NCBI RefSeq assembly: GCF_000585375.1
Contig: NZ_KK073874.1
Coordinates: forward strand, 7,599,913 to 7,663,912
DNA length: 64,000 nucleotides
Origin: Cryptosporangium arvum DSM 44712
GTDB lineage: Bacteria; Actinomycetota; Actinomycetes; Mycobacteriales; Cryptosporangiaceae
Reading direction: 5' to 3'
A model generated the notes under the pieces. It did not search any database. It was not told the origin of the DNA and saw nothing but the letters and a program-made list of their open reading frames with translations. Each line of letters begins with the position of its first letter. The stretch's first letter is position 1. Below are positions 1-64,000 of the stretch, piece by piece. Position numbers and translations under genes: made by a program.

Positions 1-1
1 C

Positions 2-967
2 GAGCGCACCGGGTTGACCGGGCTGCTGCTGCTGGTCGCGCGGTGCGCGGTGACGCTGGTGCTGGCCGAGCTGACGTATCACCTGATCAGCCGCCCGGTA
101 CGCAGCGGACGATGGCCGCGGCCCGGGCGCGTGCTGCCTCCGCTGACCGCGCTCGCCGCGGTCGGCGCCGTCGCGGTGGCGGCCGTGGTGGTGGCGGCCG
201 TGGTGGTGACCACACCGCCGGCACCGCCGGCGAAGGCCCCCGGTACGACGATCGCCGCGGCGCCGAGCACGTTGCTCACGCGACCGGGGCGCCCGGCGGG
301 ACAGCTGCGGATCACGGTGTTCGGCGACTCGGTCGCGAACAGCCTGGCGATCGGGCTGCCGAGGCTGACCGGAGCGACGCTCACCAACCGGTCGCTGATC
401 GGATGCGGCATCGCCCGGTCCGGACCGGTGCGCAACGCGTCGAAGATCCAGGACCCGTACGAGCGGTGCCCGCGCTGGGACGCGTACTGGGCGCAGGGCG
501 TCCGGGCCGATCACCCTGACGTCGCGCTCGTGGTGCTGGCGCGCTGGGAGCTGCTGGATCGCCGGTTCGGCGGCCGGTGGCGGCACATCGGTCAGCCCGT
601 CTACGACGCGTACCTGCGCACCGAGCTCACCCGCATGATCCGGGTCCTCACCACCGGTGGGGCGCGGGTCGTGCTCGCCACCGCGCCGTACAACCGCCGG
701 TACGAGCGGCGCGACGGCAGCCTCTACCCCGAGGACGAGCCCGCGCGGATGGACGCGTGGAACCGGATGCTCCAGGACACCGCGCGCACCGCCCCGGACC
801 GCGTCCGGATCGTGGACCTCGGGGCGCGGCTCTGCCCCGAGGGGCGCTTCACGCGCGAGGTCGGCGGCGTCCCGGTACGCACCGACGGCCTCCACCTCAG
901 CGAGCGCGGCGTCCGGGAGGTCGTGGCCCCCTGGCTCCTGCCGCAGCTCGCCTCGGCGGCGACCTAG
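2..967 (+). CDS. 3' end of a membrane acyltransferase / SGNH-hydrolase fusion protein
   Basis: The reading frame is open through the left edge, so the start is missing. The first ~30 visible residues form a hydrophobic helix ending in a short basic stretch (YHLISRPVRSGRW), as at the last membrane helix of OafA-type acyltransferase-3 proteins. A second hydrophobic Ala/Val helix and a Pro/Ala linker follow, then an extracytoplasmic SGNH-hydrolase domain with the nucleophile block (VFGDSVANSL) and the C-terminal Asp-x-x-His block (DGLHLSERG). Proteins of this fusion type O-acetylate cell-wall or exported glycans. The acyltransferase-3 assignment rests on this C-terminal architecture only. The next gene is convergent and stops 8 bases away. 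Confidence 0.8.
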   Translation, partial: ERTGLTGLLLLVARCAVTLVLAELTYHLISRPVRSGRWPRPGRVLPPLTALAAVGAVAVAAVVVAAVVVTTPPAPPAKAPGTTIAAAPSTLLTRPGRPAGQLRITVFGDSVANSLAIGLPRLTGATLTNRSLIGCGIARSGPVRNASKIQDPYERCPRWDAYWAQGVRADHPDVALVVLARWELLDRRFGGRWRHIGQPVYDAYLRTELTRMIRVLTTGGARVVLATAPYNRRYERRDGSLYPEDEPARMDAWNRMLQDTARTAPDRVRIVDLGARLCPEGRFTREVGGVPVRTDGLHLSERGVREVVAPWLLPQLASAAT

Positions 968-975
968 CCCTCGGG

Positions 976-1638
976 TTAGACCGCGGCGGGAGCCGGGTCG
1001 GACGACGGCTCGGGCTCCGACTCGGAGTGCGCCGCCCCGGTGGAGGCCGGGCCGGCGTCGTGGCCGAGGCCGTCGAGGCGCAGGGTGCCGGGTGGCGCGA
1101 TGCCGAGCCGCTCGGCCGCGAGCAGGAACGCCTCCGCGTACGGCGAGTGCGCCGTCGCGTCGTGGACGAGGTCCCAGTCGATCTGTTCACGCAGCGCCCG
1201 CCCCAGCGGCAACACCGTCGTGAGGTCGCAGTAGTGCTCGGTGAACGCCAGCAGCTTGTTCAGCAGCAGGTCGGTGGCCGAGAGCACCGGCATCCGCACC
1301 GCCTCGACCGGCATCTCCTCGGCCCGCTCGAGCATCGCGACCGTGACCTCACGCTCCGACGGCCGGAAGATCAAGTCGACCAGGCACTCCCCGTCGTACA
1401 CCTTGACCAGCCAGTCCTCCGGCGGCTGCTCGGGCCGGAGGCCGGCATCGACGCAGGCACCCAGCGCCGACTGGACGTCCGACGGCCGGATCAGGAAATC
1501 GACGTCGTGCGTGGACGCCGGGCCGCCTCTGGCGTAGACCGCGAAGCCTCCGGCCAGCGCGAACGGGAGTTCGGCCGCTTTCAACGTGCTGGCCACCTTC
1601 TTCATCGTGACGATCAGCGCGTCCGGATCTCCACTCAT
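976..1638 (-). CDS. Nucleotidyltransferase-fold protein (MNT/AbiEii-like)
   Basis: A 220-residue protein. Residues ~26-50 carry a Gly-Gly-x-Ala block followed by THDVDFLIRP, the metal-binding acidic pair of minimal nucleotidyltransferases. A helical domain with VLSATDLLLNKLLAF follows, as in AbiEii/DUF6036-type proteins. The C-terminal 20 residues are low-complexity Ser/Glu/Pro. Some relatives are toxins that modify tRNA or proteins, but no antitoxin-like gene lies beside it and the nearest upstream gene is divergent, so a toxin role is not supported here. The ATG follows a GGGGGGA Shine-Dalgarno stretch. A SigB-like promoter lies about 30 bases upstream, so it may belong to the stress regulon. 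Substrate unknown. Confidence 0.75.
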   Translation of the reverse strand: MSGDPDALIVTMKKVASTLKAAELPFALAGGFAVYARGGPASTHDVDFLIRPSDVQSALGACVDAGLRPEQPPEDWLVKVYDGECLVDLIFRPSEREVTVAMLERAEEMPVEAVRMPVLSATDLLLNKLLAFTEHYCDLTTVLPLGRALREQIDWDLVHDATAHSPYAEAFLLAAERLGIAPPGTLRLDGLGHDAGPASTGAAHSESEPEPSSDPAPAAV

Positions 1639-1668
1639 GGTCCCCCCTTACCCCGTTGTCGGGCGGAG

Positions 1669-1694
1669 ATACCCGTCCTGATCTCCAGTGACAC
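1669..1694 (-). promoter_or_regulatory. SigB-type promoter candidate for the nucleotidyltransferase gene
   Basis: On the minus strand the sequence reads GTGT, 16 bases, GGGTAT. This matches the actinobacterial SigB/SigF pattern GNNT-N14-16-GGGTA(C/T). The GGGTAT element lies about 30 bases before the ATG at 1638, which is suitable for a -10 element. Only pattern matching supports it. Confidence 0.5.
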
Positions 1695-1734
1695 GAACAG
1701 CCGTCATCGCGACGCCGTAGCATGGAAACCGGAC

Positions 1735-1759
1735 GAATTCTTCGCGTCCTTCGGGGTAT
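1735..1759 (+). promoter_or_regulatory. SigB-type promoter candidate for the STAS-kinase fusion gene
   Basis: GAAT, 15 bases, GGGTAT on the plus strand, matching the SigB/SigF pattern. It lies about 58 bases before the GTG at 1818. It is back to back with the minus-strand candidate at 1669-1694, giving a divergent pair 40 bases apart. Confidence 0.5.
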
Positions 1760-1817
1760 CTAACGCCCCGACCGAGATTCGGTCGCGTGTTCCGCGCGGC
1801 AAACCTGCGAGGGCTGT

Positions 1818-2552
1818 GTGCTCAGCTGCCAGATCGACCGTACCCAGCCCATCACGGTGCTGCAGCTGGTCGGTGACCTGCGCCTCGGCACCGTCCATCA
1901 GGTTCGCGCCGCGTTGCTGAAGTGCCTGGTGGAATGCCCGGAAGCGGTGATCGTCGACCTGTCCCAGGCGGACGTGTCGTCCGCCACCGCGCTGTCGGTC
2001 TTCGGCGCGGTCAGCCGGCGCGCCGCCGAATGGCCGGTGGTCCCGCTGGTGCTCACGGCCGGCCCGCCGGAGGTCCGGGAACGGCTGGAGCCGGTCACCC
2101 GGCTCTGGCAGATCCCGGTCTACGCGTCGCTGGTCGAGGCGCTGAGCGAGGCCGTCCGGCTCCCGCCGCCGGTGCGGCGGGAGCGCATGGAGCTGCGCCC
2201 CGGCACGATGGCGATGCCCAGGGCCCGCTCGATGGTGGCCGAGGCGTGCCGCGAGTGGGGGCTGAACGACCTGGTCCTCCCGGCCGAGCTCATCATGTCC
2301 GAGCTGGTCAGCAACGCCGTTCAGCACGCGGGAACCGATCTGGTCGCGAGCGTGGTGCTCCGCCGCGGCCTGCTCCACCTCACGGTCGGCGACGGCGATC
2401 CCACCCCGCCGCGGAAGAGCGCCGGCTATCCGCCGATCGGTGCGCTGAGCGGACGCGGTCTGCTCCTGGTCGACGAGTTCGCCAGCGGGTGGGGCTGCCT
2501 GCCGATCGAGGGCGGCAAGGTCGTCTGGGCCGTCGTGCGCCTGCCGGCCTGA
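1818..2552 (+). CDS. STAS domain fused to an RsbW-like ATP-binding domain
   Basis: A 244-residue cytoplasmic partner-switching protein. Residues 1-110 are a STAS (anti-anti-sigma) domain (VLQLVGDLRLGT, VIVDLSQADVS). Residues ~125-244 are a GHKL/HATPase_c domain of the RsbW type, with the N box ELIMSELVSNAVQHAG and a Gly-rich SGRGLLLVDEF lid. Antagonist and kinase are normally separate proteins; here they are one chain. At the usual phosphoacceptor site (DSSG) my alignment gives a degenerate SATA, so the STAS half may not be phosphorylated normally. A GTG start was chosen because the homology begins right after it. It is preceded by a SigB-like promoter and is 46 bases upstream of the acyl-CoA dehydrogenase gene. 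Its partner sigma factor is unknown; the RsbW/SigB pair at 12.4-13.9 kb is a candidate. Confidence 0.85.
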   Translation: MLSCQIDRTQPITVLQLVGDLRLGTVHQVRAALLKCLVECPEAVIVDLSQADVSSATALSVFGAVSRRAAEWPVVPLVLTAGPPEVRERLEPVTRLWQIPVYASLVEALSEAVRLPPPVRRERMELRPGTMAMPRARSMVAEACREWGLNDLVLPAELIMSELVSNAVQHAGTDLVASVVLRRGLLHLTVGDGDPTPPRKSAGYPPIGALSGRGLLLVDEFASGWGCLPIEGGKVVWAVVRLPA

Positions 2553-2598
2553 CCCCCACATCACGTTAGACCGGCTCGGACCGGGGAAATCAGCAGCG

Positions 2599-3525
2599 GT
2601 GCCCACCGCAAGCAAGTTCCTCGCCGCACACGGATCCGGCGCACTCGACCTTCCCCTTCCCGGCCACGGCCGGACCGCGGACCGGTTCGCCGCGCTGGCC
2701 GGGCTGGCCCGCACCGACACCGTCCTTGGCAGGCTGGCCGAGGGCCACACCGACGCCGTGGCCATCCTCGCCGAGCTCGACGGCCCCGACCCCGCGGATG
2801 CGGTCTGGGGTGTCTGGGCCGCGGTGCCGAACTCGATCGTGGCCGTCCGGGAGGAGGGCACCTGGTGGCTGGCCGGTGACCGGCCCTGGTGCTCCGGCGC
2901 CGGGGTCTGCACCCGGGCGCTCGTCACCGCGACCACCGATGACGGGGTGCGGCTGTTCGCGGTCGACGTCACCGAGCCTGCGGTGACCGCGCTGGACGGG
3001 ACGTGGCCGGCGGTGGGCATGGCGGGCAGCGACAGCCGGACCGTGCGCTTCACGCGGGCGCGCGGGATTCCGGTGGGCGGGGTCGGCGACTACGTGAACC
3101 GGCCGGGGTTCTGGGCCGGCGGGGCGGGGGTGGCCGCGTGCTGGTACGGCGCCGCCGTGGGCGTGGCCGAGCGCCTGGTGTCGTCCGCCCCCACCGATCC
3201 GCACGCGCTGGCGCACCTGGGGGCGGTGGACACCGCGCTCGGCGGTGCGTCGGCCCTGTTGGACCAGGTCTCCGCGCTCATCGACACCGAGTTCGACGCC
3301 GCGGCGCTCCGCCGCCCGGTCCGGCGGGTCCGGGCCGCGGTCGAGGCCGCCGCCACCGCGACGCTCGACCACGTCGGCCGCGCCCTCGGTGCGGGCCCGC
3401 TCTGCCAGGACGCCGAGCACGCGCGACGCACCGCCGATCTCACCGTCTACCTGCGTCAGAGCCACGCCGAGCGCGACCTGGCCGACCTCGGCACCGATGT
3501 CCTGCTGACCGGAGCGGGCTGGTGA
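2599..3525 (+). CDS. Acyl-CoA dehydrogenase family protein
   Basis: A 308-residue flavoprotein-type enzyme, shorter than the usual ~380 residues of fatty-acyl-CoA dehydrogenases. The middle domain has WWLAGDRPWCSGAG and later SDSRTVRFTRARG, the usual beta-barrel elements. The C-terminal half is the four-helix bundle (GVAACWYGAAVGVAERL onward). I see no clear catalytic Glu block and the N-terminal helical part is reduced, so its substrate may not be a free acyl-CoA. The GTG start has GGGGAAA upstream. It overlaps the next gene by 4 bases (GTGA). It is first in a four-gene coupled set with a PIG-L deacetylase, a NodS-like methyltransferase and a GT2. The physiological reaction is inferred only. 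Confidence 0.8.
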   Translation: MPTASKFLAAHGSGALDLPLPGHGRTADRFAALAGLARTDTVLGRLAEGHTDAVAILAELDGPDPADAVWGVWAAVPNSIVAVREEGTWWLAGDRPWCSGAGVCTRALVTATTDDGVRLFAVDVTEPAVTALDGTWPAVGMAGSDSRTVRFTRARGIPVGGVGDYVNRPGFWAGGAGVAACWYGAAVGVAERLVSSAPTDPHALAHLGAVDTALGGASALLDQVSALIDTEFDAAALRRPVRRVRAAVEAAATATLDHVGRALGAGPLCQDAEHARRTADLTVYLRQSHAERDLADLGTDVLLTGAGW

Positions 3526-4250
3526 GCCCACTGATCGAGGGCGCGGGGACCGCCGAGGCGTCCTGGCAGGCCTGGTCGCCCACCTGGCCGGTGCTGAGCG
3601 TGCCGGCGACCGCGCCGATCGTCGTGGCCCCGCACCCCGACGACGAGGTGCTCGGAGCAGGTGGCCTCCTCGCCCGGCTGGCGGCGGCCGGCGCGCCGGG
3701 CGTCGACGTCGTGGCGGTGACGGACGGGGAAGCGTCGCACCCGGGCAGCACGGTCCACTCGCGGGCGGAGCTCGCGGCCCTGCGCCGGGCCGAGACCGAC
3801 GAGGCGCTCGCCCGCCTGGGCCTGCACGCACCCACCGTGCACCGCCTCGGCCACCCCGACGGGGGCATCGACGAAGCCGCGCTCACCGCCACGCTCGCGG
3901 CCCTGCTCACCGCCGGGCGCTGGTGCCTGGCCAGCTGGCGCGGCGACGGTCACCCCGATCACGAGATCGTCGGCCGCGCGGCCGCCGCCGCCTGCGCGCG
4001 GACCGGAGCCCAGCTGGTCGAGTACCCGATCTGGACCTGGCACTGGGCCCGGCCCGACGACCCCCGGGTGCCCTGGGACCGGTTCCGGCGCCTCCCGCTC
4101 ACCGACGCCGAGCGCGCCGCGAAACGGCACGCGCTCGCCGCGTTCGTCACCCAGGTGCAGCCACTCGGCCCGGCCCCGGCCGACGCGCCGATCCTCCCGC
4201 CGCACGTGCTCGCCCGCTTCGACCGTCCGGAAGAAGGCTTTTTCCTGTGA
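3522..4250 (+). CDS. PIG-L (LmbE-like) family deacetylase
   Basis: A 242-residue zinc-dependent N-deacetylase. Near residue 30 is IVVAPHPDDEVLGAGGLL, the family metal-binding motif (His-Pro-Asp-Asp-Glu). The third ligand region is SWRGDGHPDHEIVGRA. The family removes acetyl groups from N-acetylglucosamine-type sugars (GlcNAc-PI, GlcNAc-inositol in mycothiol, bacillithiol, antibiotic intermediates). The start is the GTG inside GTGA at the end of the preceding gene, giving a 4-base overlap, so translation is coupled. Its partners suggest it acts on a sugar placed by the GT2 in the same operon rather than in mycothiol synthesis. Confidence 0.88.
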   Translation: MSPLIEGAGTAEASWQAWSPTWPVLSVPATAPIVVAPHPDDEVLGAGGLLARLAAAGAPGVDVVAVTDGEASHPGSTVHSRAELAALRRAETDEALARLGLHAPTVHRLGHPDGGIDEAALTATLAALLTAGRWCLASWRGDGHPDHEIVGRAAAAACARTGAQLVEYPIWTWHWARPDDPRVPWDRFRRLPLTDAERAAKRHALAAFVTQVQPLGPAPADAPILPPHVLARFDRPEEGFFL

Positions 4251-4849
4251 CCACGCTTCCCACCGAGTACTTCGACCGGATGTATGCCGCCGACGACGAC
4301 CCGTGGGGCTTCCGTTCCCGCTGGTACGAGGAGCGCAAGTACGCGCTGACGCTGGCCGCGCTCCCCCGCCGCCGGTACCGCGCCGGGTTCGAGCCGGGCT
4401 GCTCGATCGGCGTGCTCACGGCCGCGCTCGCCGACCGCTGCGACACGCTGCTCAGCACCGACGTCGCCGAGGCGGCGATCACCCGGGCGCGGGCCAACGC
4501 ACCCGGCGCCCGGGTGGAGCTGCGCCGCCTCCCCGAGGAGTGGCCCGACGAGACGTTCGATCTGATCGTGCTGTCCGAGGTCGGCTACTACCTCGACCGG
4601 CGGGCGCTCGAGCGGCTGGTCGACGCCACGATCGCCGGCCTCGAACCCGGCGGCGACCTGGTGCTCGTGCACTGGCTCCACCCGGTGCCCGACTACCCGA
4701 TCGACGGCGAAACGGTGCACACCGCGTTCTCCGGCCGGCCGGAGCTGTCCCGGACCGTCCGGCACGAGGAGGAGGACTTCCGGCTCGAGGTCTACGCCCG
4801 GGTCCCTCCGGCGGCGCGGTCGGTCGCCGCCCGCGACGGCTTGTGCTGA
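4247..4849 (+). CDS. NodS-like SAM-dependent methyltransferase
   Basis: A 200-residue class I methyltransferase. It opens with YFDRMYAADDDPWGFRSRWYE, and the SAM-binding glycine block is FEPGCSIGVLTAALADRC, both close to the NodS pattern. LSTDVAEAAITRARANAP gives the second SAM strand, and LIVLSEVGYYLDRRAL is motif IV. NodS N-methylates the deacetylated glucosamine end of rhizobial Nod factors. This relative sits directly after a sugar N-deacetylase, so N-methylation of an amino sugar is a reasonable inference, not shown. It overlaps the upstream stop by 4 bases (GTGA) and the downstream start by 7 bases. Confidence 0.85.
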   Translation: MTTLPTEYFDRMYAADDDPWGFRSRWYEERKYALTLAALPRRRYRAGFEPGCSIGVLTAALADRCDTLLSTDVAEAAITRARANAPGARVELRRLPEEWPDETFDLIVLSEVGYYLDRRALERLVDATIAGLEPGGDLVLVHWLHPVPDYPIDGETVHTAFSGRPELSRTVRHEEEDFRLEVYARVPPAARSVAARDGLC

Positions 4850-5490
4850 GACGGATCGCCGTCGTGGTGCCGGCCCACGACGAGGAGGAACTGCTCCCCG
4901 CCTGTCTCGACGCGCTGCGCGAGGCCACGCGGCACGCACCGCTCCCGGTCGACGTCCTGGTCGTGCTCGACGCCTGCACCGACGACACCGCCCGGGTCGC
5001 GGCCGGGTTCGGGGTGGACACGCTGACCGTGAGCGCCCGCAACGTCGGCCGGGCCCGGGCCGCCGGTGCCGCCGCGGTACTCGCCGACGACACCTGGCTG
5101 GCCTGCACGGACGCCGACACCCGGGTGACCCCGGACTGGTTCGCCCAGCAACTGCGGCTGGCCGGGGCCGGCGCCGACGTCGTCACCGGGATCGTCCTGG
5201 TCGACGACTGGGGCGACTGGCCGGAGGCGACCGCGGTGGCGTTCCGGGACGCGTACCGCGAGAACCTGCACGCCCATGTGCACGGCGCGAACCTCGGGCT
5301 CAGCGGCGTGGCGTACCGGCGGTCCGGTGGCTTCCGGCCGGTGGCGGTCGCCGAGGACCACGCGCTGGTGCGCAGCGCCCTGGAGGCCGGGCTGCGGGTG
5401 GCGCGCAGCACCGAGGTGCGCGTGTTCACCAGCGCCCGTCGTCACGCCCGCGCCCCCGAGGGCTTCAGCGGCTTCCTCCGGGCGCTCTAG
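4843..5490 (+). CDS. Glycosyltransferase family 2
   Basis: A 215-residue GT-A glycosyltransferase. Its N terminus is IAVVVPAHDEEELLPACLDAL, followed by the nucleotide-sugar Asp block VLVVLDACTDDT and the metal-binding DAD of LACTDADTRVTPDWF. The acceptor-side loop has HGANLGLSG and AVAEDHALVRSA. No membrane helix is present, so it probably works on a soluble or membrane-surface acceptor. The GTG was chosen because the conserved strand begins four residues later; it overlaps the methyltransferase by 7 bases. This is the last gene of the four-gene set, and its stop overlaps the next minus-strand gene by 4 bases. Sugar donor and acceptor are unknown. Confidence 0.87.
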   Translation: MLRRIAVVVPAHDEEELLPACLDALREATRHAPLPVDVLVVLDACTDDTARVAAGFGVDTLTVSARNVGRARAAGAAAVLADDTWLACTDADTRVTPDWFAQQLRLAGAGADVVTGIVLVDDWGDWPEATAVAFRDAYRENLHAHVHGANLGLSGVAYRRSGGFRPVAVAEDHALVRSALEAGLRVARSTEVRVFTSARRHARAPEGFSGFLRAL

Positions 5491-5831
5491 GCGCCTTCGG
5501 TGTCGGTCGTGGTCAACCCGGTTCCGCCGGGGTTCTCGAGGTCGGCCGGCCCCGGTTGCCGCCCCGACACCCCGGCACCCCCGGTCCGGACTCCGTCGTC
5601 CGCCGGTGGTGTCTCGGTCGAGCCGGTCGGGAAACCCTCGTCGCCGGTCGAGCGGCCCGGCGCCTGCGGGGTCTCGTCGGTGGAGACGTCGTGCGCGGTG
5701 CGTTCGTCGGAGGCGCTGGAGAGCGTGCCCGACTCGGCCGGCGCCTCCTCGGCGATCGCCGTGCCCAGGCCCGGGTCGTTCTCGTGTTCCACGCCGCGGT
5801 AAGCGGGCGCCGGCTGCTCTTGATTGCTCAC
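5487..5831 (-). CDS. Small acidic, Gly/Thr/Pro-rich disordered protein
   Basis: A 114-residue reading frame beginning at a GTG (SNQEQPAPAYRGVEHENDP). It has no hydrophobic core and is rich in Gly, Thr, Glu, Asp and Pro (TETPPADDGVRTGGAG), so it is probably intrinsically disordered and cytoplasmic. I do not recognise a family. Its codons fit a real gene better than the opposite strand, and it fills an otherwise empty space, stopping 4 bases inside the end of the convergent GT2 gene. There is no strong ribosome site, so existence and start are uncertain. Confidence 0.5.
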   Translation of the reverse strand: MSNQEQPAPAYRGVEHENDPGLGTAIAEEAPAESGTLSSASDERTAHDVSTDETPQAPGRSTGDEGFPTGSTETPPADDGVRTGGAGVSGRQPGPADLENPGGTGLTTTDTEGA

Positions 5832-5906
5832 TTCGGTGGCATGTCCGCTGACGCCGGAGGAAAACCTGATCGGACGACGACCCCCAAGTAGTGGACACTG
5901 AGTCAG

Positions 5907-6908
5907 GTGGCGAGCACGCGGTGTCGGGTCGGTCTGGTCGGTGCCGGGCGGGCCGCGGCCCGGCACGCGTCGGTTCTCGCCGGGTTCCACGACGTGTCGA
6001 TCGTCGGCGTCACCGACCCCGACGTGCGGGCGGCAGCCGAGCTGGCCGCACGCACCGCGAGTACGGTCGCGCCCACCCTGGCCGCGCTGCTGGGTCTCCG
6101 GCCGGACGCGGTGTTCGTCTGCGTCCCGCCGCACGCGCACGGCCCGATCGAGGACGAGCTGCTCGACGCGGCCGTGCCGATGTACGTCGAGATGCCGCTG
6201 GGCGTCGATCGGGACCGGCCGGACGCGCTGGCCCGGCGGGTGGCCTCGGCCGGGCTGGTCACCGCGGCCGGACATCACTGGCGGTACTCCGCGGCGGTGT
6301 CCCGGGCGCGGTCCGCGCTGGCCGGGCGTCCGATCCGGCTGGTCACCGGTACCTGGCTGGACGCCGTCGGCGGCGCGCCGTGGTGGGGGCGCCGCGAGCA
6401 GTCCGGCGGGCCGCTGATCGAACAGGTCGGGCCGCTGCTCGACCTGCTGCGCGCGCTCGCCGGCGAGGCCGTCGAGGTGTACGCGCTGGGCGACGAGGCA
6501 CCCGTTCCGGGGACGGACTTCGACAGCGTGACCGCGGCGACGCTGCGATTCGCGTCGGGAGCGGTGGGAACGCTGGCCACGACGTGCCGGTTCGCACCGC
6601 GTGCGACCGACGGGAACGGCACCGGGTCGCGGGTGGCGGAGCTGGAGATCCATGCCGACGGGGCCGGCGCGCGGATCACCGAGGACGGGTGCGAGATCCG
6701 GGTGGGCGACCGGTCGGAGTGGCACGCGGTCGACGCCGGCGCCGCGGTCCGCGCGATCGACCGGGCGTTCGTCGACGCGGTCCGCCGGCCCGACGCACGC
6801 GGCGGCGTCCTGGTGGACTACGCACAGGCGGTACGGACCCACCGCCTGGCCCACGCGCTCACCCGCTCAGCCGCCGAAGGCCGCCCGTTACGGCTGCGCG
6901 CGGATTAG
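5907..6908 (+). CDS. Gfo/Idh/MocA family NAD(P)-dependent oxidoreductase
   Basis: A 333-residue protein. An N-terminal Rossmann fold (RVGLVGAGRAAARHASVLAG) binds NAD(P). The cofactor-side loop is YVEMPLGVD, where most members have EKP. The catalytic region HHWRYSAAVSRARSAL replaces the usual N-x-R stretch, and a C-terminal alpha/beta domain follows (ELEIHADGAGARI). Members oxidise or reduce sugars, inositols or related polyols; substrate unknown here. It begins at a GTG and converges with the small gene that follows, with which it overlaps by 4 bases. The preceding plus-strand operon of sugar-modifying genes could be functionally linked but is about 400 bases away. Confidence 0.85.
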   Translation: MASTRCRVGLVGAGRAAARHASVLAGFHDVSIVGVTDPDVRAAAELAARTASTVAPTLAALLGLRPDAVFVCVPPHAHGPIEDELLDAAVPMYVEMPLGVDRDRPDALARRVASAGLVTAAGHHWRYSAAVSRARSALAGRPIRLVTGTWLDAVGGAPWWGRREQSGGPLIEQVGPLLDLLRALAGEAVEVYALGDEAPVPGTDFDSVTAATLRFASGAVGTLATTCRFAPRATDGNGTGSRVAELEIHADGAGARITEDGCEIRVGDRSEWHAVDAGAAVRAIDRAFVDAVRRPDARGGVLVDYAQAVRTHRLAHALTRSAAEGRPLRLRAD

Positions 6909-7114
6909 GGGCGTCCCCAGGTGGAGCGCATCTGCGTCAGGTAGCCGCCGGGTGGCGGCTGCTCGCCGTGGAACGCGCCGGCCGTGGGCCGGGACAGGAA
7001 CGCGTGCCGTTCCGCGCGGGCCCACGCCGCCGAAGCGGCCGCGACCCGGGCGGCCCTGGCCCAGACCCACGTGACGAACGTTCCTCGCCGGGCGACCGCC
7101 GCGACCTGCGTCAT
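6905..7114 (-). CDS. Small basic protein of unknown function
   Basis: A 69-residue protein (N terminus TQVAAVARRGTFVTWVWARA) with an Ala/Arg-rich amphipathic first half and a Pro/Gly-rich tail ending MRSTWGRP. The case for a real gene is a good AGGAGA ribosome site eight bases before the ATG. A poor SigB-like element (GATT-N16-GGGTAG) lies further upstream. I do not recognise a family. The first half could lie on a membrane surface. Confidence 0.55.
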   Translation of the reverse strand: MTQVAAVARRGTFVTWVWARAARVAAASAAWARAERHAFLSRPTAGAFHGEQPPPGGYLTQMRSTWGRP

Positions 7115-7229
7115 GGTGCACTCTCCTGATCGAAGCGCCCTCGCGGCACGAGGACGGATGCCAGCTACCCCGGGTCACGGGAGATCAATCCCCGACCGGC
7201 GTGCTGTACCGATGGAGAAAGCACAAAGA

Positions 7230-7258
7230 AGCCGTACGCCCGATCGGGGCGTACGGCT
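7230..7258 (-). terminator. Intrinsic terminator of the DUF4235 operon
   Basis: A perfect 12-bp stem (AGCCGTACGCCC / GGGCGTACGGCT) with a 5-base loop. Read on the minus strand it is followed by TTCTTTGTGCTTT. It lies 17 bases past the stop of the DUF4235 gene, the normal place for the end of that minus-strand operon. Confidence 0.8.
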
Positions 7259-7274
7259 CCATTATGGATCACCG

Positions 7275-7547
7275 TCAGTCGCCGGGCCATTCGCCGGTGG
7301 ACCGGGCCCACGCCTGCGCGCCCGCCCGGTCGATCGTCGCCTTGACCACGGCGTAGATCGCTCCCTGAATAGCGGACGCGAGCAACACTTCGCCCCACCC
7401 GTATTCACTCTGGGTCGCACCGGGCGCGTCGTCCCGCCCGGACACCTTCTTCCACACCTGCTTGAAGATGATCCCGGCGACGAGACCACCGGCCATACCG
7501 GAGGCCAGACCGATCGGTCGGTAGACGACCTTCGAAGCCTTGCTCAT
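7275..7547 (-). CDS. DUF4235 small membrane protein
   Basis: A 90-residue protein with the DUF4235 pattern: a short basic N terminus, a first membrane helix (PIGLASGMAGGLVAGIIFKQ), a polar middle (VSGRDDAPGATQSEYGWGE) and a second helix (VLLASAIQGAIYAVVKATID). Actinobacteria often encode it next to DUF3618 and holin-X proteins, as here. No biochemical role is established. The ATG overlaps the end of the DUF3618 gene by 4 bases, and it is last in the four-gene operon before a strong terminator. Confidence 0.88.
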   Translation of the reverse strand: MSKASKVVYRPIGLASGMAGGLVAGIIFKQVWKKVSGRDDAPGATQSEYGWGEVLLASAIQGAIYAVVKATIDRAGAQAWARSTGEWPGD

Positions 7548-7927
7548 CGGCCGAACCTCCGCCGGACCGGCGTGGCCCGCCGGGCCCGCAGCTTGCGGCC
7601 GCCGATGACGAGCGCCACCACGGTCGCGGCCGCACCCGCCGCGACCTGCGGCCACGGCGCGTACCGCGCGAGCGCCTCCTTGCCGCGCTCCGCCGACGCC
7701 TGCGCCTTCACCTTGCCCACCTCGGTGCGCTCGGCGGCCCGCGTCTTGAGCGAGTCCAGCTGCACCTTCGTGGTCTCCACCGTCTCGCGGACCTTCGCCT
7801 GGGCCTGCGCTTTCACGTCGGCCTTAGCGGCGAGGGCCTCGACGGTGTCGCCGAGGTCGGCTCTTATCTCGGCGATCTCAGCGCGGAGCTGATCGGGATC
7901 CTTCGCCTCGGTCTTGTCCGCCGTCAT
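7544..7927 (-). CDS. DUF3618 membrane-anchored helical protein
   Basis: A 127-residue protein that begins with the family signature (DPDQLRAEIAEIRADLGDTV). It continues as a long charged coiled coil with Lys/Ala/Glu repeats (residues ~30-90), then one membrane helix (PQVAAGAAATVVALVIGG) and a basic Arg-rich cytoplasmic tail. This is the normal DUF3618 layout. Starts and stops overlap by 4 bases with both neighbours, so it is translationally coupled to holin-X and DUF4235. The family is associated with envelope stress in actinobacteria, with no defined mechanism. Confidence 0.9.
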   Translation of the reverse strand: MTADKTEAKDPDQLRAEIAEIRADLGDTVEALAAKADVKAQAQAKVRETVETTKVQLDSLKTRAAERTEVGKVKAQASAERGKEALARYAPWPQVAAGAAATVVALVIGGRKLRARRATPVRRRFGR

Positions 7928-8373
7928 CGGTGCGCACGCTCCTTCACGGTCTCGATGTCACGCTTCACGCCGTCGACAGCCTCGGCCGGAACCGGCGGCG
8001 TGGCCTGCTGGAACTCTTTCTTACCGGTCAGCGCGAGCACGCCGGCCACGGCGAACAGCACGACGGCGACGATGAGCGCCGACGCCCATACCGGCAGCAC
8101 GAGCGCGAGCGCCGCGATCGCCGCGGTCACCACCGCGCCCACGCCGTAGAGCGCGACGACCCCGGCCCCGCCGAACATGCCGGCGCCGAGCCCGGCCTTC
8201 TTGCCCTTCTGGGTGAGCTCCAACTGGGCGAGCTTCAGCTCGTCGCGCACGAGCGTCGAGACCTGGTCGGCCATCCGGGTCACGAGTTCGGCGGTGGACG
8301 CCGAACCGGTGTCGAACCGCCCCGGCGACGGGGCGTCGACAGGTTGAACTCTGGGTTCGGTGTGGGTGGCCAT
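7924..8373 (-). CDS. Phage-holin-like membrane protein (ActinHolin-X family)
   Basis: A 149-residue protein. Residues ~28-60 are an amphipathic stretch (LVTRMADQVSTLVRDELKLA) typical of the family. Two membrane helices follow (VVALYGVGAVVTAAIAALAL and ASALIVAVVLFAVAGVLALT), then a charged helix at the C terminus. Despite the name, these chromosomal proteins are not lysis genes; there is no endolysin or other phage gene near. It starts 12 bases after the BrkB-family gene and overlaps DUF3618 by 4 bases. Confidence 0.88.
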   Translation of the reverse strand: MATHTEPRVQPVDAPSPGRFDTGSASTAELVTRMADQVSTLVRDELKLAQLELTQKGKKAGLGAGMFGGAGVVALYGVGAVVTAAIAALALVLPVWASALIVAVVLFAVAGVLALTGKKEFQQATPPVPAEAVDGVKRDIETVKERAHR

Positions 8374-8385
8374 GTGTTGTTCCTC

Positions 8386-9369
8386 CTAGGTGAGCGAACC
8401 GTGGGTGCTGGGCCCCACCTCGTCGGCCTTCCGGGCGCCGCGGTGCCCGAGGGGTTCAGCCGGCCCGGTGGTGCTGTCGCGCTCCGTCTGGGCCTCTAGT
8501 TCGGCGTTCAGTTCGGCGCCGAAGAGGATCGCCAGGCACGAGATGTAGAGCCAGAGATTGAGGACGATGACGCCGGCCAGCGCGCCGTACGTCTTGTTGT
8601 AGCTACCGAAGTTGTTGACGTAGAACGAGAACCCCGCCGAGGCGATCAGCCAGAGCACGGTGGCGACCACGGCGCCCCAGGAGATCCACCGGAAGCGCGC
8701 GTTGCTCCGGTCGGGCGCGAAGCGGTACAGCAGGCTGAGCCCGAACATCATCAGCAGCGCCAGCAGTACCCAGCGGCCGATGCTGACAATCCCGTTGGCG
8801 AACGCTCCGAGCTGCAGCGCGTCGAGCACTGGCGGCACCACCGCGACCAGCAGGATCGCAACCACGAACGCGACGATCGCGCCGAGCGTCATCAGGATCG
8901 CCAGCCCGCGCTTCTTCAGGAAGTTGCGCTCGTCCACCTCGTCGTACGCGGTGTTGACGGCCTGGATCATGCCGTTCATGCCGCCCGACGCGCTCCACAG
9001 CACGGCGCCGAGCGAGATGATCAACCCGATCGACAGGCCTTTGCCGCTGGCGTTGGTGGCGGCCGTGATCGGGTCGGTGATCACCTGCTTGACGTCCGAC
9101 GACAGGCTCGCGGTCAGCTCGTCGATCTGGCCGGCGATCACGTCGGGGCTGGCGACCAGGCCGTACATCGTGATCGCACCGATCGCGGCCGGGATGAGCG
9201 CCAGCCAGGCGTAGAACGCGGCGGCGGCCGCGGCGGTGGAGATCTGGTCGTCCTTGAACTCGCGGACGGTGCGGACGAGAACGTCCTTCCAGCCGCGCAG
9301 CGGGATCTGACGGGGCGAGTTCGCTTGCCGACCGCGTGCTGCGCTCGAGCCGGCGGGCACTGCGGTCAT
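8386..9369 (-). CDS. YihY/BrkB family inner-membrane protein
   Basis: A 327-residue polytopic protein of the family once called ribonuclease BN. It has the early signature DDQISTAAAAAAFYAWLALI, about six membrane helices, LWSASGGMNGMIQAVNTAYD in the middle and a conserved SYNKTYGALAGVIVLNLWLY near the end, followed by a charged tail. Members are probably transporters or membrane-organising proteins; the substrate is unknown. The ATG was chosen because GGGGGTGA lies just upstream, and the conserved domain begins ~30 residues in. It is first in a four-gene envelope operon with a SigB-like promoter about 32 bases upstream. Confidence 0.87.
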   Translation of the reverse strand: MTAVPAGSSAARGRQANSPRQIPLRGWKDVLVRTVREFKDDQISTAAAAAAFYAWLALIPAAIGAITMYGLVASPDVIAGQIDELTASLSSDVKQVITDPITAATNASGKGLSIGLIISLGAVLWSASGGMNGMIQAVNTAYDEVDERNFLKKRGLAILMTLGAIVAFVVAILLVAVVPPVLDALQLGAFANGIVSIGRWVLLALLMMFGLSLLYRFAPDRSNARFRWISWGAVVATVLWLIASAGFSFYVNNFGSYNKTYGALAGVIVLNLWLYISCLAILFGAELNAELEAQTERDSTTGPAEPLGHRGARKADEVGPSTHGSLT

Positions 9370-9400
9370 CCGGTCACCCCCTGGAGTCGGTACGCCTCCC

Positions 9401-9426
9401 ATACCCCGAGTAACGGTGGTCAATAC
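9401..9426 (-). promoter_or_regulatory. SigB-type promoter candidate for the BrkB/holin-X/DUF3618/DUF4235 operon
   Basis: On the minus strand: GTAT, 16 bases, GGGTAT, about 32 bases before the ATG at 9369. It matches the pattern seen at 1669-1694 and 1735-1759. Confidence 0.55.
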
Positions 9427-9586
9427 TCCGGGGCGGGGTGGAACTTCCTTCCTGTCCGGTCCACCCTGTTGTCCCGGCCACGCCACACGTAGTCTGGACG
9501 GGATGGGAGCGGTTGAGCAGCCAGCCACTTCGGGTCGCGCGCCGGCGGCGCGCGCCCATGCGCGGCGTTCAGCGAGGGAGTAACCC

Positions 9587-10006
9587 ATGACGCCACCGAA
9601 GGCCGAACACCCCGCTGCAGCCAGCGGCGTGGAGGTCCGGACCGTCGCCGAAAGTGCGGGTTCTCCCGTCCAGGAAACCTTGACGGTCGCTACGCAGCGT
9701 GAGGCCAGCGGCCTCACCACCGTCCGCGTCGACGGCGAACTCGACATGCTCACCGCACCGACGCTGATCTCCGTGGTCGACGACGAACTCGACCGCGGCT
9801 GCAACCGCCTGCTCGTCGATCTGCGGCCGGTGCGGTTCCTCGGTTCCAGCGGGCTCACCGCGCTGATCGCGGTGGCCCGCCGCTGCGAAACCGATCAGGT
9901 GCAGCTACGCCTGGTGGCGGACGGACCCAGCGTGCTCCGACCGCTGGAGATCACCGGTCTCTCGGCCGCGTTCGTCACCGTCTCCGACCCGCTCGACGCC
10001 TGGTAG
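9587..10006 (+). CDS. STAS-domain anti-sigma-factor antagonist
   Basis: A 139-residue RsbV/SpoIIAA-like protein. After a ~35-residue leader comes the STAS fold (TTVRVDGELDMLTAPTLIS), and the phosphoacceptor block is RFLGSSGLTALI, with the two serines and Gly intact though the usual preceding Asp is Gly. In its unphosphorylated state such a protein binds an RsbW kinase and frees the sigma factor. The RsbW/SigB-type pair 2.4 kb downstream is the likely partner. The ATG has a GAGGGAG site. The last ~100 bases overlap, in antisense, the end of the convergent glycosyltransferase gene. Confidence 0.9.
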   Translation: MTPPKAEHPAAASGVEVRTVAESAGSPVQETLTVATQREASGLTTVRVDGELDMLTAPTLISVVDDELDRGCNRLLVDLRPVRFLGSSGLTALIAVARRCETDQVQLRLVADGPSVLRPLEITGLSAAFVTVSDPLDAW

Positions 10007-11260
10007 CTCGTCCTCGAGCACGGCTTCTTCCTCGACCACCGGCAGCAACCGCCGGTACACCCGTTCGACGCTGGTCGCGACCCGCGACCACTCGTACCGC
10101 GACCTCGCCCGGTCGGCGCCCGCGACCCCGAACCCGAGCCGACGCACCGGGTCAGCGAGCAGCGACCGGATCGCCGACGCGAGCTGATCGGGCCGGCGCG
10201 GCGCCACCAGCACGCCGGAGACCCCGTCCACGACCACGTCGGAGACCGCTCCGACCGCGGTCACCACGACCGGGACCCCGCAGGCCATCGCCTCGAGTAC
10301 CCGGCCGGCGCTGACCGGACCGTGCCACGGGACGCAGACCACGGCGTCGGCCGAACGCAGCAGCGCCGGCCGGTAGCCGGGATCGGTCCGGTCGAGGTGC
10401 GGGTCGGCGAACGACACCCGCTCCGCCACGCCGAGCTGCGCCGCGCCCTTCCGCAGGCGCGCCAGCTCGTCGGCGCCTCCCTGCTCGTCGACGGTGGCTC
10501 CGAAGATCACCAGTTCGACGCCGGGCAGGCCGCGTAGCGCCGCGATCATCGTCTCGAAGCCGCTGACCGGGGTCAGGTCACCGAGCGCGACCACGCGAGG
10601 CTCCTCGGCGGCGTCGAGCGCGGGGCCGGGCGCGAACCGGTCGACGTCGATCCCGGCGGGGACCATCGTGATGCGTTCCCGCGGCACCCCCATCCGGGTG
10701 AACTCGTCGACCTCGTCGTCGCTTCCGGCGACCACGGCGTCGACCGACCGGGCGAGTGCGACCTCGAGCCGGATGCGGTTGGAGAGCGTGGCGTCGGCCG
10801 GGGCGCCGCCCGGCGTACGACGGAGCTCGGCGCCGAAGCCGGCGAGCGTCAGCACGACCGGCACCGGCGCCTGGCTGGCTCCGCCGCCGACGAGCGCGGA
10901 CTCCCGGAGCTGCCGCTGAGCGGCGGAGACGGCGAGGCCGGACGTCCAGGTGTAGGCGTGGACGACCTCCGGAGGGTCGCTACGCCACTCCTCGGCGAGC
11001 GCACGCCCGAAGTCGCTCATCCAGGCGGCCAGCTCCTGCTCGGGAATCGGCTGCGCGGGGCCGGCGTCGACCTGATGGACCGTCACCCCGGTCGTCTCGT
11101 GCGCCTCTTTCGGAGCGGCCGCATCGGCGCGCCTGGTGTAGACGTCCACGTCGTGCCCGGCCTCGGCGAGTGCCGCTGCCAGGGCCGTGACCTGGGCGGC
11201 CACCTCCCGCCCAGCCGTGACGGGCAGGTCGACCGGCGCCGACACCATCGCGATCCTCAT
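9905..11260 (-). CDS. Glycosyltransferase (GT4/GT1 type, GT-B fold)
   Basis: A 451-residue protein beginning MRIAMVSAPVDLPVTAG with the Gly-rich entry of GT-B enzymes. VHAYTWTSGLAVSAA lies in the N-terminal domain, AVVAGSDDEVDEF and MVPAGIDVDRFAPG at the hinge, and SAGRVLEAMACGVPVVVT in the nucleotide-sugar-binding C-terminal domain, where the usual E-x7-E becomes a shorter variant. The fold should end near VYRRLLPV; the remaining ~45 residues are Glu/Arg-rich and are encoded opposite the STAS gene, so they are probably read-through into antisense sequence. Acceptor unknown. It may serve exopolysaccharide or glycolipid synthesis. Confidence 0.85.
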   Translation of the reverse strand: MRIAMVSAPVDLPVTAGREVAAQVTALAAALAEAGHDVDVYTRRADAAAPKEAHETTGVTVHQVDAGPAQPIPEQELAAWMSDFGRALAEEWRSDPPEVVHAYTWTSGLAVSAAQRQLRESALVGGGASQAPVPVVLTLAGFGAELRRTPGGAPADATLSNRIRLEVALARSVDAVVAGSDDEVDEFTRMGVPRERITMVPAGIDVDRFAPGPALDAAEEPRVVALGDLTPVSGFETMIAALRGLPGVELVIFGATVDEQGGADELARLRKGAAQLGVAERVSFADPHLDRTDPGYRPALLRSADAVVCVPWHGPVSAGRVLEAMACGVPVVVTAVGAVSDVVVDGVSGVLVAPRRPDQLASAIRSLLADPVRRLGFGVAGADRARSRYEWSRVATSVERVYRRLLPVVEEEAVLEDELPGVERVGDGDERGRETGDLQRSEHAGSVRHQA

Positions 11261-11334
11261 GAAGCACTGCCCTTCCGAAGCGGACGAGACAGGGAAGCCG
11301 CTCCTGCTCCTACGCTAAGCCAACCGAAGCGAAA

Positions 11335-11370
11335 GCGCAGCGCGCGAAACTACGGGCGCACGCGCTGCGC
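11335..11370. repeat. 10-bp inverted repeat
   Basis: GCGCAGCGCG and CGCGCTGCGC are perfect complements with 16 bases between. It lies about 75-110 bases upstream of the glycosyltransferase gene (minus strand). It could be a regulator site or an RNA hairpin; there is no T-run beside it. Confidence 0.5.
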
Positions 11371-11466
11371 CGTGAAGACGCTCACCACTCACCGTAAACA
11401 GCTCCGGTCGTACCGCAACTTCGACGCCCACGCGGAAAGCGCGTCACGAATCGCCCGGAATCAGGT

Positions 11467-11491
11467 GTGTGAGGGCAGCAGACCCGGGTAT
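11467..11491 (+). promoter_or_regulatory. SigB-type promoter candidate upstream of the SRPBCC gene
   Basis: GTGT, 15 bases, GGGTAT on the plus strand. The distance to the GTG at 11728 is long (~236 bases), so the leader would be unusual. Weaker than the other three candidates for that reason. Confidence 0.35.
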
Positions 11492-11727
11492 GGGTGCTGT
11501 GGCCCCACCAGTCGCACGCACGGCGTTATCGCTGGTCGGCAGTGGGGCGGAGACGAGCGGCCGGGCGCGTGGACGCCCGGAGTCCGCGGAGCGGATCCCG
11601 AGTGGGTCCGTATCCCCCGGGTCCAGCAGCGGGCCTTTCACGACGGGACACCCGTCGGCAATTCTCACCGACCCGGGTGGCCGGTCCGTTCCATCCGGGC
11701 CACCGCCCCCGCGAGGAGGACACAGAC

Positions 11728-12333
11728 GTGAGCACCATCGAGCGGTCGATCGACGTCCACGTGCCGGTTCGCACGGCCTACGACCAGTGGACGCAGTTCG
11801 AGACGTTTCCGCAGTTCATGGAGGGCGTCGAGAGCATTCAGCAGACCGACGACCTGCACACCCACTGGCGCACGAACATCGCCGGCGTGAAGCGCGAGTT
11901 CGACGCCGAGATCACCGAGCAGCGCCCCGACGAGCGGGTGGCGTGGAAGAGCACCAGCGGTGAGAAGCAGGCCGGTGTGGTCACGTTCCACCGGCTCGAC
12001 GACGAGAACACACGCATCATGCTGCAGCTGGACTTCCATCCCGAGGGCGCGGTCGAGAAGGCCGGCGACGCGCTCGGCCTGGTCTCGCACCGGGTGAAGG
12101 GCGACCTGGAGCGTTTCAAGACGTTCATCGAGGAGCGCGGGGGCCCGACCGGCGCCTGGCGCGGCGAGAAGGACGCGCCGCCGCAGAAGGGCGCACCCGC
12201 GCACTACTCGCCGCGTACCGAGGAGGACCCGAGCGCGATCGCGCACGGCGTCCCGCCGACGACCAACCTGACCAGGGAAGAAGCCCAGCGGGCCCACGAC
12301 GAGGGCCGCCCGGCGACCCCGCCCGTGATCTGA
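11728..12333 (+). CDS. SRPBCC (START-like) family protein
   Basis: A 201-residue protein. Residues 1-145 are a polyketide-cyclase/dehydrase-type fold (IERSIDVHVPVRTAYDQWTQ, FPQFMEGVESIQQ, RVAWKSTSGEKQAG, TRIMLQLDFHPEG), closest to the 'cyclase/dehydrase' proteins common in stress clusters. The last ~55 residues are a polar, Pro-rich tail. No enzyme activity can be assigned; members bind hydrophobic ligands. The GTG start has a strong GAGGAGGA site. It lies just before the RsbW/SigB pair, and a second SRPBCC gene follows that pair, which ties both to stress response by context. Confidence 0.85.
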   Translation: MSTIERSIDVHVPVRTAYDQWTQFETFPQFMEGVESIQQTDDLHTHWRTNIAGVKREFDAEITEQRPDERVAWKSTSGEKQAGVVTFHRLDDENTRIMLQLDFHPEGAVEKAGDALGLVSHRVKGDLERFKTFIEERGGPTGAWRGEKDAPPQKGAPAHYSPRTEEDPSAIAHGVPPTTNLTREEAQRAHDEGRPATPPVI

Positions 12334-12399
12334 CGATCCAACCGTCGGCGTCGGCCGGGTTCCGCACCCCCGGCCGGCGCTGGAATGAGGGGGTATCCG

Positions 12400-12879
12400 G
12401 TGCCAGCGACCCTGCGCCACGCACACTCCGCCCAGATCAACCCGGCACCGACCCTGCTCACCCGCTCCGCGCGTGAGCAGGATGCCGCCGAGAACGCCGT
12501 GGAGGTCATCTGCCCGGCGACACCCGAACAACTTCCCGTACTGCGCGCGATCGCGACGTCGATCGCGCTGCGCGCGGACGCCGACCTGGACCTCGTCGCC
12601 GACCTGCGGCTCGCCGTCGACGAGGCCTGCACCGCACTGGTGCGTGCCGCCGGGGCCGGTGAGCCGCTGCACTGCCGGTTCATCCAGCACTCCGACGCCG
12701 TCGAGGTGGTGGTCGCGGCCTGGGCTCCCCAGCCGGCCCCGGCCGAGGACGAGCTGGGCCTGCTGTTGCTGGGCAGCCTCACCGACCACATCACGACCGA
12801 GACCCAGGCCGTCGACGACGGGTTCGAGCTGCGCACCTCCCTGCTGGTGAAGGTGCACCCAGAAGGAGCGCGCCGGTGA
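12400..12879 (+). CDS. RsbW-like anti-sigma factor kinase
   Basis: A 159-residue GHKL-fold protein. LVADLRLAVDEACTALVRAA is the N-box helix; as in mycobacterial UsfX/RsbW-like proteins, the conserved Asn of the usual E-x-x-x-N-A motif is not present. DELGLLLLGSLTDHITTE and ELRTSLLVKVHP form the lid and last strand. It should hold the adjacent sigma factor inactive until a STAS antagonist displaces it. I prefer the GTG at 12400 over an in-frame ATG five codons earlier because the GAGGGGG ribosome site lies between them. It overlaps the sigma gene by 4 bases (GTGA). Confidence 0.85.
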   Translation: MPATLRHAHSAQINPAPTLLTRSAREQDAAENAVEVICPATPEQLPVLRAIATSIALRADADLDLVADLRLAVDEACTALVRAAGAGEPLHCRFIQHSDAVEVVVAAWAPQPAPAEDELGLLLLGSLTDHITTETQAVDDGFELRTSLLVKVHPEGARR

Positions 12880-13865
12880 CCGAGAGCGGAGGGGGCGTCG
12901 ACGTTCGCGACCCCGGCCTGCGCCCGGCGGACTCCGACGCCGAGTCGGAGCTCCGCCCGGAAGCGGATCTGGGGGTCCAACGCAACCGCGATCTCTGGGG
13001 GGAACCCGAGACCGAACGCCCGAAGCCCCGGCGGGACTCCTCCGACGGCTACGGCTCGTCCAAGCTGACCGCCCACCTCACCGACCAGGGCAACGGCAGG
13101 CGGCTGGACTACGACAACTACTCCTCGGTCGCGCCGCTGTTCGAGCGGTACGTCGAACTCGACGAGGACGATCCGGAGCGGGTCGCGGTCCGGGAGAAGC
13201 TGGTCACCGCACACCTCCCGCTGGCGCGGCACATCGCGCGCCGGTTCGCGAACCGCGGCGAGCGGCTCGAAGACCTCACCCAGGTCGCGATGGTCGGCCT
13301 GATCCAGGCGATCGACCGGTTCGACCCGCACCGGGGCGTCGAGTTCCTGTCGTTCGGCATTCCGACGATCATGGGCGAGGTCCGCCGCCACTTCCGGGAC
13401 CAGGGCTGGTCGGTCCGCGTCCCGCGGCGGCTCAAAGAGCTGCACCTGTCGATCAACGCGGCCGTCGGCGAACTCTCGCAGCACAACGGGCGCGCGCCGA
13501 CCGCCAGCGAGCTGGCCGCGCACCTCAACCTCTCCCGCGAGGAAGTGCTGGAGGGGCTGGAGGCCGCCAACGCCTATCAATCGACGTCGCTCGACACTCC
13601 GGTGGGCGCCGAGCCCGACGCCCCGTCGCTCGGCGACACGCTCGGCGGTGAGGACACCGCGATCGACGCCGTGGAGTACCGGCAGGCGCTGCAGCCGTTG
13701 CTGGCCAAGATCCCGCCGCGGGAACGGCGCGTGCTCGCGCTCCGGTTCTTCGGCAACCAGACACAGACGCAGATCGCCCAGGAGATCGGTGTCTCGCAGA
13801 TGCACGTGTCCCGGCTGCTGGCGTCGACGCTCGCGAAGCTGCGAGCGGGCCTGTTGGAGGAGTGA
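12876..13865 (+). CDS. RNA polymerase sigma factor, SigB/SigF family
   Basis: A 329-residue group 3 sigma factor. A ~75-residue disordered N terminus precedes region 2 (LVTAHLPLARHIARRFANRG, LEDLTQVAMVGLIQAIDRFD, EFLSFGIPTIMGEVRRHFRD), region 3 (LKELHLSINAAVGELS) and region 4 (LPPRERRVL-like IPPRERRVLALRFFGNQT, QIAQEIGVSQMHVSRLLAST). It should direct polymerase to GNNT-N15-GGGTAT promoters, several of which occur nearby. It is controlled by the overlapping upstream RsbW-like gene. The long acidic/Arg N-terminal extension is not part of the fold. The GTG start is set by the 4-base overlap. Confidence 0.92.
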   Translation: MTESGGGVDVRDPGLRPADSDAESELRPEADLGVQRNRDLWGEPETERPKPRRDSSDGYGSSKLTAHLTDQGNGRRLDYDNYSSVAPLFERYVELDEDDPERVAVREKLVTAHLPLARHIARRFANRGERLEDLTQVAMVGLIQAIDRFDPHRGVEFLSFGIPTIMGEVRRHFRDQGWSVRVPRRLKELHLSINAAVGELSQHNGRAPTASELAAHLNLSREEVLEGLEAANAYQSTSLDTPVGAEPDAPSLGDTLGGEDTAIDAVEYRQALQPLLAKIPPRERRVLALRFFGNQTQTQIAQEIGVSQMHVSRLLASTLAKLRAGLLEE

Positions 13866-13868
13866 GCT

Positions 13869-14336
13869 GTGCAGAGCGTGCAATTGTCGATCCCGACCAC
13901 CCCCGACCGGATCTTCTCCGTGCTCGCCGACGGCTGGGCCTACGCCAGCTGGGTGGTGGGCGCGAGCCACATCCGGGACGTGGACGAGGGCTTCCCCGCG
14001 GTCGGCACGAAGATCCACCACAGCGTCGGCGGGTGGCCGGCGATGGTGAAGGACGACTCCGAGGTGCTGGAGATCGAACCGGACCGGCTGCTCGTCCTGA
14101 AAGTGAAGGTCTGGCCGCTGTTCGCAGGCATCGTCCGGGTGGAGCTGGAGCCCGACGGCACCGGCACGGTGGCGACGATGTCGGAGGAGTTCGTCGACGG
14201 CCCCGGCAAGCTCCTGCCCGAGCCGCTGATCGCGCCGGTGCTCAACGCCCGCAACCGCGAGTCGCTCAAGCGGCTCGCGGCCCGGGCGCTGAAAGACGAC
14301 CGCTACGCGGCCGACGGATCCCGCGGTCAGCGGTAG
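13869..14336 (+). CDS. SRPBCC family protein (polyketide cyclase-like)
   Basis: A 155-residue START-like protein (VQLSIPTTPDRIFSVLADGW, YASWVVGASHIRDVD, GTKIHHSVGGWPAMVKDDSE). The ligand is unknown. It starts 3 bases after the sigma-factor stop, so RsbW, sigma and this gene form one transcription unit. The last 10 bases overlap the convergent FAD oxidoreductase gene. It shares only the fold with the SRPBCC protein at 11.7 kb. Confidence 0.85.
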   Translation: MQSVQLSIPTTPDRIFSVLADGWAYASWVVGASHIRDVDEGFPAVGTKIHHSVGGWPAMVKDDSEVLEIEPDRLLVLKVKVWPLFAGIVRVELEPDGTGTVATMSEEFVDGPGKLLPEPLIAPVLNARNRESLKRLAARALKDDRYAADGSRGQR

Positions 14337-15922
14337 ACCGCCCGGTTGGCCGCCCGGATCAGCGACGCATAGGCCGGACCGCCGAGCGAGTCGCGCCTGA
14401 GCGCGGCTCGCGCGGCGTTGCTCCCCGGCCCGCCGTGCACCCCGCCCCCGGGGTGAGCGGACGCGCTGGCCAGGTAGAGCCGGTCGATCGGGGTGTCGGC
14501 GCGGCCGAGCCCCGGCACCGGCCGGAAGAACAGCTGCTGGTGGATCGCCGCGGTACCGAGGTTCGCGACGCCCTCGGGAAGTGACGGGTTCCCGTGCGCG
14601 ACCTCGGCCGTGCTGAGTACGCGGCGGGCGACGATGCGGTCGGCGAACCCGGGAGCGTGCTTCTCGAACAAGGCCTGGACCTTGTCGGCGTGGCGCTCGG
14701 TCTCCCCCGGCTTCCAGTCCCGGCCGTGCGGCACGTGGGTGTACGCCCAGACCGAGTCGCCGTTGCCCGGCGCGCGCGACGGGTCGGCCACGGCCATCTG
14801 ACCGGCGAGCACGAACGGGTGCTCCGGGATCCTCCGGCGGGCCAGGTCGGCCCCGTACTGGGTCAGCCCGTCGAGGTCGACGCCCAGGTGCACGGTGCCG
14901 GCCCGGCGGGCGGCCTCCGCGGTCCACGGCACCCGGTCGGAGAGCGCCCAGTCGATCTTGATTATCGCGTTGTCCCAGGCGAACCGGTTGAGGTCGTCGA
15001 CCATGCGCGGCGGCAGGTGCCGATCCCCCACCAGCTGGCGGTACAGGTGGGGGGCCGCGGTGTCGGCCAGCACGGCCTTCCGGGCCTGGATCAACGCGCC
15101 CGACGCCGTCCGCACGCCGACGGCCTTACCCCGGGCCACCAGAACCTTCTCGACCGGCTCGGAGCAGCGCAGCTGCCCGCCGGCCGCGGCGAGCCGGGAC
15201 ACCAGCGCACCGGTGAGCGCGCTCGCGCCGCCCTCGGGCACCGGGAAACCCTGGAACTGGCCGAGCATCGCGAGCAGCCAGCCGAACACCGAGCTCGCGG
15301 CGCTCTCCGGCTGCAGGTCGGTGTGGAGCGCGTTGCCGGCGAGCAGCACTTTCGCGCCCTCGCCGGAGAACGTCTCGGCGGTGTACTGCTTGACCGGCTG
15401 CACGGCGAAGCGCGCGAACCGCAGTGCGTCGGCGACGCCGAGCGAGCGCAGCAGCCCGCTCGCGGCCCGCACCGGCGGGAACGGCTGGAACAGCGCGTCG
15501 AGGAGCCGGTCGGCGATCGCGCGGAACCGTTCGGCCTCCCGCCGCCACGCGTCCCCGTCGCCGGGCGCGAACGCGTCGACCGACGCCGCGGTCTCGTCCA
15601 GATCGCGGGAGAGCACGGCGACCCGGTCGTCGGGCAACACGTGGGCCAGCACGGACGGCGCGTGCAGCCAGCGCAGGCCGTGCTGGTCGAGGTCGAGGCC
15701 GGCCAGCACCGGCGAGGCGCCGCCGAGCGGGTAGAACGCGCTGCACAGATCGGCGACGTAACCGGGGCTGATCTCGTCCGAGCGGACGGCGCCACCGGGT
15801 TCGGCCGCCGCCTCCAGCACCAGCACGTGCCAGCCCCGGTCGGCGAGCAGGTTGGCGGCGACCAACCCGTTGTGGCCGCCGCCGACGACGACGGCGTCGA
15901 CGGTCTCGGTGGGCGCGGTCAT
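14327..15922 (-). CDS. Phytoene-desaturase-like FAD/NAD(P)-binding oxidoreductase
   Basis: A 531-residue flavoprotein of the CrtI/amine-oxidase superfamily. The dinucleotide-binding motif is DAVVVGGGHNGLVAANLLAD, followed by VLEAAAEPGGAVRSDE. The C-terminal FAD motif is ASAHPGGGVHGGPGSNAARA. This architecture matches actinobacterial proteins annotated NAD(P)/FAD-dependent oxidoreductase, which lie beside an SDR as here; no carotenoid gene (crtB, crtE) is near, so phytoene is not a likely substrate. The start overlaps the stop of the upstream SDR gene by 4 bases (ATGA), so the two are translated together. Confidence 0.85.
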   Translation of the reverse strand: MTAPTETVDAVVVGGGHNGLVAANLLADRGWHVLVLEAAAEPGGAVRSDEISPGYVADLCSAFYPLGGASPVLAGLDLDQHGLRWLHAPSVLAHVLPDDRVAVLSRDLDETAASVDAFAPGDGDAWRREAERFRAIADRLLDALFQPFPPVRAASGLLRSLGVADALRFARFAVQPVKQYTAETFSGEGAKVLLAGNALHTDLQPESAASSVFGWLLAMLGQFQGFPVPEGGASALTGALVSRLAAAGGQLRCSEPVEKVLVARGKAVGVRTASGALIQARKAVLADTAAPHLYRQLVGDRHLPPRMVDDLNRFAWDNAIIKIDWALSDRVPWTAEAARRAGTVHLGVDLDGLTQYGADLARRRIPEHPFVLAGQMAVADPSRAPGNGDSVWAYTHVPHGRDWKPGETERHADKVQALFEKHAPGFADRIVARRVLSTAEVAHGNPSLPEGVANLGTAAIHQQLFFRPVPGLGRADTPIDRLYLASASAHPGGGVHGGPGSNAARAALRRDSLGGPAYASLIRAANRAVYR

Positions 15923-16932
15923 CGGCGGCCCTTCATCAGGACCGCGGTGGCGGCGACCACCGCACCACCGGCCGCGAGCACGAGGGGTTTGCGGCCGGCG
16001 GCCCAGGCCTGCCAGCTGTGCGACTTGGCCTTCCCGTCGAACACCCCGTGCGCGCCCCGGTCCTGGACGTCGTCGAGCGGGCGGCTCAGGTTGTCCTTCC
16101 AGGCCGCGGCGTCGATCGGGTCGGGGGTCTGCTGACTCTCGACCCCGGTGCGGGCCAGGTAGTGGTCGAGCAGGCGCGGGATGAACTTCTGGCCCCAGCG
16201 GGTGGCGACGGTGATCAGGCCGACGTCGAGCATGCGCTGACCGGTCTCCGCGGCCCGGACGATCGCCTCGGCACCGACCTCCGGCTGGTAGATCGGGGGG
16301 ACCGGCTGGGGGTGCCGGGGCAGGCGCGTGCGCACCCACCCGAACTGGGGGGTGTTCATGGCCGGGAGGTTGACCTGGCTGATGCGGACGCCGCTCCTCT
16401 CCGCGAGCAGCTCCACCCGCAGCGACTCGGTGAAACCGGCCACCGCGTGCTTGGAGGCGCAGTACGGCGCCTGCAGAGGTATCGAGCGGTAGGCCAGCGA
16501 GGACCCCACCTGGACGATCGTGCCACGGTCGCGCGCCCGCATCCGCTTGATCGCGGCCAGCGTGCCGTTGACGAACCCGAGGTAGGTGACCTCGGTGACG
16601 CGCTTGAACTCGGCCGGGGTGACGTCCCAGGTGTAGGCGAACACGCTCGCCATCGCGTTGTTCACCCAGACGTCGATCGGGCCGAGTTCGGCCTCGATGC
16701 GGGTGGCGGCGGCCTCGACCGCGTCCGCGTCCGAGACGTCGGTCTGGACGGCGAGCGCGTCGGCGGCGCCGTGGTCGAGGGCCTGGCGGCGGGCGGCGTC
16801 CAGGCCGGCCTGCCCGCGGGCGAGCAGTCCGACGGCCGCTCCCCGCCGGGCGAAGGCCAACGCGGTGGCGCGGCCGACACCCGCGCTCGCGCCGGTCACC
16901 ACGACTACAGGGGCACCGGACGCTGTCGGCAT
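15919..16932 (-). CDS. Short-chain dehydrogenase/reductase with C-terminal membrane anchor
   Basis: A 337-residue SDR. The cofactor motif is VVVTGASAGVGRATALAFA, then VWVNNAMASVF (NNA-type), the serine strand VQVGSSLAYRS and the catalytic YCASKHAVAG (Tyr-x-x-x-Lys). After the ~250-residue fold is an extension ending in a hydrophobic helix (RKPLVLAAGGAVVAATAVLM) and a basic tail, probably a membrane anchor. The ATG has a purine-rich GAGGAGAAGGAGA leader. It is upstream of and overlaps the FAD oxidoreductase gene, so the pair may act in one redox pathway on a lipid-like compound. Confidence 0.88.
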   Translation of the reverse strand: MPTASGAPVVVVTGASAGVGRATALAFARRGAAVGLLARGQAGLDAARRQALDHGAADALAVQTDVSDADAVEAAATRIEAELGPIDVWVNNAMASVFAYTWDVTPAEFKRVTEVTYLGFVNGTLAAIKRMRARDRGTIVQVGSSLAYRSIPLQAPYCASKHAVAGFTESLRVELLAERSGVRISQVNLPAMNTPQFGWVRTRLPRHPQPVPPIYQPEVGAEAIVRAAETGQRMLDVGLITVATRWGQKFIPRLLDHYLARTGVESQQTPDPIDAAAWKDNLSRPLDDVQDRGAHGVFDGKAKSHSWQAWAAGRKPLVLAAGGAVVAATAVLMKGRR

Positions 16933-17008
16933 GGCCGTCGTCTCCTTCTCCTCGGCGCGATGTGCTCCGACGAGGTGCCCTAGCGACCCCGGGGGCAAAC
17001 GCTCCGGC

Positions 17009-17362
17009 TCACCCCTTCAGCGTGAGGGCGTGGAACTCCCGGGAGGTGAGCAGGGCGCCGTCGAGCGTGCCGGTGACGATCGCCTTGGCCCCGGACGGCA
17101 GCGTGGAGAGCGCCCGGCGCTGTCCGTCGACGGTAATCGTGGCCCCGGCGACGAGCACGATGGTCAGCTCGGCGTGGCGGCGGCGACCGTCCTGTACGTC
17201 GCGGATCGTCACGGTGCTCTCGAGGAGATCGAACCCGCTGATCGTGCCGACCAGTTCGACGTGCTGACCCCGGCGGCGGCGGTCCCGTACCACCGGCGCG
17301 TCGGCGACGGCGGCGAGCGAGTGCGTGCCGACGGAGGCGGCGGCGAACAGGTTGTCGGTCAT
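17009..17362 (-). CDS. DUF5666-like OB-fold small protein
   Basis: A 117-residue protein. The first ~30 residues are polar with Arg repeats (VVRDRRRRGQHVELVG). After that there are five or six short beta strands: LVGTISGFDLLESTVTIRDV, ITVDGQRRALSTLPSGAKAI, VTGTLDGALLTSREFHALTL. The GTI...VTV...T-ITVDG...L..G..V.GTL pattern resembles DUF5666 repeats. No signal peptide is seen, so it may be cytoplasmic. GGGAGAT precedes the ATG. Family assignment is by pattern only. Confidence 0.65.
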   Translation of the reverse strand: MTDNLFAAASVGTHSLAAVADAPVVRDRRRRGQHVELVGTISGFDLLESTVTIRDVQDGRRRHAELTIVLVAGATITVDGQRRALSTLPSGAKAIVTGTLDGALLTSREFHALTLKG

Positions 17363-17481
17363 CGGATCTCCCGGTAGGTCTGCGGTTGCCTGCACCGGGT
17401 AGTTCGGCCGCCACTGGTGGCGGCCGAAGTGCAGCCCGGGCGCAAGGCGGTTGCCGTGCCCCGGCGGCACCCGGGCCGCCC

Positions 17482-19026
17482 TCAGTGCGCGGCCCAGGTG
17501 TCCCGGACGGTCCGCGCGGCGATGTCGCGGAGGACGCGGTCGGCGGTCTCGGCGCTCACCTCTCCCTCGCTGCGCAGCCTGAGCACCGCGGCCTGTTCGG
17601 CGTCCCGGAGGTGCCCCGCGACCTTGGAGGCGTCCAGCATCCGCTGCCGCACCTCGGCCGAGAGCTCATCACGCAGAGCCGGAACGGTACGGGCGTACCG
17701 CCGCCGGATCAGCTCCGCCGCGTCCTCGTCGATCCGGCCGGCGGCCAGCAGCTCGTCGAGGCGGGCCATGGCCGCACCGGCCGCCACCGCGCGGGCCCGG
17801 CCGACCTCCCCCTGCTCCTCGTCCGACGAGCGCACGCCGAGCCCGCGCACCACCCACGGCAGCGTCAGCCCTTGCCCGACCAGCGTCACGACCACGACCG
17901 CGATCGCCGCGAACAGCACGACCGGCCGCCCGGGGAAGTCCATCGGCAGCGCCAGCGCGGTGGCCAGCGTCACCACGCCACGCATACCGGCCCAGGACAC
18001 GACGACCGACTCCCGCCACCCGTGGCCGTCGGTGGATTTGCGCATCCGACGCCCCGCGACCCATCCGAGCGGCAGCACGAACAGCGCTCTGGTCGCGATC
18101 GCCGTCGCGCACACCGCGGCCGCGACCCCGGTGCCGTAGGTCGGCACGCCCGGGTCGAGCACGACCTTGACCAGCTCGTAGCCCACCAGCCCGAACGCGA
18201 ACCCGCCGATCAGCCAGTCGAGCACCCGCCAGACCGTGCCGCCGGCCAGGAACCCCGCCCCCGTGTACGCGTCGCTGCCGCCCTGGCCGAGCATCAGCCC
18301 GGCGACCACGACGGCCAGCACGCCCGAACCGTGCAGCTCCTCGATGCCGAGGTAGGCCGCGTACGGCAGCAGCAGCGACAGGCCCACCTCGGCGCGCGGG
18401 TCGGAGAGGCGGCTGATCAGCGTCCGGCCGATCCAGCCGACGGCGATCCCGACCAGCGGCGCGATCAGCACCGACACGGCGAGCGTCCCGGCGGCGTCGG
18501 CCGGTGAGAACGAGTCGGTGAGCGCGGCCGACACCGCGGTCGTGTAGATGACGAGCGCCAGCGCGTCGTTGATCAGCCCTTCGCCCTCCAGCACCGCGAC
18601 CAGCCGCTTCGGCAAACCGAGCCGGCCGGCCAGCGACGTGGCCGCGACCGGGTCGGGCGGCGACACGACCGCGCCGAGCGCGACCGCGGCCCAGAGCGTC
18701 AGGCTGGGGTCGACCCACTGGGCGATCAGGGCCACGACCACTGTCGTCACCGCGACCAGGCCCACCGCGAGCGCGAGCAGCACCTTCCAGTTGCGGGTGA
18801 AGTCACGCCGGGAACTGCGCTGCGCGGCCGCGAACAGCAGCGGCGGGAGGAACAGCGGCAGCACCAGGTCCGGGTCGATCAGCTCGCGCGGCGCCTCCGG
18901 CACCAACGCCAGGACGGCGCCCATCAGCGTGAGCGCGACCGGCGCCGGCACCCCGAACCGGTCGGCGAACGGACTGACGAGAACGACGCCGAGCAGTAGG
19001 ACCAGGACGACGACCAGAGCATTCAC
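17482..19026 (-). CDS. CPA1-family Na+/H+ antiporter
   Basis: A 514-residue antiporter with about 12 membrane helices. Key motifs are GAVVSPPDPVAATSLAGRLG and VAVLEGEGLINDALALVIYT (the conserved Asn-Asp ion site), plus WAGMRGVVTLATALALP. A ~110-residue cytoplasmic Arg/Glu-rich tail follows (RARAVAAGAAMARLDELLAA), which resembles regulatory tails of bacterial NhaP proteins. It exchanges Na+ (or K+) for H+ across the membrane. A GTG at 19032 lies inside the Shine-Dalgarno AGGAGGTG, so I prefer the second GTG at 19026, which has 5-base spacing to AGGAGG. Confidence 0.9.
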   Translation of the reverse strand: MNALVVVLVLLLGVVLVSPFADRFGVPAPVALTLMGAVLALVPEAPRELIDPDLVLPLFLPPLLFAAAQRSSRRDFTRNWKVLLALAVGLVAVTTVVVALIAQWVDPSLTLWAAVALGAVVSPPDPVAATSLAGRLGLPKRLVAVLEGEGLINDALALVIYTTAVSAALTDSFSPADAAGTLAVSVLIAPLVGIAVGWIGRTLISRLSDPRAEVGLSLLLPYAAYLGIEELHGSGVLAVVVAGLMLGQGGSDAYTGAGFLAGGTVWRVLDWLIGGFAFGLVGYELVKVVLDPGVPTYGTGVAAAVCATAIATRALFVLPLGWVAGRRMRKSTDGHGWRESVVVSWAGMRGVVTLATALALPMDFPGRPVVLFAAIAVVVVTLVGQGLTLPWVVRGLGVRSSDEEQGEVGRARAVAAGAAMARLDELLAAGRIDEDAAELIRRRYARTVPALRDELSAEVRQRMLDASKVAGHLRDAEQAAVLRLRSEGEVSAETADRVLRDIAARTVRDTWAAH

Positions 19027-19151
19027 ACGCACCTCCTACCCAGTGCACGCCGATCGGCACGCGGGGCGGAGGATTGCACCGGGCCGAACCGGGGCAGGAC
19101 AAGGTTCGCGGCCTGGGGCGAGCGTCGCTGGATCGATCACGAGGAGGCACG

Positions 19152-21260
19152 ATGCAGGTGTGGGCCGGCACCAGTTATCCACTGGGTGCGACCTACGACG
19201 GCGTCGGCACGAATTTCGCGCTGTTCTCCGAAGCCGCGACCAAGGTGGAGATCTGCCTGTTCGACGACAGCGGCGTCGAGGAGCGGTACGCGCTGCCCGA
19301 GGTGGACGGCTTCGTCTGGCACGGGTACCTCGCCGGGGTCCAGCCGGGTCAGCGGTACGGCTTCCGGGTGCACGGCCCGCACGACCCCCAGGCGGGCGTG
19401 CGGTGCAACCCCAACAAGCTGCTGCTCGACCCGTACGCGAAAGCGATCGACGGTGACGTCGACTGGGACGACTCGCTCTTCGGCTACAAGTTCGACGCCC
19501 CGCACGAGCGGTCGGACGGCGACTCCGCGCGGCACCTGCCGAAGTGTGTCGTCGCGAACCCGTACTTCGACTGGGCCGACGACCGCTCCCCGCGGCACCA
19601 GTACCACGAGACCGTCATCTACGAGACCCACGTGCGCGGGTTGACGATGAACCACCCCGGCGTGCCCAAGGCGCTGCGGGGCACGTACGCCGGAATCGGG
19701 CACGCGTCGGTCGTGGAGCACCTCTCGAAGCTCGGCGTCACCGCGCTCGAGCTGATGCCGGTGCACCACTTCGTGCACGACCACTACCTGGTCGAGAAGG
19801 GCCTCCGGAACTACTGGGGCTACAACACGATCGGCTTCCTGGCGCCGTACTCCGGCTACAGCAGCACCGGCACCCGCGGTCAGCAGGTGCAGGAGTTCCG
19901 GGCGATGGTCAAGGCGCTGCACGCCGCCGACATCGAGGTGATCCTGGACGTCGTCTACAACCACACCGCGGAAGGCAACCACCTCGGGCCGACGCTGGGC
20001 TTCCGCGGCATCGACAACCGCACGTACTACCGGCTGGTCGACGACCAGCCGGAGTACTACATGGACTACACCGGCACCGGGAACAGCCTCAACGTCCGGC
20101 AACCCCATTCACTGCAGCTGATCATGGACTCGCTGCGGTACTGGATCACCGAGATGCACGTCGACGGGTTCCGGTTCGACCTCGCCGCGACGCTGGCCCG
20201 CGAGTTCTACGACGTCGACCGCCTCTCGACCTTCTTCGAGGTCATCCAGCAGGACCCGATCGTCAGCCAGGTGAAGCTGATCGCCGAACCGTGGGACGTC
20301 GGGCCCGGTGGCTACCAGGTCGGCAACTTCCCGCCGCTGTGGACGGAGTGGAACGGCCGGTACCGGGACACCGTCCGCGACTTCTGGCGCGGCGAGCCGG
20401 GCACGCTCGGTGAGTTCGCCTCGCGCATCTCCGGCTCGGCCGACCTCTACCAGCACGACGGGCGCCGCCCGGTGGCCAGCATCAACTTCGTGACCTGTCA
20501 CGACGGCTTCACGCTCAACGACCTCGTCTCCTACAACGAGAAGCACAACGAGGCCAACGGCGAGAACAACAACGACGGCGAGAGCCACAACCGGTCGTGG
20601 AACTGCGGGGTCGAGGGGCCCACCGACGACCCGGAGGTGCTGGAGCTGCGTGCGCGTCAGCGGCGCAACTTCCTCGCCACCATGCTGCTCTCGCAGGGCG
20701 TGCCGATGATCGGGCACGGCGACGAGCTCGGCCGCACCCAGCAGGGCAACAACAACGCCTACTGCCAGGACAGCGAGTTGTCCTGGGTCGACTGGCGCAA
20801 CTCCGACGACCAGCTGGTCGACTTCGTCCGACGGGTCTCGCAGCTGCGTGCCGAGCACCCGGTGTTCCGCCGCCGCCGGTTCTTCGACGGCCGCCCGGTC
20901 CGTCGCGGCGCCGGTACCCCGCTCAGCGACGTGGAGTGGTTCACGCCGGACGGGCGGGAAATGAGCGAGGACGACTGGGAGAGCGACTTCGGCCGGGCGA
21001 TCATGCTGTTCCTCAACGGCAACGGCATCCGCGAGCTCGGGCCGCAGGGCGATCTGATCACCGACGACTCGTTCATCCTGGCCTTCAACGCACACTACGA
21101 ACCGATCGACTTCACGATGCCGCCGAGCGAATACGCCACCAAATGGAGCGTCGCGCTCGACACCGCCAACACCAATGGCGCGGGCACCCGCGTCGCCGAG
21201 GCCGGCGGTCAGATTCCGGTCGAGGCGCGCTCGCTCCTCGTGCTGCAGAGGGATGTATGA
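19152..21260 (+). CDS. glgX: Glycogen debranching enzyme GlgX
   Basis: A 702-residue GH13 isoamylase-type enzyme that removes alpha-1,6 branches from glycogen after phosphorylase action. An N-terminal CBM48-like domain (VWAGTSYPLGATYDGVGTNF) precedes the TIM barrel. Conserved blocks include VILDVVYNHTAEGNH, the nucleophile strand MHVDGFRFDLAATLA, the acid strand KLIAEPWDVGPGG and INFVTCHDGFTLNDLVSYNE. The start ATG has GAGGAGG at the right spacing. The TreY gene starts 1 base after the stop, so glgX-treY-treZ is a single operon that takes glycogen to trehalose. Confidence 0.95.
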   Translation: MQVWAGTSYPLGATYDGVGTNFALFSEAATKVEICLFDDSGVEERYALPEVDGFVWHGYLAGVQPGQRYGFRVHGPHDPQAGVRCNPNKLLLDPYAKAIDGDVDWDDSLFGYKFDAPHERSDGDSARHLPKCVVANPYFDWADDRSPRHQYHETVIYETHVRGLTMNHPGVPKALRGTYAGIGHASVVEHLSKLGVTALELMPVHHFVHDHYLVEKGLRNYWGYNTIGFLAPYSGYSSTGTRGQQVQEFRAMVKALHAADIEVILDVVYNHTAEGNHLGPTLGFRGIDNRTYYRLVDDQPEYYMDYTGTGNSLNVRQPHSLQLIMDSLRYWITEMHVDGFRFDLAATLAREFYDVDRLSTFFEVIQQDPIVSQVKLIAEPWDVGPGGYQVGNFPPLWTEWNGRYRDTVRDFWRGEPGTLGEFASRISGSADLYQHDGRRPVASINFVTCHDGFTLNDLVSYNEKHNEANGENNNDGESHNRSWNCGVEGPTDDPEVLELRARQRRNFLATMLLSQGVPMIGHGDELGRTQQGNNNAYCQDSELSWVDWRNSDDQLVDFVRRVSQLRAEHPVFRRRRFFDGRPVRRGAGTPLSDVEWFTPDGREMSEDDWESDFGRAIMLFLNGNGIRELGPQGDLITDDSFILAFNAHYEPIDFTMPPSEYATKWSVALDTANTNGAGTRVAEAGGQIPVEARSLLVLQRDV

Positions 21261-21261
21261 C

Positions 21262-23526
21262 ATGAGCACGGTTCGTGGCACCTACCGCGTGCAGGTGCAG
21301 CCGGAGTTCGACCTGCGATCGGCCGCCGGGCTCGCCGACTACCTGCGTGACCTGGGCGTCACCCAGCTGTACTCGGCGCCGCTGCTGCAGTCGACGCCCG
21401 GCTCGCAGCACGGTTACGACGTCGCCGACCACTCGCACGTCAACACCGAGTTGGGCGGCGCGGAAGCCTTCGCCGCGCTGAAGGACGCGCTGCGGGCGCA
21501 CGGGCTCGGGCTCGTCGTCGACATCGTGCCCAACCACGCCGGCGTGGCGGTGCCGCGCGCGAACCCGGCCTGGTGGGACGTGCTCCGCCGCGGACGCGAC
21601 TCGGAGTACGCGCGCTGGTTCGACATCGACTGGGACCGCGGACCGGTGCTGATCCCGGTGCTGGGCTCGGACTCCGACGTGTCGTCGCTGACCGTCGAGG
21701 ACGGCGAGCTGCGGTACTACGAGCACGCGTACCCCATCGCCGAGGGCACCGGTGACGGTTCGCCCCAGGAGGTGCACGACCGGCAGCACTACCGGCTGGT
21801 CGACTGGCGCCGGGGAGACGGCGAGATCACCTACCGGCGGTTCTTCGCGATCGCCGACCTGGCCGGGCTCCGCGTCGAGGACCCGACCGTGTTCAACGCG
21901 ACGCACGGCGAGATCCTCCGCTGGTACGCCGAGGGCGGCCTGGACGGCATTCGCGTCGACCACCCGGACGGCCTGCTCGATCCGGGTGAGTACCTCCAGC
22001 GGCTGCGTGTCGGCGCACCCGAGGCCTGGCTGGTCGTGGAGAAGATCGCCGAGCCCGGCGAGGAGCTGCCGGAGTGGCCGATCGACGGTCTGACCGGCTA
22101 CGACGCTCTCGGCGAGGTCGGCGCGCTGTTCGTCGACCCGGCCGGTGAGGACGCGTTCACCGCGCTGGACACCGAGCTCACCGGCGTCACCACCGACTAC
22201 CCGGAGCTGCTGTACGCCTCCAAGAAGGACGTCGCCACCGGCATGCTGCGGGCCGAGCTGCGGCGGCTGGCCCGGCTCGTACCGGACGAGCCGCAGGCGG
22301 AGGCGGCCCTCGCCGAGCTCCTGGCCGCGTTCCCGGTCTACCGGTCCTACCTGCCGTTCGGCCTCGACCACCTGGCGTCGGCGCTGGTCACCGTGCGGGA
22401 GCGGCGGCCCGAGCTCGGGCCGGCGCTGGACACGCTGGAGGCCAGGCTCACCGACCCCGACGACGAGCTGGCGATCCGGTTCCAGCAGACGTCCGGCGCG
22501 GTGATGGCGAAGGGCGCCGAGGACACCGCGTTCTACCGGTGGACCCGGTTCGTGGCGCTGAACGAGGTCGGCGGCGACCCGCAGCACTTCGGCGGCTCGG
22601 CGTCGGCGTTCCACGAGGCGGCGGCCGCGCGTCAGGCGCACTGGCCCCGGGGCATGACCACGCTCTCGACCCACGACACCAAGCGGTCGGAGGACGTCCG
22701 GGCCCGGATGGCAGTGCTGGCCGAGATCCCGGACGAGTGGGCGACCGCGGTCCGTCGCTGGCGCGAGGTCGCGCCGGTGCCGGACGGGGCGATCGCGCAC
22801 CTGCTCTGGCAGACCGTGGTGGCGACGTACCCGATCAGCGCTTCCCGGCTCAAGGGGGCGCTGCAGAAGTCGGCTCGCGAGGCCCGCACGGTGACGTCGT
22901 GGAACGACCCGAACGAGGAGTTCGAGGCGGCGCTGGAGGCCGCGATCGACACCGCGCTCGCGTCGCCGGACGTGGCCGCGTTCGCCGAGCTCGTCACGCC
23001 GTACGGGTGGGTGAACGCGCTCGGGCAGAAGCTCGTGCAGCTCACGATGCCCGGGATCCCGGACACGTACCAGGGCACCGAGCTGTGGGACAACTCGCTC
23101 GTCGACCCCGACAACCGGCGGCCGGTCGACTTCGACGCCCGGCGCAAGCTGCTGGCCCGGCTGGACGACGGCTGGTTGCCGCCGCTCGACGCCGAGGGCG
23201 CGGCCAAGCTCCTGGTGACCTCGCGCGCGCTGCGGTTGCGCCGGGACCGGCCGGAGCTGTTCGGGTCGTACACGCCGATCGCGGTGTCGGGGTCGGCGGC
23301 GGACCACGCGGCCGCGTTCGACCGGGGCGGGGCGATCACCGTGGTGACCCGGCTGCCGATCGGCCTGGAGCGGCGCGGCGGCTGGGGCGACACCGTGCTG
23401 GAACTGCCCGACGGCGAGTGGAAGGACGTCCTGACCGGCGCCGAGTACTCGGCCGGTGCGGACGGGCCGGTCGGTTTGATCGACGTGCTGTCGCGGTATC
23501 CGGTAGCGCTTCTGACTCGAGTGTGA
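21262..23526 (+). CDS. treY: Maltooligosyl trehalose synthase TreY
   Basis: A 754-residue GH13_26 enzyme that isomerises the reducing-end alpha-1,4 bond of maltodextrins to alpha,alpha-1,1. The signature start is STVRGTYRVQVQPEFDLRSA, then STPGSQHGYDVADHSHVN. The nucleophile strand is GLDGIRVDHPDGLLDPGE, the acid strand WLVVEKIAEPGEELPEWPI and the third Asp is in TTLSTHDTKRSEDVRARM. C-terminal blocks (MPGIPDTYQGTELWDNSLVD) are intact. The length fits the family. An alternative ATG three codons earlier overlaps the glgX stop. Confidence 0.95.
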   Translation: MSTVRGTYRVQVQPEFDLRSAAGLADYLRDLGVTQLYSAPLLQSTPGSQHGYDVADHSHVNTELGGAEAFAALKDALRAHGLGLVVDIVPNHAGVAVPRANPAWWDVLRRGRDSEYARWFDIDWDRGPVLIPVLGSDSDVSSLTVEDGELRYYEHAYPIAEGTGDGSPQEVHDRQHYRLVDWRRGDGEITYRRFFAIADLAGLRVEDPTVFNATHGEILRWYAEGGLDGIRVDHPDGLLDPGEYLQRLRVGAPEAWLVVEKIAEPGEELPEWPIDGLTGYDALGEVGALFVDPAGEDAFTALDTELTGVTTDYPELLYASKKDVATGMLRAELRRLARLVPDEPQAEAALAELLAAFPVYRSYLPFGLDHLASALVTVRERRPELGPALDTLEARLTDPDDELAIRFQQTSGAVMAKGAEDTAFYRWTRFVALNEVGGDPQHFGGSASAFHEAAAARQAHWPRGMTTLSTHDTKRSEDVRARMAVLAEIPDEWATAVRRWREVAPVPDGAIAHLLWQTVVATYPISASRLKGALQKSAREARTVTSWNDPNEEFEAALEAAIDTALASPDVAAFAELVTPYGWVNALGQKLVQLTMPGIPDTYQGTELWDNSLVDPDNRRPVDFDARRKLLARLDDGWLPPLDAEGAAKLLVTSRALRLRRDRPELFGSYTPIAVSGSAADHAAAFDRGGAITVVTRLPIGLERRGGWGDTVLELPDGEWKDVLTGAEYSAGADGPVGLIDVLSRYPVALLTRV

Positions 23527-23537
23527 GGGACTCCGTC

Positions 23538-25259
23538 GTGACGACGTTCGAGCTGTGGGCCCCCGTGCCGTCCCGCGTCCGGGTCCGGGCCGGGGGCCGG
23601 GACACCGAGATGACCGCCGGTGCGGGCGGCTGGTGGCGGGCCGAGGTGCCCGACGCCGGCCCGGGCACCGCCTACGCCTACCTCCTCGACGACGACGAGC
23701 ACGCCTACCCCGATCCGCGTGCGGTCTGGCTGCCCGACGGTGTGCACGAGGCCGGCCGGGTGTACGACCACGGCGCGTTCGACTGGACCGACGGGCGCTG
23801 GACGGGCCGCCAGCTGGCCGGCAGCGTCCTCTACGAGCTGCACGTCGGGACGTTCACCCCCGACGGCACGTTCGACGCCGCGATCGAACGGCTCGACCAC
23901 CTGGTCGAGCTCGGCGTCGACATCGTGGAGCTGCTCCCGGTGAACGGCTTCAACGGCACGTACAACTGGGGTTACGACGGCGTCGCCTGGTACGCGGTGC
24001 ACGAGCAGTACGGCGGTCCCGACGGCTTGAAGCGCTTCGTCGACGCGTGCCACGGCAAGGGCCTCGGCGTCGCGCTCGACGTCGTCTACAACCACCTCGG
24101 ACCGTCCGGCAACTACCTGTCGAAGTTCGGGCCGTACCTGAAGGCGGGCCAGAACAGCTGGGGTGACCTGGTCAACCTCGACGGGCCGCAGTCCAACGAG
24201 GTGCGCCGCTTCATCCTCGACAACGTGCTCGGCTGGCTGCGTGACTTCCACCTCGACGCCCTGCGCCTGGACGCCGTGCACGCGCTCGCCGACACCAGGG
24301 CGTCGCACCTGCTGGAGGAGTTCGCCCGCGAGGTCGACGTCCTCTCCACGCACCTCGGCCGCCCGCTCGCGCTGGTGGCCGAGTCCGACCTCAACGACCC
24401 GAGGCTGATGGCCCCGGTCGAGGCGGGCGGGTACGGGCTCACCGCGGCCTGGGACGACGACGTCCACCACGCGCTGCACTCGGCGCTGACCGGCGACCGC
24501 AGCGGCTACTACGGCGACTTCGGTGCGCTCTCCACGTTGGCCACCGTGCTCACCGAGGCGTACTTCCACGCCGGTACCTACTCGACGTTCCGCCAGCGGA
24601 TCCACGGCCGCCGGGTGGACCGGCGCAACACGCCCGGCCACCGCTTCGTCGTGAGCCTGCAGAACCACGACCAGATCGGCAACCGCGCCACCGGCGACCG
24701 GCTCTCGGCGACGCTCTCCCCCGGCCTCCTGACGGTCGGCGCGGCGCTGATGCTGACGTCACCGTTCACGCCGATGCTGTTCATGGGTGAGGAGTGGGGC
24801 GCGGGCACCCCCTGGCAGTTCTTCACCAGCCACCCGGAGCCGGAGCTGGCCCTCGCGGTGGAGCGCGGTCGCAAGGCCGAGTTCGCCCAGCACGGGTGGG
24901 GCGAGTCGGAGGTGCCCAACCCCCAGGACCCGGCGACGTTCGAACGCTCGAAGCTGGACTGGAGCGAGCTCGGCACGAAACCGCACGCCGACGTGCTCGA
25001 CGCCTACCGCCGGCTGATCGCCCTGCGCCACGAGATCTCCGACCTCACCGACCCGCGCCTGGACCGGGTGTCGGTGGAGTACGACGAGGACGCCCGCTGG
25101 CTCGTCGTCCACCGGGGGGAGCACGCGGTCGCCGCGAACCTGTCCGCCGAGCCCCGCACGCTGCCCGTCAGCGCCACGACGATCCTCTTCGGCGACGCGA
25201 AACCCGGCGAGAGCGGCCTGGAACTCGCCCCCGAGTCGGTAGCCGTCGTGCGCCGCTGA
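23538..25259 (+). CDS. treZ: Malto-oligosyltrehalose trehalohydrolase TreZ
   Basis: A 573-residue GH13_10 enzyme that releases trehalose from the product of TreY. The N-terminal E-set domain (TTFELWAPVPSRVRVRAGG) leads to YELHVGTFTPDGTFDAAIE and the barrel with LDALRLDAVHALAD (nucleophile), LALVAESDLNDPRL (acid) and SLQNHDQIGNRATGDRL. The GTG start has a GAGGGA site. The gene is 11 bases after treY and ends 3 bases from the convergent serine hydrolase. OtsA/OtsB and TreS are not in the window. Confidence 0.95.
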   Translation: MTTFELWAPVPSRVRVRAGGRDTEMTAGAGGWWRAEVPDAGPGTAYAYLLDDDEHAYPDPRAVWLPDGVHEAGRVYDHGAFDWTDGRWTGRQLAGSVLYELHVGTFTPDGTFDAAIERLDHLVELGVDIVELLPVNGFNGTYNWGYDGVAWYAVHEQYGGPDGLKRFVDACHGKGLGVALDVVYNHLGPSGNYLSKFGPYLKAGQNSWGDLVNLDGPQSNEVRRFILDNVLGWLRDFHLDALRLDAVHALADTRASHLLEEFAREVDVLSTHLGRPLALVAESDLNDPRLMAPVEAGGYGLTAAWDDDVHHALHSALTGDRSGYYGDFGALSTLATVLTEAYFHAGTYSTFRQRIHGRRVDRRNTPGHRFVVSLQNHDQIGNRATGDRLSATLSPGLLTVGAALMLTSPFTPMLFMGEEWGAGTPWQFFTSHPEPELALAVERGRKAEFAQHGWGESEVPNPQDPATFERSKLDWSELGTKPHADVLDAYRRLIALRHEISDLTDPRLDRVSVEYDEDARWLVVHRGEHAVAANLSAEPRTLPVSATTILFGDAKPGESGLELAPESVAVVRR

Positions 25260-25262
25260 GCG

Positions 25263-26345
25263 TCAGGCGGGGCAGAACTGCGCCTCGAGAACGTCGTTGA
25301 ACGTGCTCAGGCCGCTCCAGTCGCCGTTGATCTGGGCGGTGACCAGGTGGCTGCCGTCGCGGGTACCCATCGAGTACACCCAGGAGCCGTAGGTGGCGCC
25401 GCCGTTGCCCCACACCGTGGCGCCGCACGGCAGCGTCTGGGCGAACACACCGAGTCCGTAGCGGGTGCCGGGAATCCACCCGGCGCCCTCGGTGGGAACG
25501 GTGGTGAGCATCTCCGCCAGCTCGGCGGCCGGCAGTATCCGGCCTCCGAGTAACGCCCCGACGAATCGGTTGAGGTCGCCGGTGGTCGAGATCAGGCCGC
25601 CGGCCGACCAGGCATATGTCTGGTTCATCTCGGTCGCGTCGTGAATCGCGGGTTTCGGATCCGGCGAGAACAGCGTGGAGTAATGCACGGGATGCGCACC
25701 GCGGATGCCGGGCTCGTTTCCCGGCAGGTAGGTCCCGGTCAGTCCGAGCGGGCGGACGATGCGCCGCTCGAGTTCGTCACCGAAGGCCTGACCGGTGATT
25801 CGTTCGACGATCAAGGCCGCGAGGATGTAATTGGTGTTGGAGTACATGAATCGTTCGCCGGGGGCACCCGTAGGCGGGTTCGACAGCGCGATTGTGACGA
25901 GGTCTTCCGGCGTGAAACGGTCGTAGCGATGCGCGAACCACGCGTCCCCCACGGCGTTGGCGGCGAGGGCCGGATCCTGGACGTAGTTGAAGAGGCCACT
26001 GGTCTGGTTGAGCAGTTGCCGGACGGTGATGGCCCGGCCGTCGTAGTGGTCGGTCCGGACCAGCCCGGGTAGCCATCGCTCGACGCTGTCGTCCAGACTC
26101 ACGCGACCCTCACCCACCAGGTGCAACACCACGGTCGCGGTGAACGCCTTGGTGGCGCTGCCGATCCGGAATCGCTCGTCTGATTGCCGCGGGCGGCCGG
26201 ACCGCGTGTCGGCGGCGCCCGCGGAGCCCCACCACTGGGCGTCGCGCCGCTGTATCTCGACGACGACGCCGGGCGCACCGAGTGTTTCCACGGCCCGGTC
26301 GAGCACCGGCTGGACGCTGTCCACCCCGGGAATGATGCGATTCAT
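25263..26345 (-). CDS. Serine hydrolase, beta-lactamase/D-Ala-D-Ala carboxypeptidase family
   Basis: A 360-residue class C-type hydrolase. The catalytic Ser-x-x-Lys is in RIGSATKAFTATVVLHL, the Tyr-x-Asn in FMYSNTNYILAALIVE, and a Gly-Gly-containing third motif is CGATVWGNGGATYGSW. No signal peptide is visible at the chosen ATG, so it may be cytoplasmic or an esterase. A GAGGAG ribosome site precedes the ATG; an in-frame TTG five codons earlier lies within it. It is divergent from the HTH/MarR gene and the intergenic palindrome at 26386-26405 sits 41 bases upstream, suggesting control by that regulator. Confidence 0.88.
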   Translation of the reverse strand: MNRIIPGVDSVQPVLDRAVETLGAPGVVVEIQRRDAQWWGSAGAADTRSGRPRQSDERFRIGSATKAFTATVVLHLVGEGRVSLDDSVERWLPGLVRTDHYDGRAITVRQLLNQTSGLFNYVQDPALAANAVGDAWFAHRYDRFTPEDLVTIALSNPPTGAPGERFMYSNTNYILAALIVERITGQAFGDELERRIVRPLGLTGTYLPGNEPGIRGAHPVHYSTLFSPDPKPAIHDATEMNQTYAWSAGGLISTTGDLNRFVGALLGGRILPAAELAEMLTTVPTEGAGWIPGTRYGLGVFAQTLPCGATVWGNGGATYGSWVYSMGTRDGSHLVTAQINGDWSGLSTFNDVLEAQFCPA

Positions 26346-26385
26346 CAGAGGGCTCCTCAATCGCGACGTATGATTTCCTGTGCCT

Positions 26386-26405
26386 TGAACGCTACGTTGC
26401 GTTCA
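26386..26405. promoter_or_regulatory. 7-6-7 palindromic operator upstream of the serine hydrolase
   Basis: TGAACGC, spacer TACGTT, then GCGTTCA: a perfect inverted repeat in an AT-richer stretch. One more TGAACGC half site lies at 26529-26535, near the start of the regulator gene. A repressor dimer site is the simplest reading. Confidence 0.6.
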
Positions 26406-26491
26406 GTAATCGAACAATCGCCACCATTCACGTTGAGGCCGTTTTACCTGCTGAACCGCCTAAGCATTAGTGCGATGGGCCTGGAAGCAAA

Positions 26492-26516
26492 CGCAACGCA
26501 ATTCCTATTCGTTGCG
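26492..26516. promoter_or_regulatory. Second palindrome upstream of the HTH/MarR gene
   Basis: CGCAACG, 11 bases, CGTTGCG. It shares the core (A)ACGCAA/TTGCGT with the palindrome at 26386-26405. It lies about 55 bases before the regulator's ATG, the position expected for autoregulation. Confidence 0.55.
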
Positions 26517-26570
26517 ACGAGGTGACAGTGAACGCAATACCCGGAACGGCGAGCAGGGGAGGTCGGGTCA

Positions 26571-27287
26571 ATGCCGACGGGCAGGCTGACGCCAGCGGAC
26601 CGCCGATACATCGCGGCCAGGCTCGCCGAAGGGACCGCCTACGCCGAAATCGCTAGGCACCTGGCCAAACCGACCTCCACCATCAGCCGTGAAGTGAACC
26701 GCAACGGCGGCCCGCGCCGGTACCGGCCGGAACAGGCGCAGCAGGCGACGACGATCCGGGCTCGTCGCCGTCGCGGCAGCCGGCCCGCCGTACCGCCGCC
26801 GGAGACCGGCGCGACGCACGGACGGGACCCGGAGGCCGTCCGCCTGCTCCAGGAACAACTCACCGCGATGATGACGCGGACCGGTCTGAGCTCGATGGCT
26901 TCCCGCGTGCTCACACACCTGTTCACCGACGACACCGCGAACCTCACCGCGGCCGACCTCACCAGCCGGCTGCGGGTGAGCCCGGCCTCGGTGTCCAAGG
27001 CCGTCGGTGACCTCGAACAGCAGGGGCTCATCCGGCGCGAGCACGACCCGCACCGACGCCGGGACCGCTACATCGTGGACGACGACGTCTGGATCCGCGC
27101 CTGGCTGGCCAGCGCACGGATGAACATGCTGCTCGCCGAGACCACCCGGCACGGCGCGCACACCCTCGGCGCCCACACCCCCGCCGGTGCCCGGCTGCGC
27201 GACACCAGCGAGTTCCTCGATCGCCTCAACCGCGACATGACGCGGGCGGCCGAGCGCTGGCGTCAATCACTCCAGCCGGACGCGTGA
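26571..27287 (+). CDS. Transcriptional regulator: IS30-like HTH fused to a MarR domain
   Basis: A 238-residue protein. Residues 1-50 (LTPADRRYIAARLAEGTAYA, EIARHLAKPTSTISREVNRN) form the first HTH, resembling that of IS30 transposases. An Arg-rich linker follows (IRARRRRGSRPAV). Residues ~85-180 are a MarR/GbsR-type winged helix (SMASRVLTHLFTDD, LRVSPASVSKAVGDLEQQGL, IRREHDPHRRRDRYIVDDDV), then a helical dimerisation tail. No transposase catalytic domain remains. The ATG has AGGAGGT nearby. Its likely targets are the shared palindromes upstream of itself and of the divergent serine hydrolase gene. Confidence 0.8.
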   Translation: MPTGRLTPADRRYIAARLAEGTAYAEIARHLAKPTSTISREVNRNGGPRRYRPEQAQQATTIRARRRRGSRPAVPPPETGATHGRDPEAVRLLQEQLTAMMTRTGLSSMASRVLTHLFTDDTANLTAADLTSRLRVSPASVSKAVGDLEQQGLIRREHDPHRRRDRYIVDDDVWIRAWLASARMNMLLAETTRHGAHTLGAHTPAGARLRDTSEFLDRLNRDMTRAAERWRQSLQPDA

Positions 27288-27300
27288 CCCGACCGTCACC

Positions 27301-28065
27301 TCACCGGGCGGCCCGGGTGATGCCGTCCCAGAGTTTGCGGGCCGCCGCGCGTGACTCGTCGGTGGGCTCGAGGATGTGGCCGATGTCCTCCGGGTGCTCG
27401 GCCGGAGCGTTGCCGACGTGCTCGGCCAATGCCACCGCCAACTCACGCAGCCGTACGTTGTACCGCTGGCTGGCCTTGTCCAGCACCTGGAAAGCCTGCG
27501 GCGCCGAGAGACCCGCGGTCGCCATCACCGCACCCTTGCACTGTTCGATGACCCGGCGATACTGCACCATCTTCGCCATCTGGTCGGCGCGCATCGACTC
27601 GCGCTGGCAGAACACGACAGTGGCCAGTGCGTGCGAGACCATCGGCTCGATCCGGTCGAGCACCGCCACCGTCTTCTCGGTCGGGCCGCGGTCGAGGTAC
27701 AGGGTGAACTGGGAGGGGCCGCCCTCGTCCCAGGAACCGGGCGTGGCCACCGCGCCGAGCGTGCCGGGCAGGCCCACCAGGAACGTGGTGTCCAGCGCGC
27801 GGGTCAACGAGGGGTATTCGGGGTCGGTCCGCAGGTTCTGGCTGAGCACGGTGCGCTCGACCGCCCGGGTGGCCACGATCGGGCCCTCGCCCAGCTCCCA
27901 CTGCAGCCGGTCGAGTTCGGGGGCGAGACCGATCGACGCGAACGCCTCGACCTTGCCGTCGCGCACGAGGGTCACTCCGGCGCCGACGGCTCCGGCCACC
28001 TCGTCGACGGCATACGCGAGCAGGCGTTCGACCAGTTCCTTGCCCGAGGTGTTGTCGTCGTCCAC
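27301..28065 (-). CDS. GAF-ANTAR transcription antitermination regulator
   Basis: A 254-residue protein. Residues ~10-150 are a GAF domain (ELVERLLAYAVDEVAGAVGA, LQWELGEGPIVATRAVERTV), and residues ~170-235 an ANTAR RNA-binding domain (MVQYRRVIEQCKGAVMATAG, SAPQAFQVLDKASQRYNVRL). ANTAR proteins bind paired hexaloop hairpins to prevent termination; I could not identify such a pair here. The start is the GTG of VDDDNTSG; upstream in-frame codons give an Arg/Pro/Gly stretch that does not look like protein. It is 28 bases downstream of the antiporter and may be co-transcribed. The ligand of the GAF domain is unknown. Confidence 0.85.
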   Translation of the reverse strand: MDDDNTSGKELVERLLAYAVDEVAGAVGAGVTLVRDGKVEAFASIGLAPELDRLQWELGEGPIVATRAVERTVLSQNLRTDPEYPSLTRALDTTFLVGLPGTLGAVATPGSWDEGGPSQFTLYLDRGPTEKTVAVLDRIEPMVSHALATVVFCQRESMRADQMAKMVQYRRVIEQCKGAVMATAGLSAPQAFQVLDKASQRYNVRLRELAVALAEHVGNAPAEHPEDIGHILEPTDESRAAARKLWDGITRAAR

Positions 28066-28093
28066 CTGAATTTGATTCCCCCCAGATCGTGGG

Positions 28094-29599
28094 TCAATCG
28101 TGGGTGGGAACCTCACCGCCGTGCTCCCCCCACCACCGGGCCAGTTGACCGGCCCGGCTCACCGCACGCAACCTGCGCTCGGTGGTCCGCCGGTCGGCGG
28201 TCGTCGTGACGACGAGGAACTGGTCGCCGACCCGGAACCGGGTGTGTTCGTCGGGTACCGAGCTCTTGCCGTCCCGCACCAGCAGCGTCACGACCGCGCC
28301 GTCCGGGAGGCGCAGGTCGGTCACCCAGACGCCGGCCAGGCGGGACTGCGGCGGGATCGCGACGGCCAGCAGGTCGGCGCGCAGCTCGTCGAGCGGCGCC
28401 GCCTCGACCACGATGTCGCGCGCTTCGTCCGGGGCCGCCACGCCGAGGCGCCGGGCCACCCAGGGCAGCGTCGGCGCCTGCACCACGGTGAACACCAGTA
28501 CCAGAAGGAACACCACGTCGAACATCCGTGCGCGCCCGGCGAGCGGCGCGACGGCCGGGATCGTCGCCAGCACGATCGGTACCGCTCCGCGCAGCCCCGC
28601 CCAGGAGAGGAACGCCTGTTCCCGCCACGGCAACCGGAACGGCGTCACCGAGACGAGAACCGACAGCGGCCTGCCGACCAGGAGCAACGCAGCCCCGACG
28701 ACGAGCGCCGGCACCAGGGCGTCGTTCAGGCGGCTCGGCGAGGCCAGCAGCCCGAGCAGCACGAACATGCCGATCTGGGCCACCCAGGCGATCGCTTCGG
28801 CGAAGCCGAGGGTGGCGTTGCGGTGCGGCAGCGACGCGTTGCCGAGCACCAGCCCCGCGACGTAGACCGCGAGGAAGCCGCTGGCGTGCAGCTGGCCGGC
28901 CGCGCCGAACGCCAGCAGCGGGATCGCGATCGCGCTGATCGGGTACAGGCCCGAGGCGGGGAGCGCGACCCGGTTGAGCAGCCACTGACCGACGAACCCG
29001 ACGAACAGTCCGAACGCGGCCCCGGCGATCAGCTCGTAGACGACGAGCCCGCCGATGCTCCACGCCGACGCCTCGCCCCACGCGTCGGAGGCGACGACGC
29101 TGACCAGGATGACGGTCGGTGGGTCGTTGAACCCGGACTCGGCTTCCAGGGTCGCGCTCAACCTCCGGCGCAGCGGCAGCCGGCGGAGGACCGAGAACAC
29201 CGCGGCGGCGTCGGTCGACGACACCACCGCACCGATCAGGATGCCCATCCGCCAGTCGAAGCCGAGCAGGAAGTGCGCGCAGGCCGCGACCGCCCCGACG
29301 CTGACCAGCACGCCGACCGTGGACAGCACCGCGGCCGGCCCGATGACCGGCCGGATGTCCGGCCAGCGGGTGGTCAGGCCCCCTTCGGCCAGGATGATCG
29401 CGAGCGCGGCGAAGCCGACGACCTGCGCGATCTCCGCGTCGTCGAACCGGATACCGAGGCCGGCTTCGCCCAGCGCGAGACCGACCAGGAGGAAGGCCAG
29501 CAGCCCGGGCATCCCGACCCGGGACGCGACTCGGACGGCGATGACCGCGGCCAGGAGAACCGAGGCCCCACCGAGGAGGAAGAGATTGAGCGCGTGCAT
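28094..29599 (-). CDS. K+/H+-type antiporter with TrkA-C domain (CPA1/CvrA-like)
   Basis: A 501-residue protein. About 12 membrane helices include GAVVSSTDAAAVFSVLRRLP, ATLEAESGFNDPPTVILVSV (ion-binding Asn-Asp) and LSWAGLRGAVPIVLATIPAV. A cytoplasmic TrkA-C (RCK-C) domain follows (LAGVWVTDLRLPDGAVVTLL, RFRVGDQFLVVTTT) in residues ~395-470. This layout is that of NhaP2/CvrA potassium-proton antiporters. No clear ribosome site precedes the ATG. The following GAF-ANTAR gene may be in the same operon. Confidence 0.9.
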   Translation of the reverse strand: MHALNLFLLGGASVLLAAVIAVRVASRVGMPGLLAFLLVGLALGEAGLGIRFDDAEIAQVVGFAALAIILAEGGLTTRWPDIRPVIGPAAVLSTVGVLVSVGAVAACAHFLLGFDWRMGILIGAVVSSTDAAAVFSVLRRLPLRRRLSATLEAESGFNDPPTVILVSVVASDAWGEASAWSIGGLVVYELIAGAAFGLFVGFVGQWLLNRVALPASGLYPISAIAIPLLAFGAAGQLHASGFLAVYVAGLVLGNASLPHRNATLGFAEAIAWVAQIGMFVLLGLLASPSRLNDALVPALVVGAALLLVGRPLSVLVSVTPFRLPWREQAFLSWAGLRGAVPIVLATIPAVAPLAGRARMFDVVFLLVLVFTVVQAPTLPWVARRLGVAAPDEARDIVVEAAPLDELRADLLAVAIPPQSRLAGVWVTDLRLPDGAVVTLLVRDGKSSVPDEHTRFRVGDQFLVVTTTADRRTTERRLRAVSRAGQLARWWGEHGGEVPTHD

Positions 29600-29702
29600 C
29601 CATGTGGCAGAATATGCGCACGGGTTTCGCGGCCTTCGCGGTATGTCGAGGTGGCGCGCTGCTGTTACGGAGTTTTGTCTTCTCTGATCCTGTTCTCGTA
29701 AC

Positions 29703-29715
29703 TAGCCTGTGAACA
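29703..29715 (+). promoter_or_regulatory. -10 element giving a leaderless penicillin-binding-protein transcript
   Basis: TAGCCT (29703-29708) matches TANNNT and stands 6 bases before the ATG at 29715. There is no Shine-Dalgarno sequence. The expected start site falls on or next to the A of ATG. The -35 is poor. Confidence 0.4.
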
Positions 29716-32003
29716 TGGGTGCGCGGGGGAAAGACGGCCGGGCGAAGCTCTTCGCGATAGTCCTGTGTGGACTTTTGACGGGTGTCGTGATCGCCGCCGC
29801 GGCCTTCCCGGTCGTCGCGGTCACCGGGCTCACCGCCAAGTCGGCTTCGGACGAGTTCGAGAACCTCCCGAGCGAGCTGTCCACGCCGCCGCTCCCCCAG
29901 ACGTCGTACCTGCTGGCCGCCGACGGCTCGCCGATCACGTCGTTCTACTCCGAGAACCGCATCCCGGTCCCGATCGCCGACGTCCCGCAGGTCATGCAGG
30001 ACGCGATGGTCGCCGCCGAGGACGCGCGCTTCTACCAGCACAACGGGGTCGACGCCCAGGGCATCATCCGGGCGTTCGTCCGCAACCAGCAGGCCGGCGA
30101 CATCCAGCAGGGCGCATCGACGCTCACCCAGCAGTACGTGCGCAACGTGCTCTCGTACGCCGCGAACACCGCGGCGGAGCGGCGGCTGGCGACCGAGGAG
30201 ACGGTCGGCCGGAAGGTCCGCGAGGCCCGGTACGCGATCGCGGTCGAGAAGCAATTCACCAAGCAGCAGATCCTGGAGCGCTACCTCAACATCGCGTTCT
30301 ACGGAAACGGTGGTTACGGCATCGGCTCGGCGTCGCTGCGGTACTTCTCCAAACCGGCGAAGGAGCTCACGCTCGCCGAGGCCGCGATGCTCGCGGGCAT
30401 GGTCCGCAGCCCGACGACTTACGACCCGATCGGCGGGGACGCCGCGGCCGCGAAGACCCGCCGGGACTACGTCCTGACCCGGATGGCCGACCTCGGGTAC
30501 ATCACCCGCGCCCAGGCCACCGAGGCCGCCGCGACCGACCTGACGCTGAAGCCACGCAAGCCGCAGGGCTCCTGCGTGAACGGCAACCCGCTCTACGGCT
30601 TCTACTGCGACTGGTTCCTGGACTGGTGGAAGTCGAACCCGGCGTTCGGCCGCAACCGCACCGAGCGCGAGTCGAACCTGAAGACCGGCGGCTACAAGAT
30701 CGTCACCGCGCTCGACCCGGCCACCCAGCGCGCCGCGCAGAAGGCGGTCGACGACGAGGTCAAACGCGGGAGCAACTTCGCCACCGGCATCGTCATCGTC
30801 GAACCCGGCACGGGGCGGGTCAAAGCGATGGCGATCAACCGGACGTACAGCCTGAAGAAGAACCCGGGCGGCAAGTCGGCGCCCAACACCGTGAACCCGC
30901 TGCTCACCGGCACCAACGTGTCCCCCGGTTACCAGGCCGGATCGACGTTCAAGCTGTTCACGATGGCGGCGGCGATCGAGAAGGGCCTGCCGCTGGGCAC
31001 GAAGATCAACTCGCCGAGTCGCATCAAGACCCAGTTCCGCAACGCCAGCGGCCCGGTGGCCTGCGGCGGTGACTTCTGGTGCCCGAAGAACGCGAGCGGC
31101 CGGATGGCCGGTACGCACACCATGTGGTCGGGCTTCGGCGAGTCGGTGAACACCTATTTCGTGCAGCTCGAGGAACGGATCGGCGTCAAGGCCGCGGTCA
31201 ACATGGCCGAGCGGCTCGGCGTCACGTTCCGGTCCAGCGCGGACTACGAGCAGCGCAACGCCGCGCAGTCCAACCCGAACGCGTGGGGCTCGTTCACGCT
31301 GGGAACGGCGCTGGTCACGCCGCTGGACATGGCCACGGCGTACGCGACGATCGCGGCCCGCGGCAAACGCTGCGACCCGACGCCGCTCAAGTCGCTCGCC
31401 GACCGCAACGAACGCCAGATCGCGTTCGGCAACCCCACCTGTAAACAGGTGATCGCGCCCGACGTCGCGGACGCGGTGGCCGACGCAGCGCGCTGCCCGG
31501 TCGGTGACGACGCGGCCAGCGGCTGCTCCCGACGCAACGGCGTCACCGCGTCCCGGGTGGGCGGTGCGTTCGTCCGGCCGATCGCCGGCAAGACCGGTAC
31601 CACCGACGAGAACAAGGCGGCCTGGTTCGTCGGGTTCACGCCGAACCTGGCGGCCGCGGTGTTCTACTCCGACCCCGACAACCCGTCGAAGCGTCCGGTG
31701 CCGAACTACCGGGTGCCGGCATCGGTCTTCATCAAGACGATGCAGACGGCGCTGTCCACGGTGGCGCCGAAGAGCTTCGTCGCGCCGAGTGGCCTGCGCA
31801 AGTGGGGGCCGGACGGCTCACCACCGACGCTCAAGAGCGACCCGAGCGTCGGTGGCGGCCCGGAGGACCCGGATCGGGAGCGCGAGCGTCGTCGTGACCG
31901 CGAGCGTGACCGCGATCGGGACGGCCGGTCGCCGAGCCCGGGGGCGGACGACGACGAGGACGACGACGGCGGTGGCCGGCGCAGCCCGTCACCGGGCGAC
32001 TAG
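29715..32003 (+). CDS. Class A penicillin-binding protein (transglycosylase/transpeptidase)
   Basis: A 762-residue bifunctional peptidoglycan synthase. An N-terminal anchor helix (LFAIVLCGLLTGVVIAAAAF) precedes a GT51 domain (AAEDARFYQHNGVDAQGIIR, QGASTLTQQYVRN, EKQFTKQQILERYLN). The transpeptidase has the nucleophile GSTFKLFTMAAAIEKG, the Ser-x-Asn ESVNTYFVQLEER and IAGKTGTTDENKA. The C terminus is ~50 residues of alternating Arg/Asp/Glu and acidic runs, ending in Ser-Pro-Gly repeats. A GTG six bases upstream is possible, but the ATG is preferred because of the leaderless -10 element. The last 15 bases overlap the convergent beta-propeller gene. Confidence 0.92.
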   Translation: MGARGKDGRAKLFAIVLCGLLTGVVIAAAAFPVVAVTGLTAKSASDEFENLPSELSTPPLPQTSYLLAADGSPITSFYSENRIPVPIADVPQVMQDAMVAAEDARFYQHNGVDAQGIIRAFVRNQQAGDIQQGASTLTQQYVRNVLSYAANTAAERRLATEETVGRKVREARYAIAVEKQFTKQQILERYLNIAFYGNGGYGIGSASLRYFSKPAKELTLAEAAMLAGMVRSPTTYDPIGGDAAAAKTRRDYVLTRMADLGYITRAQATEAAATDLTLKPRKPQGSCVNGNPLYGFYCDWFLDWWKSNPAFGRNRTERESNLKTGGYKIVTALDPATQRAAQKAVDDEVKRGSNFATGIVIVEPGTGRVKAMAINRTYSLKKNPGGKSAPNTVNPLLTGTNVSPGYQAGSTFKLFTMAAAIEKGLPLGTKINSPSRIKTQFRNASGPVACGGDFWCPKNASGRMAGTHTMWSGFGESVNTYFVQLEERIGVKAAVNMAERLGVTFRSSADYEQRNAAQSNPNAWGSFTLGTALVTPLDMATAYATIAARGKRCDPTPLKSLADRNERQIAFGNPTCKQVIAPDVADAVADAARCPVGDDAASGCSRRNGVTASRVGGAFVRPIAGKTGTTDENKAAWFVGFTPNLAAAVFYSDPDNPSKRPVPNYRVPASVFIKTMQTALSTVAPKSFVAPSGLRKWGPDGSPPTLKSDPSVGGGPEDPDRERERRRDRERDRDRDGRSPSPGADDDEDDDGGGRRSPSPGD

Positions 32004-32885
32004 CAGCTCCGTCCGCAGCTCGTGCGCGCCGTCGGCCCGCGTCCCCTCGTAGAAGACGCGGGTGCCGACGCCCGGCAGCGGCACCACCGAGACGTAACGC
32101 AACCCGCCCGGCGCGAACGGGGACCGCGTAGGCGGGCGCTGATCTGCGGTGAACGGCGTGAACAGCCCGTCGTCGCCGAGCCGGCCGTGCGCGACGCCGG
32201 TGACCTCTTCCCAGTTCTCCTCGGCCGTGGCGCGTCCGTCGTAGAGCGCGGTCACCCGGTCGTGGTCGACGAGCACCGAGGAGAACCGGACGCCCCGGGC
32301 GTCCCACGTCCCTGGACGCCCGGCGAGCGCGGTGCCGTGCCAGCTCCACTCGACGCCGTCCGGGCTGGTGGCGTACTCGGTCGTCATCCGGTCGGCGTGC
32401 TCGTCGGACTCCAGCGGGTGGACCGAGGCCCAGAGGTGCCAGCGGCCGGCCGCGGACACGATCACCGGGTCCTTCACGCCGACCGTCTCGTCACCGGGCA
32501 GTACGGTGCGCGGCGCGGCCAGCGGGAGCTTCTCCGGCGTGTCGGCCTCGAGCAGCACCACCCGCCAGTGCTTGGAGTGCGGTGTCGCCACGCTGACGTA
32601 GAGCCGCCACCGGCCGTCGGGAGCACGCAGCAGCGCCGGACGCTCGAGGGAGTCGGCGTCGAACTCCTCGCGGCGTACCTCCGCGATCGGTTCGAAGCGC
32701 AGCCCGTCGTCGGACCGCGCGATGACGTTCACGTAGCCGCGGCCCTCACCGATCGGCAGCCGTAGCCGGTAGGCCAGGTAGAACGATCCGTCGACCAGGA
32801 CCGCGCTGGGCGCGCCCGCCCAGGATCCGGTGGTCACGTCCGGCGGTTCGACGACGACCGTCGCTCCGTCCCAGCGAGGCAGCAC
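31989..32885 (-). CDS. Beta-propeller (GH43-like) protein of the sulfation operon
   Basis: A 298-residue protein with repeated beta-propeller blade motifs of the GH32/43/62/68 type: PSAVLVDGSFYLAYRLRLPI, RPALLRAPDGRWRLYVSVAT, VKDPVIVSAAGRWHLWASVH, GVRFSSVLVDHDRVTALYDG, APGGLRYVSVVPLPGVGTRV. Acidic residues lie at the propeller centre, but I could not verify the catalytic triad. It lacks a signal peptide. It is last in the cysC-cysD-cysN-sulfotransferase operon with a 1-base gap, so it probably acts on the product or acceptor of sulfation. It may be a glycosidase or a lectin-like protein. Confidence 0.7.
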   Translation of the reverse strand: MLPRWDGATVVVEPPDVTTGSWAGAPSAVLVDGSFYLAYRLRLPIGEGRGYVNVIARSDDGLRFEPIAEVRREEFDADSLERPALLRAPDGRWRLYVSVATPHSKHWRVVLLEADTPEKLPLAAPRTVLPGDETVGVKDPVIVSAAGRWHLWASVHPLESDEHADRMTTEYATSPDGVEWSWHGTALAGRPGTWDARGVRFSSVLVDHDRVTALYDGRATAEENWEEVTGVAHGRLGDDGLFTPFTADQRPPTRSPFAPGGLRYVSVVPLPGVGTRVFYEGTRADGAHELRTELLVAR

Positions 32886-32886
32886 G

Positions 32887-33828
32887 CTATCTCCTTTGAT
32901 GGTGTTCGGGCGGGTTCTCGAGATCCAGCCAATCCTGGAACGACTCGTCGGTCACCTTCTCCAGTAACGCGACGTCCTCGGTGAAGTACGGCAGGATCGC
33001 CGCGCGCTCGTCCGCGGTGGGCCGGGGGCGCGGGCCCTTCTGCCGGTGCAGTGCGGTGAGCAGCGGGCCGCGGGCCGCGAGCCGCAGCGGCACCGGGAAG
33101 TGCTGCCCGAACGTGCCCCCGACGCGCAGCGCGGTCCGCAGAACGGTGTTCAGTGGAGTGTCCGGCACGTACGGGGTGACGTTCTCCGACGGCACGGCGC
33201 CGAGCACCCCGGTGCGGACGCCGAGGAACGCGCAGACCCGGTCGAGCGTCTCGACCGGTGTGTCGCGCACGTCCCGGTAGCGCATCAGCAGCACCTGGTC
33301 GCGGTCGAACAGCGAGAAGAGGTGCTGGAGTTGCTCGCCGTAGCGTCCCTGGCCGAGGTAGTGCCAGAAGTGGGCCCAGCCGGCCGCTCTCCGGGCCGGC
33401 TCGGCGTCGCAGGCCGCGACGAAGCTCCGCTCGGGCTCCAGGCCCGCCGCCCACAGGTGGTACCAGTTCGAGTGCGCGCGGTCGACCGGGTTACGCAGCA
33501 CGACGATGAGCTTCGCGTCGGGGATCGTGCGCGCGATGCGGGCCTGGGCGTCGAGGTCGTAGAGGTAGAACGGGGTCGCTTCACCGGTCAGCGTGCCCGG
33601 TGGGGCCGGCGCGAACAGCGCCTCGTAGTCCGCGCGCCGCCAGACGTGCTCCTGATAGGTCTGCGCGTCACCGGGGCCTCCCTGCGCGGGCGGTGGCCCG
33701 TCGGAGAGGAAGTACTTCGGCTCCTTGACCGCGGACAGGTACAGCTCGGGGTGGCGCACGAGCGCGGCGTGCAGCGCGGTGGTGCCGGCCTTCGGGACGC
33801 CGATGACGAGGAAGTCGGGCAGCGTCAC
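32887..33828 (-). CDS. PAPS-dependent sulfotransferase
   Basis: A 313-residue cytosolic sulfotransferase. The 5'-phosphosulfate loop is FLVIGVPKAGTTALHAALVR, and the 3'-phosphate strand is LIVVLRNPVDRAHSNWYHLW. VKEPKYFLSDGP and LTGEATPFYLYD follow the pattern of heparan/carbohydrate-type bacterial sulfotransferases. The C terminus has the typical DVALLEKVTDESFQDWL. The start overlaps cysN by 4 bases. Together with CysC, CysD and CysN, which make PAPS from sulfate, it forms a self-sufficient sulfation unit. The acceptor is unknown; a cell-surface sugar is likely. Confidence 0.9.
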   Translation of the reverse strand: MTLPDFLVIGVPKAGTTALHAALVRHPELYLSAVKEPKYFLSDGPPPAQGGPGDAQTYQEHVWRRADYEALFAPAPPGTLTGEATPFYLYDLDAQARIARTIPDAKLIVVLRNPVDRAHSNWYHLWAAGLEPERSFVAACDAEPARRAAGWAHFWHYLGQGRYGEQLQHLFSLFDRDQVLLMRYRDVRDTPVETLDRVCAFLGVRTGVLGAVPSENVTPYVPDTPLNTVLRTALRVGGTFGQHFPVPLRLAARGPLLTALHRQKGPRPRPTADERAAILPYFTEDVALLEKVTDESFQDWLDLENPPEHHQRR

Positions 33829-35078
33829 GGCGTCTCTCTCCCCAGGCGGCGCACGAGTGCGGCGGCGATCGTGTCGCCGGTGCGCTCGGCGAGCAGCAGC
33901 GCGGCACCGGTCGTGCGGTCGACGCCGTACGGATCGACCGCGAGCGGCTCGGCGACGGCGATCGTCACCCGGCCGATGTCGTTGGTCTCCAGCCGGTCGG
34001 CCGGGCGTCGGCGGCCGGTGTCGATGTCGACGGTGTCGGTGACGTCGCGGACCTGCCCGCGCACGAGCTTGCCGCCGAGGCGGACCTGGACCCGGTCGCC
34101 CGCGGTCACCGGCCGCTCCCCCACCACCGCGAGGTCGGCGACGAACTCGCGGACCACCTCGGCCGGGTCGCCCGCGGCGACGATCAGCTCGCCGCGTCCG
34201 ACGTGGAGGTCGTCGGCGAGCGCCACGGCCACCGCGGCGCCTTCACCGGCCGCCGCGAGCGGGCCGTCGGCGTCCTCGACGGTACGGATGCGGGTGCGCC
34301 GCCCGGCCGGCTGCACGATCACCTCGTCGCCGGGTTTCACGATCCCGGCGGCCACCGTGCCGAGATACTTCCTGGTGTCGCCCCGGGCCACCCACTGGAC
34401 GGGGAGCCGGAGCGGAGCGTCGGCCCGGACCGGGACCTCGACCGAGGCGAGGAGGTCGAGCAGCGTCGGACCTTCGTACCAGGGCGTGCGGCGGGACTTC
34501 CTGGTCACGTTGTCGCCGCTCTTCGCGCTCACCGGTACCGCCGTGACCTGCCCGATGCCGACCTCCTTGGCGTAGGCCTCGGCGTCCTCGACGACCGCGG
34601 TGAACGCGCGCTCGTCGTAGCCGACCAGGTCGATCTTGTTCACCGCCAGGATCAGGTGCGGCACCCGGAGCAACGCCGCGACCGCCGCGTGCCGCCGGGT
34701 CTGCTCAACGAGCCCGTTACGCACGTCGACGAGCAACAGCGCCACGTCGGCCGACGACATGCCGGTGACCGTGTTCCGGGTGTACTCGACGTGGCCCGGG
34801 CAGTCGACCAGGATCACGTCACGCGCGGGTGTGGACAGGTACCGGTGCGCGACGTCGATCGTGATGCCCTGCTCACGCTCGCTGCGCAACCCGTCGACGA
34901 GCAGCGAGAGGTCGAGATCGGCGCCGCGGGCCCGGCTGGCCGAGGACACCGCCTGCAGCGTGTCGGCGAGCACGGCCTTGCCGTCGAAGAGCAGCCGCCC
35001 GACGAGCGTGCTCTTGCCGTCGTCGACCGAACCCGCGGTGGCGACGCGGAGGAGCCCGGTGGCACCGGCGGATCTCAT
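33825..35078 (-). CDS. cysN: Sulfate adenylyltransferase GTPase subunit CysN
   Basis: A 417-residue EF-Tu-like GTPase. G1 is TAGSVDDGKSTLVGRLL, G3 is VILVDCPGHVEYTRN, G4 is ILAVNKIDLVG. Barrel domains 2 and 3 follow (LRLPVQWVARG, GRRRPADRLETNDIGRVTIA). CysN activates CysD to make APS from sulfate and ATP. The protein has no fused APS kinase, which is a separate gene (cysC) in this operon. The ATG shares a base with the cysD stop (TGATG), so the subunits are made together. Confidence 0.94.
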   Translation of the reverse strand: MRSAGATGLLRVATAGSVDDGKSTLVGRLLFDGKAVLADTLQAVSSASRARGADLDLSLLVDGLRSEREQGITIDVAHRYLSTPARDVILVDCPGHVEYTRNTVTGMSSADVALLLVDVRNGLVEQTRRHAAVAALLRVPHLILAVNKIDLVGYDERAFTAVVEDAEAYAKEVGIGQVTAVPVSAKSGDNVTRKSRRTPWYEGPTLLDLLASVEVPVRADAPLRLPVQWVARGDTRKYLGTVAAGIVKPGDEVIVQPAGRRTRIRTVEDADGPLAAAGEGAAVAVALADDLHVGRGELIVAAGDPAEVVREFVADLAVVGERPVTAGDRVQVRLGGKLVRGQVRDVTDTVDIDTGRRRPADRLETNDIGRVTIAVAEPLAVDPYGVDRTTGAALLLAERTGDTIAAALVRRLGRETP

Positions 35079-36061
35079 CAGAAGTACCCCTCCCGCTTAC
35101 GGTCCTCCATCGCCGCGTCGCTCGTGCGGTCGTCGGCCCTGGTGGCGCCGCGCTCGGACTGCTCGGCCAGCGTCACCTCGGCCAGCACCGCTTCGGCGTC
35201 CGTGGCGTCGCTCTCCACCGCGCCGGTGCTGATCGCGTCGCCGACCGTGCGGTAGCGGACGCGCCGCCTGCTCGCAGTGGAACGGTCGGAATCCGACGAC
35301 CACTCGGTGATCGCGAGCAGCATGCCGTCGCGCTCGACGACGTCACGCTCGTGGGCGTAGTAGAGCGCAGGCAGCTCGATGCGTTCGCGCGCGATGTAGC
35401 GCCAGACGTCGAGCTCGGTCCAGTTCGAGAGCGGGAAGACCCGGACGTTCTCCCCCGGCTGGTGGGCGCCGTTGTAGAGGCGCCAGAGCTCGGGGCGCTG
35501 GCGGTGGGGATCCCAGCCGCCGAACGCGTCGCGCAGCGAGAAGATGCGCTCCTTGGCCCTGGCCTTCTCCTCGTCGCGGCGGGCGCCGCCGATCAGCGCG
35601 TCGAACGTGTGGGTCTCGATCGCGTCGAGCAGCGTGCGGCTCTGGAGCGCGTTGCGCGACCGGCCGGGGGCGACGTCGGTGACGCGGCCGGCCGCGATCG
35701 TGTCCTCGACGCGGGCCACCTCGAGGCGGGCGCCGGTCTGCTCGACGCGGCGGTCGCGGAAGTCGAGCACCTCGGCGAAGTTGTGTCCGGTGTCGACGTG
35801 GAGCAGCGGGAACGGCAGCGGCGCGCCGCCGAACGCGCGGGTGGCCACGTGCAGCAGCACCGCGGAGTCCTTGCCGCCGCTGAACAGCAGCGCCGGGCGG
35901 TCGAACTGCCCCGCCGCCTCCCGGAGCACGTGGATCGCCTCGGCCTCGAGCAGGTCGAGCGCCCCCGGCGCCGAGTGCCCGGTAACCACCCCGGCGACCC
36001 GGCTGCTCACACCCGGCGTGCCGACGGCCGCCGCGGTGGCGCCGGACCCGGCGGTGTTCAT
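35078..36061 (-). CDS. cysD: Sulfate adenylyltransferase subunit CysD
   Basis: A 327-residue PP-loop adenylyltransferase. The PP loop is LLFSGGKDSAVLLHVATRAF, followed by LLHVDTGHNFAEVLDFRD and IGGARRDEEKARAKERIFS. RVRYRTVGDAISTGAVES and EDRKREGYF at the C terminus are standard for CysD. A ~40-residue Gly/Ala-rich N terminus precedes the fold. It overlaps cysC by 4 bases and cysN by 1 base. Confidence 0.94.
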   Translation of the reverse strand: MNTAGSGATAAAVGTPGVSSRVAGVVTGHSAPGALDLLEAEAIHVLREAAGQFDRPALLFSGGKDSAVLLHVATRAFGGAPLPFPLLHVDTGHNFAEVLDFRDRRVEQTGARLEVARVEDTIAAGRVTDVAPGRSRNALQSRTLLDAIETHTFDALIGGARRDEEKARAKERIFSLRDAFGGWDPHRQRPELWRLYNGAHQPGENVRVFPLSNWTELDVWRYIARERIELPALYYAHERDVVERDGMLLAITEWSSDSDRSTASRRRVRYRTVGDAISTGAVESDATDAEAVLAEVTLAEQSERGATRADDRTSDAAMEDRKREGYF

Positions 36062-36603
36062 GCGAGGCCTCGTTCGGTGAGCAGGGCCAGCAGGCGGTCG
36101 GCGCTGGCCGCCACCGGCTCCTCGTGGGTGCGCAGCACGAGGTCGGGGGCGGCGGGGGCCTCGTAGGGTGCGTCGACACCGGTGAGGCCGGAGACGGCAC
36201 CGGCCCGCTGACCGGCATAGAGACCCTTGACGTCGCGATCGGAGCACACCTCGACCGGCGCGGCCGCGTACACCTCGAGGAACGCCAGCTTCTCCGCGTC
36301 GGACGCCGCGCGCAACGCGTCCCGGTCGGCGGCGTACGGCGATACCAGCGGCGCGAACGCGAGCACGCCATTGCGGGCCAGCAACCGCGCGATCCATCCC
36401 ACGCGGGCGACCTGGGTGGCCCGGTCGGCGCGGGAGAAACCGAGGTCGGCGGAGAGGAACGTGCGGATCTCGTCGCCGTCGAGCACCTCGACGCGCCGCC
36501 CATCGGCACGGAGGCGCTCGGCGGCGACGAGCGCGACGGTGGTCTTGCCCGCGCTGGGCAGGCCGGTCAACCAGACGGTGGCACCTGGGGATTCGTGTGT
36601 CAC
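36058..36603 (-). CDS. cysC: Adenylylsulfate kinase CysC
   Basis: A 181-residue APS kinase. The P-loop is VWLTGLPSAGKTTVALVAAE, then VEVLDGDEIRTFLSADLGFS, the APS-binding DRATQVARVGWIARLLARNG, and RDVKGLYAGQRAGAVSGLTG. It phosphorylates APS to PAPS, the sulfate donor. It is first in the five-gene operon, and APS reductase/PAPS reductase genes are absent, which points to sulfation rather than cysteine synthesis. The ATG lies in a short 61-base gap after the lipoprotein gene. Confidence 0.93.
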   Translation of the reverse strand: MTHESPGATVWLTGLPSAGKTTVALVAAERLRADGRRVEVLDGDEIRTFLSADLGFSRADRATQVARVGWIARLLARNGVLAFAPLVSPYAADRDALRAASDAEKLAFLEVYAAAPVEVCSDRDVKGLYAGQRAGAVSGLTGVDAPYEAPAAPDLVLRTHEEPVAASADRLLALLTERGLA

Positions 36604-36664
36604 CTGGCCATTGTTACCCGGCTTGGCCCCTCAGCTACACGTATCCCACCGATGCGATAGGGAA

Positions 36665-36997
36665 TTAGGCGGCGGAGATCTTCACGACCACGTTGTCCGC
36701 GGTGATCTCCTGGACGGAGATGTTGAAGCCCTCGGACTGGGCGTCCTGACCGACCGGAACCGTCACCTGCTGCCCGGCGATCTCCAACGTGGCCTGGCTG
36801 TTCTGCACGTTCACCAGCTTGGCGTCGACGCCGAGCACCGAGACGCTGGCGTTGACCCCGCGGTCGAAGGTGACCGTGCAGGAGTTGAGGTTGCAGTCCG
36901 TCTGAGAGCCCTCGCCGCCACAGCCGGAGAGCAGGGCCAGCCCAAGTGCGGCGGCAGCGAGGAAGCCACCGATTCGACGTGCTTTTATGCTGGTCAC
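36665..36997 (-). CDS. Small lipoprotein
   Basis: A 110-residue protein with a lipoprotein signal peptide: basic start (TSIKARRIGG), hydrophobic core (FLAAAALGLALLSGCGG) and the lipobox LSGC at the acylated cysteine, ~residue 25. The mature part has a Cys pair (TDCNLNSCTVTFDRG) and short beta strands ending VVVKISAA. It is anchored outside the membrane; function unknown. The GTG start has no ribosome site but a TACACT -10 element sits six bases upstream, so the message may be leaderless. Confidence 0.8.
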   Translation of the reverse strand: MTSIKARRIGGFLAAAALGLALLSGCGGEGSQTDCNLNSCTVTFDRGVNASVSVLGVDAKLVNVQNSQATLEIAGQQVTVPVGQDAQSEGFNISVQEITADNVVVKISAA

Positions 36998-37003
36998 ACA
37001 CCC

Positions 37004-37009
37004 AGTGTA
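37004..37009 (-). promoter_or_regulatory. -10 element for a leaderless lipoprotein transcript
   Basis: Minus-strand TACACT, 6 bases before the GTG at 36997. It is the same hexamer as that of the ABC transporter at 43668-43673. Confidence 0.4.
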
Positions 37010-37069
37010 GGAACACCGCGCCACCGGGTGACCGGTCGCGAGGGCCAACCAAACCGGGCCGGAGGGGTG

Positions 37070-37109
37070 GGGCTCTCCGCGGATGACGGGGGGCAACCGC
37101 GGAGAGCCC
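37070..37109 (-). terminator. Strong hairpin downstream of the FAD oxidoreductase gene
   Basis: GGGCTCTCCGCGG and CCGCGGAGAGCCC form a perfect 13-bp stem with a 14-base loop. It begins 14 bases past the stop of the minus-strand FAD gene. There is no strong T-run, as is common in GC-rich actinomycetes. Confidence 0.65.
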
Positions 37110-37123
37110 GCTCAAGGGTGCTC

Positions 37124-38491
37124 TCAGCTGAGCACCGGGTGGTTGCTGCGAATGACACCCAGGGGGTCACGGCGCTGCTTGACGTCGCGCAGCCGGGCCA
37201 GTACGTCGGGCGGGAACGCGGCCACCGGGCTCTCCTCCGACCCGAGGAACGTGAAGAAGATCCGTCCGCTGGCGTGCGGCGCGAACGCCTCGGCCAGCAG
37301 GGCCTGGTGCGCCTCGATGTGCTCGGCCATCCCCGGCCCCATCGGCATGCCGATCCCGGTGAGCGCGAACCTCTCCTCGAGGTGTCCGACCGCACCCCCG
37401 CCGGCCGTCGGGCGCGCCAGCGCCCCGCCGAGGTGGCGCAGCTGCACCGACGTGAGCGGCGAACCGCTGTGCGGCCCGGCGACGCCGAGCAGCGTGTCGG
37501 CGGCGTCGTCGTCCAGTTCGGGCAGCAGCGCCGCGTACTCCATCGCCGGCACCGGGTCGAGCGGCTCGGCGGCGACCGACCCCAGATCGGCGACCTGCAG
37601 CGGGCCGACGGTGTCGAGCAGCGTCCCCGGCACCGCGAGCAGGCGGGCGAGCAGTTCCCGGCCGGTAGCCGGCCCACCGAGGTAGGTGGCGTCGACCGCG
37701 ACCATCGCCCGGCCCCGGAGGAACTCCGGCAGCTCGGGGATCGGCGGGAAGCGCAGCAGCGTGTACCAGAGGCTCAGGTCGTCCGGCGCCGTCGCGACGG
37801 TGTCCCGGTAGGCCTCCAGCACCTCGGCGGCGCGCTCGGCCGGCCAGAGCAACCGGCCGCCGTAGAGGAGCGGGGCCGGGTGCAGGTCGAACTCGAGCTC
37901 GGTCACCAGCGCGAAGTCGCCACCGCCACCGCGCAGGGCCCAGAACAGCTCGGGGTCGTGCGCGGCGTCCACCCGGTAGCGGTCACCGAACGCGTCGACG
38001 ACCTCGGCCGACCGGACCGCGTTGGCCGCGAAGCCGTAGCGGCGGCCGAACCAGGACAGCCCGCCGCCCAGCGTGAACCCGACGACGCTGGGGCCGGTGG
38101 AGCTGCCGGCCAGACCGGTCAGGCCGTGCGCCCCGGCCCGGGTCAACACGTCCGCCCACCCGGCACCGGCGGCGACGCGGGCGGTCCGGGCGACCGGATC
38201 GACGTCGACGCCGCGGAGCGCTCCGGTACGCAGCAGGATCGTGTCACGCAGGGCGGTGGTGGCGCCGTGCCCGACGGGCTGGGCGGCCACGGTGAGACCG
38301 TTGCGGTTCGCGTACCGCACGGTGGCGGCGACGTCGTCGGCGTCCTCCGCGATGACCACGGCCCGGACGTCCTGCTTCACCTGGAGGTTCCAGGGTCGGC
38401 GGGCCACCTCCCAGCCGGAGTCGCCCGGCGAGAGAACCTGGCCGCGCACCGCGCGGGCCAGGTCCGAGCCGACCGCGTTGGTGGTGATCAT
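37124..38491 (-). CDS. FAD-binding oxidoreductase (BBE-like, PCMH-type)
   Basis: A 455-residue flavoenzyme. The FAD-binding domain has VRAVVIAEDADDVAATVRYA, LTVAAQPVGHGATTALRDTI and SVVGFTLGGGLSWFGRRYGF; the C-terminal BBE element is PLGVIRSNHPVLS. The conserved cysteine/histidine of bicovalent family members is not present in the usual position; one His (GHG) remains, so FAD could be attached to it singly. Such enzymes oxidise sugars, alkaloids or polyketides and occur in natural-product loci. It is divergent from the GNAT-SARP operon, with SARP-type repeats between. Confidence 0.88.
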   Translation of the reverse strand: MITTNAVGSDLARAVRGQVLSPGDSGWEVARRPWNLQVKQDVRAVVIAEDADDVAATVRYANRNGLTVAAQPVGHGATTALRDTILLRTGALRGVDVDPVARTARVAAGAGWADVLTRAGAHGLTGLAGSSTGPSVVGFTLGGGLSWFGRRYGFAANAVRSAEVVDAFGDRYRVDAAHDPELFWALRGGGGDFALVTELEFDLHPAPLLYGGRLLWPAERAAEVLEAYRDTVATAPDDLSLWYTLLRFPPIPELPEFLRGRAMVAVDATYLGGPATGRELLARLLAVPGTLLDTVGPLQVADLGSVAAEPLDPVPAMEYAALLPELDDDAADTLLGVAGPHSGSPLTSVQLRHLGGALARPTAGGGAVGHLEERFALTGIGMPMGPGMAEHIEAHQALLAEAFAPHASGRIFFTFLGSEESPVAAFPPDVLARLRDVKQRRDPLGVIRSNHPVLS

Positions 38492-38546
38492 CGTCGTGCC
38501 CCCACTGCCTGTTCCGTGTCCTGACGACGGAAACAGTGGCGCAAGC

Positions 38547-38607
38547 GGCTTGGCGCCGACTTGATCCTGACTTGGAGCGCCGGTTGACCGCTTGAATCGG
38601 TGACTTG
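38547..38607 (+). repeat. 11-bp-phased GACTTG direct repeats (SARP-type operator)
   Basis: GGCTTG at 38547, GACTTG at 38558 and 38569, and GACTTG again at 38602, three 11-bp steps further. The two positions between (38580, 38591) carry degenerate copies. An inverted copy, CAAGTC, lies at 38663-38668. Heptamers in 11-bp phase are the binding pattern of SARP regulators, and a SARP gene is the second gene downstream. Confidence 0.6.
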
Positions 38608-38688
38608 GACGGCTTTTCGACCCGAGTTGCGGCAATCGCGGGATTGGCGCCCTAGCCGGATCCAAGTCGGCCCCTAACCGGCCGGGGA

Positions 38689-39153
38689 ATGCTCACGTCC
38701 GTGACTAGTCCCCTGCCTTCAGACGACGTGACGGTCGCGGACATGGTGGTGTTCCGGATCTCCCCGCCCGCGGCGCCGGAACCGGCCATCGACCTGCTGC
38801 GCCGGTGCGCGCTGGAGGCGCCCGCGGGCGCGCACTACTACGTGCTGGTGGACGTGGCCGCCGAGGATCCGCACCGCGCGCTGGCGGTCGCCGCCGTGGT
38901 GGGCCACCGGATGACCGCGCTCGCGGTCGAGCCCGCGCTCCGGGGCCGGGGGCTGGCCTCGCGGCTCCTGGCCGACGTCCGCCGGACGCTCCACACCCGG
39001 GGCGAGGCGCTCGAACTCCGTACCAACGCCGACGCCGCGACGACGAAGATCCTGCGCAGACTCGGCTTCACGGCCGATACCGACGCTGTGAGCAGCAATT
39101 ACGCTCACCAGTCGGAAGGGCGCCCGACACGTTGGTTGTCCCGGGACATCTGA
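38689..39153 (+). CDS. GNAT family N-acetyltransferase
   Basis: A 154-residue acetyltransferase. The acetyl-CoA site is ALAVEPALRGRGLASRLLAD (R-G-x-G-L-A), preceded by beta strands (YYVLVDVAAEDPHRALAVAA) and followed by LELRTNADAATTKILRRLGF. No ribosome site precedes the ATG; a GTG four codons later is an alternative. It lies 10 bases upstream of the SARP gene in one operon, and that gene has a GGAGGGG site. Substrate unknown. Confidence 0.82.
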   Translation: MLTSVTSPLPSDDVTVADMVVFRISPPAAPEPAIDLLRRCALEAPAGAHYYVLVDVAAEDPHRALAVAAVVGHRMTALAVEPALRGRGLASRLLADVRRTLHTRGEALELRTNADAATTKILRRLGFTADTDAVSSNYAHQSEGRPTRWLSRDI

Positions 39154-39163
39154 CGGAGGGGCA

Positions 39164-42100
39164 ATGCTCGACTTCCGGTTGCTCGGACCGCTCGTCGTGC
39201 TCGACGGGGAGGGCCGGCCGGTCGACATCGGCCCGCGCAAGGAACGCGCGATCCTGGCGATGCTGCTCATCAACCCCGGTGAGGTGCTGCCGCTCGATCG
39301 GCTGATCGATCAGCTGTGGGCCGACGAGCCGCCGTCCAGCGCCACCGGCACGCTCCAGGCGTACATCTCGCAGTTACGGCGCGCGCTGGAGCCCGAGCGG
39401 GCCCCGCGGACACCACCGAAGACGCTGCTCACCCGGGAACCGGGGTACCTGCTCGACGTCGAGCCGGAGCAGGTCGACCTGGTCCGCTTCACCCGCGACG
39501 TCGACGCCGGGCGGCGGGCGTTGCAGGCCGGCGACCCGGCGGCGGCCGACGAGCACTTCCGGGCGTCGGTGGCGCACTGGCGTGGTTCGGCGCTGCAGGA
39601 CTTCTCCGACCTCGCGTTCGCCCAGCCGACGATCACCCGGATGCACGATCTGCACCTGGTCTCGCACGAGCTGCAGATCGAGGCCTGGCTGGCGCTGGGG
39701 CGCCACACCGAGGCGGTGCTGAAGCTCGAGCAGATCGTGGAGCGGCACCGGTTCCGGGAGCGGTTCTGGGCGCTGCTCGCGCTGGGGCTCTACCGCAGCG
39801 GACGGCAGGCCGACGCGCTCGGCGCGATCCAGCGGGTGCGCTCGCTGCTCGCCGACGAGCTCGGCCTCGACCCCGGCCCGGAGCTGCGCGAGCTGGAGGC
39901 GGCGGTGCTCCGCCAGGACCGGTCGCTCGACCTCGCGCCGGTCGCGGCCCGGCCGGCCGTCGTCGCCGGCCCCACTCCCCCCCACCCGGCCCCGGCGGCG
40001 TCACCCATCGACGTGATCACCCCGGCCGCGTCGTCGTCCGAGCCGATGGTGGAGATCCCGCCGCAGCCGCACGGGGCGCACGCGCCGGTCGTGGAGCGAC
40101 CGCGGCCCGCGCTCTCGGGGGCGGGCACGCAGCCGCTCATCGCGCGGACCTTCCAGCTCGGCTGGATCACCGGCCGGTTGCAGGAGCTGCCCCGCGGGCG
40201 CGGCGGCGTCGTGCTGCTCACCGGTGAGGCCGGGATCGGCAAGACCCGGCTCGCCCAGGCCGCGGCCGAGGCCGCCACCGGCCTCGGGTTCCCGGTGGCC
40301 TGGGGACGCTGCGTCGAGAGCAGCGCGTCCCCGGCGTTCTGGCCCTGGCTCCAGGTGCTGGAGGCGACCGGCGCGGCCGAGGCGCGCGACCTGCTCACCG
40401 GCGTCACGACGAGCGACGAGGCCGACCCGGACGCGGCCCGGTTCCAGCTGCACGCCGGGGTGGCGAGCGCGCTGCTGGCGGGCGAGACGCCCCAGCTGCT
40501 GGTCATCGAGGACCTGCACTGGGCCGACGCCTCGTCGCTCGAGCTGCTGGCCTTCGTCGCCGGCGAACTGCACCGCTCCCCGACGCTCGTCCTGGTGACG
40601 CTGCGCCAGGAACCCGGCGAGCACGCTGCCGCCCTCCACCACACGCTCGGCGACGTGGCCCGCCAGCCCGGCGTCGAACGCGTCAGCGTGCACCCGTTCA
40701 CCGCCGACGACGTGGCCGAGTTCCTCGGCGCGCACCGCGTCGAGGCGCCGCCCGAGCTCGTGCGCGTGCTCCACGACCGCACCGGCGGCAACCCCTTCTA
40801 TCTGGGCGAACTCCTCCGGCTCCTGAGCAGCGAACACCCCGCGGCGCTCACCGGGGCCGACGCGGGCGCGGCCGCCGGGTCGGCGGTTCCGGCCGGTGTC
40901 CGCGAGGTCATCGACCGGCGCGTCGCCCGGCTCCCCCAGGACACCCAGGCGCTGTTGCGCGCAGCCGCGGTCGGTGGCCGCGACATCGAGGTCGACGTGC
41001 TCGAGACCGTGCTCGAACTCGACACCGAGCGGGTCCTCATGCTGCTCGAGCCGGCGGTCGCCAGCGGCCTGGTCGAGGAACTGCCCGACGGCTGGGACCA
41101 CCGCTTCTCGCACGCGCTCGTCCGCGACGCGCTCTACGTCGGGCTGAGTCGCCTGCAGCGGGCCCGGCTGCACCGGCGGGTGGGCGAGGCGCTGGAGGCG
41201 CAGAGCGCCGACCGCACGGCCGAGCTCGCGCACCACTTCGGGCTGGCCGCGCGGGTCGGCGCCGGCGCGAAGGCCGTGGAGTACGCGGTGAGGGCCGCGC
41301 GGCAGGCCGCGAGCCAGCGGGCCCACCCCGAGGCGGTGGAGTTCTGGGAGCTGGCGCTGGCCGCGCTGGACACCAGCTCGGGCGTGCGCCGGCGTGACCT
41401 GCTGGTGGAGCTGGGCCGCGCCCGCCGCGCCTGCAGCGACACCGAGGGCGCCCGCGCCGCGCTCGACGAGGCCGTGCAGCTCGCGCTGGCCGACGGCGAC
41501 GAGCCGACGCTCATCGAGGCCGTCACCGTCTTCGGGGGCGTGGCCGCCTGGAACTGGCGGCCGTACAACGTCGTCGACGAGCAGATGGTGCAGATCCTGC
41601 GCGACCGGGTCGACGCTCCCGGCCTCACCGACGCCCAGCGCGCCGCGATGCTCGGCACGCTCGGCGTCGAGCTGTACTACGGACCGCACCGGGCCGAGGG
41701 CGAGCGGTACGCGGCCAGGGCGGTCGAGCTGGCCCGGCCGCTCGGCGACCCCGCCCTGCTCGGGCAGACGCTGAACAACTACTACATCGCGGCCTGGGTG
41801 CCCGACCGCGAGGCCGAGCGCACCCGGGCCACCACCGAGGCGATCGGGCTACCCGGCCTGCCCCGGCCGCACGAGCTCGTGGCCCGCATCCACCGGATGG
41901 GCAACCTGCTGCGCGCCGGTGACCTGCCGGCGTTCGACGCCGACCTCGGGCGCGCCCGCGAGCTGGTCGGGGAGGTCAACCGGCCGGAGCTGGACGGCAT
42001 CCTCCGCTTCGCCGAAGCCACCCGGGTGATGCTGCACGGGCGCTACGAGGAGGCCGAGCGCCTGTCGGCGGAGGCGCTGGACTTCCACCACCGCACGAGC

Positions 42101-42607
42101 CTGTGGGGCGGCGAGTTCCCGTATCTGGTGCAGCTGTTCACCAGCCGCCGGGCCCAGGGCCGGCCGGGCGAAGCGCTGGAGAAGCTCCTGGAGTACGCCG
42201 GGAAGCCGCTCTTCGAGGTGCTGCGCCCGGCGACGATCCTGGCCGCGGTCGAGGCCGGGGACGAGGGGTACGCGCGGCGGCTGATCGGACGCTGGGGCAC
42301 GACGATCCGCTCGAACTGGGCGACGGACTTCCTGCTCGTGCAGTGGGCGCTGATCGGCGCGCAGCTCGGCACCCCGGATCCGGAGAAAGTGCTCGCCGAC
42401 CTGATGCCCTACGCCGACTGGCTGGCCACCCAGGGCACCGCCGGCACCTGCTGGGGTTCGACGCACCACCACGTCGCGGTCGTGCTCGCCGCGCTCGGCC
42501 GGCCCGAGGAGGCGCGCGGGCACGCGGCCAAGGCGCTAGCTGTGCACCGGAGCCTGGGTTTCCCCGTCCTCGCCGAGCGCACCGAGGTCCTCCTCGCTCA
42601 GCTCTGA
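39164..42607 (+). CDS. SARP-family regulator with AAA ATPase and TPR-like tail (AfsR-like)
   Basis: A 1147-residue pathway regulator. Residues 1-95 are an OmpR-type winged helix (LDFRLLGPLVVLDGEGRPVD, LIDQLWADEPPSSATGTLQA), residues ~100-245 the BTAD (DLVRFTRDVDAGRRALQAGD onward), then a Pro/Ala linker. About residue 353 starts an AAA domain with P-loop LTGEAGIGKTRLAQAAAEAA and Walker B LLVIEDLHWADASSLELLAF. The rest is helical TPR-like repeats. There is no C-terminal LuxR HTH, so DNA binding is by the N-terminal domain only. It probably binds the repeats at 38547-38607, controlling itself and the FAD oxidoreductase. The last 72 bases overlap the convergent BrkB gene. Confidence 0.9.
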   Translation: MLDFRLLGPLVVLDGEGRPVDIGPRKERAILAMLLINPGEVLPLDRLIDQLWADEPPSSATGTLQAYISQLRRALEPERAPRTPPKTLLTREPGYLLDVEPEQVDLVRFTRDVDAGRRALQAGDPAAADEHFRASVAHWRGSALQDFSDLAFAQPTITRMHDLHLVSHELQIEAWLALGRHTEAVLKLEQIVERHRFRERFWALLALGLYRSGRQADALGAIQRVRSLLADELGLDPGPELRELEAAVLRQDRSLDLAPVAARPAVVAGPTPPHPAPAASPIDVITPAASSSEPMVEIPPQPHGAHAPVVERPRPALSGAGTQPLIARTFQLGWITGRLQELPRGRGGVVLLTGEAGIGKTRLAQAAAEAATGLGFPVAWGRCVESSASPAFWPWLQVLEATGAAEARDLLTGVTTSDEADPDAARFQLHAGVASALLAGETPQLLVIEDLHWADASSLELLAFVAGELHRSPTLVLVTLRQEPGEHAAALHHTLGDVARQPGVERVSVHPFTADDVAEFLGAHRVEAPPELVRVLHDRTGGNPFYLGELLRLLSSEHPAALTGADAGAAAGSAVPAGVREVIDRRVARLPQDTQALLRAAAVGGRDIEVDVLETVLELDTERVLMLLEPAVASGLVEELPDGWDHRFSHALVRDALYVGLSRLQRARLHRRVGEALEAQSADRTAELAHHFGLAARVGAGAKAVEYAVRAARQAASQRAHPEAVEFWELALAALDTSSGVRRRDLLVELGRARRACSDTEGARAALDEAVQLALADGDEPTLIEAVTVFGGVAAWNWRPYNVVDEQMVQILRDRVDAPGLTDAQRAAMLGTLGVELYYGPHRAEGERYAARAVELARPLGDPALLGQTLNNYYIAAWVPDREAERTRATTEAIGLPGLPRPHELVARIHRMGNLLRAGDLPAFDADLGRARELVGEVNRPELDGILRFAEATRVMLHGRYEEAERLSAEALDFHHRTSLWGGEFPYLVQLFTSRRAQGRPGEALEKLLEYAGKPLFEVLRPATILAAVEAGDEGYARRLIGRWGTTIRSNWATDFLLVQWALIGAQLGTPDPEKVLADLMPYADWLATQGTAGTCWGSTHHHVAVVLAALGRPEEARGHAAKALAVHRSLGFPVLAERTEVLLAQL

Positions 42608-43564
42608 CCTCATCGGCTTCCAGCGGTCGGGTTCGGCCGGGTCGGGTTGGCCGACGCGGACCGCCTCCAGCTGCGCCGCGAACGCCAGCCCGAGGAACAG
42701 CGCGACCGACGTCAGGTTCGCCCACAGCAGCAGCGCGATCACCGCGGTCAGCGGCCCGTAGGTGTCGGGGAACGCCCCGCTGCCCTGGACGTAGAGCGCC
42801 AGGCCGAGCGTCGCCACGAGCCACAGCACGGTGGAGACCCCGGCCCCGAAGACCAGCCACGACACCCCCGGCTGGCGCCGGCGGGGCGACTGCTCGAAGA
42901 GCAGCGCGATCGACACCACGGTCAGCACCAGCCCGATCGGCCAGCGCACGACGTCCCAGGTGGTGTCGGCCCACCCGGGCCAGCCGTACTCGCGGACGAC
43001 CGAGTCGCCGAACGACTCACCGGCGATGAGGATCAGGAAGCCACCGAACGCGGGCAGCCCGGCGATGACCGAGAGCACGACCGCGCGGGCGTACTTGCGC
43101 AGCGCCGGCCGGTCCCGCTCGACGCCGTACATCCGGTTCGAGCCCCGCTCGATCTGCGCCATCGCGGTCGCGAGCGCGACCATCCCGGTGATCAGACCAC
43201 TGACCAGCGCGAACTCGCCGGCGTCCTCGGCCTCCTCGCCGCCGCGCAGGGTCTGCTCGACGAGCGCGTCGCTGCTGCGCGGGGTGAGCTCGAGCACCGT
43301 GTCGGCGACGATCCGGCCGCCCTCCTCCGCGCCCAGGTCGGCGGCCAGACCGGTGAGCGCGATCAGGAACGGCACCACCGCCAGGCAGAGCTGGAACGCC
43401 AGCGCCCGGGAGTGGCTGAACCCGTCGCCGTACCGGAACCGGACGAACGCGTCACGCAGCAGGTGCCAGCGCCCGTACTTGCGCAGGGTCGCCCAGGCGT
43501 CGTCGGCCGAGAGCTGGTCGTCGCCCATCAGCCTGGTTTCCGGGACCCGGTTGGTGCTACTCAC
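42536..43564 (-). CDS. YihY/BrkB family inner-membrane protein (second copy)
   Basis: A 342-residue membrane protein of the same family as that at 8.4 kb but with low identity. Signature blocks are FSHSRALAFQLCLAVVPFLI, VSGLITGMVALATAMAQIER, GSNRMYGVERDRPALRKYAR and FPDTYGPLTAVIALLLWANL. There are about six helices, and a basic N terminus of ~55 residues. The last 25 residues (acidic, Glu/Asp-rich, ending APVHS) are encoded antisense to the end of the SARP gene. The start is a GTG. Transport substrate unknown. Confidence 0.87.
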   Translation of the reverse strand: MSSTNRVPETRLMGDDQLSADDAWATLRKYGRWHLLRDAFVRFRYGDGFSHSRALAFQLCLAVVPFLIALTGLAADLGAEEGGRIVADTVLELTPRSSDALVEQTLRGGEEAEDAGEFALVSGLITGMVALATAMAQIERGSNRMYGVERDRPALRKYARAVVLSVIAGLPAFGGFLILIAGESFGDSVVREYGWPGWADTTWDVVRWPIGLVLTVVSIALLFEQSPRRRQPGVSWLVFGAGVSTVLWLVATLGLALYVQGSGAFPDTYGPLTAVIALLLWANLTSVALFLGLAFAAQLEAVRVGQPDPAEPDRWKPMRSELSEEDLGALGEDGETQAPVHS

Positions 43565-43667
43565 CCACTCATCTTGGCGGATGTGAACGAGCGCCCACCC
43601 GGTGACGTAGGACGAGGTGTGACGACTTACCCGACGGCTCGACGCGCCGGGTCGAGCGCGCAGCGCC

Positions 43668-43682
43668 TACACTCTGTCGACG
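43668..43682 (+). promoter_or_regulatory. -10 element for the ABC exporter operon
   Basis: TACACT (43668-43673) stands 8 bases before the GTG at 43682 with no Shine-Dalgarno sequence between, indicating a leaderless or almost leaderless message. The -35 region has no clear hexamer. Confidence 0.4.
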
Positions 43683-44677
43683 TGACCCCCTCCACCCCCG
43701 CGCGCACGCTCGCCGCGCCGGAGTGGGGCGGCGGACCCCTCCGGCCCGCCGCCGTCGAGGTGACGGGGTTGGTCAAGCGCTACGGCCCCACGCTCGCCGT
43801 CGACGAGCTCAGCTTCACCGTTCCGCGCGGTTCGGTCTACGCCGTGCTCGGGCCGAACGGCGCCGGGAAAACGAGCACGATCGAGACGTGCGAGGGGTTC
43901 CGCCGGGCCGACGGCGGTACCGTCCGGGTGCTCGGCCTGGATCCGGTGCGTGACGCCACCGAGCTGCGTCCCCGGGTCGGCGTCATGCTGCAGGCCGGTG
44001 GCGGTGCGTATCCGGGCGCCCGGGTCGGCGAGATGCTGCGGCTCACCGCGTCGTACTGCCGGAACCCGATCGATCCCGGTCTGCTGCTCGATCTGCTGGG
44101 CCTGAGCGACTCCGTGCGCAAGCCGGTGAAGCGGCTCTCCGGTGGGCAGCAGCAGCGCCTGTCGCTCGCGATGGCCGTCGTCGGGCGTCCGGAGCTGGTG
44201 TTCCTGGACGAGCCGACCGCGGGCCTGGACCCGCAGGCGCGTCACGCGGTGTGGGCGATCGTGGAGGCGCTGCGCGCCGACGGCGTCACGGTCGTGCTGA
44301 GCACGCACCACCTGGACGAGGCGGAGCGGCTGGCCGACGAGGTGCTGATCGTCGACGCGGGCAAGAAGGTCGCGCACGGGACACCGGCCGCGCTGACCCG
44401 GGGTGAGCAGCCGACGCTGCGCTTCCGCACCGACACCACGCTCGACGCCGACGCGCTCCTCGCGTTGACCGCCACGCTCCCGGCCGGTTGCGTGGCCGCG
44501 AGTGCCGGCGACGGCGGCTACCAGGTCACCGGTCCACCGGCGGCGATCGGGCCGCACCTGCTGGCCGCGGTGACGGCCTGGTGCGCCGACCGGTCGGTGA
44601 TGCCGAGCGACCTGCAGGTGGGCCGCCGCACGCTGGAGGACGTCTTCCTCGACCTGACCGGACGGGAGCTGCGGTGA
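43682..44677 (+). CDS. ABC transporter ATP-binding protein (DrrA-like)
   Basis: A 331-residue nucleotide-binding subunit. Walker A is YAVLGPNGAGKTSTIETCEG, signature VKRLSGGQQQRLSLAMAVVG, Walker B ELVFLDEPTAGLDPQARHAV, with H-loop VVLSTHHLDEAERLADEVLI. The C-terminal ~85 residues form the extra domain of DrrA-type exporters (LRFRTDTTLDADALLALTAT, RRTLEDVFLDLTGRELR). It pairs with the permease whose start overlaps its stop by 4 bases. Substrate unknown; drug, lipid or peptide export are candidates. Confidence 0.92.
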   Translation: MTPSTPARTLAAPEWGGGPLRPAAVEVTGLVKRYGPTLAVDELSFTVPRGSVYAVLGPNGAGKTSTIETCEGFRRADGGTVRVLGLDPVRDATELRPRVGVMLQAGGGAYPGARVGEMLRLTASYCRNPIDPGLLLDLLGLSDSVRKPVKRLSGGQQQRLSLAMAVVGRPELVFLDEPTAGLDPQARHAVWAIVEALRADGVTVVLSTHHLDEAERLADEVLIVDAGKKVAHGTPAALTRGEQPTLRFRTDTTLDADALLALTATLPAGCVAASAGDGGYQVTGPPAAIGPHLLAAVTAWCADRSVMPSDLQVGRRTLEDVFLDLTGRELR

Positions 44678-45456
44678 CCCTCGCGCCGGGCCTGTTCACG
44701 CCCGATCCCGGCCCCGCGCCCTGGCACCAACTGCTGCGGGCGCAGACCTGGATCGAACTGAAGCTGACGCTGCGCCACGGCGAGCAGTTGCTGCTCAACC
44801 TCGTCATCCCGGTGCTGCTGACGGTGGCGCTGGTCACCCAGCCGTTCCTCGACCTGGAGACGACGTCGGGCCTGAGCAAGGTCGATTTCCTGGTGCCGGG
44901 CATCCTCGCGCTCGCGGTGATGTCGGCGGCGTTCACCGGGCTGGCGATCGCGACCGGGTTCGAGCGGCGCTACGGGGTGCTGAAGCGCCTCGGCGCGACC
45001 CCGCTGCCCCGGTGGGGGCTGCTCGGCGGCAAGACACTGGCCGTGGCGGTGCTGGAGATCATCCAGATCGCGGTGATCAGCGGGGTCGGGGTGGCGCTCG
45101 GGTGGCGTCCGCACGGCAACCCGTTGTCGTTGTTCGTGCTGGTTCTGTTCGGGACGGCGGCGTTCGCCGGGCTCGGTCTGCTGATGGCCGGAACGCTGCG
45201 GGCCGAGGCGACGCTCGCGGCCGCGAACCTCGTGTGGTTCCTGCTGCTGTTCGCGGGTGGCATCGTGTTCCCGCTGTCGTCGCTGCCCGACGGGGTCGCG
45301 AGCGTGCTCGGGTACCTGCCGAGCGCTGCGCTCGCCGACGGGCTGCGCACCGTGCTGGGCGAGGGCGGCGGGCTGCCGGTGAACGACGTGCTCACGCTGC
45401 TCGCGTGGGCGGTCGTGTCGCTCGGCGCCGCAGCGCGCTACTTCCGCTGGGAGTGA
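44674..45456 (+). CDS. ABC-2 type transporter permease
   Basis: A 260-residue membrane protein with six helices. It has LRAQTWIELKLTLRHGEQLL before the first helix, FLVPGILALAVMSAAFTGLA, and the ABC-2 element GFERRYGVLKRLGATPLPRW. LLLFAGGIVFPLSSLPDGVA and YLPSAALADGLRTVLGEG are standard. It completes the exporter with the upstream ATPase. The last 19 bases overlap the convergent MocR gene. Confidence 0.9.
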   Translation: MTLAPGLFTPDPGPAPWHQLLRAQTWIELKLTLRHGEQLLLNLVIPVLLTVALVTQPFLDLETTSGLSKVDFLVPGILALAVMSAAFTGLAIATGFERRYGVLKRLGATPLPRWGLLGGKTLAVAVLEIIQIAVISGVGVALGWRPHGNPLSLFVLVLFGTAAFAGLGLLMAGTLRAEATLAAANLVWFLLLFAGGIVFPLSSLPDGVASVLGYLPSAALADGLRTVLGEGGGLPVNDVLTLLAWAVVSLGAAARYFRWE

Positions 45457-46829
45457 CCGAGGCGGGCGATGCCCTCGGTGATGCGCGCGGGCGGCTGCAC
45501 CGCGAAGTTGAGCCGGACGTGGCCCAGCCCGTCCGCGGGATCCAGGTAGAAGCGCTCGCCCGAGGCCAGGTCGACGCCCCGGTCGCGGGCGGCCACCAGT
45601 AGCTCGTCGGAGCGCACGCCCGGCGGAAGCTCCACCCAGGTGAACAGGCCGCCGGCCGGAACCGTGAACGTCGCGCCCGGAAGATGGTCCTCGAGCGCCT
45701 GCTTGAGCGTGTCGCGGCGCTCGCGGTAGAGACGGGTCGTGCGGCGCAGGTTGGCCTGGTAGCGGCCGATCGTGACGAACCGGTCGAGGGCGCGCTGCAG
45801 GAGCAGCGACGTGCCGAGGTCGGTGACCTGCTTCGCCTCGACGAGTTCCGGGCGCAGGGGCCCGTCGACGACCAGGTAGCCGATGCGCAGGCCGGGCATC
45901 AGCAGCTTGGAGAACGTGCCGGCGTAGAGCACGTGACCGCGGTCGTCGAGCGACTTGATCGCCGGGATCGCCCGCCCGGAGTAGCGCAGGTCGCCGGCGA
46001 AGTCGTCCTCGAAGACCGGGACGTCGTGGGCCCGGGCGAGGTGCAGCAGTTCGCGGCGGCGGGGGGCGCTGAGCGTCGCTCCGGTGGGGTTCTGGAAGTT
46101 CGGCGTGACGTAGAGGAGCTTGCTTCCCGGGAGTACCTCGGCGAGCCGGTCGACCCGGATGCCGTGTTCGTCGACGGGGACGCCGACCAGGTTCGCCCCG
46201 ACGGTCCGGAGCAGCCGCAGCGCGAGGTCGTAGGTGGGTTCCTCGACCAGGACGGTGTCGCCGGGGCGGACCAGGACCTGGCAGACGAGCGCGAGCGCCT
46301 GCTGGGAGCCGGACGTGATCAGCACGGACTCCGGCGGGACGCCGATGCCCTGGCTGGCCAGCAGCTGGGTGACGGTTCGACGCAGGGAGGGGTCGCCGGC
46401 CGGGTCGGGCGCGTAACTCAGCGCCGCCGCGCCCTCCCGGGCCAGCACCTGCCGTACGGTCCGCCCGAACTCCGCGACCGGGTAGGCGGCCGGGTCCCCG
46501 ACCCCGGTGAACGCGATGACGTCCGGCTCCGGCGGCCGGCCGGCCCAGGCGTCGTCCCAGGGTGTCGGTGCCCGCCGGGCCGCGGTCGGGAGCACCGGGG
46601 CCACCCGGGTGCCGCTGCCGACCGCGGCCACGACCAGGCCGCTGCCGTGCAGCTCCGCGAACGCCGTGCTCACGGTCACGCGGCTCACGCCGAGGTCGGC
46701 GGCCAGGGCGCGGGTGGAGGGCAGCCGGCTGCCCGGCGGCAGGGCGCCGCTCCGGATCGCGTCGGCGAACCACTGCTCCAGCTGCCGGTAGAGCGGTACG
46801 CCGCTCTCGGGGTCCACGGGGATACGCAC
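45438..46829 (-). CDS. MocR-type regulator: GntR HTH plus PLP aminotransferase-like domain
   Basis: A 463-residue protein. Residues ~10-75 are a GntR-type winged helix (VPLYRQLEQWFADAIRSGAL, RLPSTRALAADLGVSRVTVS), then an aminotransferase fold I domain with LITSGSQQALALVCQVL, YVTPNFQNPTGATLSAP and the PLP lysine in LYAGTFSKLLMPGLRIGYL. MocR proteins sense PLP or amino acids. It is divergent from an aldo-keto reductase, a pairing seen when PdxR-type regulators control vitamin B6 enzymes (pyridoxal reductase), so the target may be that reductase. Confidence 0.9.
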   Translation of the reverse strand: MRIPVDPESGVPLYRQLEQWFADAIRSGALPPGSRLPSTRALAADLGVSRVTVSTAFAELHGSGLVVAAVGSGTRVAPVLPTAARRAPTPWDDAWAGRPPEPDVIAFTGVGDPAAYPVAEFGRTVRQVLAREGAAALSYAPDPAGDPSLRRTVTQLLASQGIGVPPESVLITSGSQQALALVCQVLVRPGDTVLVEEPTYDLALRLLRTVGANLVGVPVDEHGIRVDRLAEVLPGSKLLYVTPNFQNPTGATLSAPRRRELLHLARAHDVPVFEDDFAGDLRYSGRAIPAIKSLDDRGHVLYAGTFSKLLMPGLRIGYLVVDGPLRPELVEAKQVTDLGTSLLLQRALDRFVTIGRYQANLRRTTRLYRERRDTLKQALEDHLPGATFTVPAGGLFTWVELPPGVRSDELLVAARDRGVDLASGERFYLDPADGLGHVRLNFAVQPPARITEGIARLGHSQRK

Positions 46830-46861
46830 GAAGTGGTCCTATCAGAATGGCCTCGAAGTGG
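46829..46861. promoter_or_regulatory. Direct repeat in the MocR / aldo-keto reductase promoter gap
   Basis: CGAAGTGG occurs at 46829-46836 and again at 46854-46861, 25 bases apart. MocR regulators often bind direct repeats of this kind. The first copy begins at the start codon of the MocR gene, so binding could shut it off. Confidence 0.45.
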
Positions 46862-46887
46862 CCGTGGTGACCGATCCATTCGCGCCT

Positions 46888-46900
46888 TAGCGTCGAGCCA
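46888..46900 (+). promoter_or_regulatory. -10 element for a leaderless aldo-keto reductase transcript
   Basis: TAGCGT at 46888-46893 matches TAGNNT and ends 6 bases before the ATG. No ribosome site intervenes. Confidence 0.45.
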
Positions 46901-47880
46901 TGACCTCACCACGAACCCTCGGCCGCTCCGGCATCGACGTCTCCGCCCTCGGTCTGGGCTGCTGGGCCATCGGCGGTCCCTGGACGTTCCTCGGCACTCC
47001 CGGCGGCTGGAGCGCGGTCGACGACGACGAGTCGGTCCGGGCGCTGCGCCGCGCGCACGAACTCGGCGTCACGTTCTACGACACCGCGGCGAACTACGGC
47101 GCCGGGCACAGCGAGCGGATCCTGGGCCGGGCGTTCGCCGGGCACCGCGACGAGGTCGTGCTCGCCACCAAGTTCGGCTACCGCGTCGAGGAGGCCCAGC
47201 GCGCGGTGTTCGTCTACGACTCGGTGTCCCCGGCCCGGGTCCGGGACGAGCTCACCGCGAGCCTGCGCCGACTGGGCACCGACTACGTCGACCTGTACCA
47301 GCTGCACGTGGGCGACCTCGCTCCCGACGAGGCCCTCGGCCTGGCCGACGTCCTGGCCGACCTCGTCCGCGAGGGGAAGATCCGCACCTGGGGCTGGAGC
47401 ACCGACAACACCGACGGTGTCCGTGCGCTGGCCGGCTCACCCGGCTTCTCGGTCGTGCAGCACGGCCTGAGCGTCCTCGGTTACGAGGACCCGGCGATGC
47501 TCGCGCTGCTGGACGAGTTCGACCTGGCCGGCGTGAACCGCAGCCCGCTCGCGATGGGGGCACTGACCGGCAAGTTCACGCACGCGACGACGTTCGCCGA
47601 CGACGACCAGCGCCGCCGCGCGTCCTGGCACCCGGCGTTCGCATCGGGCCGGCCGAACGCGGAGTGGCTGGCGGCGCTCGACGCGGTCCGCGACGTGCTC
47701 ACCAGCGACGGCCGCACGCTCGCGCAGGGCGCGCTGGCCTGGATCTGGGGCCGCAGCCTGCGTACCGTGCCGATCCCCGGCTTCAAGACCGTCGCGCAGG
47801 TCGAGGAGAACTGCGGCGCGCTGGCCACGGGTCCGCTCGCCCCCCACCAGATGGACGAGATCGCGAAGATCCTCAGCTGA
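46900..47880 (+). CDS. Aldo/keto reductase
   Basis: A 326-residue TIM-barrel NADPH oxidoreductase. The catalytic tetrad is visible: Asp/Tyr in TFYDTAANYGAGHSERILGR, Lys in VLATKFGYRVEEAQ and His in VDLYQLHVGDLAP. The cofactor end is RTVPIPGFKTVAQVEENCGA. Divergence from a MocR regulator suggests a role in vitamin B6 (pyridoxal reductase) metabolism, though this is by context only. The end of the gene abuts gene remnants. Confidence 0.9.
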   Translation: MTSPRTLGRSGIDVSALGLGCWAIGGPWTFLGTPGGWSAVDDDESVRALRRAHELGVTFYDTAANYGAGHSERILGRAFAGHRDEVVLATKFGYRVEEAQRAVFVYDSVSPARVRDELTASLRRLGTDYVDLYQLHVGDLAPDEALGLADVLADLVREGKIRTWGWSTDNTDGVRALAGSPGFSVVQHGLSVLGYEDPAMLALLDEFDLAGVNRSPLAMGALTGKFTHATTFADDDQRRRASWHPAFASGRPNAEWLAALDAVRDVLTSDGRTLAQGALAWIWGRSLRTVPIPGFKTVAQVEENCGALATGPLAPHQMDEIAKILS

Positions 47881-47998
47881 CCAGCCGCCCCAGCACGGCG
47901 TCGTCGCCGCGGAACGTGACGAGCTTCTGCTCGGGTGCGTCGGCGGGCTGCGGCACCAGGTGCTCCAGCCTGACCTCGCCGATCACCTCGTTGCGCAG
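47873..47998 (-). pseudogene. C-terminal remnant of an unidentified protein
   Basis: Minus-strand frame with a plausible protein end: NEVIGEVRLEHLVPQP and EQKLVTFRGDDAVLGRLV, then a stop overlapping the AKR stop. Upstream it fades into Arg/Pro-rich sequence that looks like noise. I do not recognise the family. The left boundary is approximate. Confidence 0.4.
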
Positions 47999-47999
47999 G

Positions 48000-48225
48000 A
48001 GCACCGGACGCGGACGTTGGTGCTCGTCGGCGCCGACGACCGGCTCGTGGACGCCGGGCTGATCGAGAAGCGGTTCGCCGAGGCCGCGTCGACCACGAGG
48101 TCGTCGTCCACCCGGACACACCGCACGGCTACTTCTGCGACGAGCGGGACACCTGGCGCCCCGGACCGGCCGCCGACACCTGGACGCGGCTGGAGGGACT
48201 GCTGGCACGGAACGTGCGGCGGTAG
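48000..48225 (+). pseudogene. Frameshifted C-terminal fragment of a dienelactone-hydrolase-like protein
   Basis: Two adjoining frames match the end of dienelactone hydrolases. RTLVLVGADDRLVDAGLIEK (first frame, to ~48085) is the Asp loop, and VDHEVVVHPDTPHGYFCDER (second frame, from ~48088) carries the catalytic His (HG). A shift of one base lies between 48080 and 48090. The second frame runs to a TAG at 48223. Only ~75 of ~230 residues remain; the nucleophile part is absent. The last ~97 bases overlap the AraC gene in antisense. Confidence 0.6.
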
Positions 48226-49136
48226 GTGTCGGGCGGCACCCCGACCGTGCGGTTGAAGTGCCGGCGCAGCGTCGTCGCGGTGCCCATGCCGGTGGCCGCC
48301 GCGATCGCGTCGACGCTGTCGTCGGTCTTCTCCAGCAGTTCCTGGGCCCGGCGGATGCGCTGGGTCAGCAACCACTGCAGCGGGGTGGTGCCGGTGGCGG
48401 CGTGGAAGTGGCGCCCCAGGTTCCGCGAGCTCATCCGCGCGCGCCGAGCCAGGCTCTCCACGGTCAGCGGCTGGTCGAGCCGTTCGAGCACCCAGGGGAA
48501 CAGCGCGACGAGCGGATGGTCGTCCTGGGCCGGCACCGGCGCGGTGACGAACTGCGACTGGCCGCCGGCCCGGTGCGGCGGCACGACCAGGCGGCGGGCG
48601 ACGACGTTCGCGATCGCCGACCCGTAGTCCAGCCGGACCAGGTGCAGGCAGAGATCCAGCGCCGCGGCCTTGCCCGCCGAGGTGAGCACGCTCCCGTTGT
48701 CCACGTAGAGCACGTCCGCGTCGACCTCCACCCGCGGATGGCGCCGGGCCAGCTCCGCGGTGTGGGCCCAGTGCGTGGTCGCCCGCCGGCCGTCCAGCAG
48801 TCCGGCGGCGGCGAGCACGAATACGCCCGTGCAGAGCGACGCCACCCGCGCTCCGGCGTCGTGGGCGGCGCGCACGGCGTCGACGAGGGCCGCCGGTGGG
48901 TCCTGATCGACGTCGGCCCACCCGGGGACGATCACCGTGTCGGCGTCGCGGAGCCGGTCGAGGCCGGCGTCGGGCTCGAGCCGGAAGCGCCCGACCCGGA
49001 CCGCGGCCGGGCCGCAGACCGTGAGGTCGTACCAGGGCACGGTCACCATGTCGGGGGCGGCGGCGAACACCTCGTGGGCCAGTGCGAGCTCGAAGTGGAG
49101 CATTCCGTCGGTGGCAGCCAGCGCGACCGATTTCAT
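48129..49136 (-). CDS. GlxA-like AraC-family regulator with DJ-1/PfpI domain
   Basis: A 335-residue protein. Residues ~5-170 are a GATase1/DJ-1-like sensor (LCTGVFVLAAAGLLDGRRAT has the cysteine elbow; GSVLTSAGKAAALDLCLHLV). Residues ~215-310 are two AraC HTH motifs (LTVESLARRARMSSRNLGRH and SVDAIAAATGMGTATTLRRH, FNRTVGVPPDTYRRTFR). The last ~25 residues are Ser/Arg/Gln-rich and are encoded by the dienelactone remnant in antisense, so the natural stop may have been lost. The ATG lacks a clear ribosome site. Target genes unknown. Confidence 0.88.
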   Translation of the reverse strand: MKSVALAATDGMLHFELALAHEVFAAAPDMVTVPWYDLTVCGPAAVRVGRFRLEPDAGLDRLRDADTVIVPGWADVDQDPPAALVDAVRAAHDAGARVASLCTGVFVLAAAGLLDGRRATTHWAHTAELARRHPRVEVDADVLYVDNGSVLTSAGKAAALDLCLHLVRLDYGSAIANVVARRLVVPPHRAGGQSQFVTAPVPAQDDHPLVALFPWVLERLDQPLTVESLARRARMSSRNLGRHFHAATGTTPLQWLLTQRIRRAQELLEKTDDSVDAIAAATGMGTATTLRRHFNRTVGVPPDTYRRTFRASSPSSRVQVSAAGPGRQVSRSSQK

Positions 49137-49207
49137 GTCCGGAAGTGTATGGCGATTGGCGTTCCGGACACTCACCGGACGGGCGCGTGGAGCCCGAGGA
49201 TCTCGTC

Positions 49208-50224
49208 ATGAGTTCAGTCGTGGTTTTCGGCGCCTACGGGCACACCGGGCAGTTCGTCGTCGCAGAGCTGCAGGGACGCGGGTTCACGCCGGTGGTCTCC
49301 GGCCGCGACGAGGGGCGGCTGCGCGCGCTGGGGTTCGACGCCCGGCCCGCGACGGTCGACGATCCGGCCGCGCTCGACCGCGCCCTGGCCGGTGCGGCCG
49401 CGGTGATCAATTGCGCGGGGCCGTTCGCGGTCACCGCCCGGCCGGTCGCCGCGGCCGCCGTGCGCGCCGGGATCCCCTACGTCGACGTGGCCGCCGAGAT
49501 CGAGGCCAACGCCGACACGTTCGCCGCGTTCGACGGCCGTACCGACACGACGATCGTCCCGGCGATGGCGTTCTTCGGCGGCCTCGGCGACCTGCTGGCC
49601 ACCGCCGCGATGGGCGACTGGACCGCGGCCGACGAGGCGCACGTGGCGTACGGGCTGAGCGGCTGGCACCCGACGAACGGCACCCGCGTGGCCGGCGCGG
49701 TCTCCCGCGAGCGGCGCGACGGCCGCCGGGTCCGCTACTCGGGCGGGTGCCTGGAGTACCACGACGACGCCCCGCGGACGCTGACCTGGCCGTTCCCGAC
49801 GCCGCGTGAGGTCGTCGCCGAGTTCTCGATGGCCGACGTCGTCACGATCCCGAGCCACCTGGCGATCCCCTCGGTGTGCTCGTACCTGACGGTCGACGCG
49901 GTCCGGGACCTCGCCGCTCCCGATACCCCGGCGCCGAGCGGGCGGACGGCGCAGACGTTCGTCGTCGACGTCGTCGTCCGCCGCGGCGACGCCGAGCGGC
50001 GCGCCACCGCGACCGGCCGGGACATCTACGCGACGAGCGCGCCGCTGGCGGTGGAGGCGGTGGAGCGCATCCTCTCCGGGCGCACCAGGGCGGTCGGCGT
50101 CGCGTCGGCCGGAGCGATCTTCGACCCCGTCGATTTCCTCCGGGCTTTGACTGGTGTGACGGTTGAGATCGACGGGTATGACCCCTCCCGTACATACGTG
50201 CGAAAGGAGTTAACCCGTGGCTGA
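49208..50224 (+). CDS. Saccharopine-dehydrogenase-like NAD(P)-binding protein
   Basis: A 338-residue protein of the trans-acting enoyl reductase/saccharopine dehydrogenase-like family. The Rossmann motif is SVVVFGAYGHTGQFVVAELQ, and AAVINCAGPFAVTARPVAAA and IPYVDVAAEIEAN follow. No membrane helix. These proteins are linked to lipid or polyketide reduction in actinobacteria. The ATG has GAGGA upstream. It overlaps the DUF3072 gene by 8 bases. Substrate unknown. Confidence 0.85.
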   Translation: MSSVVVFGAYGHTGQFVVAELQGRGFTPVVSGRDEGRLRALGFDARPATVDDPAALDRALAGAAAVINCAGPFAVTARPVAAAAVRAGIPYVDVAAEIEANADTFAAFDGRTDTTIVPAMAFFGGLGDLLATAAMGDWTAADEAHVAYGLSGWHPTNGTRVAGAVSRERRDGRRVRYSGGCLEYHDDAPRTLTWPFPTPREVVAEFSMADVVTIPSHLAIPSVCSYLTVDAVRDLAAPDTPAPSGRTAQTFVVDVVVRRGDAERRATATGRDIYATSAPLAVEAVERILSGRTRAVGVASAGAIFDPVDFLRALTGVTVEIDGYDPSRTYVRKELTRG

Positions 50225-50420
50225 CACCGATGCCCAGCAGCAACGCAGCTTGGAGAAAGACCCGTCCGACTGGGTGACCGGCGACGAGCCCGCTACCGGG
50301 GCGCAGGACTCCTACCTGCACACGCTGGCCCGCCAGGCGGGCGAGGAGGTCCCGGACGACCTCACGAAGGCCGAGGCGTCCGAGAAGATCGACGAGCTCC
50401 GGGAGGAGCTCGGCAAGTAG
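50217..50420 (+). CDS. DUF3072 small protein
   Basis: A 67-residue acidic protein (KDPSDWVTGDEPATGAQDSY, LHTLARQAGEEVPDDLTKAE, ASEKIDELREELGK), an almost full-length match to the DUF3072 pattern. It resembles SAP-type helix-turn-helix motifs, perhaps for nucleic acid binding. A strong AAAGGAG site precedes the GTG. It overlaps the preceding gene and is followed at once by a hairpin. Confidence 0.88.
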   Translation: MADTDAQQQRSLEKDPSDWVTGDEPATGAQDSYLHTLARQAGEEVPDDLTKAEASEKIDELREELGK

Positions 50421-50438
50421 GTGCGGTTATCCGCACCT
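50419..50438. terminator. Hairpin directly after the DUF3072 gene
   Basis: AGGTGCGG / CCGCACCT is a perfect 8-bp stem with a TTAT loop, beginning in the TAG stop codon. It lacks a T-run, so termination would be weak or factor-dependent. Confidence 0.5.
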
Positions 50439-50460
50439 GCGCCGACCGGCTCACCCGGCT

Positions 50461-50494
50461 GTGCTCCGGCGTCGCGCTCGCGACGCTGGAGCAC
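50461..50494 (+). promoter_or_regulatory. 15-bp hairpin abutting the ABC ATPase start codon
   Basis: GTGCTCCGGCGTCGC and GCGACGCTGGAGCAC pair over 15 positions (one G-U wobble), with a 4-base loop GCTC. The ATG follows immediately at 50495. The only purine-rich stretch for a ribosome site (GGAG) is inside the right arm, three bases from the ATG. So translation would be blocked when it folds. Confidence 0.6.
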
Positions 50495-51223
50495 ATGAAC
50501 ACAGTCGAACTCGAGCACGTCACCCGGCGGTACGGGGACGTCACCGCGCTCGCCGACGTCTCCCTGGGCATTCCGGCCGGCTCGTTCGTGGCCGTCATGG
50601 GGGCCACCGGTTCGGGGAAGAGCACGCTGCTGCAGTGCGCCGCCGGGCTCGACCGGCCCACGTCCGGCCGGGTCCGGCTGGCCGAGCGTGACGTGACGCG
50701 GATGAGCGAGCGACGGCTGACCCGGCTGCGCCGGGACCGGGTCGGCTTCGTCTTCCAGTCCTACAACCTGCTCAGTGAGCTCACCGTCCGCCAGAACGTC
50801 CTGCTGCCGGTGCGGCTCGGAGCCTCCGCCGGTCGGTCGGCCGACGACGCCCTGCGCGCGGTCGGGCTCGACGGGCTGGGTGCGCGGAAGGTCGGCGCGC
50901 TCTCCGGCGGGCAGCGGCAGCGGGTCGCGCTGGCGCGGGCGTTGATCACGGCACCGGCGGTGATCTTCGCCGACGAGCCCACCGGGGCGCTGGACCCGAC
51001 GACCGGCGGGCAGGTGCTCCGGCTGCTGCGCGAGGCGTGCGACCAGGACGGCGTCACGGTCGTGACGGTGACGCACGACCCGGTGGCGGCCGCGTGGAGC
51101 GACCGGCTGGTCCTGCTCCGCGCGGGATCGGTGGTCTCCGACTCCGCCACCCCCGACGCGGCCTCGATCGCCTCCCGCCTGGCCGCGGTCTCCACCGCGG
51201 TGGCCTCGGTCGGTGCGGCGTGA
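50495..51223 (+). CDS. ABC transporter ATP-binding protein (MacB/BceA-like)
   Basis: A 242-residue ATPase. Walker A is VAVMGATGSGKSTLLQCAAG, signature VGALSGGQRQRVALARALIT, Walker B AVIFADEPTGALDPTTGGQV, and the H-loop VVTVTHDPVAAAWSD. This subfamily works with FtsX-type permeases for peptide or lipoprotein handling. It overlaps the permease start by 4 bases. The start codon is directly after the hairpin. Confidence 0.92.
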   Translation: MNTVELEHVTRRYGDVTALADVSLGIPAGSFVAVMGATGSGKSTLLQCAAGLDRPTSGRVRLAERDVTRMSERRLTRLRRDRVGFVFQSYNLLSELTVRQNVLLPVRLGASAGRSADDALRAVGLDGLGARKVGALSGGQRQRVALARALITAPAVIFADEPTGALDPTTGGQVLRLLREACDQDGVTVVTVTHDPVAAAWSDRLVLLRAGSVVSDSATPDAASIASRLAAVSTAVASVGAA

Positions 51224-52509
51224 GGGCCGGGTTGGTACGGCAGGCGTTGCGGGCGCACCCGTGGTCGTTCGCGGGGCCGGCGATCACCCAGTGCCTGGCC
51301 GCCGCACTGGTGACCGGCGCGCTCGGAGCCGCCACCTCGCTGCCGTCCGGGAGCGACCTCGCCGAGTTCGCCGGGATCCTGGTCGGGATCGCGGTCTACC
51401 TCTCCGCGATCCTCGTCGGCACCACGATGAGCTCGACGATCGCCCGGCAGGCGCGCGACATCGCCCTGGTCCGGGCGGTGGGCGCGGCACCGGGGACGGT
51501 CCGGCGCTCCGTCGCCGGCCAAGCCGCGGTCGTCGCGGTACCGGCGACGCTCGTCGGCGTCCCCGTCGGCCTGCTCGGCGGCCACGCCTGGGTGGACAGC
51601 CTGGTCACGCACGGCGCCGCCCCCGCCGGCACCGCCTTCGAACCCTACGGCGCCGCACCCGGGATCGCGCTGGGGATCGTGCTCACGACCTCGGTGCTCG
51701 GCGCGCTGATCGCCGCGATCCGCCCGTCCCGGGTGCGCCCCGCGGTCGCGCTCGTCGACGCCGCGACGGCCCGCCGCCAGTTCGGCCCGGTCCGCGCCGC
51801 GCTGGGGGTCCTGTTCGCCGCCGGTGGCGTCGCCGGGTCCGTGCTGGTCGCGGCGGGCGCTTCGGACGACGCCGAGGACGCGGTGTTCTTCGTCCTGCTG
51901 GCGATGTGCGTCGGCGCCGGTCTGCTCGCACCGGCGCTCCTGCGCGTCGCCGCACCGCTGGCCCGGCTGGCCGGGCGCGCCGGCGTCCTCGCCGCCGACA
52001 ACGTCGCCGCTCGCGCGCGGTCCTACTCGGGCGCGTTCGTGCCGCTCGTGCTGGCCGCGGCCTTCGCGACGATCAAGGTCACCGTTCACACGACCGCCGA
52101 GCACGTCACCGGGCGGCCCGAACCCGCCGCCGACCTCTGGCTGGACTACTCCGGTACCGCCGTCTACACCGTGTTCGCCGCCGTCGCGGCCCTCACCACG
52201 CTGATCACCGTCGTCCTGGGACGTCGTCGGGAACTCGCGCTGCTGCGCCTGGCCGGCGCCACCCGATCCGGCGCGCTGCGCGTCGTCGTCTGCGAGGCTC
52301 TGATCGTGACGGTCACCGGTCTGCTCGTCGCGGCGGGAGCCGCGGCCGCGACGCTGCTGCCGGCGCTCCCGACCCCGCCGTACCTGCCGATCGGTGTCGC
52401 GGTGGCCGGTGTCCTCGGGGTCGCCGTGGTGGTGGGGCTCGGGATGGTCGCACCGGCGGTCGGCGTCATGCGCCGCCCGGCGATCGCGTCCCTCGGCGAC
52501 GGCCCGTGA
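51220..52509 (+). CDS. FtsX-like ABC permease
   Basis: A 429-residue membrane protein with two FtsX-type domains: first VGTTMSSTIARQARDIALVR, AVGAAPGTVRRSVAGQAAVV; second LTTLITVVLGRRRELALLRL, AGATRSGALRVVVCEALIVT. About eight helices are present. There is no large extracellular domain of the BceB kind, so it may export or flip small molecules. It overlaps its neighbours by 4 bases on both sides, ATPase before and kinase after, in one operon. Confidence 0.9.
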   Translation: MRAGLVRQALRAHPWSFAGPAITQCLAAALVTGALGAATSLPSGSDLAEFAGILVGIAVYLSAILVGTTMSSTIARQARDIALVRAVGAAPGTVRRSVAGQAAVVAVPATLVGVPVGLLGGHAWVDSLVTHGAAPAGTAFEPYGAAPGIALGIVLTTSVLGALIAAIRPSRVRPAVALVDAATARRQFGPVRAALGVLFAAGGVAGSVLVAAGASDDAEDAVFFVLLAMCVGAGLLAPALLRVAAPLARLAGRAGVLAADNVAARARSYSGAFVPLVLAAAFATIKVTVHTTAEHVTGRPEPAADLWLDYSGTAVYTVFAAVAALTTLITVVLGRRRELALLRLAGATRSGALRVVVCEALIVTVTGLLVAAGAAAATLLPALPTPPYLPIGVAVAGVLGVAVVVGLGMVAPAVGVMRRPAIASLGDGP

Positions 52510-53723
52510 TCCGGGCGGTGGTCCTGGCGGTCCTCCGGGCTCCGGTGGAGGCGAGGACGTGGCGGGACGTCGGCTACGTCCTCGTCGGCCTCGCCTTCGC
52601 GCTCCCGGTGTTCCCGATCGCGGTCGCGGGCGCGCTCGGCGTCGTCTACTCCGTCGTCACGGTCGGTCTCCCGGTGCTCGTCACGGCTCTGTGGCTGCTC
52701 CGGCGCGCCCCGAACTGGTTCCGGATCCCGGCCCGCCGGTTCTTCTCCGAGGACTGGCCGGACCCACCGGAGAGGCCGCGCCGGCCCGGCCCCGCCGGGT
52801 TCGTGCTCGCCACCCTCGGCGACGGCACCGCCTGGCGCGCCCTCGTCTACGGCCTCGCGAAGTTCCCGCTCATGCTGGTCACGACGTACGTCGGCGGGTG
52901 CGCGGCGGTGGTCGGCGTCGCCGCGATCACCTTCCCGGCCTGGTGGTTCGCCGTCCCGCTGGACTACTCGTGGCCGACGAGCTGGCTGTTGGCGCTCCAG
53001 GGCGCCGGCCTCGCGCTGGTGTTCCCGTGGGTGATCCGGGCCGTGGTGAGCCTCGACCGCCTGTTGATGCGGACGCTGCTGGCCCCCAGCGCCGACCGGG
53101 TGCGCATCGCCGAGCTGGAGGCGAGCCAGGCGGCGCTGCGGGCCGACTCGGCCGCGGTGCTGCGCCGGGTCGAACGCAACCTGCACGACGGCACCCAGGC
53201 GCGGCTGGTCACGCTCGGCGTCACGCTGTCACGGATCGAGGCCAGAGCCGGCGACGACCTCCGGCCCCTGGTGGACGACGCCCAGCAGGCGGTCGTCGAC
53301 GCGCTCGCGGAACTGCGTGACATCGTCCGGGGACTGCACCCACCCGCGCTCGACGGCGGCCTGTCGCTGGCGATCGAGACGCTGGCCGGACGGGGCGCGG
53401 TGCCCGTCGACGTCCACGTCGACCTGGCCCTGCGACCGCCCGACGTCATCGCGTCCGCGGTCTACTTCACGGTCGGTGAGCTGCTGACGAACGTGTCGCG
53501 GCACGCCGGAGCCACCCGCGCACGGGTCGACCTCCGCGCGGTGGACGGCCGGATCCGCCTCGAGGTCACCGACGACGGGCGCGGCGGCGCCCGCCCCGAC
53601 ACCGCGGGCAGCGGCCTGGCCGGCCTCCGCCGACGCGCGCTCGCGCTCGACGGTTCGCTCTCGATCGACAGCCCCGACGGCGGCCCGACCACCGTCACCC
53701 TGACGCTCCCCCCGGAGGCGTGA
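52506..53723 (+). CDS. Sensor histidine kinase (HisKA_3, NarL-type)
   Basis: A 405-residue kinase. Residues ~15-190 are a membrane sensor domain with about four helices (YVLVGLAFALPVFPIAVAGA; LMLVTTYVGGCAAVVGVAAI). The phosphorylated His is in ERNLHDGTQARLVTLGVTLS, and the ATP domain has FTVGELLTNVSRHAGATRAR, EVTDDGRGGARPDTAGSGLA, LRRRALALDGSLSIDSPDG. It phosphorylates the response regulator encoded after it. The loops are short, so it may sense the transporter or the membrane itself. GTG overlap of 4 bases. Confidence 0.92.
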   Translation: MIRAVVLAVLRAPVEARTWRDVGYVLVGLAFALPVFPIAVAGALGVVYSVVTVGLPVLVTALWLLRRAPNWFRIPARRFFSEDWPDPPERPRRPGPAGFVLATLGDGTAWRALVYGLAKFPLMLVTTYVGGCAAVVGVAAITFPAWWFAVPLDYSWPTSWLLALQGAGLALVFPWVIRAVVSLDRLLMRTLLAPSADRVRIAELEASQAALRADSAAVLRRVERNLHDGTQARLVTLGVTLSRIEARAGDDLRPLVDDAQQAVVDALAELRDIVRGLHPPALDGGLSLAIETLAGRGAVPVDVHVDLALRPPDVIASAVYFTVGELLTNVSRHAGATRARVDLRAVDGRIRLEVTDDGRGGARPDTAGSGLAGLRRRALALDGSLSIDSPDGGPTTVTLTLPPEA

Positions 53724-54373
53724 ACATGCGCGTGGTCATCGCCGAGGACAACCCTCTGCTCCGCGACGGCATCCGGCTGCTGCTCAGCGACCACGACGTC
53801 GCGGTACCGGCCGCGGTCGACAACGCCGACGACCTGCTCGCCACGGTCGCGACCCACCAGCCGGACGCGGCCGTCGTCGACGTCCGGATGCCACCGACGC
53901 ACACCGACGAGGGCATCCGGGCCGCGCTCGAGATCCGCGCGAGCGGAACGCCGGTGCTGGTGTTCTCCCAGTGGGTCGAGACCGGCTACGCGCGCCAGCT
54001 GCTCGCCGACCACCCCTCCGGTGTCGGTTACCTGCTGAAAGATCGGATCGTGCGCACCCGCGACTTCCTCGACGCCCTGCGCAGGGTCACCGAGGGCGGC
54101 ACCGTGCTCGACCCGGAGGTCGTCCGCCAGCTGATCGCGGTGCGCCCGAAGGACGCCGGCCTCGACCGGCTCTCCGGCCGGGAGGAGGAGATCCTGGGTC
54201 TGCTGGCCGAGGGACGCTCGAACGTGGCGATCGCGGATCAACTGCATCTGGCCGCCCGGAGCGTCGAGAAGCACGTGACCGCGATCTTCACCAAGCTCGA
54301 TCTGCCCCCGGCCCGGACCGACCATCGCCGGGTCCTGGCCGTCCTCCGCTACCTCAACTCCACCCGCGACTGA
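53720..54373 (+). CDS. LuxR-type response regulator
   Basis: A 217-residue regulator. The receiver domain has VVIAEDNPLLRDGIRLLLSD, phosphoacceptor Asp in AAVVDVRMPPTHTDEGIRA, and Lys in GVGYLLKDRIVRTRDFLD. The C-terminal LuxR HTH is LDRLSGREEEILGLLAEGRS, NVAIADQLHLAARSVEKHVT. It probably controls the ABC transporter operon it is in. The GTG start overlaps the kinase by 4 bases; an in-frame ATG lies two codons later. Confidence 0.93.
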   Translation: MNMRVVIAEDNPLLRDGIRLLLSDHDVAVPAAVDNADDLLATVATHQPDAAVVDVRMPPTHTDEGIRAALEIRASGTPVLVFSQWVETGYARQLLADHPSGVGYLLKDRIVRTRDFLDALRRVTEGGTVLDPEVVRQLIAVRPKDAGLDRLSGREEEILGLLAEGRSNVAIADQLHLAARSVEKHVTAIFTKLDLPPARTDHRRVLAVLRYLNSTRD

Positions 54374-54406
54374 GCACCGGCTTCCGGCGAGCCGGCCGCA
54401 GCGCGG

Positions 54407-55081
54407 TCAGCCGAAGCGGTCCTGGCCCCGGGTCGTCATCTCCACGCCGGCGGCGAGGAAGTCGAGGATCTGCGCGCTCATGCGTGCGTCCTCCTGGGCG
54501 TCGAACTCGACCGCGGCACGTACCCGCGGGTCGACCGGCGAGAGGTGCCGGACCTGGTCCTGCGTGCGCGACGCGAACCCGTACAGCGCCACCAGCCGGT
54601 CCGCGGTGAGCTCCCCCGGCGCGAGCACGTGGTAGCGCTCCAACTCGTCCTCGTCGCCCGGAAGCGCCTCACCGCGTGCGCACGAGCTGACCAGGCGGCA
54701 CTCCCCCTGCGTCGTCACGAACAGACCGGTGGACGACGTCACCCGCTCGCCGTAGGAATCCCCGTCCGGCCGCCCGGCGACGGCCTCGTTGTACCCGCCG
54801 GTGCGCAGCTCGTGGGTCTGCGGCTGCGCGGCGAGCACCGACCACCCGCGGAAGATCGGCGCCGGCCACGGCGGCGCCGGTGGCGTCCGCTGGAACAGCC
54901 GCCGCCGGGGCCGCTCGGGACGCGGTGGCGGCTCCTCGGCCAGCACACCCTCCGGCGGCAGACCCGCGGCGACGAACCGACGCGCGGCCTCGTGTCCGAA
55001 CACCACCAGACCCTGTTGGAACGCCGCGTTCCGGCGATCCTCCGCCCAACCCCGCGCGGCGGGGTCGCTGTTGATGCTCAC
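54407..55081 (-). CDS. Unknown 224-residue protein
   Basis: A soluble protein with no family that I recognise. There is a helical N terminus (RNAAFQQGLVVFGHEAARRF), a Pro/Arg-rich middle (EEPPPRPERPRRRLFQRTPP), then SSTGLFVTTQGECRLVSSCA, with a Cys pair, and DRLVALYGFASRTQDQVRHL. The GTG start is preceded by GTAAACCTGACAGC without a ribosome site. It lies after the GSI-repeat gene with an 84-base gap containing an 18-bp palindrome. Function unknown. Confidence 0.7.
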   Translation of the reverse strand: MSINSDPAARGWAEDRRNAAFQQGLVVFGHEAARRFVAAGLPPEGVLAEEPPPRPERPRRRLFQRTPPAPPWPAPIFRGWSVLAAQPQTHELRTGGYNEAVAGRPDGDSYGERVTSSTGLFVTTQGECRLVSSCARGEALPGDEDELERYHVLAPGELTADRLVALYGFASRTQDQVRHLSPVDPRVRAAVEFDAQEDARMSAQILDFLAAGVEMTTRGQDRFG

Positions 55082-55146
55082 GCTGTCAGGTTTACACGAG
55101 CAACCGTACGGACGTATCCGCTGGAGAGCCGGGATGGCCCACCGGT

Positions 55147-55164
55147 CGGTTGATGCATCAACCG
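55147..55164. promoter_or_regulatory. 18-bp perfect palindrome
   Basis: CGGTTGATGCATCAACCG is fully self-complementary. It begins one base past the stop of the GSI-repeat gene (minus strand) and 65 bases upstream of the next gene. It could be a repressor operator for that gene, or a small terminator hairpin. Confidence 0.55.
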
Positions 55165-55165
55165 G

Positions 55166-55528
55166 TCAGCCACGACGGAACCAGCGCAACCAGAGCTCGG
55201 CCACGGGCACGCCGAACACGCACCCGAACGCGTCCTTGGACCCGATCGACCCGATCGAGCGCAACGAGCCGATCGAGCCGATCGACGCGATGCTGCCGAT
55301 CGATCCGATCGACGCGATCGACCCCAGCGAGCCCGCCGACGCGATGCTGCCGGCGGACCCGATGCTCCCGATCGAGCCCGCACTACCGATCGACAGGATG
55401 CTGCCGGTCGACCCGATCGACCCGACCGAACCCCCGGACTTGATCGACAGCACCGAACCGTGGGAGTCGGCCGGGCCCTCGGGCTCACCGACCCCGTCGA
55501 CAACGTGGAATTTGTGTTTTCCGGACAC
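55166..55528 (-). CDS. Gly-Ser-Ile tripeptide-repeat protein at the end of the cyd operon
   Basis: A 120-residue protein. Residues 1-23 are a His/Lys/acidic head (SGKHKFHVVDGVGEPEGP). Residues 24-98 are 25 consecutive tripeptides with Ser in every second position; the first position is Gly in 18 of 25, else Ala, Leu, Lys or Arg; the third is Ile, Val, Ala or Leu in nearly all. The C terminus (FGVPVAELWLRWFRRG) is a short amphipathic helix with two Trp. I know no defined function. It starts 5 bases after cydC, with a GGGAG ribosome site within the cydC end, so it is translated with cydABDC. On the other strand the same DNA reads as a Pro-Ile-Asp repeat, which I reject. Confidence 0.85.
   Translation of the reverse strand: MSGKHKFHVVDGVGEPEGPADSHGSVLSIKSGGSVGSIGSTGSILSIGSAGSIGSIGSAGSIASAGSLGSIASIGSIGSIASIGSIGSLRSIGSIGSKDAFGCVFGVPVAELWLRWFRRG
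55235..55459. repeat. 9-base coding repeat of the GSI protein
   Basis: 225 bases of degenerate 9-mers such as GATCGAGCC/GATCGACGC (plus strand), each coding for one Gly-Ser-Ile/Ala unit on the minus strand. Wobble bases vary, which suggests selection on the protein rather than recent duplication. Confidence 0.75.
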
Positions 55529-55533
55529 GGTGC

Positions 55534-57273
55534 TCAGTCTCCCACTCGTTCGGGGGCGTCGGTCGGGAACCGGGCGTCGTCGCGGCGCTCGCGCTCCCAG
55601 GCGGTTCGGTACGGACCGTCAACGGCCGACAGGGCATCGTGCGTTCCGCGCTCGACGATCCGGCCGCCGTCCAGCACCAGGATTTCGTCCGCGTGTTCAC
55701 ATCCGGCCAGGCGGTGGGTGATCAGGATCGTGGCCCGGCCCGCGGTCGCGGCCAGCAGATCGAGCGTCAGCGCGTCGGCGGTGGGCGGGTCGAGGTTCGC
55801 GGTCGGCTCGTCGAGGACCACGACCGGGAAGCCGGCCAGCACGACCCGGGCCAGCGCGAGGCGCTGCCGCTGGCCTCCGGACACCTGCGTTCCGCGCTCC
55901 CCGACCGGGGTGTCGAGGCCCGACGGCAGCGAGCGCACCCAGTCGGCGATCCGGGCGGCGTCCAGCGCCGCGAACAGCTCCGGCTCGGCGGCGTCCGGGC
56001 GCGCGACCCGCAGGTTGTCGCGGATCGACGTGTCGAACAGGTGGGCGTCCTGCGCGCACCAGCCGATCAGTTCGCGCACGGCGTCGGGATCGAAGTTCTG
56101 CACCGGGCGGCCGGCGAGCGTGAACGTGCCCGCCGACGGGTCGAGGAACCGCACCAGGAGCGCGGCGAGCGTGCTCTTCCCGGCACCGGAGGCGCCGACC
56201 ACGGCGATCCGGCGACCGGCTTCCAGGCGCAGGTCGACGTCGGTGAGCGCGGCCGTCGACGCACCCGGCCAGCGGGCCCCGACCTCGGAGAGCACCAGCG
56301 GGAACACCGCGTCGGGTCGTTCGGTGCCCGCGGCGACCGGAGCCTCGGCGGCGAAGATCTCGGCCAGCCGGGCGTCGGACTCGTGCACCCCGGCCAGCGA
56401 CCGGGCCGCGACCGGGAGGCCGGTCACCGCTTCGAACGCGGCCAGCGGGAGGAGCACGACGACCGCGAGCAGCACCGGGTCGAGACGGCCGGCCTCGACC
56501 GCGGCGGCGCCGGCGGCCAGCGCGGCGAGCACCGCCCCGCCGGTCGCGAGCGCGGTCAGGGCCGCGGCCAGCCCGGTGGCCCAGGCCGACCGGGCGGCCG
56601 AGCGCTCCAGCCGGCGGTCGAGTTCGTCGAGCGCGCGGAGGCGGGGCCCGGCCGCACCGTGCGCGATCAGCTCGGGGGCGCCCTGCAGCAGCTCGACGAC
56701 CGACGTGGTGAGCGCGGCCCGGTCGGCGACCGTTGCGCGCTCGGCGCGCTCGGCGGTGCGCACGGTCAGCACCGGCACGACGACCCCGCCGATCAGCAGC
56801 GCGACCGCCAGCGCCGCTCCGGCCACCGGCAGCAGCACGGCCGCGCCGAGCACCGAGAGCACGCCGACGACGACGGCGATCGCGAACGGCAGCCGGACCC
56901 GCAGGTAGCGGTCCTGGACCTGATCGACGTCGGCGACGAACCGGGCGAGCAGGTCACCGCGCCGGAACGCGGGCAGTCCGGCGGGGCCGAGCCGTTCGAG
57001 CCGGGCGTACACCCGGCCGCGCAGCGCGGCGAGGATGCGGAACGTCGCGTCGTGGCCGACCAGCCGCTCGACGTAACGCAGCAGCCCGCGGCCGATGCCG
57101 AAGGCGCGCACCGCGGTCACCGCGACGGCCAGCTCCAGCACCGGCGGCTGCTGCGAGGCCCGGCTGATCAGCCACCCGGACGTCGCCAGCAGCGCCACCG
57201 CGCACCCCAGCGCCCCCGCGCCGAACCCGCCGGCCGCGATCAGCCGTCCCCGTGACGTCGGCTCAGCGGGCAA
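55534..57273 (-). CDS. cydC: Thiol reductant ABC exporter subunit CydC
   Basis: A 579-residue ABC half-transporter. The membrane domain starts with RLIAAGGFGAGALGCAVALL. ATPase motifs: AVVGASGAGKSTLAALLVRF, signature GTQVSGGQRQRLALARVVLA, Walker B FPVVVLDEPTANLDPPTADA. With CydD it exports cysteine/glutathione-type thiols and is needed for assembly of cytochrome bd. A GTG three codons upstream lies within the GGGAGG site, so I prefer the TTG at 57273 with 8-base spacing. The end of cydD overlaps the start region. Confidence 0.92.
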   Translation of the reverse strand: MPAEPTSRGRLIAAGGFGAGALGCAVALLATSGWLISRASQQPPVLELAVAVTAVRAFGIGRGLLRYVERLVGHDATFRILAALRGRVYARLERLGPAGLPAFRRGDLLARFVADVDQVQDRYLRVRLPFAIAVVVGVLSVLGAAVLLPVAGAALAVALLIGGVVVPVLTVRTAERAERATVADRAALTTSVVELLQGAPELIAHGAAGPRLRALDELDRRLERSAARSAWATGLAAALTALATGGAVLAALAAGAAAVEAGRLDPVLLAVVVLLPLAAFEAVTGLPVAARSLAGVHESDARLAEIFAAEAPVAAGTERPDAVFPLVLSEVGARWPGASTAALTDVDLRLEAGRRIAVVGASGAGKSTLAALLVRFLDPSAGTFTLAGRPVQNFDPDAVRELIGWCAQDAHLFDTSIRDNLRVARPDAAEPELFAALDAARIADWVRSLPSGLDTPVGERGTQVSGGQRQRLALARVVLAGFPVVVLDEPTANLDPPTADALTLDLLAATAGRATILITHRLAGCEHADEILVLDGGRIVERGTHDALSAVDGPYRTAWERERRDDARFPTDAPERVGD

Positions 57274-58888
57274 CGCGGTCACCTCCCAGCCGCACGACGT
57301 GGTCGGCCAGGGCGAGCAGGGCGGGGCGGTGGGCGACGAGCACCGCGGTGCGTCCGGCCACCAGGCGGCGCAGGCCGGTGAGCACCCGTTCCTCGCTGGT
57401 CCCGTCGAGGTTCGCGGTGGGTTCGTCGAGCAGGACGATCCGCGGGTCGCGCAGGAACGCGCGGGCCAGCCCGACCCGCTGCCGCTCACCGGCCGACAGC
57501 CCCGCACCGTCCTCGCCGAGGACGGTGTCCAACCCGGCCGGGCGGCCCGCGACCACGTCGGCGAGTTCGGCGTCGGCGGCCGCGCGGGCCACCTCGGCGT
57601 CGGTCGCGTCCAGGCGCCCGAGCCGGATGTTGTCCGCGATCGTGCCCGCGACGAGCGTCGGGCGCTGCGGCACCCAGGCCAGGTGGCGGCGCCAGGCGTC
57701 GGGATCGAGCTCGGCCAGGTCGACGTCGCCGATCCGGACCCGGCCGCTCTCCGGCCGGACGAAGCCCAGCACAACGGCCACCAGCGTCGATTTCCCGGTT
57801 CCGCTGGGGCCGGTCAGGGCCGTGACGGTTCCGTCCCGGACGACGAGCGACGCGTCGCGCACCGCGGGCCCGGTCCGCCCCGGGTAGGTGACCGTGACGT
57901 TCTCGAACGTGAGCGCACCGGTCGGCACCGTCGTGCGGGTGCCGGCCGGCGGGAGCGGGGTCTCGAGCACCGCGAACACCTTGTTCGCCGCCTCCAGGCC
58001 CTCGGTGCTGGCGTGGAACTGCGCCCCGACCAGCCGCAGCGGGAGGTAGACCTCGGGCGCCAGAATCAGCACGAGCAGGCCGGTCTCGAGCGTCAGCTCA
58101 CCCTCGACCAGCCGTAGCCCGATCGACACCGCCACCAGCGCCACCGAGAGCGTGGCCAGCAGCTCCAGCACCAGCGACGACAGGAACGCCGCCCGGAGCA
58201 CCCCCATCGTCGTGCGCCGGAACTCGCCGGTGATCCGCCGGACGGTCTCCGCCTGGGCCTTGGCCCGGCCGAACACCATCAGCGTCGGCAGCCCGGCGAC
58301 GACGTCCAGGAAGTGACCGGACAGCCGCGACAGCGCGTCGTACTGCTGTTTCGTGCGGCCTTCCGTGTACCAGCCGACGAGCGCCATGAAGATCGGGATC
58401 AGCGGCACGGTCACCACCAGCACCACCGCGGTGAGCCAGTCGGCGAACAGCAGCCGGGCCCCGATCAGCGCGGGCACGACCGCGGCCAGCACCAGCTGCG
58501 GCAGGTAGCGGGCGAAGTAGCCGGTCAGCGCGTCGACGCCGCGGGTGGCGAGGGTGGCCAGCTCACCGGTGGCACCGGGCCCGAGCGCGACCGTGTGGGC
58601 GAGCAGCGCCCGGCGCAGCGTCGAGATCACGGTGGCCCCGGTGCGGTGGGCGATCGTGTCCTGCGCCCAGGCGACACCGGCGCGGCCGAGCGTGACCGCC
58701 GCGAGCCCGGCGAGCTCGGCGCCGACCTGGAAGTCGCCGTCGGCGACCACCCCGGCGATCGCGCTCGCCAGCAGCGTCGCCTGCGCGATCAGCAGCGCGG
58801 CCGACGCCGTGCCGAGCACCACGCTGACGACCAGGAAGACCCGGGTCGCGGTGGCGTAGCGGAGCAGACGGGGGTCGAGCGGCTTCAT
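57263..58888 (-). CDS. cydD: Thiol reductant ABC exporter subunit CydD
   Basis: A 541-residue ABC half-transporter, partner of CydC. The membrane domain has ARYLPQLVLAAVVPALIGAR, VTVPLIPIFMALVGWYTEGR, typical of CydD. ATPase: TALTGPSGTGKSTLVAVVLG, GAGLSAGERQRVGLARAFLR, RIVLLDEPTANLDGTSEERV. The ATG overlaps the cydB stop by 4 bases. Separate CydC and CydD proteins are used here rather than the fused CydDC of some Streptomyces. Confidence 0.93.
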   Translation of the reverse strand: MKPLDPRLLRYATATRVFLVVSVVLGTASAALLIAQATLLASAIAGVVADGDFQVGAELAGLAAVTLGRAGVAWAQDTIAHRTGATVISTLRRALLAHTVALGPGATGELATLATRGVDALTGYFARYLPQLVLAAVVPALIGARLLFADWLTAVVLVVTVPLIPIFMALVGWYTEGRTKQQYDALSRLSGHFLDVVAGLPTLMVFGRAKAQAETVRRITGEFRRTTMGVLRAAFLSSLVLELLATLSVALVAVSIGLRLVEGELTLETGLLVLILAPEVYLPLRLVGAQFHASTEGLEAANKVFAVLETPLPPAGTRTTVPTGALTFENVTVTYPGRTGPAVRDASLVVRDGTVTALTGPSGTGKSTLVAVVLGFVRPESGRVRIGDVDLAELDPDAWRRHLAWVPQRPTLVAGTIADNIRLGRLDATDAEVARAAADAELADVVAGRPAGLDTVLGEDGAGLSAGERQRVGLARAFLRDPRIVLLDEPTANLDGTSEERVLTGLRRLVAGRTAVLVAHRPALLALADHVVRLGGDRVAR

Positions 58889-59913
58889 CGAGCGTGTCGC
58901 ACCAGCGCGGCCCCGGCCGACGGCGGGAGGTCGCGGACGCCGATGCGCTGCCGGAACACCCAGTAGGTCCAGCCCTGGTACAGCAGCACGAGTGGGGTGA
59001 ACACCAGGGCCGCCCAGGACATGATCGTCAGCGTATAGGGCGTCGCGGCCGCGTTCGTCGTGGTGAGGTCGTTGGCCGCGGCCAGTCCCGAGGGCGCGAC
59101 GGCCGGGAAGAGCAGCGTGAACAGCGTCGCGGTGGCGAGCACGATCGCCGCGCCGGTGCCGAGGAACGCCCAGCCTTCGCGGCCACGGGCGTTGGCGGCG
59201 GCCGCCCCGAGCAGCGCGGCGAGGGCCAGCGCGCCGGTGGTCCAGGTGACCGGGTCGCCCCGGTCGAGCTGAGCGACGACCAGACCGGCCCCGCTGACCA
59301 GGACCGCCCCGAACAGGATCCGGCCGGCCAGCGCCCGGGCCCGGTGCCGGATCTCGCCGTGCGTCTTGAGCGCGACGAACACGGCGCCGTGCAGGACGAA
59401 CAGCGTCAGCGTCGTGGCGCCGCCGAGGAGGCCGGCGACCGTGAACAGGTCGGTGACGTTCCCGGCGAACTCCTTGTCCGCGTCGATCGGGAGGCCGCCG
59501 AGCAGGTTGCCGAACACGAAGCCCCAGGCGAACGCCGGCACGACGGAGCCGAAGACGAGACAGCGGTCCCAGCGCCGCTGCCAGGCCGCCTCGACGCGCT
59601 TGCCGCGGTACTCGAACGCGAGGGCGCGCAGGATCAGCGCGACCAGGATCAGCAGCATCGGCAGGTAGAACGCGCTGAGCAGCGTCGCGTACCACTCCGG
59701 GAACGCGGCGAACGTGGCCCCGATCGCGGTCACGACCCAGACCTCGTTGCCGTCCCAGACCGGGCCGACGGTGTTGATCAGCACGCGGCGCTCGGTGTCG
59801 TCGCGGCCCAGCACCGGCAGCAGCGCGCCGACGCCGAAGTCGAAGCCTTCGAGGAAGAAGTAGCCGGTCCAGAGGAAGGCGAGGACCACGAACCAGACGG
59901 TGGTGAGTTCCAT
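58885..59913 (-). CDS. cydB: Cytochrome bd oxidase subunit II (CydB)
   Basis: A 342-residue membrane protein with eight or nine helices. Conserved elements: VLAFLWTGYFFLEGFDFGVG, NTVGPVWDGNEVWVVTAIGA, FPEWYATLLSAFYLPMLLIL and VVPAFAWGFVFGNLLGGLPI. It forms the quinol oxidase with CydA. It starts 12 bases after cydA and overlaps cydD by 4 bases. Confidence 0.95.
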   Translation of the reverse strand: MELTTVWFVVLAFLWTGYFFLEGFDFGVGALLPVLGRDDTERRVLINTVGPVWDGNEVWVVTAIGATFAAFPEWYATLLSAFYLPMLLILVALILRALAFEYRGKRVEAAWQRRWDRCLVFGSVVPAFAWGFVFGNLLGGLPIDADKEFAGNVTDLFTVAGLLGGATTLTLFVLHGAVFVALKTHGEIRHRARALAGRILFGAVLVSGAGLVVAQLDRGDPVTWTTGALALAALLGAAAANARGREGWAFLGTGAAIVLATATLFTLLFPAVAPSGLAAANDLTTTNAAATPYTLTIMSWAALVFTPLVLLYQGWTYWVFRQRIGVRDLPPSAGAALVRHAR

Positions 59914-59925
59914 GGTTCTTTCCCC

Positions 59926-61389
59926 TTAGTACGCGAACGCGAGTCGACGTTCTTCTGGCCGGGCCTCTTCGGGTGCCGGCGGCGCCTCGGGGCCGTGCAT
60001 CGCGTAGGTCCGGATCAGACGGAACTCGATGACGCCGAGGAGCGCGTAGAGGAGCGTGAACACGGTCAGCGAGATCGCGACCGTGCCGGCGGGGACGCTC
60101 GGCGAGACGCCGTCGGCGGTGCGGAGCATGCCGTAGACCACCCAGGGCTGGCGGCCCATCTCGGTGAAGATCCACCCGAACGAGTTGGCCAGGATCGGCA
60201 GCGGGATCGCCCACACCGCCGCCCGCCACGCCCACCGCGGCACGTGGCTCCCCCAGCCGTCGTCGCCCGCGGCACGGCGGCCCGGAGCACGCCGGCGCAG
60301 CGTACGGAGGAGCCAGCGGCCCGGGCGGCCGGTGAGGAAGAGCAGGCCGGCGGCGAGCGCGGCGGCGGCCAGGCCGGTGCCGATCATCAGGCGGAAGGTC
60401 CAGTACGTGACCGGGACGACGGGCCGGTAGTCGCCCTCGCCGTAGGTGGCCACCTCGCGGCGCTGGACGTCGTTGATGCCCTCGACCTCGCCGTCCCAGC
60501 TCCCCGTGGCCACGAACGACAGCAACCGCGGCACGCGGATGCTGAACACCTCGTCCTTGCCGTCCAGCGAGCCGATCGTGAACACCGAGAACGACGCCGG
60601 GGCCACCGTGTCGTACAGCGCCTCGGCCGCGGCCATCTTCATCGGCTGCTGCTCGGTCATGATCTTGGCCTGCATGTCACCGCTGATCACCACGCCGACC
60701 GCGGCGGCCACCATCGTCCAGGCCGCGAGTTTCAACGACGGACGCATGACGTCGACGTGCTGTCCGCGCGCCAGGTGCCACGCCGCGATTCCGATCATCA
60801 GCGCGGCCGCGGTCATGAAGCACGCGAAGATCACGTGCGGGAACGCGGAGAGCAGCGTGGAGTTCGTGATCACCGCGAGGAAGTCGGTGAGCTCGGCGCG
60901 CCCGGTCTCCGTGTTGATCCGGTACCCCACCGGGTGCTGCATCCAGGAGTTCGCGGCCAGGATGAAGTACGCCGAGAGCATCGTCCCGACCGCGACCACC
61001 CACATGCACGCGGCGTGTGCCCACCTCGGCAGCTTGTCCCAGCCGAAGATCCACAGACCCAGGAACGTCGACTCGAGGAAGAACGCGAGCAGCGCCTCGA
61101 TGGCCAGCGGCGCGCCGAAGATGTCACCGACGTAGCGGGAGTAGTCGCTCCAGGCCATCCCGAACTGGAACTCCTGCACCAGCCCGGTGGCGATCCCGAT
61201 CGCGAAGTTGATCAGCAGGAGCTTGCCCCAGAACTTCGCCGCCCGCTTGTAGTGCTCCTTGCCGGTGCGGACGTACGCGGTCTCGAGGACCGCCACCAGG
61301 AACGACAAGCCGATCGAGAGCGGCACGAAGATGTAGTGGTAGACGGTCGTGATGCCGAATTGCCACCGGGCGAGGTCGAGCTGGTCCAT
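59926..61389 (-). CDS. cydA: Cytochrome bd oxidase subunit I (CydA)
   Basis: A 487-residue quinol oxidase subunit that binds the hemes. His18 (FGITTVYHYIFVPLSIG) is the heme b595 ligand; the b558 His is in LSAFPHVIFACFMTAAAL, and Met in WTFRLMIGTGLAAA. KIMTEQQPMKMAAAEALYDT and FTEMGRQPWVVYGMLRTADG are invariant blocks. The quinol loop is short (length below the ~520 of the E. coli protein), so it is the short-Q-loop type. The ATG is 50-110 bases downstream of a promoter with three palindromes. Confidence 0.95.
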   Translation of the reverse strand: MDQLDLARWQFGITTVYHYIFVPLSIGLSFLVAVLETAYVRTGKEHYKRAAKFWGKLLLINFAIGIATGLVQEFQFGMAWSDYSRYVGDIFGAPLAIEALLAFFLESTFLGLWIFGWDKLPRWAHAACMWVVAVGTMLSAYFILAANSWMQHPVGYRINTETGRAELTDFLAVITNSTLLSAFPHVIFACFMTAAALMIGIAAWHLARGQHVDVMRPSLKLAAWTMVAAAVGVVISGDMQAKIMTEQQPMKMAAAEALYDTVAPASFSVFTIGSLDGKDEVFSIRVPRLLSFVATGSWDGEVEGINDVQRREVATYGEGDYRPVVPVTYWTFRLMIGTGLAAAALAAGLLFLTGRPGRWLLRTLRRRAPGRRAAGDDGWGSHVPRWAWRAAVWAIPLPILANSFGWIFTEMGRQPWVVYGMLRTADGVSPSVPAGTVAISLTVFTLLYALLGVIEFRLIRTYAMHGPEAPPAPEEARPEERRLAFAY

Positions 61390-61410
61390 GGCGGTCCCCG
61401 ATCCGCAACC

Positions 61411-61427
61411 GTCTACGCCACGTAGAC
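61411..61427. promoter_or_regulatory. Palindrome between the cyd promoter and cydA
   Basis: GTCTACG, CCA, CGTAGAC: a perfect 7-3-7 inverted repeat. Its core CTAC-N5-GTAG recurs at 61441-61453, exactly 28 bases away. Confidence 0.65.
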
Positions 61428-61439
61428 GTCCTACAAATG

Positions 61440-61470
61440 ACTACATCACGTAGACGGTTGACCATCAACC
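61440..61470 (-). promoter_or_regulatory. cydABDC promoter with overlapping operators
   Basis: On the minus strand TTGATG (61463-61468), 17 bases, TGTAGT (61440-61445) resemble -35 and -10 boxes of the housekeeping sigma. CTAC-ATCAC-GTAG (61441-61453) covers the -10, and the palindrome GGTTGA-CCA-TCAACC (61456-61470) covers the -35. Both would be well placed for repression. Confidence 0.6.
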
Positions 61471-61499
61471 TCGGGGTCAGGTGGTGTTGGGCACACGAA

Positions 61500-61528
61500 G
61501 AGGAGCCCCGCCGGCGGCGGGGCTCCTC
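61500..61528 (-). terminator. Terminator downstream of the MarR gene
   Basis: GAGGAGCCCCGCC and GGCGGGGCTCCTC form a perfect 13-bp stem with a 3-base loop. Minus-strand sequence after it is TTCGTGTG. It stands 12 bases beyond the MarR stop and separates it from the cyd promoter. Confidence 0.75.
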
Positions 61529-61539
61529 GGGGCTCGCGG

Positions 61540-61974
61540 TCAGCCGGCGAGGCGGGTGGCGAGAGCCTCGAGCACGGGCAGCGCCGCCTCGATCGCCGCC
61601 CGGTCCCCGGGTGAGAGCTGGTCGAGTTCGGACTGGAGCGCCTTCGAGCGGACACCGGCCAGCCGGGTCAGGAACGCCTCGCCGGCATCGGTGATCCGCA
61701 CCAGGTACGCCCGCCGGTCGGCCGGGTCGTTCTCCCGCTCGAGGAACTGGTTGCTCTCCAGCAGCGCCACGATCCGGGTCATCGTCGAGGGCGTGACGCC
61801 CTCCCGCAGGGCCAGGTCGCCGGGGCGGATCGGCCCCTCGCGCCGGACCGTGCTCAGCGCCGCGATCGAGCCGGGCCCCAGTTCGCTCGGCTCCGTGCGC
61901 CGCAGCGCCCGCTGCAGCCGCGCCAGCGCGACCGGAAGCCGCGTGGTCACGCTCTCCTGCGCCGGCGCTGTCAC
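61540..61974 (-). CDS. MarR-family transcriptional regulator
   Basis: A 144-residue winged-helix repressor. Blocks: RLPVALARLQRALRRTEPSE, LGPGSIAALSTVRREGPIRP, GDLALREGVTPSTMTRIVAL, LERENDPADRRAYLVRITDA. It overlaps the end of the MFS gene by 4 bases (GTGA), so it is co-transcribed with the exporter and most likely represses it through the palindrome at 63693-63716. MarR members release DNA on binding phenolic or drug-like compounds. Confidence 0.92.
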   Translation of the reverse strand: MTAPAQESVTTRLPVALARLQRALRRTEPSELGPGSIAALSTVRREGPIRPGDLALREGVTPSTMTRIVALLESNQFLERENDPADRRAYLVRITDAGEAFLTRLAGVRSKALQSELDQLSPGDRAAIEAALPVLEALATRLAG

Positions 61975-63683
61975 GACGTCACCTGTGCTGGCACTGCGCC
62001 CTCCGGGGTGCTCTCGGCCGGCGCCGTGGCGGCGCGGCGGCGGGTGCCGCCGATCAGGGAGGCCACCGCGGCGATCACCATCATGACGGCCGCGGTCACG
62101 AAGACCACGACCAGCCCGTTGTGGAAGGGCTCGGAGATCAGCGCCGGGAAGAACTCCTTGCCGGTGAGCGTGGCGGCCTGGGCCGGGGTCACCTGGTCCA
62201 GCGCGCCGGTGGGCCCGAGCAGTTCGGCGAGCGGGTTGTAGCCGAGGAACGCCGCGAACAACGTCCCGACCGGCGGAAGCTGCGCGACCTGCTCCGCGAC
62301 TCCCGACGACACGCCCTGTTCCCGCAGTCCGCCGGAGAGCGTCTGCGGCAGGTGCGCCGAGAGCCCGGCGATCATCAGCGAGAAGAACACGCCGATCGAG
62401 AGCGCGGATCCGGCGTTGATGAACATGCCACGCATCCCCGACGCGACGCCCCGCTGGTCGGCCGGGACGGACCCCATAACCGCCGCGGTGTTCGGCGAGC
62501 TGAACAGCCCGGAGCCGATGCCGTTGAGCAGCGTCAGCGACGCGAACACCCAGTACGGGAAGTTCACCGGGATGAGCAGCAGCCCGACGAACGAGGCCGC
62601 GACGAGCAGCAGCCCGCCCACCGCGAACCGCCTCGTGCCGTACCGGTCGGACAGCCACCCGGACACCGGCCCCGCCACCAGGAAGCCGATCGTCACCGGC
62701 AGCAGGTAGATCCCGGCCCAGAGCGGCGTCGACTCGTAGTCGTAGCCGTGCCGCGGCAGCCAGATGCCCTGCAGCCAGATGATCAGCATGAACTGCATGC
62801 CGCCGCGGCCGATCGCGGCCAGCAGCCCGGCGAAGTTCCCGGCCGCGAACACCCGGTTGCGGAACAGCCCGACGCGGAACATCGGGAACCTCACCCGGCT
62901 CTCGACGACGACGAACGCGACGAGCAGCGCGACACCCCCGGCCAGGCCGCCGACCACCCACGGGTTCGTCCAGCCGGTGGCGTGGTCGCCGTAGGGCTGG
63001 ATGCCGTACGTGATCGCGGCCAGCAGAACGCCGAGCCCGACGCCGAACGTGATGTTGCCCAGCCAGTCCACCGGGTCGGTCTCGCGCGTGGAGAGCTCAC
63101 GCAGCGACCGGTACGACCAGATCGTGCCGAGGACGCCCAGCGGGACGCTCACCCAGAAGACCGCCCGCCAGTGCCACTCGGAGAGCAGGCCGCCGAGCAC
63201 CAGCCCGATGAACGACCCGGCGATCGCCGCGACCTGGTTGATGCCCAGCGCCATCCCCCGCTGATGGCCGGGGAACGCGTCGGTGAGGATCGCGGTCGAG
63301 TTCGCCATGATCATCGCGCCACCGACGCCCTGCACCACGCGCCAGCCGATCAGCCAGAGCGCACCGGCGTCGCCCACCGCCGGATCCAGCGAGAGCGCGA
63401 TCGACGAGACCGTGAAGACGACGAAGCCGAGGTTGTAGAGGCGCACCCGGCCGTACATGTCGCCGAGCCGGCCGAACGTCACGACCAGCACCGCGGACAC
63501 GAGCAGGAAGCCCATGATCATCCACAGCAGGTAGCTGACGTTGTGCTCGTCCAGCGGGTTGAGGTGGATGCCGCGGAAGATCGCGGGCAGCGAGATCAGC
63601 ACGATCGACGAGTTAACCGTCGCCAGCAGCATGCCGACCGTGGTGTTCGAGAGCGCGACCCACTTGTAGCCAGGCTGAGCCAT
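61971..63683 (-). CDS. MFS multidrug transporter, DHA2 (14-helix) type
   Basis: A 570-residue transporter. Motif D1/A blocks: SNTTVGMLLATVNSSIVLIS, LVVTFGRLGDMYGRVRLYNL; motif C region: NQVAAIAGSFIGLVLGGLLS. VAGPVSGWLSDRYGTRRFAV and SSPNTAAVMGSVPADQRGVA are in the second half. There are 14 predicted helices. It is a drug/proton antiporter of the EmrB/QacA kind, under the MarR regulator that follows. The ATG has an operator just upstream. Confidence 0.92.
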   Translation of the reverse strand: MAQPGYKWVALSNTTVGMLLATVNSSIVLISLPAIFRGIHLNPLDEHNVSYLLWMIMGFLLVSAVLVVTFGRLGDMYGRVRLYNLGFVVFTVSSIALSLDPAVGDAGALWLIGWRVVQGVGGAMIMANSTAILTDAFPGHQRGMALGINQVAAIAGSFIGLVLGGLLSEWHWRAVFWVSVPLGVLGTIWSYRSLRELSTRETDPVDWLGNITFGVGLGVLLAAITYGIQPYGDHATGWTNPWVVGGLAGGVALLVAFVVVESRVRFPMFRVGLFRNRVFAAGNFAGLLAAIGRGGMQFMLIIWLQGIWLPRHGYDYESTPLWAGIYLLPVTIGFLVAGPVSGWLSDRYGTRRFAVGGLLLVAASFVGLLLIPVNFPYWVFASLTLLNGIGSGLFSSPNTAAVMGSVPADQRGVASGMRGMFINAGSALSIGVFFSLMIAGLSAHLPQTLSGGLREQGVSSGVAEQVAQLPPVGTLFAAFLGYNPLAELLGPTGALDQVTPAQAATLTGKEFFPALISEPFHNGLVVVFVTAAVMMVIAAVASLIGGTRRRAATAPAESTPEGAVPAQVTS

Positions 63684-63692
63684 GAGCCCCAG

Positions 63693-63716
63693 ATTAGTTG
63701 GTTGACGCTAACTAAT
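63693..63716. promoter_or_regulatory. MarR operator candidate upstream of the MFS gene
   Basis: ATTAGTT, spacer of 10, AACTAAT: a perfect 7-base inverted repeat, only 9 bases before the ATG. The TTAG...CTAA form is typical for MarR sites, including those of OhrR and related proteins. Confidence 0.65.
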
Positions 63717-63734
63717 CATTTCCCGTGACGCAGT

Positions 63735-64000
63735 TCACCCGGCCAGCACGCCACCGCTCGCTCCGGCCCCGGTGACCACCGAGACCAGCGCTCCCAGCGC
63801 CGCCCGCCCGTCCACCGTCAGCAGCTGTCCGCCCGGCCGGCGCACCGCCCGCACCGGCACCCGGAGCAGGTCGGCCGCGCGCATCAACGTGCTCGCCGAC
63901 CACGGGTCACCGACGCGCACCGCGAGTCCGTCCGGGCCCCCGCGGCCCGGACCGACTGCGAGCAGCGCACCGCGCCACGCCGCCGCCGCGACCACCAGGT
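63735..64000 (-). CDS. 3' end of an unidentified protein (partial)
   Basis: The minus-strand frame is open to the right edge and ends in a stop just before the MFS promoter gap. The visible 88 residues contain LVVAAAAWRGALLAVGPGRG, then LAVRVGDPWSASTLMRAADL and LLRVPVRAVRRPGGQLLTVD. Start and domain identity are outside the window; I do not recognise the family from this piece. An enzyme C terminus with an alpha/beta fold would fit. Confidence 0.55.
   Translation of the reverse strand, partial: LVVAAAAWRGALLAVGPGRGGPDGLAVRVGDPWSASTLMRAADLLRVPVRAVRRPGGQLLTVDGRAALGALVSVVTGAGASGGVLAG

Follow-up and report, generated by a model that had tools for sequence, protein, structure and literature searches.

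The window, a 64,000-nucleotide stretch of the Cryptosporangium arvum DSM 44712 genome, contains four open reading frames that follow one another on the same strand and all begin with GTG. Their coordinates agree with the overlaps of 4, 4, and 7 bases given in the preliminary description (Table 1). Since long chance reading frames are frequent in this GC-rich DNA, the reality of the four genes rests on homology. Pfam searches matched the preliminary description's family assignments as well: PIG-L (PF02585; 86.6 bits, cut-off 28.2), NodS (PF05401; 39.5 bits, cut-off 24), and GT2 (PF00535; 62.9 bits, cut-off 23.3) exceeded their cut-offs, whereas PF02770 on the first protein stayed below its own (29.5 bits, E 8.5e-7, cut-off 33.3). 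A membrane segment is unlikely in all four proteins, the maximum 19-residue hydropathy being 1.48, and a promoter scan found no promoter-like site. Four mycobacterial loci that carry the cluster also contain relatives of the STAS + HATPase_c_2 gene upstream.

Table 1. Genes of the operon (2599..5490) and two neighbouring context genes, with positions in the window.
Feature	Position	Strand	Length (aa)	Basis and remarks
Nucleotidyltransferase-like gene	976..1638	-		Context only; three mycobacterial loci have relatives close to the cluster
STAS + HATPase_c_2 regulator-like gene	1818..2552	+		Context gene, 46 bases upstream of the operon
Acyl-CoA-dehydrogenase-fold (ACAD-fold) flavoprotein	2599..3525	+	308	Pfam, AlphaFold, Foldseek; no classic catalytic Glu; probably a flavin monooxygenase/oxidase
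PIG-L de-N-acetylase	3522..4250	+	242	Pfam; HPDDE and DGHPDHE motifs intact
NodS-like SAM methyltransferase	4247..4849	+	200	Pfam; probable N-methyltransferase
Soluble GT2 glycosyltransferase	4843..5490	+	215	Pfam; DxD and ED motifs

The AlphaFold model of the flavoprotein (pLDDT 96.5) was compared with solved structures. The nine best Foldseek rows were chains of DszC, TdsC, and MsuC (top DszC E 9.5e-14); by TM-score, some dehydrogenases reached 0.84 against 0.78–0.80 for the first DszC rows. VIA-align gave a Z of about 30 for monooxygenases and dehydrogenases alike, so the fold cannot discriminate between the two. The catalytic glutamate was examined by global hhalign of the flavoprotein against eight glutamate-bearing ACADs of the same genome, these being the 8 retained of 11 ORFs extracted from 24 loci after exclusion of two spurious frames and of L199, an ACAD-like ORF of this genome that itself lacks the glutamate motif. 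The glutamate of the C-terminal EGT site aligned with S288, with low local alignment confidence. Among 94 flavoproteins, residue 288 is S in 65, H in 22, Q in 3, D in 2, W in 1, and T in 1, and none of them has a glutamate at positions 286–290; E291, three residues beyond the glutamate site, is found in 85. Because of the low local confidence, the nearby E291, and the motif-less L199, the missing glutamate alone is no proof of a monooxygenase.

The flavoprotein has the same fold as the ACAD-fold flavin monooxygenases DszC and MsuC and the nitrososynthases KijD3 and DnmZ, and its CSG-type motif and a histidine of the first helical region can be aligned with theirs. Nitrososynthases act on amino sugars, and the title of the KijD3 structure entry names an amino-sugar ligand. 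In profile alignments, H50 and the CSG motif could be aligned with the active-site Ser/His set of DszC. Compared with DszC, the flavoprotein is about 90 residues shorter and the C-terminal histidine is kept in one subfamily only: His289, matched to DszC His391, for which PMC11134501 gives a role, is missing in nine of ten relatives checked, and those nine retain H50, S99, and Q287. A further difference from the ACAD-fold monooxygenases is that no reductase is found among the four window genes. Taken together, sequence and model indicate that the protein is a probable flavin monooxygenase or oxidase. Nothing pointing to an acyl chain was seen, and there are no acyl genes among the four. The suggestion that this enzyme replaces the acyltransferase was therefore not upheld, as the ACAD glutamate is lacking and the best fold matches are monooxygenases, and a role in acyl transfer or fatty-acid metabolism is disfavoured. 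The annotated plasmid records examined that carry the flavoprotein label the product acyl-CoA dehydrogenase, an annotation that is probably misleading. In Deinococcus, the flavoprotein makes up the C-terminal end of a longer polypeptide (787 residues in one case), the first 400 residues of which resemble a glycosidase by eye.

Across 86 sequences of the PIG-L protein, H38, H144, and H147 never vary, and 85 of the sequences have D41. Its solved relatives are TT1542 and PH0499, whose rows name no function, followed by diacetylchitobiose deacetylase, BshB1, and MshB. The top NCBIfam models were BshB1 (39.7 bits, cut-off 182.5) and BshB2 (37 bits, cut-off 195.25), and the mycothiol models MshB and Mca gave 23.9 of 224.35 and 20.7 of 277.15 bits, respectively. 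Separate PIG-L genes of the host genome exceed the MshB and Mca cut-offs. Since the window gene falls far short where these other genes pass, action on mycothiol precursors, which the preliminary description had named as a finding that would overturn its reading, is disfavoured; on the same grounds, we rejected a mycothiol or bacillithiol role for the protein.

The methyltransferase scored 51.1 bits with the NodS equivalog NF041650 (cut-off 300), and its best characterised PDB relatives are NodS and then phosphoethanolamine N-methyltransferases. A single ORF spans PIG-L and methyltransferase in 19 of 98 loci, so at the sequence level the two are fused in some lineages. D90 and D92 of the glycosyltransferase DxD motif are each conserved in 86 of 87 sequences, and in these alignments the motifs of the sugar enzymes are intact. 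The highest 19-residue hydropathy of the glycosyltransferase is 1.12, making a membrane segment unlikely. Its fold matches WrtF, the chondroitin and heparosan polymerases, and TarP/TarS, and no single sugar donor stood out in the VIA-align list.

We then considered 105 loci (the window copy included) that were chosen by similarity to the PIG-L gene and contain a relative of it. All four families lie within 4 kb of one another in 89 of these loci, arranged as flavoprotein, PIG-L, methyltransferase, glycosyltransferase in 64, with the glycosyltransferase first in 22, with it reversed in 2, and permuted in 1. A recognisable glycosyltransferase within 4 kb is absent in six of the 105, and five PIG-L relatives are solitary. 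Short gene overlaps were seen again in many further loci. A sample of 149 genomes of the host's phylum, its own included, was not chosen by PIG-L similarity. The flavoprotein occurs in 16 of them, the methyltransferase in 14, and PIG-L in 7; the methyltransferase lies within 3 kb of the flavoprotein in all 14 of its genomes and PIG-L in all 7, and the glycosyltransferase is also nearby in 14/14 methyltransferase genomes (13 sampled genomes and the window itself). The four families proposed in the preliminary description to act together are hence co-conserved elsewhere, and by sequence comparison they form one real conserved unit.

Similar clusters are also present in proteobacteria and Deinococcus. 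The D. radiodurans cluster is interrupted by a helicase gene in the opposite orientation, and the stretch examined has no annotated glycosyltransferase. The four proteins have correlated distance matrices (0.42 to 0.78, against a maximum of 0.16 in 200 permutations), which shared descent alone could explain. In the flavoprotein tree (61 loci of the main subfamily), Actinomycetota and Pseudomonadota are separated by one branch (support 90/97); with the phyla on opposite sides of it, no cross-phylum horizontal transfer is shown in this subfamily. Viral contigs gave 62 PIG-L relatives, the best row having 34% identity across most of the query. The open-library literature searched contained no description of this enzyme set, which is apparently both widespread and undescribed.

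Of the 16 flavoprotein genomes in the 149-genome sample, 9 have no such PIG-L gene. In seven of these nine, the cluster contains a Pyr_redox_2 reductase together with a polysaccharide deacetylase (Pfam was run on two of each), and in the other two, neither deacetylase type was found in the stretch examined. Six of the seven carry the Rubrobacter family label; the seven include a Rubrobacter indicoceani plasmid, the published annotation of which shows the same gene order. For the one copy of the Rubrobacter deacetylase (PF01522) that was scanned, the best NCBIfam model was NodB (TIGR04243; 113.4 of 240 bits, below the cut-off). By homology, most sampled flavoprotein genomes that lack PIG-L thus have a NodB-type deacetylase in the operon, which strengthens the comparison with NodB made in the preliminary description. 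This exchange, together with the ORFs shared by PIG-L and methyltransferase, argues for a sugar de-N-acetylation step, probably followed by N-methylation.

Nod-factor synthesis (NodC-NodB-NodS, with NodA) likewise combines a GT2 enzyme, an amino-sugar deacetylase, and a NodS-family methyltransferase, and the Rubrobacter deacetylase is of the NodB type. In contrast, the window glycosyltransferase is not a membrane-bound processive chitin synthase of the NodC type, none of the four operon proteins matched an acyltransferase such as NodA, the deacetylase is PIG-L, the methyltransferase falls far below the NodS cut-off, and an ACAD-fold flavoprotein is added. The window genes thus match a true Nod-factor pathway at none of the NodC, NodA, NodS-equivalog, and NodB positions. 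A likeness in activities is also offered by proteins annotated as trifunctional glycosyltransferase/SAM methyltransferase/polysaccharide deacetylase in Gloeothece, Rhizobium, and Sulfitobacter, which unite the same three activities in one chain. The protein of Gloeothece, a cyanobacterium, matched GT2, NodS, and deacetylase models; unlike the window operon, it has a deacetylase of the polysaccharide-deacetylase type, and no flavoprotein gene is found among the annotated surrounding features.

The Pfam neighbour censuses covered 119 neighbours of 20 loci and 136 of 159 listed neighbours, reporting the 25 commonest of 145 and of 179 families; the 23 neighbours outside the second census comprise, among others, all those of loci L089 and L096 as well as one gene of the L100 catalase cluster. 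All-against-all clusters include antisense shadow frames and were used only where their members made sense. Neither this comparison nor the censuses, within the 25 commonest families, revealed a conserved fifth gene or a dedicated transporter. Among the families listed, SDR, LigD/Ku, alpha-amylase-type, and GAF/ANTAR genes recur near the cluster in a minority of loci, and the frequent SDR neighbours may be chance occurrences. A stress-type gene was present in 12 of 14 annotated plasmid regions and a catalase in 6 of 14, the regions being hand-picked and the stress words set after they had been read; a Bradyrhizobium control region likewise contains Ku, LigD, and Hsp20. The Acinetobacter johnsonii region contains a Haem_oxygenas_2 protein, a catalase, otsB, and trehalose-6-phosphate synthase. 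It is reminiscent of the A. baumannii dtpC/katE desiccation cluster of PMC13232832, in that on Acinetobacter plasmids a Haem_oxygenas_2 protein (assigned by family), catalase, and trehalose genes are encoded close to the operon; a term search of the main text of that paper found none of the four enzyme names. The neighbours suggest stress protection without proving it, and because catalase, trehalose, or DNA-repair genes often lie close to the operon, the product may be a protectant against drying or oxidation.

We consider it about evenly balanced whether the operon encodes a cytosolic amino-sugar tailoring pathway that makes a small soluble stress-protectant glycoside. The GT2 enzyme would use a nucleotide sugar to place an N-acetylhexosamine, most likely GlcNAc, on a small acceptor, the PIG-L enzyme would take off the acetyl group, and the NodS-like methyltransferase would then methylate the freed amine. 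In the flavoprotein step the product would be oxidised, most likely through oxygenation of either the amine or the acceptor, and the resulting glycoside, made under stress, would guard against drying or oxidation. Inferred parts of this scheme are methylation at N rather than O, the order in which the enzymes act, what the flavoprotein catalyses, and the role in stress. The part of the preliminary description that stands is thus a single amino-sugar pathway with GT2, deacetylase, and NodS-like methyltransferase, while the ACAD-like enzyme as a substitute for the acyltransferase does not. A more specific version, which we consider less likely than not, is an unnamed stress-protectant pathway making an N-methylated, flavin-oxygenated amino-sugar glycoside, for which PIG-L- and NodB-fold deacetylases were recruited separately. 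It would span at least Actinomycetota, Pseudomonadota, and Deinococcota, plus plasmids, and its product, for example a zwitterionic N-oxide or hydroxylamine of a sugar, might behave in the manner of a compatible solute or a radical trap.

The operon might instead decorate a cell-surface glycan or glycolipid, with the glycosyltransferase adding a side sugar that is then deacetylated, methylated, and oxidised. This is possible but rather doubtful: the Novosphingobium cluster stands in one run with four glycosyltransferases, a glycosyltransferase and UDP-galactopyranose mutase adjoin the cluster on two Deinococcus plasmids, and the glycosyltransferase fold matches named above would suit it, yet the window proteins have no likely membrane segment (maximum 1.48), the 25 commonest neighbour families include no flippase or polymerase, and transporters account for at most 4 of 136 proteins. 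We regard it as quite unlikely that the genes form a breakdown route in which an amino-sugar compound from the environment is stripped and oxidised as food. In its favour are the frequent SDR neighbours and the fusion of the Deinococcus flavoprotein behind about 400 residues that look glycosidase-like by eye; against this, the usual presence of a glycosyltransferase and a SAM methyltransferase speaks of biosynthesis, and sugar-uptake systems recur in no more than a few proteins among the listed neighbour families.

A glycosyltransferase and a PIG-L enzyme open both the mycothiol and the bacillithiol pathways (MshA-MshB and BshA-BshB), in this same order, the glycosyltransferases there being of class GT4. 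A low-molecular-weight thiol or redox buffer akin to these would fit that pairing, the catalases close by in some loci, and the rank of BshB1 and BshB2 as top models. It is nevertheless very improbable, as the glycosyltransferase is of a different class, the PIG-L scores (39.7 of 182.5 for BshB1, 23.9 of 224.35 for MshB) lie far below the cut-offs, the host's own MshB- and Mca-type genes pass them, cysteine ligase and acetyltransferase are absent among the four genes, and a methyltransferase and a flavoprotein are additional. Least probable, and hardly credible, is a true Nod-factor-like lipo-oligosaccharide signal: the NodS-like methyltransferase, GT2, and the NodB-type deacetylase of the Rubrobacter version speak for it, but the small glycosyltransferase has no likely membrane segment, the acyltransferase is absent among the four, and the hosts include Deinococcus, Acinetobacter, and Rubrobacter.

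Two features, the exchange between PIG-L and NodB-type deacetylases and the fusion of PIG-L with NodS-like proteins, render the first two chemical steps of the proposed tailoring pathway directly testable and may illuminate the origin of the rhizobial NodB-NodS pairing. Deinococcus radiodurans, Rubrobacter, and Acinetobacter also carry the enzyme set, whole or in part. That these enzymes stay together across phyla, often with catalase, trehalose, or Ku/LigD genes close by, suggests a small molecule that has been overlooked and that would serve the survival of bacteria under dry or oxidising conditions.

The four ORFs of the operon encode a flavoprotein of the acyl-CoA dehydrogenase (ACAD) fold, a PIG-L de-N-acetylase, a NodS-like methyltransferase (MT) and a GT2 glycosyltransferase (GT). 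Their position and successive overlaps (4, 4 and 7 bases) in the preliminary description were confirmed exactly, and all four lie on the + strand. The host genome is a single contig of 9.2 Mb, and no likely membrane segment was found in any of the four window proteins.

Genes of the operon and its surroundings in the window
Feature	Coordinates	Strand	Remark
SGNH domain (type that occurs in fusions with acyltransferase-3 membrane proteins)	14-967	+	window edge
Nucleotidyltransferase-like gene	976-1638	-	PF14907, 28.2 of 31.2 bits (below cut-off)
Flavoprotein (ACAD fold)	2599-3525	+	ORF
PIG-L	3522-4250	+	ORF
NodS-like methyltransferase	4247-4849	+	ORF
GT2	4843-5490	+	ORF
Gfo/Idh/MocA oxidoreductase	5907-6908	+	next after operon
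DUF4235, DUF3618, Phage_holin_3_6, BrkB in succession	7275-9858	-	further past operon

Species genomes were scanned for PIG-L with a four-sequence alignment as query, and the best 80 of 309 relatives were combined with the window copy, 19 related-genome loci (only about 3.7 kb long) and five plasmid loci. The results showed that all four families lie inside 4 kb in 89 of these 105 PIG-L-picked loci. The operon pointed out in the preliminary description is real. The gene order was that of the window in 64 of the 89 complete loci; the GT came first in 22 and was reversed in two, and one locus was permuted. Among the incomplete loci, the GT was absent in six, the flavoprotein in three (two of which begin less than 200 bases from a contig end), the MT in one, and both MT and GT in one, while PIG-L was alone in five. 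L036, L043, L048, L074 and L106 are loci with close PIG-L relatives and none of the other three genes inside 4 kb.

Since the 105 loci had been chosen by PIG-L similarity, a second sample was used, consisting of 149 genomes of the phylum, own genome included. Matches were found in at least 16 genomes for the flavoprotein (E 1e-30), at least 14 for the MT (1e-25) and at least 7 for PIG-L (1e-30), these being lower bounds because the first 15–21 candidates per genome were scored in each search. All 14 MT genomes and all 7 PIG-L genomes fell among the 16 flavoprotein genomes, with the match less than 3 kb from the flavoprotein, and the GT was present in all 13 MT genomes fetched, the 14th being the window itself. 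The four families are thus co-conserved elsewhere, as had been proposed for checking, and we consider it highly probable that they form one functional unit. One reported flavoprotein match (L216, genome G011) contains a TGA.

Among the candidates scored, PIG-L had no match in nine of the 16 flavoprotein genomes. In seven of the nine (L201-L205, L207 and L209), the flavoprotein is preceded by a polysaccharide deacetylase, and MT and GT are separated by a Pyr_redox_2-type protein, both identified by tblastn; Pfam checks covered two of each protein. Six of these seven genomes share the Rubrobacter family label and the seventh is labelled otherwise. Neither deacetylase type was found within the fetched stretches of L210 and L213. 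L205 is a Rubrobacter indicoceani plasmid (169,605 bases; protein match 99.7%), whose published annotation gives a polysaccharide deacetylase, acyl-CoA dehydrogenase, SAM methyltransferase, FAD oxidoreductase and glycosyltransferase. The top NCBIfam models were NodB for the Rubrobacter deacetylase (113.4 bits vs a cut-off of 240) and NodS for the methyltransferase (74.6 bits vs 300). That deacetylases of two unrelated folds occur in the same kind of operon argues for de-N-acetylation as the step. The amino-sugar reading of the preliminary description is supported and sharpened. It is very likely that the operon performs sugar de-N-acetylation.

A solved member of the MT family is 4isc (E 1e-70), followed by NodS (1e-25) and phosphoethanolamine N-methyltransferases, and the MT step is probably N-methylation. 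The PIG-L profile matched TT1542 and PH0499 best, then diacetylchitobiose deacetylase, BshB1 and MshB. Structural neighbours of the GT model (pLDDT 96.3) were WrtF, the chondroitin and heparosan polymerases and TarP/TarS, with glucosyl-3-phosphoglycerate synthase also near in Foldseek.

The suggestion that the flavoprotein serves acylation in place of an acyltransferase was unsupported. Its AlphaFold model (pLDDT 96.5, pTM 0.93, built from 59 sequences) gave chains of the flavin monooxygenases DszC, TdsC and MsuC at Foldseek ranks 1-9, and ranks 17 and 18 were taken by the nitrososynthases DnmZ and KijD3, although by TM-score some dehydrogenases exceeded the top-ranked monooxygenase rows, and VIA-align left the two groups tied near Z 30. 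DszC, TdsC and MsuC were also among the best matches in PDB profile searches, one of which had two chains named acyl-CoA dehydrogenase type 2 interspersed with them. The flavoprotein profile was aligned globally with eight ACADs of the host genome that bear the catalytic Glu, and this Glu fell, with low local confidence, on S288. Of 94 sequences, 87 have S or H at that position and none has E; near this low-confidence site, Glu stands at position 291 in 85 of 94. Q287 is present in 94/94 and H289 in 93/94. A check of ten plasmid-borne and Rubrobacter-type relatives showed H50, S99 and Q287 in every one; H289 is retained in the Acinetobacter relative and missing in the other nine, which come from alphaproteobacteria, Deinococcus and loci of the Rubrobacter type. 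The reductase inside the Rubrobacter-type operon is consistent with a flavoprotein requiring reduced flavin. Oxygenation is the likelier prediction over acyl-CoA oxidation, and we assign it to this step tentatively. A Methylobacterium plasmid (L222) carries a lone flavoprotein relative among cyclic-di-GMP-type genes.

Of the 98 loci having both PIG-L and MT, 19 encode them as a single ORF, 11 of these being from titled records. The ten whose flavoprotein is in the tree share one branch (support 100/99), so the fusions may stem from one event. A cyanobacterial protein from Gloeothece (L229, 1955-5431) carries the annotation of a trifunctional GT/methyltransferase/polysaccharide deacetylase, and GT2, NodS and deacetylase models all match it. 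On three Deinococcus plasmids (L219, L225, L226) roughly 400 additional N-terminal residues precede the flavoprotein. This extension is similar in all three; it gave no Pfam match in the one copy scanned and by eye looks glycosidase-like.

Some neighbours recur elsewhere. A Gfo/Idh/MocA oxidoreductase lies near the MT-GT pair of the Paraburkholderia D15 plasmid, and DUF883 and Phage_holin_3_6 lie about 4 kb beyond the Pandoraea plasmid cluster. The STAS gene adjoining the window operon has relatives in four mycobacterial cluster loci, and the nucleotidyltransferase-like gene in three (L070, L093, L103), the L093 copy scoring above the PF14907 cut-off.

No description of the cluster was found among the titles and abstract openings listed from one open-access library; subscription journals were mostly outside this scope, and ‘undescribed’ is therefore provisional. 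A term search of PMC6181384 did not find the enzyme names, and the passages of PMC12742793 consulted concern hydrophilins only.

At least one stress-type gene was present in 12 of 14 annotated plasmid regions, and catalase in six, the regions being hand-picked and the gene words set after reading them; L027 (unannotated), L222 (flavoprotein alone) and L229 (fused protein) were set aside. The genes were CsbD and DUF883 (Pandoraea); catalase, trehalose genes and DUF2171 (two similar Acinetobacter regions); ferritin-like and spore photoproduct lyase (Kitasatospora); Dps (Deinococcus AJ005); YsnF/AvaK (Paracoccus); catalase (Novosphingobium); Mn-catalase (Rubrobacter); Mn-catalase and universal stress protein (Roseivivax); Ku and LigD (Bradyrhizobium); otsB (Legionella lytica, flavoprotein absent); and catalase (Paraburkholderia, with only MT and GT of the cluster). 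The D. radiodurans and D. gobiensis regions had no countable stress-type gene. Three A. baumannii ‘plasmid’ records of 3.7-4.1 Mb (NZ_CP077849.1, NZ_CP064203.1, NZ_CP104448.1) are probably misfiled chromosomes. No catalase was annotated in four 40-kb control stretches of the same plasmids; the Bradyrhizobium control also carries Ku, LigD and Hsp20, the Roseivivax control contains a single universal stress protein, situated at the very end of the stretch, and the other two have no stress-type gene. At 20 proteobacterial chromosomal loci, LigD and Ku each accounted for 4 of 119 neighbour proteins, and a LigD cluster lay within about 10 kb in 8 of 86 sources. On balance, we slightly favour a stress role for the operon.
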